NCBI GenBank assembly: GCA_017420455.1
Contig: JAFOJB010000308.1
Coordinates: 1-10,038 of the forward strand
DNA from: Blautia sp.
GTDB taxonomy: Bacteria > Bacillota > Clostridia > Lachnospirales > Lachnospiraceae
Direction of reading: 5' to 3'
Length of the DNA: 10,038 nucleotides
Part shown: piece by piece, positions 1 through 10,038 of the stretch
Position numbering within the stretch: position 1 is the first letter of the stretch
Layout of the letters: the number at the start of each line of letters is the position of its first letter
Program-made: the position numbers and the translations under genes
Notes under the pieces: model-generated
Told to the model about the DNA's origin: nothing
The model's input: the letters and a program-made list of their open reading frames with translations, nothing else
Database searches by the model: none

Positions 1-698
1 TGGGAGATTCCATGGCAGCCATCAAAAAGCTGGTCTTCGATGACCGGAAATATACCCTGGCCCAGCTCCAGGAGGCGCTGGACAGGAACTGGGAGGGCTT
101 CGACGAAATGCACCAGGATTTCCTGGATGCTCCGAAGTTCGGAAATGACGACGATTATGTAGATACCCTGGTAGCCAGATGTTATCAGTCCTTCGTGGAT
201 ATCTGCGGCGAGATCCCCACCATTCTTGGCGGCGTGCATATTCCCACAGGTATTTCCATCACCTCCCATCAGCCCGGCGGACAGCTTACCGGGGCCACTC
301 CGGACGGACGTAAATCCGGGGAGATCCTGGCGGACGGCACCATGTCCCCGATGCATGGAATGGACAAAAACGGTCCCACCGCAGTGCTGAACAGTGCCAT
401 GAAGGTGAATCAGGATCCCTTCCAGGCAACGCTGCTGAACATGAAATTCTCCCCGGCTTCCCTGAAGACAGAGGAGGACCTTGTGAAGCTCGGAGCCATG
501 ATAAGGGCTTACCTGACCAACGGCGGAAAGCATATTCAGTTCAACGTGGTGGACAACAAGACGCTCCGGGCGGCCCAGGACGATCCGAAGAAATACCGCG
601 ATCTGGTGGTCCGGGTGGCCGGCTACAGCTGCTACTTTGTACAGCTGACCCGCGCGATGCAGGACGAGGTCATCGAGCGCACCCAGCAGACCCTGTAA
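1..698 (+). CDS. Glycyl radical enzyme (PFL-like family), C-terminal part; 5' end outside window (GRE1)
   Basis: This is the C-terminal part of a glycyl radical enzyme. The reading frame is already open at base 3 (Gly-Asp-Ser before the first visible Met), so the ATG at 12 is internal: it aligns with Met571 of the complete neighbour GRE2, and about 570 residues lie off the left edge. The visible part holds the C-terminal barrel strands and the glycyl radical domain. The radical-site motif RVAGYS has its Gly encoded at 621-623, 25th residue from the end, as in the neighbour. Other family motifs are TGISIT, ATPDGR, GPTA and NGGKHIQFNVVDN. By eye about half of the visible residues match GRE2, with almost no gaps. 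The catalytic Cys is not visible, so the reaction and substrate cannot be told. It is an oxygen-sensitive cytosolic enzyme, expected to be activated by the radical-SAM enzyme at 4870. It ends 64 bp before GRE2, consistent with one operon. Confidence 0.93.
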   Translation, partial: GDSMAAIKKLVFDDRKYTLAQLQEALDRNWEGFDEMHQDFLDAPKFGNDDDYVDTLVARCYQSFVDICGEIPTILGGVHIPTGISITSHQPGGQLTGATPDGRKSGEILADGTMSPMHGMDKNGPTAVLNSAMKVNQDPFQATLLNMKFSPASLKTEEDLVKLGAMIRAYLTNGGKHIQFNVVDNKTLRAAQDDPKKYRDLVVRVAGYSCYFVQLTRAMQDEVIERTQQTL

Positions 699-762
699 AT
701 CCGGAGTACCGCGGCGCAGAAAAATCATTAAGACCATGAATAAAAAATAAAGGAGGAACGAT

Positions 763-3162
763 ATGCCTACTGAGAGAATCAAACGTATGCAGGCGGCGCT
801 GAAGGTGGATTCCTTTCCCTTCTGCGCGGAAAAACCGAAGCTGGTCATCGAGTCCTGGCGTCAGAACGAGGGCCTTCCCTCCATTCTCCGCCGGGCAAAG
901 GCGACAGCCCATTACCTGGACAACCGAACCATCTACATTGACGACGATGAACTGATCTGCGGAAACGTCGCCAGCAGGCCCATGGGTCTGGAGGCGTCCT
1001 GCTGGGGACCCTTCTGGGACGATGATGACCTGGACAGCATCCTCGAGGGAGGGCGTTATACCATTACCGACGAGGACAGGAAGACACTGAGGGATCTGGA
1101 TTCCTTCTGGGACGGACAGAGCCGCCAGATGTATGAATGGCAGGGACGTTTCTACGACGATGATCATCTGTGGCCCTTTATCCGCTCCGGCATCCTCTGC
1201 CCGCCCTGGACCAGCAAGGTGAAGGGACGCGGTTCAGGCGGCGCCGGCTTTGGCTGGGGCCTGGGAATCGGTCTTTCCTTCTTCGTACCGGATTACAAGA
1301 AGATCATCGATGAGGGGATCAAGGCCAGAGTAGATGAGGCAAAGGAAGAGCTGCACAAGCTGCGCTATGTGGACAACGACTCCTTCGACAAGGCAGATTA
1401 CCTGAAGGCCTGCATCATCGCCCTGGAGGCCATGCAGAGAATGTATCACCGCTATGGCGATGCCTGCACGAAGAAGGCGGAGGAGACAAAGGACGAGACC
1501 AGGAAGCAGGAGCTTCTTCGCATGGCAGATACCTGCCACAGCCTGGCGGAAAACGGCGCAAGGGATTTCCGGGACGCCATCCAGGCCTTCTGGTTCTACT
1601 GGATGATGATCACCCACGGAACCGTCCCGGGAGGAAGGTTCGACCAGTATATGTATCCTTACTACCGCAGGGATATCGATGCCGGAAAGATCACCGACGA
1701 CGAGGTGCTGGAGCTGATCGAGTGCCTCCGGATCAAGATCATGCAGTTTAACTTTGTTTCCGGAAACGCAAAGCAGCGTGATAAATGGGCAGGCATGGCC
1801 AGATGGCACAATTTCCTGATCGGCGGCGTCGACAGGGAGGGAAAGGACGCCTCCAATGAGCTGTCCTACCTGGTGATCAGGGCAGCCTACGAGGTACGTA
1901 CCCCTCAGTTCACCATCACCCTGCGTGTCACGGAGGATACCCCGAAGGAACTGATGATGGAAGCCCTGAAGCTGGTGAAGACAGGACTTGGAATGCCGGC
2001 CTTCGTATCGGACAAGAGCTACATCAACGGCCTGGTGGAACAGGGGGTTCCACTGGAGGAGGCCAGGGATTACGCCCTTGCAGGATGCCTTGACCTGAAC
2101 CTGCCGGGAAGATCCAGGATCAACGCCCTGGGCATGTTCATCGTGCCGAAGGTACTGGATATCGTGATGCACAACGGCGTGATGCGGGAAACCGGAGAGC
2201 AGCTGGGACCGAAGACCGGAGAGATGAAGGATTTCAGGACCTACGAGGATTTCGAGAAGGCTTTCAAGGAACAGCTGTATTACTTCATGGGCATGTACAA
2301 TGAGGAGCACAATATCCTCTGCCGGGTGACCAGGGAGATCAACAACGACGTGGTGCATTCCGCCTTCGCCTATGACGGCATCAGATGCGGCAGGGATATC
2401 GCCAACAGGAAGATGCCCTATGAGAACGCTTCCCTTCTGAATCCGGTAGGAATGATCAGCGTGGTTAATTCCATGGCAGCCATCAAGTATGTGGTATTTG
2501 AAAAACATCTTGCCACCATGGAGGAGATGTTTAACGCCATCGAGGCCAACTGGGAAGGTTATGAGGAGCTTCATAAGATCTGCGAGGATGCTCCGAAGTT
2601 CGGAAACGGCATCGATCTGGTAGATGATATCGCGGCAGATTTCTATCAGTTCTGGGTAGACAGCGCGAAGACCTTCACCACCATTTACGGTGAGCCGCCG
2701 CGTCCCACCGGGATTTCCATCACCGCGCATGCTCCGGGAGGCGGCTACACCTGTGCTACCCCGGATGGAAGATGCTGCGGACAGACCCTGCCGGACGGCG
2801 TGGTCTCTCCCGCACAGGGGACGGATACCAATGGTCCGACAGCCTCGCTTTCCAGTGCAATGAAGATCAACCAGGATTCCTTCAACGCCATGCTGCTGAA
2901 TATGAAGATCCATCCCTCCGCGCTGAAGACGGATGCGGATCTTGAGAAGCTGGGGGCCCTCATCAAAACCTATATGATGAACGGCGGAAAGCATATCCAG
3001 TTCAACGTGGTAGACAACGCCACTCTGAAGAAGGCGCAGGAGAAGCCGCAGGAATATAAGGATCTGGTGGTCCGGGTTGCCGGCTACAGCACGTATTTCA
3101 CCCTCCTGACTCCGGCTGTTCAGAACGAACTCATCGCCCGTACAGAGAATATGCTCAACTGA
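763..3162 (+). CDS. Glycyl radical enzyme of the PFL/decarboxylase/dehydratase superfamily, complete (GRE2)
   Basis: A complete 799-residue glycyl radical enzyme, normal length for non-PFL members. The start is set by AGGAGG at 751-756, 6 bases before the ATG. The PFL-like barrel domain covers roughly residues 5-650 and the glycyl radical domain about 670-782. The radical Gly is Gly774 in RVAGYS (25 residues from the end). The thiyl-radical Cys is Cys442 in AGCLDLNLPG, preceded by the family-like stretches FLIGGVDREGKDASNELSYL (about 348-367) and EEARDYA. Many GRE eliminases and decarboxylases have Cys-Val-Glu here, with the Glu acting as a base or substrate contact; this protein has Cys-Leu-Asp (Asp444), so substrate class should not be copied from them. 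No small subunits like those of benzylsuccinate synthase are seen nearby. It is cytosolic, oxygen-sensitive and needs the activating enzyme at 4870. Family membership is very secure; the substrate is unknown. Confidence 0.96.
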   Translation: MPTERIKRMQAALKVDSFPFCAEKPKLVIESWRQNEGLPSILRRAKATAHYLDNRTIYIDDDELICGNVASRPMGLEASCWGPFWDDDDLDSILEGGRYTITDEDRKTLRDLDSFWDGQSRQMYEWQGRFYDDDHLWPFIRSGILCPPWTSKVKGRGSGGAGFGWGLGIGLSFFVPDYKKIIDEGIKARVDEAKEELHKLRYVDNDSFDKADYLKACIIALEAMQRMYHRYGDACTKKAEETKDETRKQELLRMADTCHSLAENGARDFRDAIQAFWFYWMMITHGTVPGGRFDQYMYPYYRRDIDAGKITDDEVLELIECLRIKIMQFNFVSGNAKQRDKWAGMARWHNFLIGGVDREGKDASNELSYLVIRAAYEVRTPQFTITLRVTEDTPKELMMEALKLVKTGLGMPAFVSDKSYINGLVEQGVPLEEARDYALAGCLDLNLPGRSRINALGMFIVPKVLDIVMHNGVMRETGEQLGPKTGEMKDFRTYEDFEKAFKEQLYYFMGMYNEEHNILCRVTREINNDVVHSAFAYDGIRCGRDIANRKMPYENASLLNPVGMISVVNSMAAIKYVVFEKHLATMEEMFNAIEANWEGYEELHKICEDAPKFGNGIDLVDDIAADFYQFWVDSAKTFTTIYGEPPRPTGISITAHAPGGGYTCATPDGRCCGQTLPDGVVSPAQGTDTNGPTASLSSAMKINQDSFNAMLLNMKIHPSALKTDADLEKLGALIKTYMMNGGKHIQFNVVDNATLKKAQEKPQEYKDLVVRVAGYSTYFTLLTPAVQNELIARTENMLN

Positions 3163-3252
3163 TCCCGGGCTCCTGTGATCCGTTATGGTCATATTGCACA
3201 TTAATTCGGTTTTTTTCTGGCATTGCTGACCATTTCGTTAAAAAAACACTGA

Positions 3253-3261
3253 TGATATAAT
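3253..3261 (+). promoter_or_regulatory. Extended -10 promoter upstream of the carrier gene
   Basis: A perfect TATAAT at 3256-3261 is preceded by TG plus one base (3253-3255), giving an extended -10 element. At the 17-base spacer distance there is only a weak -35 (TTTCGT, 3233-3238), which is usual for extended -10 promoters. The local sequence is AT-rich and lies 70-80 bp before the carrier start codon. Transcription would begin near 3268, just before the leader hairpin. This suggests that the carrier can be transcribed separately from the GRE genes. Not tested. Confidence 0.55.
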
Positions 3262-3269
3262 AGAAAAGG

Positions 3270-3300
3270 TTTTCCGGGCGGTATCCGGCCGCCCGGAGAA
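3270..3300 (+). other. GC-rich leader hairpin before the carrier gene
   Basis: An inverted repeat with core arms CCGGGCGG (3274-3281) and CCGCCCGG (3289-3296) and a 7-base loop; flanking T/A pairs with one G-U extend the stem to 12 bp. It lies between the extended -10 promoter and the ribosome binding site of the carrier, so it would sit at the very 5' end of that mRNA. No T-tract follows, so it does not look like a standard terminator. It could protect the 5' end of the transcript, or be a terminator remnant for the GRE operon. The role is unknown. Confidence 0.5.
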
Positions 3301-3330
3301 AGCATAATCTATTGAGGAGGATCGCAATAT

Positions 3331-4671
3331 ATGTCTACAGTTATCATTTTCTTCATCGGCTTTATCCTGGCAGTGGTCATTGCGCAGAAGTTCAAGATCA
3401 ACGCCGGTATCGTAGCCATCGGTTTCGGCTTTATCCTTACCTGGATCTTTGGACACGGTCCCATTCCTGCCACAGATACCGCAGCCGCAATTCCGGCGAA
3501 CAACACTTCCGCTTCTTTCATCAGGTCGTTTCCCATAACGCTGTTCTGGAATTATTCCATGCCGGTTATCTTCTATGCCTTTGCCCAGGCCAACGGAACC
3601 CTGGAGGTCCTTGGCAAGAAGATCGCCTATGCATTCCGGAATGCCCGCTGGGCTCTGCCCATCGCGGTTTATGTGATGGCGGCGGCAGTAGCGGCGGCCG
3701 GCGCCGGTACCATGAACACCTTTATCGTTGCTCCTCTGGCATGGGGACTCTGCGTGGCAGCAGGCGTTACCCCGCTTATTGTCCCGGTAGCCCTGTGGAG
3801 CGGTTCCTTCCTTGGCGCGTTCCTTCCCTGGACCTCGAACGGCGCTCTTCTTACCGGTATGTACGAGAATGCCATCGAGGGGATGAACGGTATGGAAATG
3901 CAGGTCCGGGTCTGCGTATACTATGCCTGCCTGTCTCTGGTATTCCTTCTTGTAATGTTCCTGATCACCAGAGCATGGAGAGTTGATGAAAACGGCGCAA
4001 AGGATTTCATGAACAAGCCCGAGGATTTCAACGGACAGCAGAAATCTACGCTGATCATCATCTTCACCTGCATCGGTCTGCTTCTGGTTCCGAGTATCAT
4101 CAACCAGTTCCTGCCGAACCCGGTCTGCAAATGGATGAGCAGCAACCTCTCCATCCCTGTAACCTCCATCATCGGAATCAGCCTGGTAGCCATCCTTGGC
4201 GGCGCCAGCATCAAGGAAACCTTTGGAAAATATGTCAACTGGAATATGATCCTTCTGATTACCGGTATGGGAATGTATTGTACGCTGGCAAACACCTTCG
4301 GCGTAGTGAAGACGCTGGGAGATCTGCTCCAGAACCTGCCGGGGAACTTTATTGCTCCCGCGCTTTCTCTGATCGGCTCCGCGCTGTCCTTCGTTACCTC
4401 CGCAAGTACAGTACAGCCCATGCTCTTTACCATGGCTCCGGCGCTTGCAGGAGCAGCCGGACTTCCCGTGGCGGCGATCATCGTTGCCATCCAGATGGGC
4501 GTCGGCGTTACCTCCTTCAGCCCGGTTTCCACAGGCGGCGCAGCTGCTCTGATCGGTGCTCCGGCAGAAGTATCCAACAAGCTCTTTACAAAGATGCTCA
4601 TCATCGCTGTGTGCCTGATGGTCTGCACCGCTTTGTTCTGCGCTACTCCGCTGATCAGCGTCGGATTATGA
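3331..4671 (+). CDS. MatC-like (ion transporter superfamily) carboxylate carrier
   Basis: A 446-residue inner-membrane protein with about 12-14 hydrophobic segments (for example near 3-20, 24-41, 67-87, 107-125, 128-167, 193-213, 239-257, 275-292, 303-321, 337-358, 382-400 and 421-440). A charged cytosolic loop at about 215-238 splits it into two halves. The N-terminal third, including the FAQANGTLE stretch at about 84-92 and the small-residue AAAGAGTMNT segment, resembles the MatC N-terminal domain of dicarboxylate carriers; the second half has a matching small-residue stretch (SFVTSASTVQP). Such carriers are secondary transporters of malonate- or succinate-like acids. The start has GGAGG at 3316-3320, 10 bases upstream. 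It is placed between the GRE genes and the activating enzyme, with its own promoter and terminator-like hairpin. I infer that it imports the substrate, or exports a product, of this pathway. The exact acid cannot be read from sequence. Confidence 0.82.
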   Translation: MSTVIIFFIGFILAVVIAQKFKINAGIVAIGFGFILTWIFGHGPIPATDTAAAIPANNTSASFIRSFPITLFWNYSMPVIFYAFAQANGTLEVLGKKIAYAFRNARWALPIAVYVMAAAVAAAGAGTMNTFIVAPLAWGLCVAAGVTPLIVPVALWSGSFLGAFLPWTSNGALLTGMYENAIEGMNGMEMQVRVCVYYACLSLVFLLVMFLITRAWRVDENGAKDFMNKPEDFNGQQKSTLIIIFTCIGLLLVPSIINQFLPNPVCKWMSSNLSIPVTSIIGISLVAILGGASIKETFGKYVNWNMILLITGMGMYCTLANTFGVVKTLGDLLQNLPGNFIAPALSLIGSALSFVTSASTVQPMLFTMAPALAGAAGLPVAAIIVAIQMGVGVTSFSPVSTGGAAALIGAPAEVSNKLFTKMLIIAVCLMVCTALFCATPLISVGL

Positions 4672-4721
4672 TCAGTTCATAATGCGGACAGACCGGGAAG
4701 CCGGCCTGTTCCCCTCACGAA

Positions 4722-4757
4722 AGAAACCGCCTGGACTTTTTGGTCCAGGCGGTTTCT
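4722..4757 (+). terminator. Strong hairpin after the carrier gene, probable terminator
   Basis: Perfect 15-bp inverted repeat: left arm 4722-4736, right arm 4743-4757, with a 6-base T-rich loop. It begins 50 bp after the carrier stop codon. The T-run is in the loop and no clear T-tract follows the right arm, so termination may be partial or factor-aided; the stem could also act as an mRNA 3'-end stabiliser. Confidence 0.65.
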
Positions 4758-4806
4758 GGGTATTACAGTTCCCGGTAATTAAGAGGAAAGAATCAAAAAA
4801 GAGGTC

Positions 4807-4835
4807 TTTCCAATTTGCATTTATGCGTGTAGAAT
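4807..4835 (+). promoter_or_regulatory. Candidate promoter for the activating enzyme gene
   Basis: A -35-like TTTCCA (4807-4812, 4 of 6 consensus bases) is followed after 17 bases by TAGAAT (4830-4835, 5 of 6). It lies in AT-rich DNA between the hairpin at 4722 and the start codon at 4870, and would give a leader of about 30 bases containing the AGGAAGGAG ribosome binding site. Position after a terminator-like hairpin supports a new transcription unit here. Confidence 0.45.
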
Positions 4836-4869
4836 AAAAGATAAGCAAAAAGAGGAAGGAGATAAGACT

Positions 4870-5805
4870 ATGGCTGCTGACCGGAGCGTTTCCGCTGCCG
4901 TTTTCAATATCCAGTCATACAGTATCCACGACGGCCCGGGGATCCGTGTGACAGTGTTTGTGAAGGGATGCCCTCTTCGCTGCGTCTGGTGCGCAAATCC
5001 GGAGTCAAATCTGTCGAAACCGCAGCTTCTGTGCTTTAAGGACAAATGCACAGCCTGCGGCAGATGCATTCCGAAATGCCCGAACCATGCCATTTCCATA
5101 AAAGAGAAGGACGGGAAGGTATACGCCTTTACGGACAGGAGCCTTTGCAGGGACTGCGGACAGTGTGTGGATGCCTGTCTCAATGAAGCCCGGGAGATGG
5201 CCGGGGAGGAGATGAGCGTAGAGACCGTATTAAACAGAGTGCTGAAGGACAAGCTGTTTATGAAATCCTCCGGCGGAGGAATGACGCTGTCCGGCGGAGA
5301 AATGCTCTTCTGTCCGGATTTCTCGGAGAATCTTCTGATGGCGGCCAGGGAGGAGGGGCTCCATACTGCCGTGGAAAGCAGCTGCTTTGCTTCCCGTCAG
5401 GTGATCGACCGTGTATTCCCCCATGTGGATCTGGCTCTCTGTGATCTGAAGCACATGGACAGCAGGAAGCATCGGGAGTATACCGGAGTGCCGAATGAAA
5501 CGATCCTGGAGAACATCAGGCACATTTATCATGACCTGAAGGTGCCCATCTGGGCCAGGGTCCCCTGTATCACAGGATACAACGACGACAAGGTGAATAT
5601 CGCCGCGACGGCGAAGTTTGTCCGGGAAGAACTGGGAGAGGATGTCAGAGTCTGTCTGCTTCCCTACCATCGCCTGGGAGAATCCAAGAATGAGAGTCTG
5701 GGAAAGGATATTAACTGGTCGATCGAGATTCCCACAGAGGAGTATATGCTGGAGCTTAAGGAACTGGTGGAGAAATACGGCCTTACCGCCCAGATTGGGG
5801 GATAA
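4870..5805 (+). CDS. Glycyl radical enzyme activating enzyme (radical SAM, PflA-like with two extra 4Fe-4S clusters)
   Basis: A 311-residue radical-SAM protein that uses S-adenosylmethionine and a reduced 4Fe-4S cluster to place the glycyl radical on its partner. The SAM-cluster motif is Cys34-X3-Cys38-X2-Cys41, preceded by the family signature SIHDGPGIR (18-26). An inserted ferredoxin-like domain carries two further CX2CX2CX3C sets: Cys60/63/66/70 and Cys93/96/99/103. This insertion is typical of activases of non-PFL glycyl radical enzymes (decarboxylases, dehydratases, benzylsuccinate synthase type) and is absent from PflA itself. The SAM-binding SGGE is at 141-144. Length is normal. Start: AGGAAGGAG ends 9 bases before the ATG. 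It is the only activase in the window, so it probably serves both GRE1 and GRE2. It appears to be transcribed separately from them, between two strong hairpins. Confidence 0.96.
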   Translation: MAADRSVSAAVFNIQSYSIHDGPGIRVTVFVKGCPLRCVWCANPESNLSKPQLLCFKDKCTACGRCIPKCPNHAISIKEKDGKVYAFTDRSLCRDCGQCVDACLNEAREMAGEEMSVETVLNRVLKDKLFMKSSGGGMTLSGGEMLFCPDFSENLLMAAREEGLHTAVESSCFASRQVIDRVFPHVDLALCDLKHMDSRKHREYTGVPNETILENIRHIYHDLKVPIWARVPCITGYNDDKVNIAATAKFVREELGEDVRVCLLPYHRLGESKNESLGKDINWSIEIPTEEYMLELKELVEKYGLTAQIGG

Positions 5806-5834
5806 TGTACTTTTGACAATGTCTGTGCAGATGT

Positions 5835-5876
5835 ATGCTTCCAGTGCAGAAAGACATCCTTCTGCACTGGAAGCAT
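5835..5876 (+). terminator. Perfect 17-bp hairpin between activating enzyme and dehydratase genes
   Basis: Left arm 5835-5851 and right arm 5860-5876 are exactly complementary with an 8-base loop; G-U pairs can extend the stem outward to 5831-5880. It starts 30 bp after the activating enzyme stop. A short T-rich stretch (GTTTTG, 5881-5886) follows, so it may be a terminator or attenuator controlling read-through into the dehydratase genes. It lies 36 bp before the next start codon. The symmetric sequence could also be a protein-binding site. Confidence 0.6.
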
Positions 5877-5911
5877 GTGTGTTTTGATTCTGAAAAACAG
5901 GAGGTAGGTAT

Positions 5912-7096
5912 ATGGGAATCAGAGAGTGCGCAAGAAAGAACCCTGCGTTTCAGGCTCTTCTGGAAGCGTATACACACCGGGAGGATGCGGCCAGTGCCTT
6001 TCGTTCTTCCGGAGGGAAGGTAATTGGCGAGCTGGGGTGCGATGTGCCGGATGAGCTGATCATCGCGGCCGGGATGCTTCCTGTCCGGATCTATGCAGAT
6101 CCGGAAAAACCCCTTAAGGAAACGGACAGGTATCTGGAATATGCCTTTGACCCGGTAGTCCGTTCCCAGTTTGAAAAAATCGTGGACGGCACCTGTTATG
6201 ACCAGATCGACCACCTGGTCATCTCCAACAGTACGGATGTGGTGATCCGTATCTTCCTGTATCTTCGGGAGATGCACCGTGTGGAGCCGGAGAAGCATGT
6301 GCCCCCGGTAGAGTTCATCGACTGGCTCTTTACCCGGAACCGTCTTCATCAGGTGAGAAATGAGCATACCATCGGACTGTTTAAAGAGGCAGTGGAAAGC
6401 TGGGCGGGGCGGAGCATATCCGATGAGGAGATCCGCAGGGCCGCGGAAATCTGCAATGCGGATCGGCAGGCTCTACGCAGGATCAGCGCTCTCAGGACCG
6501 GTAAAGAGGTACGCGTCAGCGGATGTGAAGCCCTGGTGATCATCGGAAGCGCTTTCTTCATGGAGAGGCAGGAGCATACCCGGCTGGTCGGCGAGGTAGC
6601 GGCAGACGCCGCAGAATGGCCGGTTCTGGATGGCCCCAGAGTTTTCTTTACCGGGAGCGACCAGGAGGATCTTTCCGTGTATGAAAGGATTGAGGATACG
6701 GGCCTTGTCATTGTAGGAGAGGATCACAACTGGGGAGACCGTTTCTTTGACAGAGATTACAACATGGCCTATACGCCGGTCCGTGCCATTGTGGACTGCT
6801 ATATGCTGCGGGAATTCAGCAGCAAGAAGGCCTTCGTGAGCCAGAGGGTGGAGGCTCTGGACCGCTGGGTGGAAAGAACAGGAGCGCAGGCGGTCATTTT
6901 CTATACAAACCGCTATGAAGAGGCTGCCAGCTGGGATTATCCCAGCCAGAAGAAGAGCCTGGAGGAGAGAGGGATCAGGACGGTAAACTTCGCGAAGATG
7001 TCCTATCCGGTATCCGCGAATCCGGATTTCCCGGAGAAAATACAGGCCTTTTCAGAAATGCTGAAAAACGAAATTACGGGAAAGGAGGCGCATTGA
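5912..7096 (+). CDS. Smaller subunit, 2-hydroxyacyl-CoA dehydratase / benzoyl-CoA reductase superfamily (HgdB/BcrC-like)
   Basis: A 394-residue cytosolic protein of the HgdB/BcrC/FldC superfamily, in which paired subunits carry out ketyl-radical dehydration or reduction of acyl-CoA thioesters. Family features: N-terminal CDVPDELIIAAGMLPVRI (residues 43-60), a mid-region strand-turn LVISNSTDVV (102-111), and a second half with VFFTGSDQEDLSVYERIED then VIVGEDHNWGDR. Length fits the smaller subunit. The mid-region usually reads Thr-Cys-Asp, the Cys binding the 4Fe-4S cluster; here it is Ser-Thr-Asp (107-109). The C-terminal ligand position (around FYTNRYEE) also shows no Cys. Thus this subunit may lack its own cluster and support the larger partner. 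Start: AGGAGG at 5899-5904, 7 bases before ATG. The next gene begins 1 base after its stop. Superfamily is secure; dehydration versus reduction cannot be decided. Confidence 0.88.
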   Translation: MGIRECARKNPAFQALLEAYTHREDAASAFRSSGGKVIGELGCDVPDELIIAAGMLPVRIYADPEKPLKETDRYLEYAFDPVVRSQFEKIVDGTCYDQIDHLVISNSTDVVIRIFLYLREMHRVEPEKHVPPVEFIDWLFTRNRLHQVRNEHTIGLFKEAVESWAGRSISDEEIRRAAEICNADRQALRRISALRTGKEVRVSGCEALVIIGSAFFMERQEHTRLVGEVAADAAEWPVLDGPRVFFTGSDQEDLSVYERIEDTGLVIVGEDHNWGDRFFDRDYNMAYTPVRAIVDCYMLREFSSKKAFVSQRVEALDRWVERTGAQAVIFYTNRYEEAASWDYPSQKKSLEERGIRTVNFAKMSYPVSANPDFPEKIQAFSEMLKNEITGKEAH

Positions 7097-7097
7097 G

Positions 7098-8435
7098 ATG
7101 GCAGAGGGTGCTTCAAGATCCGGCGTAGTGAAGAAGCTGAAGGCCACCTCCATTGCCAGCGCGTACCAGAAGGAGTGGTTCGCGGGGCTGAAAAAGAGAG
7201 TGGAGGCAGGCGAGGATTTTGGATATCTTAACGCGGATGTTCCCATGGAGATCCTGCGGGCCATGGATATTCCCTTTGTGGTGAACCAGTGGTGGGCCGC
7301 CATCTGCGGGGCAAAGAGGATGACCAGGAAATACTTCGGCCTCCTCCGGGACGCCGGCTACAGGGACGATCTTTGCAGCTACTGCGCCACAGCCTTTGCG
7401 GAGAGCCTGGATCCGGACGATCACAAGGTGGACGCGGAGGGGAATCCCATGGGACCCTGGGGAGGGCTTCCCGATCCTACCCTGGCGATCACCCGTCTTA
7501 CCTGTGACTGCCAGAGCAAGATCTTCGAGCTGTTTGCCCGGAACCACGGCGCGAGCTTTTATGCCATAGAGAACACGGTGCCCAGAAAGGTTCCGCTGAA
7601 GTGGTTCGAGATGGCTCCCGACGACTGGGAGGAGCTGTACGATACGGACCGTCTGGATACAGCCGTGGAGGAGCTGAAGGAACTGATCCGTTTCCTGGAG
7701 ATGAAGACAGGGAAAATGTTTGACATCAACGAGCTGGAGCGGGTAATGAACCTGATCAATGAGCAGGAGGGCTGGTACAAAAAGATCCGGGATCTCATCG
7801 CTTCCTGCCATCCCGTGCCGGTTACGGTGGTGGATACCATCAACGCCGTGATGCAGGCCCAGTGGCAGCGTGGAACGGAGTGGGCGGCAGGCCACGCAAA
7901 AGGCCTGTACGAGGAGATCAAGGCGCTGGCCGACAGAGGAGAGGCTGCAGTGCCCAACGAAAAATACCGTCTCATGTGGATCGGACGGGGAATCTGGCAC
8001 GACTTCGGCTTCTACCAGAGATTCGAACAGAAGTACGGCGCGGTGTTCATGTGGTCCATGTACCTGGCCATGGGCGCTGACGCCTACATCCGCCATCATG
8101 TGGAGAAGGATCCCCTCCGGGCGCTGGCGGCAAGATATATCGGTATGGAGGATTTCCTCCATATGCCTCCCTGGAACAGCCAGTGGTACCTGCAGCAGGC
8201 CCGCCAGAATGATATCGACGGCGTCGTCTACATGGTGCCGGAGAACTGCATGCAGGCCGTGGAGGGCAGCTATTTTATCAGGAAGACGCTGGAGGATGCC
8301 GGCATTCCGGTCCTCACCTTCAACGCGGATCCGGTGGATCCCCGGAAATGGAGCGCCGAGACCATGACAGGGCTGGTGGAGGATTTCATCGAAAAACGGG
8401 TGATCCCCATGAAGGAAGCCAGGGAAGCCAGGTAA
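7098..8435 (+). CDS. Larger subunit, 2-hydroxyacyl-CoA dehydratase / benzoyl-CoA reductase superfamily (BcrB/HgdA-like)
   Basis: A 445-residue partner of the preceding protein, about the length of BcrB/BzdO-type subunits. N-terminal FGYLNADVPMEILRAMDIPF (41-60) matches the superfamily start, with Asn45 near where others have Cys. Cysteines that could hold a 4Fe-4S cluster are Cys93/Cys96 (DLCSYC), Cys136 in the classic TCD motif (135-137, with Cys138 following), and Cys384 in the C-terminal stretch VVYMVPENC, followed by GIPVLTFNAD (402-411), the usual end-strand. It therefore looks like the cluster-bearing, catalytic half. AAAGGAGG (about 7081-7088) lies inside the end of the upstream gene, 9 bases before the ATG, so the two are translationally linked and probably form a heterodimer. 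The substrate would be a CoA thioester, likely made by the CoA-transferase at 8582. The required ATP-driven electron-donor activator is not in the window. Confidence 0.88.
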   Translation: MAEGASRSGVVKKLKATSIASAYQKEWFAGLKKRVEAGEDFGYLNADVPMEILRAMDIPFVVNQWWAAICGAKRMTRKYFGLLRDAGYRDDLCSYCATAFAESLDPDDHKVDAEGNPMGPWGGLPDPTLAITRLTCDCQSKIFELFARNHGASFYAIENTVPRKVPLKWFEMAPDDWEELYDTDRLDTAVEELKELIRFLEMKTGKMFDINELERVMNLINEQEGWYKKIRDLIASCHPVPVTVVDTINAVMQAQWQRGTEWAAGHAKGLYEEIKALADRGEAAVPNEKYRLMWIGRGIWHDFGFYQRFEQKYGAVFMWSMYLAMGADAYIRHHVEKDPLRALAARYIGMEDFLHMPPWNSQWYLQQARQNDIDGVVYMVPENCMQAVEGSYFIRKTLEDAGIPVLTFNADPVDPRKWSAETMTGLVEDFIEKRVIPMKEAREAR

Positions 8436-8461
8436 ATCCTGCGGCAGGGTACTGCCTGATT

Positions 8462-8552
8462 CATCGCATGGCAGCCAGAAGCAGAATCGTCATCCTGCAG
8501 CATTGCACGACAGCCAGAAGCAGAATCGTCATCCTGCAGCATTGCATGACAG
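8462..8552. repeat. 39-bp tandem direct repeat, about 2.3 copies
   Basis: Two adjacent 39-base units, 8472-8510 and 8511-8549, differ at one position only (C8508 versus T8547). A ten-base motif CATYGCAYGR occurs at 8462-8471, 8501-8510 and 8540-8549, exactly 39 bases apart, and each is followed by CAG, so the array has a degenerate partial copy on each side. Each unit contains a PstI-like CTGCAG palindrome and a weak GCAG...CTGC dyad. It fills most of the 146-bp gap between the dehydratase and CoA-transferase genes. It could be a recent slippage duplication, a set of regulator sites, or a fragment of a dispersed intergenic repeat. No copy is seen elsewhere in the window. Confidence 0.9.
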
Positions 8553-8581
8553 TATAGTCTTATGAAGAAGAGGAGAATAAA

Positions 8582-9799
8582 ATGGGAAAAGGACCACTTA
8601 CAGGATACAGAGTTCTTGATATGACACAGTTTGAATCCGGCACGGTCTGCACAGAGACGCTGGCATGGTTCGGCGCGGAGGTGCTGAAGGTGGAACGGCC
8701 GGTAGCCGGGGAGCTGGGAAGATATTCCCAGGAGAATCCAGGGGTCGACACCTATGGCTTCCTCACCATGAACATGAACAAAAAGTCCATCACCTGCAAC
8801 GCCAAGAAGCCGGAGGGCCTTGCGCTTCTGAAAAAGCTTCTGGAAAAATGCGATGTAGTGGTTGAAAACATGGGACCGGGTTCCATGGACCGCCTGGGTC
8901 TTTCCTATGAAGCCTGCAGGGAAATTAACCCGAAGATCATCTACGCGAGTCTGAAGGGCTTCGCGGTGGACGGCCCCTACAGGGACTATCCGGCCTTCGA
9001 TCCGATCGCTACCCATACCGGCGTGATGGTATCGGCCAGCGGCCTTCCGGAGCAGCCCATGAAGGCTGGTATCTCCGTGGCGGATTCCGGTACCGGCACA
9101 GCCCTGGCCATGGCCATCATCGCTGCCCTTCTTCAGAGGGAGAGAGAAGGCATCGGCCAGAGAGTCGACATCGCCATGCAGGATTTCATGATCGGTCTTT
9201 CCCGTTCCCAGTGGGAGCCCTACTATGCCAACGGAAAACCGAACCGCCGGGTAGGAAACGGCATGCCTCTGGAGGATGTGGCTCCCTCCGATACCTATCC
9301 CTGCAAGCCCTTCGGCCCCAACGATTATGTGCACATCTACTGCAGCCGTCATCCCGGCAGCAAACAGTGGGACAACCTGTGCGATGTCATCGGCCGGCCC
9401 GATCTGAAGCAGGACGCCTGCCCGCAGATGGCGACGCCCAGGGAACGGTTCAAAAACCGGGATATCTGCGACAACGCCATCAAGGACTGGCTGAAGGAGC
9501 ACGATAAATTTGAGGCCATGGACCTTCTGTGCAAGGCAGATGTGCCCGCCGGCGCGCTTCTGGACTGCGCGGACATCACGAATGATCCCCAGTATGAGAA
9601 GAGAGGCATGATCGTAGAAATTGAGCATCCTCAGAGAGGAAAGGTAAAGCTTCCGGGCTTCGCACCTCGTCTTTCCGAAAACCATATCGATTTCAAATGC
9701 AGTCCCGCTCTCGGCGGCAGCAATGAGGAGATCTATAAAGGACTGCTGGGTCTTTCCGATGCAGAGATCGAGGAGCTGAAAGCTGCGAAGGCGATCTGA
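8582..9799 (+). CDS. Class III CoA-transferase (CaiB/BaiF family)
   Basis: A 405-residue family III CoA-transferase, the same length as CaiB, which moves CoA between carboxylic acids through an aspartyl anhydride/thioester. The N-terminal Rossmann part includes LTGYRVLDMTQ and WFGAEVLKVERP (29-40), then NMNKKSI, the family stretch FAVDGPYRDYPAFDPIA, and ISVADSGTG. Asp168 in that last motif lines up with the catalytic Asp169 of CaiB and formyl-CoA transferase. It is followed by REREGIGQRVDIAMQD, another strong family signature. The fold is an interlocked dimer in the cytosol. Start: AGGAG at 8571-8575, 6 bases before ATG. It follows the dehydratase pair, just as CoA-transferase genes accompany (R)-2-hydroxyacyl-CoA dehydratases in amino-acid fermentation, so I infer that it activates the acid those subunits act on. 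Donor and acceptor acids are unknown. The next gene starts 8 bases after its stop. Confidence 0.95.
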   Translation: MGKGPLTGYRVLDMTQFESGTVCTETLAWFGAEVLKVERPVAGELGRYSQENPGVDTYGFLTMNMNKKSITCNAKKPEGLALLKKLLEKCDVVVENMGPGSMDRLGLSYEACREINPKIIYASLKGFAVDGPYRDYPAFDPIATHTGVMVSASGLPEQPMKAGISVADSGTGTALAMAIIAALLQREREGIGQRVDIAMQDFMIGLSRSQWEPYYANGKPNRRVGNGMPLEDVAPSDTYPCKPFGPNDYVHIYCSRHPGSKQWDNLCDVIGRPDLKQDACPQMATPRERFKNRDICDNAIKDWLKEHDKFEAMDLLCKADVPAGALLDCADITNDPQYEKRGMIVEIEHPQRGKVKLPGFAPRLSENHIDFKCSPALGGSNEEIYKGLLGLSDAEIEELKAAKAI

Positions 9800-9807
9800 C
9801 AGAGAAT

Positions 9808-10038
9808 ATGAAGAAAAGAAAAGGCGGCTTTTTAAAAAGCCTTCGCTTCCGGATCATGATCATTCTTGTCATCATGGGCATTGTACCCAGTGTGATCGTT
9901 CTGAGAGCAGTCATTACGAATTACGCGGACAGGACAATTGCCAACCGGAGTGGTCATGTAAGGAAGCAGTGCGAGATCCTCAGCACTCTTCTGATCCAGG
10001 AAAACTATCTGGATTCTCCCTATTCTGCCCCGGCTACA
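9808..10038 (+). CDS. N-terminus of a membrane sensor protein, probably a histidine kinase; 3' end outside window
   Basis: The first 77 residues of a protein running off the right edge. It begins with a basic stretch (MKKRKGGFLKSLRFR) followed by one clear transmembrane helix (about residues 16-34, IMIILVIMGIVPSVIVLRA). After that comes a soluble segment starting ITNYADRTIANRSGHVRKQC that looks like the start of an extracytoplasmic sensor domain. This pattern, including the Pro in the helix, is common in clostridial sensor histidine kinases; a chemoreceptor or cyclic-di-GMP protein is possible. The ribosome binding site is weak (only AGAGA before the ATG), suggesting translational coupling to the CoA-transferase ending 8 bases upstream. 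I infer that it senses a compound of this pathway and that a response regulator may follow, but neither kinase domain nor regulator is visible. Confidence 0.6.
   Translation, partial: MKKRKGGFLKSLRFRIMIILVIMGIVPSVIVLRAVITNYADRTIANRSGHVRKQCEILSTLLIQENYLDSPYSAPAT

Follow-up and report, generated by a model that had tools for sequence, protein, structure and literature searches.

Uncharacterised glycyl radical enzymes occur with a CoA-transferase and a PF06050 pair short of radical-relay cluster sites

The window, the whole 10,038-nucleotide stretch of DNA analysed here, pairs uncharacterised glycyl radical enzymes (GREs) with a CoA-based acid enzyme. Half of the Fe-S cluster sites required by textbook relatives are missing from this enzyme, and almost all of them in one lineage, a combination pointing to an undescribed acid fermentation. 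Among the papers listed by literature searches, none describes this gene set, in agreement with the preliminary description of the window.

Gene content of the window

The window is the whole of contig C270 of genome G000, and its first and last genes are therefore truncated. A Pfam search places all named genes on the + strand with matches far beyond chance, which bears out the earlier account of GRE1, GRE2, a carrier, an activase, a dehydratase-like pair and a CaiB-type transferase on one strand. GRE1 (3..698) is present as its C-terminal 231 residues only, with the glycyl radical loop RVAGY (PFL-like PF02901, 1e-28; Gly_radical PF01228, 2e-32), and is 90% identical to the corresponding part (residues 595-825) of the GRE1 found complete in the related locus L038. 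Its front, 443 residues that end at the catalytic cysteine and match the same protein at 92%, lies on another contig of the genome (C392, locus L088), leaving 125 residues unaccounted for. GRE2 (763..3162) is complete at 799 residues (PF02901, 3e-156; PF01228, 2e-33) and is followed by a CitMHS/MatC-type organic acid carrier (3331..4671; CitMHS PF03600, 8e-12; MatC_N PF07158, 3e-11) and a GRE activase with radical SAM and ferredoxin-like domains (4870..5805; TIGR02494, 343 bits against a cut-off of 174). The CoA module comprises HgdC5, a beta-type PF06050 (HGD-D) subunit (5912..7096; 5e-46), HgdB6, an alpha-type subunit of the same family (7098..8435; 1e-52), and CaiB, a class III CoA-transferase (8582..9799).

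A terminator-like hairpin of 20 pairs with a loop of 8 and a T-rich tail (5832..5879, + strand) separates the GRE genes from those of the CoA module. The seven other terminator-like sites in the window have 5-8 pairs each. Shuffled sequences would be expected to give 8.6 such sites against the eight found, which puts the scan overall no higher than chance. No obvious counterpart of the hairpin emerged when the corresponding gaps of L038 and L040 were folded at minimum energy. The last gene, previously called a sensor, is a partial membrane protein gene (9808..10038, + strand) and possibly encodes a sensor, but its 77 N-terminal residues match no Pfam or NCBIfam model. Genes 3' of CaiB in L038/L064 differ from it, and it is probably outside the conserved module.

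Glycyl radical enzymes and their activase

GRE2 carries the hallmarks of the GRE superfamily: an RVxGY C-terminal loop, a central cysteine and a candidate cognate radical SAM activase, whose CxxxCxxC motif at residue 34 reads CPLRCVWC. Sequence motifs predict Cys442 of GRE2, in GCLDLNLPGRS, as the catalytic cysteine and Gly774 as the radical site, and 118 of 120 GRE2 homologs among the matches listed share a GC[LV]D.N.PG-type motif. We compared GRE2 with the characterised equivalogs, among them CutC, HypD, HpsG, HpfG, IAD, HPAD and PFL, at curated NCBIfam cut-offs. It reaches none of them (at most 491 bits, against 994-1150 for the large-subunit equivalogs), scores 521 bits against a cut-off of 678 for the subfamily model TIGR01774, and has glycerol dehydratase (1r8w) as its best solved match; we therefore rejected assignment to a known GRE family. 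The complete GRE1 of L038 likewise stays below the cut-offs, with at most 509 bits against any equivalog. GRE2 has a Gly loop, a Cys loop and an activase of the same type as glycerol/propanediol dehydratases, choline TMA-lyase and hydroxyproline dehydratase, but at the catalytic cysteine it reads GCLD rather than GCVEPQ, and its scores fall short of half the cut-off for every equivalog. NCBIfam models and solved-structure matches thus place GRE2 in no family of known function.

The PF06050 pair and its cluster sites

Matches to both the alpha and the beta PF06050 gene were found in all 29 module loci, predicting a heterodimer. The number of genomes behind these loci is smaller, since G1153 contributes three and G1148, G1151 and G1156 two apiece, and gene calls in fetched loci were made with a custom script. 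The order HgdC5-HgdB6-CaiB is kept in 23 of the 29; in L138, an 827-residue frame resembling an HgdC5/HgdB6 fusion also lies beside CaiB. An AlaDh/flavoprotein pair in L148, which we take to resemble dipicolinate synthase, was not counted in the module.

HadBC, the (R)-2-hydroxyisocaproyl-CoA dehydratase, is encoded with the CaiB-type transferase HadA, and FldBC, the (R)-phenyllactate dehydratase, with FldA of the same type; in their kind the alpha-subunit Glu of a PEN motif is catalytic. The pair in the window shares with them its position next to a class III CoA-transferase and, in most rows, the alpha-cluster ligands; an acyl-CoA dehydrogenase lies downstream, with ETF, in a few relatives. 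In 2-hydroxyacyl-CoA dehydratases electrons flow from the activase to the beta cluster and on to the alpha cluster, according to the available text of PMC11574389. We aligned HgdB6 genes above 350 residues and HgdC5 genes above 300, so that the HgdC5 rows include neither the 238-residue fragment from L143 nor the fused reading frame from L138. The beta-cluster cysteines are absent from all 28 HgdC5 rows, which represent 27 distinct loci (one contig appears both as L040 and as L066). Where three canonical partners have Cys, these rows hold Asp/Glu/Gly, Thr/Ser and Glu/Asp. Because the beta-type subunit is without relay-cluster sites, the pair would not be a canonical ATP-activated ketyl-radical dehydratase. 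This departs from the preliminary description, which had taken it for a radical acyl-CoA dehydratase, and the "two radical chemistries" proposed there may be one.

HgdB6 of the window keeps the candidate alpha [4Fe-4S] ligands C93, C136 and C384, as well as C96 and C138. Homologs were drawn from the best 120 of at least 1504 and the best 120 of at least 1211 matches, both taken from candidate sets of limited size; they include P0074 of Oribacterium sp. HCP28S3_H8, which keeps the cysteines, and P0250 of Oribacterium sp. C9, which is Cys-less. Among the matches listed, all six checked cysteines are kept in 128 of 146 aligned rows, and the 22 of 167 rows without the alpha-cluster cysteines form one clade with a support of 1.0. 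The 22 rows without Cys384 are not all distinct genomes (P0244 and L137 both come from one 19,254-base contig), and P0252, which keeps C136, is the sole row of the clade retaining an alpha-cluster cysteine. The clade is nested within cluster-bearing HgdB6 and shows consistent replacements, with Asn, Asp and Asp at the ligand positions. All 30 HgdB6 rows examined have Gln64 where two canonical rows have Glu, although the alignment register may be off by one; 29 rows have Asn immediately before it and one row has Tyr.

A tblastn search with one archerase query gave no match in the 29 module loci; the three positive control loci tried had been fetched around archerase hits and so are not an unbiased control. 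BcrAD-type ATPases are encoded somewhere in all eight genomes searched, so an archerase from elsewhere could still activate the pair. Such a canonical radical dehydratase, served by an archerase encoded at a distance, would fit the neighbouring CoA-transferase, the retained C93, C136 and C384 and the acyl-CoA dehydrogenase that neighbours the pair in three relatives. We nevertheless consider it improbable: it runs against the missing beta ligands, the Gln in place of Glu, the lack of an archerase match in the 29 loci, the clade devoid of alpha ligands and the low HadB and HadC model scores, which are about one eighth of the cut-offs. The name "2-hydroxyacyl-CoA dehydratase" that the source annotation gives several of these proteins is probably misleading.

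Among solved structures, the best matches are to class I benzoyl-CoA reductases, MbdO for HgdB6 and BzdN for HgdC5. HadC is also among the nearest solved relatives of HgdC5, and HgdB6 aligns to HadB and BzdO as well as to MbdO. A benzoyl-CoA-reductase-like enzyme, or another reductase of an aromatic or hydroaromatic thioester, might be read from MbdO and BzdN as top relatives. The [8Fe-9S] cluster of BzdN sits on six cysteines (C36, C73, C100, C263, C293 and C327), as given in the available text of PMC11971306. C36, C263, C293 and C327 face no conserved Cys in HgdC5 (C73 and C100 fall outside the aligned stretches); Cys43 of the window's HgdC5, present in five of eight aligned HgdC5, is one residue off the position of C36. 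With no Cys conserved at these four double-cubane positions and archerase-like subunits unmatched nearby in the 29 loci, unlike in BzdNO/MbdNO, a reductase is the least probable of the alternatives we weighed. Loss of cluster sites, together with the recurrent order and the fused form beside CaiB, might instead mean that the pair has given up its usual kind of catalysis and acts as a CoA-binding partner or chaperone of CaiB. We regard this as very unlikely, since the strong conservation of HgdB6 (83% mean column identity over eight sequences) and the consistent replacements in the Cys-less clade suggest a working site.

Co-occurrence of the two modules

The GRE module adjoins the CoA module in 2 of 19 GRE2 loci, which came from one pattern-based scan (19 confirmed of 24 stretches); L041, L047, L050, L053, L055 and L056 are either short or stop close to GRE2. 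The preliminary description held that its proposed link would fail if homologous GREs were found mostly without the dehydratase and transferase genes; this seems to be so for adjacency but not across whole genomes, where HgdB6 is present in 17 of 18 GRE2-bearing genomes, and we therefore rejected rare adjacency as a refutation. The background frequency of HgdB6 is 5 of 397 family, 2 of 391 class and 2 of 392 order genomes, with the window's genome counted in each and the L065 homolog as query at order level. Within the family sample alone and with the window's genome excluded (background 4 of 396), a Fisher test gives P = 0.02, but the carriers of both genes are related to each other, so Fisher values overstate independence. 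In a genus sample of 64, HgdB6 occurs in four genomes, GRE2 in four and both in three. Among 60 relatives of the carrier G1149, five have HgdB6; four of these hold GRE2 whole, and in the fifth (G1160) it is split over L054 and L055, on different contigs.

The same-strand order GRE1-GRE2-...-HgdC5-HgdB6-CaiB is kept in the window, in L038/L064 and in L040, the last with no match for the CitMHS/MatC carrier. L038 and L064 are overlapping stretches of a single genome, and the same holds for L039 and L123. Both modules lie 11-13 kb apart in G750 and G1164 and on one contig (C5) in G1160. One contig of G750 carries activase-GRE1, PrpD-GRE3, activase-GRE2, URO-D, CitMHS and CaiB-HgdB6-HgdC5. In G1164, which was not picked for having GRE2, one part of the stretch reads CitMHS-HgdC5-HgdB6-CaiB-AMP ligase and the other activase-PucR-MatC-PrpD-GRE2-PucR-GRE3-MatC. 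These islands and the genome-wide counts uphold the earlier proposal of a link between the GREs and the CoA-transferase/PF06050 pair, and a shared catabolic island or regulon for the GREs and HgdC5-HgdB6-CaiB is likely.

The same data could be explained by two separate pathways of one niche, with GRE2 and HgdC5-HgdB6-CaiB degrading different gut acids and being gained or lost together with lifestyle. A transporter and a PucR-type regulator stand separately beside each module, adjacency is rare, the strong hairpin lies between the modules, and each gene occurs without the other: HgdB6 without GRE2 in G031, where the CoA module is present, and in G256, G654 and G747 of the family sample, and GRE2 without HgdB6 in G035 (= G1145) and in G804 of the family sample. 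The near-complete co-occurrence, the matching presence and absence among the 60 relatives, the common islands in three genomes and the conserved same-strand order speak against such independence, which we judge possible but on the unlikely side.

A proposed CoA-dependent route

We favour, at slightly less than even confidence, one fermentative catabolic island of gut Clostridia that joins GREs to a CoA-dependent non-ketyl dehydratase, its two modules usually common to one genome and sometimes to one locus. Gene content, co-occurrence, ligand loss and the nested Cys-less clade come directly from the sequence analysis; reaction order, mechanism and substrate class are what we infer. In the first module, GREs of the uncharacterised Cys-x-Asp clade, with an activase, their own carrier and, in relatives, PrpD- and URO-D-family proteins, would cleave or dehydrate a hydroxy acid. 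In the second, HgdC5-HgdB6-CaiB, CaiB would load CoA onto the imported acid. The gene has the domain of a class III CoA-transferase (PF02515, 2e-97), with YfdW and formyl-CoA:oxalate CoA-transferase as nearest solved relatives; it scores 324 bits against the formyl-CoA transferase equivalog, under the cut-off of 504, and Asp168 is presumably its catalytic residue. The PF06050 pair might then catalyse an elimination that yields an enoyl-CoA, with water as the most likely leaving group. In aconitase a [4Fe-4S] cluster acts as a Lewis acid, and by analogy the single alpha-type [4Fe-4S] cluster of HgdB6, with an open site, may do the same; in the Cys-less clade the Asn/Asp/Asp site would replace it.

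The enoyl-CoA could be reduced by an acyl-CoA dehydrogenase with ETF, encoded beside the pair in a few relatives, and CaiB would recycle the CoA. Such a dehydrogenase adjoins the module in 3 of 29 loci (L125, L127 and L128). The L127 dehydrogenase scores best against the acryloyl-CoA reductase model, with 423 bits (cut-off 640), and only in L127 is an ETF gene confirmed, after the dehydrogenase; L125 stops at the dehydrogenase. The lactate/acrylate pathway of Anaerotignum propionicum likewise combines a CoA-transferase, a PF06050 dehydratase and acryloyl-CoA reductase, but the module differs from it in subunits without radical-relay sites, a class III transferase and GREs in the genome. The accompanying GREs also set it apart from HadBC and FldBC.

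We rejected quinate or shikimate as the substrate, a guess without gene evidence for which a literature search gave nothing. Neither of two published studies was a match: the proteins of the benzene "Magic" cluster include type III CoA-transferases, with GRE and PF06050 proteins not seen in the available text (PMC13101534), and in the available text of a paper on uric acid (PMC12507026) "glycyl radical" appears once, within a reference.

A broader scenario, which we advance only as a doubtful possibility, is a stepwise stripping of the dehydratase fold, first of the beta cluster and then, in one surviving clade, of the alpha cluster, towards Fe-S-free, CoA-dependent dehydratases downstream of a new Cys-x-Asp GRE clade in an undescribed fermentation, in animal guts, of plant- or host-derived hydroxy acids. 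If the proposed route is correct, the PF06050 fold would be capable of CoA chemistry that does not rely on ATP-driven electron injection, which is regarded as the defining trait of its enzymes, and relatives with and without alpha-cluster cysteines would form a natural experiment on the role of each cluster. An uncharacterised GRE clade would also be tied to a recognisable CoA module, and a single series of substrate screens could then assign both functions.

Gene content of the window and its relatives

The source genome (78% complete, 593 contigs) carries this gene set on contig C270, which spans the window and encodes seven genes, the first of them cut, and one gene start. Those named in the preliminary description were recovered on the + strand as stated: the last 231 codons of the glycyl radical enzyme (GRE) GRE1, a complete GRE2, a CitMHS/MatC carrier, a GRE activase, the PF06050 proteins HgdC5 (beta-type) and HgdB6 (alpha-type), and a CaiB-type CoA-transferase. 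The "sensor" is the start of a membrane protein, 77 codons on the + strand with no family assigned, which may or may not be a sensor. The front of GRE1 (443 residues, ending at the catalytic cysteine) adjoins a PucR-type regulator on contig C392, leaving 125 residues missing between the two contigs.

Among named records sharing this gene set, L038, from a Blautia-labelled roe-deer caecum genome, is the closest. A URO-D-like gene present in L038, L039, and L040 is absent from the window (4672-4869), and L040 lacks the MatC carrier, so the operon cargo is variable. Between the activase and HgdC5 lies a 20-pair terminator-like hairpin with a T-rich tail (5832-5879). Most of the HgdB6/CaiB gap is occupied by 2.1 copies of a 39-bp unit (8472-8552, 97% match); the two genes almost touch in several relatives.

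An uncharacterised GRE clade

In GRE2 the radical loop reads RVAGY, with Gly774, and the cysteine loop reads GCLDLNLPG, with Cys442. The corresponding cysteine loops are GCLDANLPG in full-length GRE1 and GCVDGNIPA in GRE3, a third GRE. Four of the five aligned solved chains (glycerol dehydratase, choline lyase, diol dehydratase, and 9rco) instead contain GCVEPQ, while the fifth, 7e7l, contains GCVLHQ. A loop of the GC[LV]D-x-N-x-PG type occurs in 118 of the best 120 GRE2 homologs listed; the other two do not match this pattern. Because both GRE2 and full-length GRE1 score below half of every equivalog cut-off shown (CutC, HypD, HpsG, HpfG, IAD, HPAD, and PFL), the clade is, as judged from sequence, uncharacterised within the libraries searched. 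The pattern RVxGY went unmatched in two GRE-like proteins (L004:1498-3945 and L052:12459-14861), whose glycine loops may be variants.

The PF06050 pair departs from canonical dehydratases

In the standard dehydratase path, as outlined in PMC11574389, an ATP-driven archerase passes electrons to the beta cluster and then the alpha cluster, generating a ketyl radical. The window's two subunits had been described as a radical acyl-CoA dehydratase-like pair, a label that does not hold in its textbook sense: the beta-type cysteines of HgdC5 are gone and the alpha Glu is replaced by Gln. The three beta-cluster columns, those at which three canonical partners encoded in related genomes have Cys, contain D/E/G, T/S, and E/D in 28/28 HgdC5 rows (27 distinct loci). 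Six cysteines hold the double-cubane cluster of BzdN, according to PMC11971306; four of them lie within aligned stretches, each opposite a non-Cys consensus residue in HgdC5. A Cys one residue off BzdN's first ligand is found in five of eight HgdC5 proteins, including the window's. HgdB6 of the window retains C93, C136, and C384, aligned with alpha-cluster ligands, and Gln occupies the position of Glu in two canonical alpha subunits in 30/30 HgdB6 rows. On these residue patterns, the pair is not a textbook dehydratase.

Cysteines at positions 93, 96, 136, and 384 are present in 128 of the 146 HgdB6 rows among the listed homologs. The remaining 18 have Asn/Asp at 93, Asp/Cys at 96, Asp at 384, and Gly (16 rows), Ser, or Cys at 136. 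With loci added, Asp384 is found in 22 of 167 rows, a count that includes repeats of the same genome; these form a single clade (support 1.0) nested among cysteine-bearing members, and one of them retains C136. At five loci of this clade (L065, L129-L131, and L137) the beta partner has Asp rather than Glu at its last site, as do the distant members L139-L142. That the replacements are consistent at high identity favours an altered but still working site over decay.

At L138 (428-2911, in the genome of L048), an 827-residue frame adjoining a cut CaiB matches HgdB6 at 55%, and the locus also gives an HgdC5 match at 44%, which suggests a natural fusion of both PF06050 subunits.

A tblastn search with one archerase query found no match in the 29 loci of the CoA module (HgdC5-HgdB6-CaiB). 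BcrAD-type ATPases are present elsewhere in all eight genomes searched. At L080, L081, and L083 such an ATPase lies beside its own canonical pair or subunit; these loci were retrieved around ATPase hits and are thus biased as a control.

The CoA module and the GREs co-occur across genomes

The preliminary description linked the GREs to the dehydratase/transferase genes, a link that is rare as adjacency and appears genome-wide. The CoA module lies inside the retrieved flank at only two of 19 GRE2 loci (L038 and L040), six of the 19 being short or ending near the gene. At four lower-identity loci (L045, L046, L049, and L050), GRE2 is instead beside PrpD-family, MatC, or PucR-type genes. HgdB6 is nevertheless encoded in 17 of the 18 genomes of the GRE2 loci, at 75-93% identity in 16 and at 56% in the other. 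The background is 5/397 family and 2/391 class genomes sampled and 2/392 in the order (queried with the L065 homolog); the window's genome is part of all three background counts.

In the family sample, HgdB6 occurs in five genomes and GRE2 in three, with both in the window's genome and G750. Among 64 genomes of the genus, each occurs in four and both in three. HgdB6 is encoded by five of 60 relatives of genome G1149, four of which carry GRE2 at the threshold used; in the fifth, G1160, GRE2 is split over two contigs (L054 and L055) and falls below it. Four of these five carriers were known beforehand for GRE2; G1164 was not. Fisher tests gave P = 0.02 for the family once the window's genome is removed, 4e-4 for the genus with that genome kept, 1e-5 for the 60 relatives at the counts obtained, and 2e-25 for the 18 GRE2 genomes set against the family background; all are too optimistic because the genomes are related.

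Several genomes place both modules together. The G1164 island reads PucR-CitMHS-HgdC5-HgdB6-CaiB-AMP ligase-MATE protein, followed by activase, PucR, MatC, PrpD, GRE2, PucR, GRE3, and MatC. Contig C24 of G750 carries activase-GRE1, MatC, PrpD-GRE3, activase-GRE2, PGA_cap genes, URO-D, CitMHS, and CaiB-HgdB6-HgdC5; on contig C5 of G1160 the CoA module, accompanied by CitMHS and PGA_cap, precedes an acyl-CoA dehydrogenase, MatC, GRE3, and GRE2. An acyl-CoA dehydrogenase directly follows the CoA module at L125, where the sequence stops, and at L127 and L128. For the L127 dehydrogenase the best-scoring model is acryloyl-CoA reductase (423 bits against a cut-off of 640); an ETF gene comes next, and its position is taken by a same-sized gene at L128. 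Upstream of GRE1, G002 encodes an AMP ligase, an acyl-CoA dehydrogenase, and two ETF proteins.

PGA_cap (PF09587) relatives are found near the CoA module at 11 of 29 loci (L062, L063, L124, L126, L129-L131, L133, L134, L136, and L138); that of L129 is a weak match to MslH, a lasso-peptide epimerase (99 bits against a cut-off of 700). The window's genome also encodes PGA_cap, PrpD-family, GRE3, and URO-D-like genes in series (L086:6402-12823), this GRE3 being 89% identical to that of L039.

A possible shared pathway

Several observations count against a common pathway built on a non-ketyl dehydratase: the strong terminator-like hairpin between both parts of the window, the presence of only one module in some genomes, the carrier and regulator that each module often has beside it, and an archerase that may be encoded elsewhere, as the BcrAD-type ATPases indicate. 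The preliminary description recognised no described pathway with this set. In the open-access literature, covered mostly by titles and abstract starts, we likewise found neither the gene set nor PF06050 pairs lacking cluster sites described; the same applies to the portions consulted of PMC11971306, PMC11574389, PMC12507026, and PMC13101534.

We nonetheless consider it likely that both modules serve one shared process and, if they do, fairly likely that the PF06050 pair is a non-ketyl dehydratase. An acid would be imported and joined to CoA by CaiB, after which the pair would remove a group by elimination. Aconitase offers an analogy for a cluster in a Lewis-acid role, and the lone cluster here could act likewise. 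Acyl-CoA dehydrogenase and ETF, where present, would reduce the elimination product, and the GREs, joined in relatives by PrpD- and URO-D-type proteins, may prepare or process related hydroxy acids.
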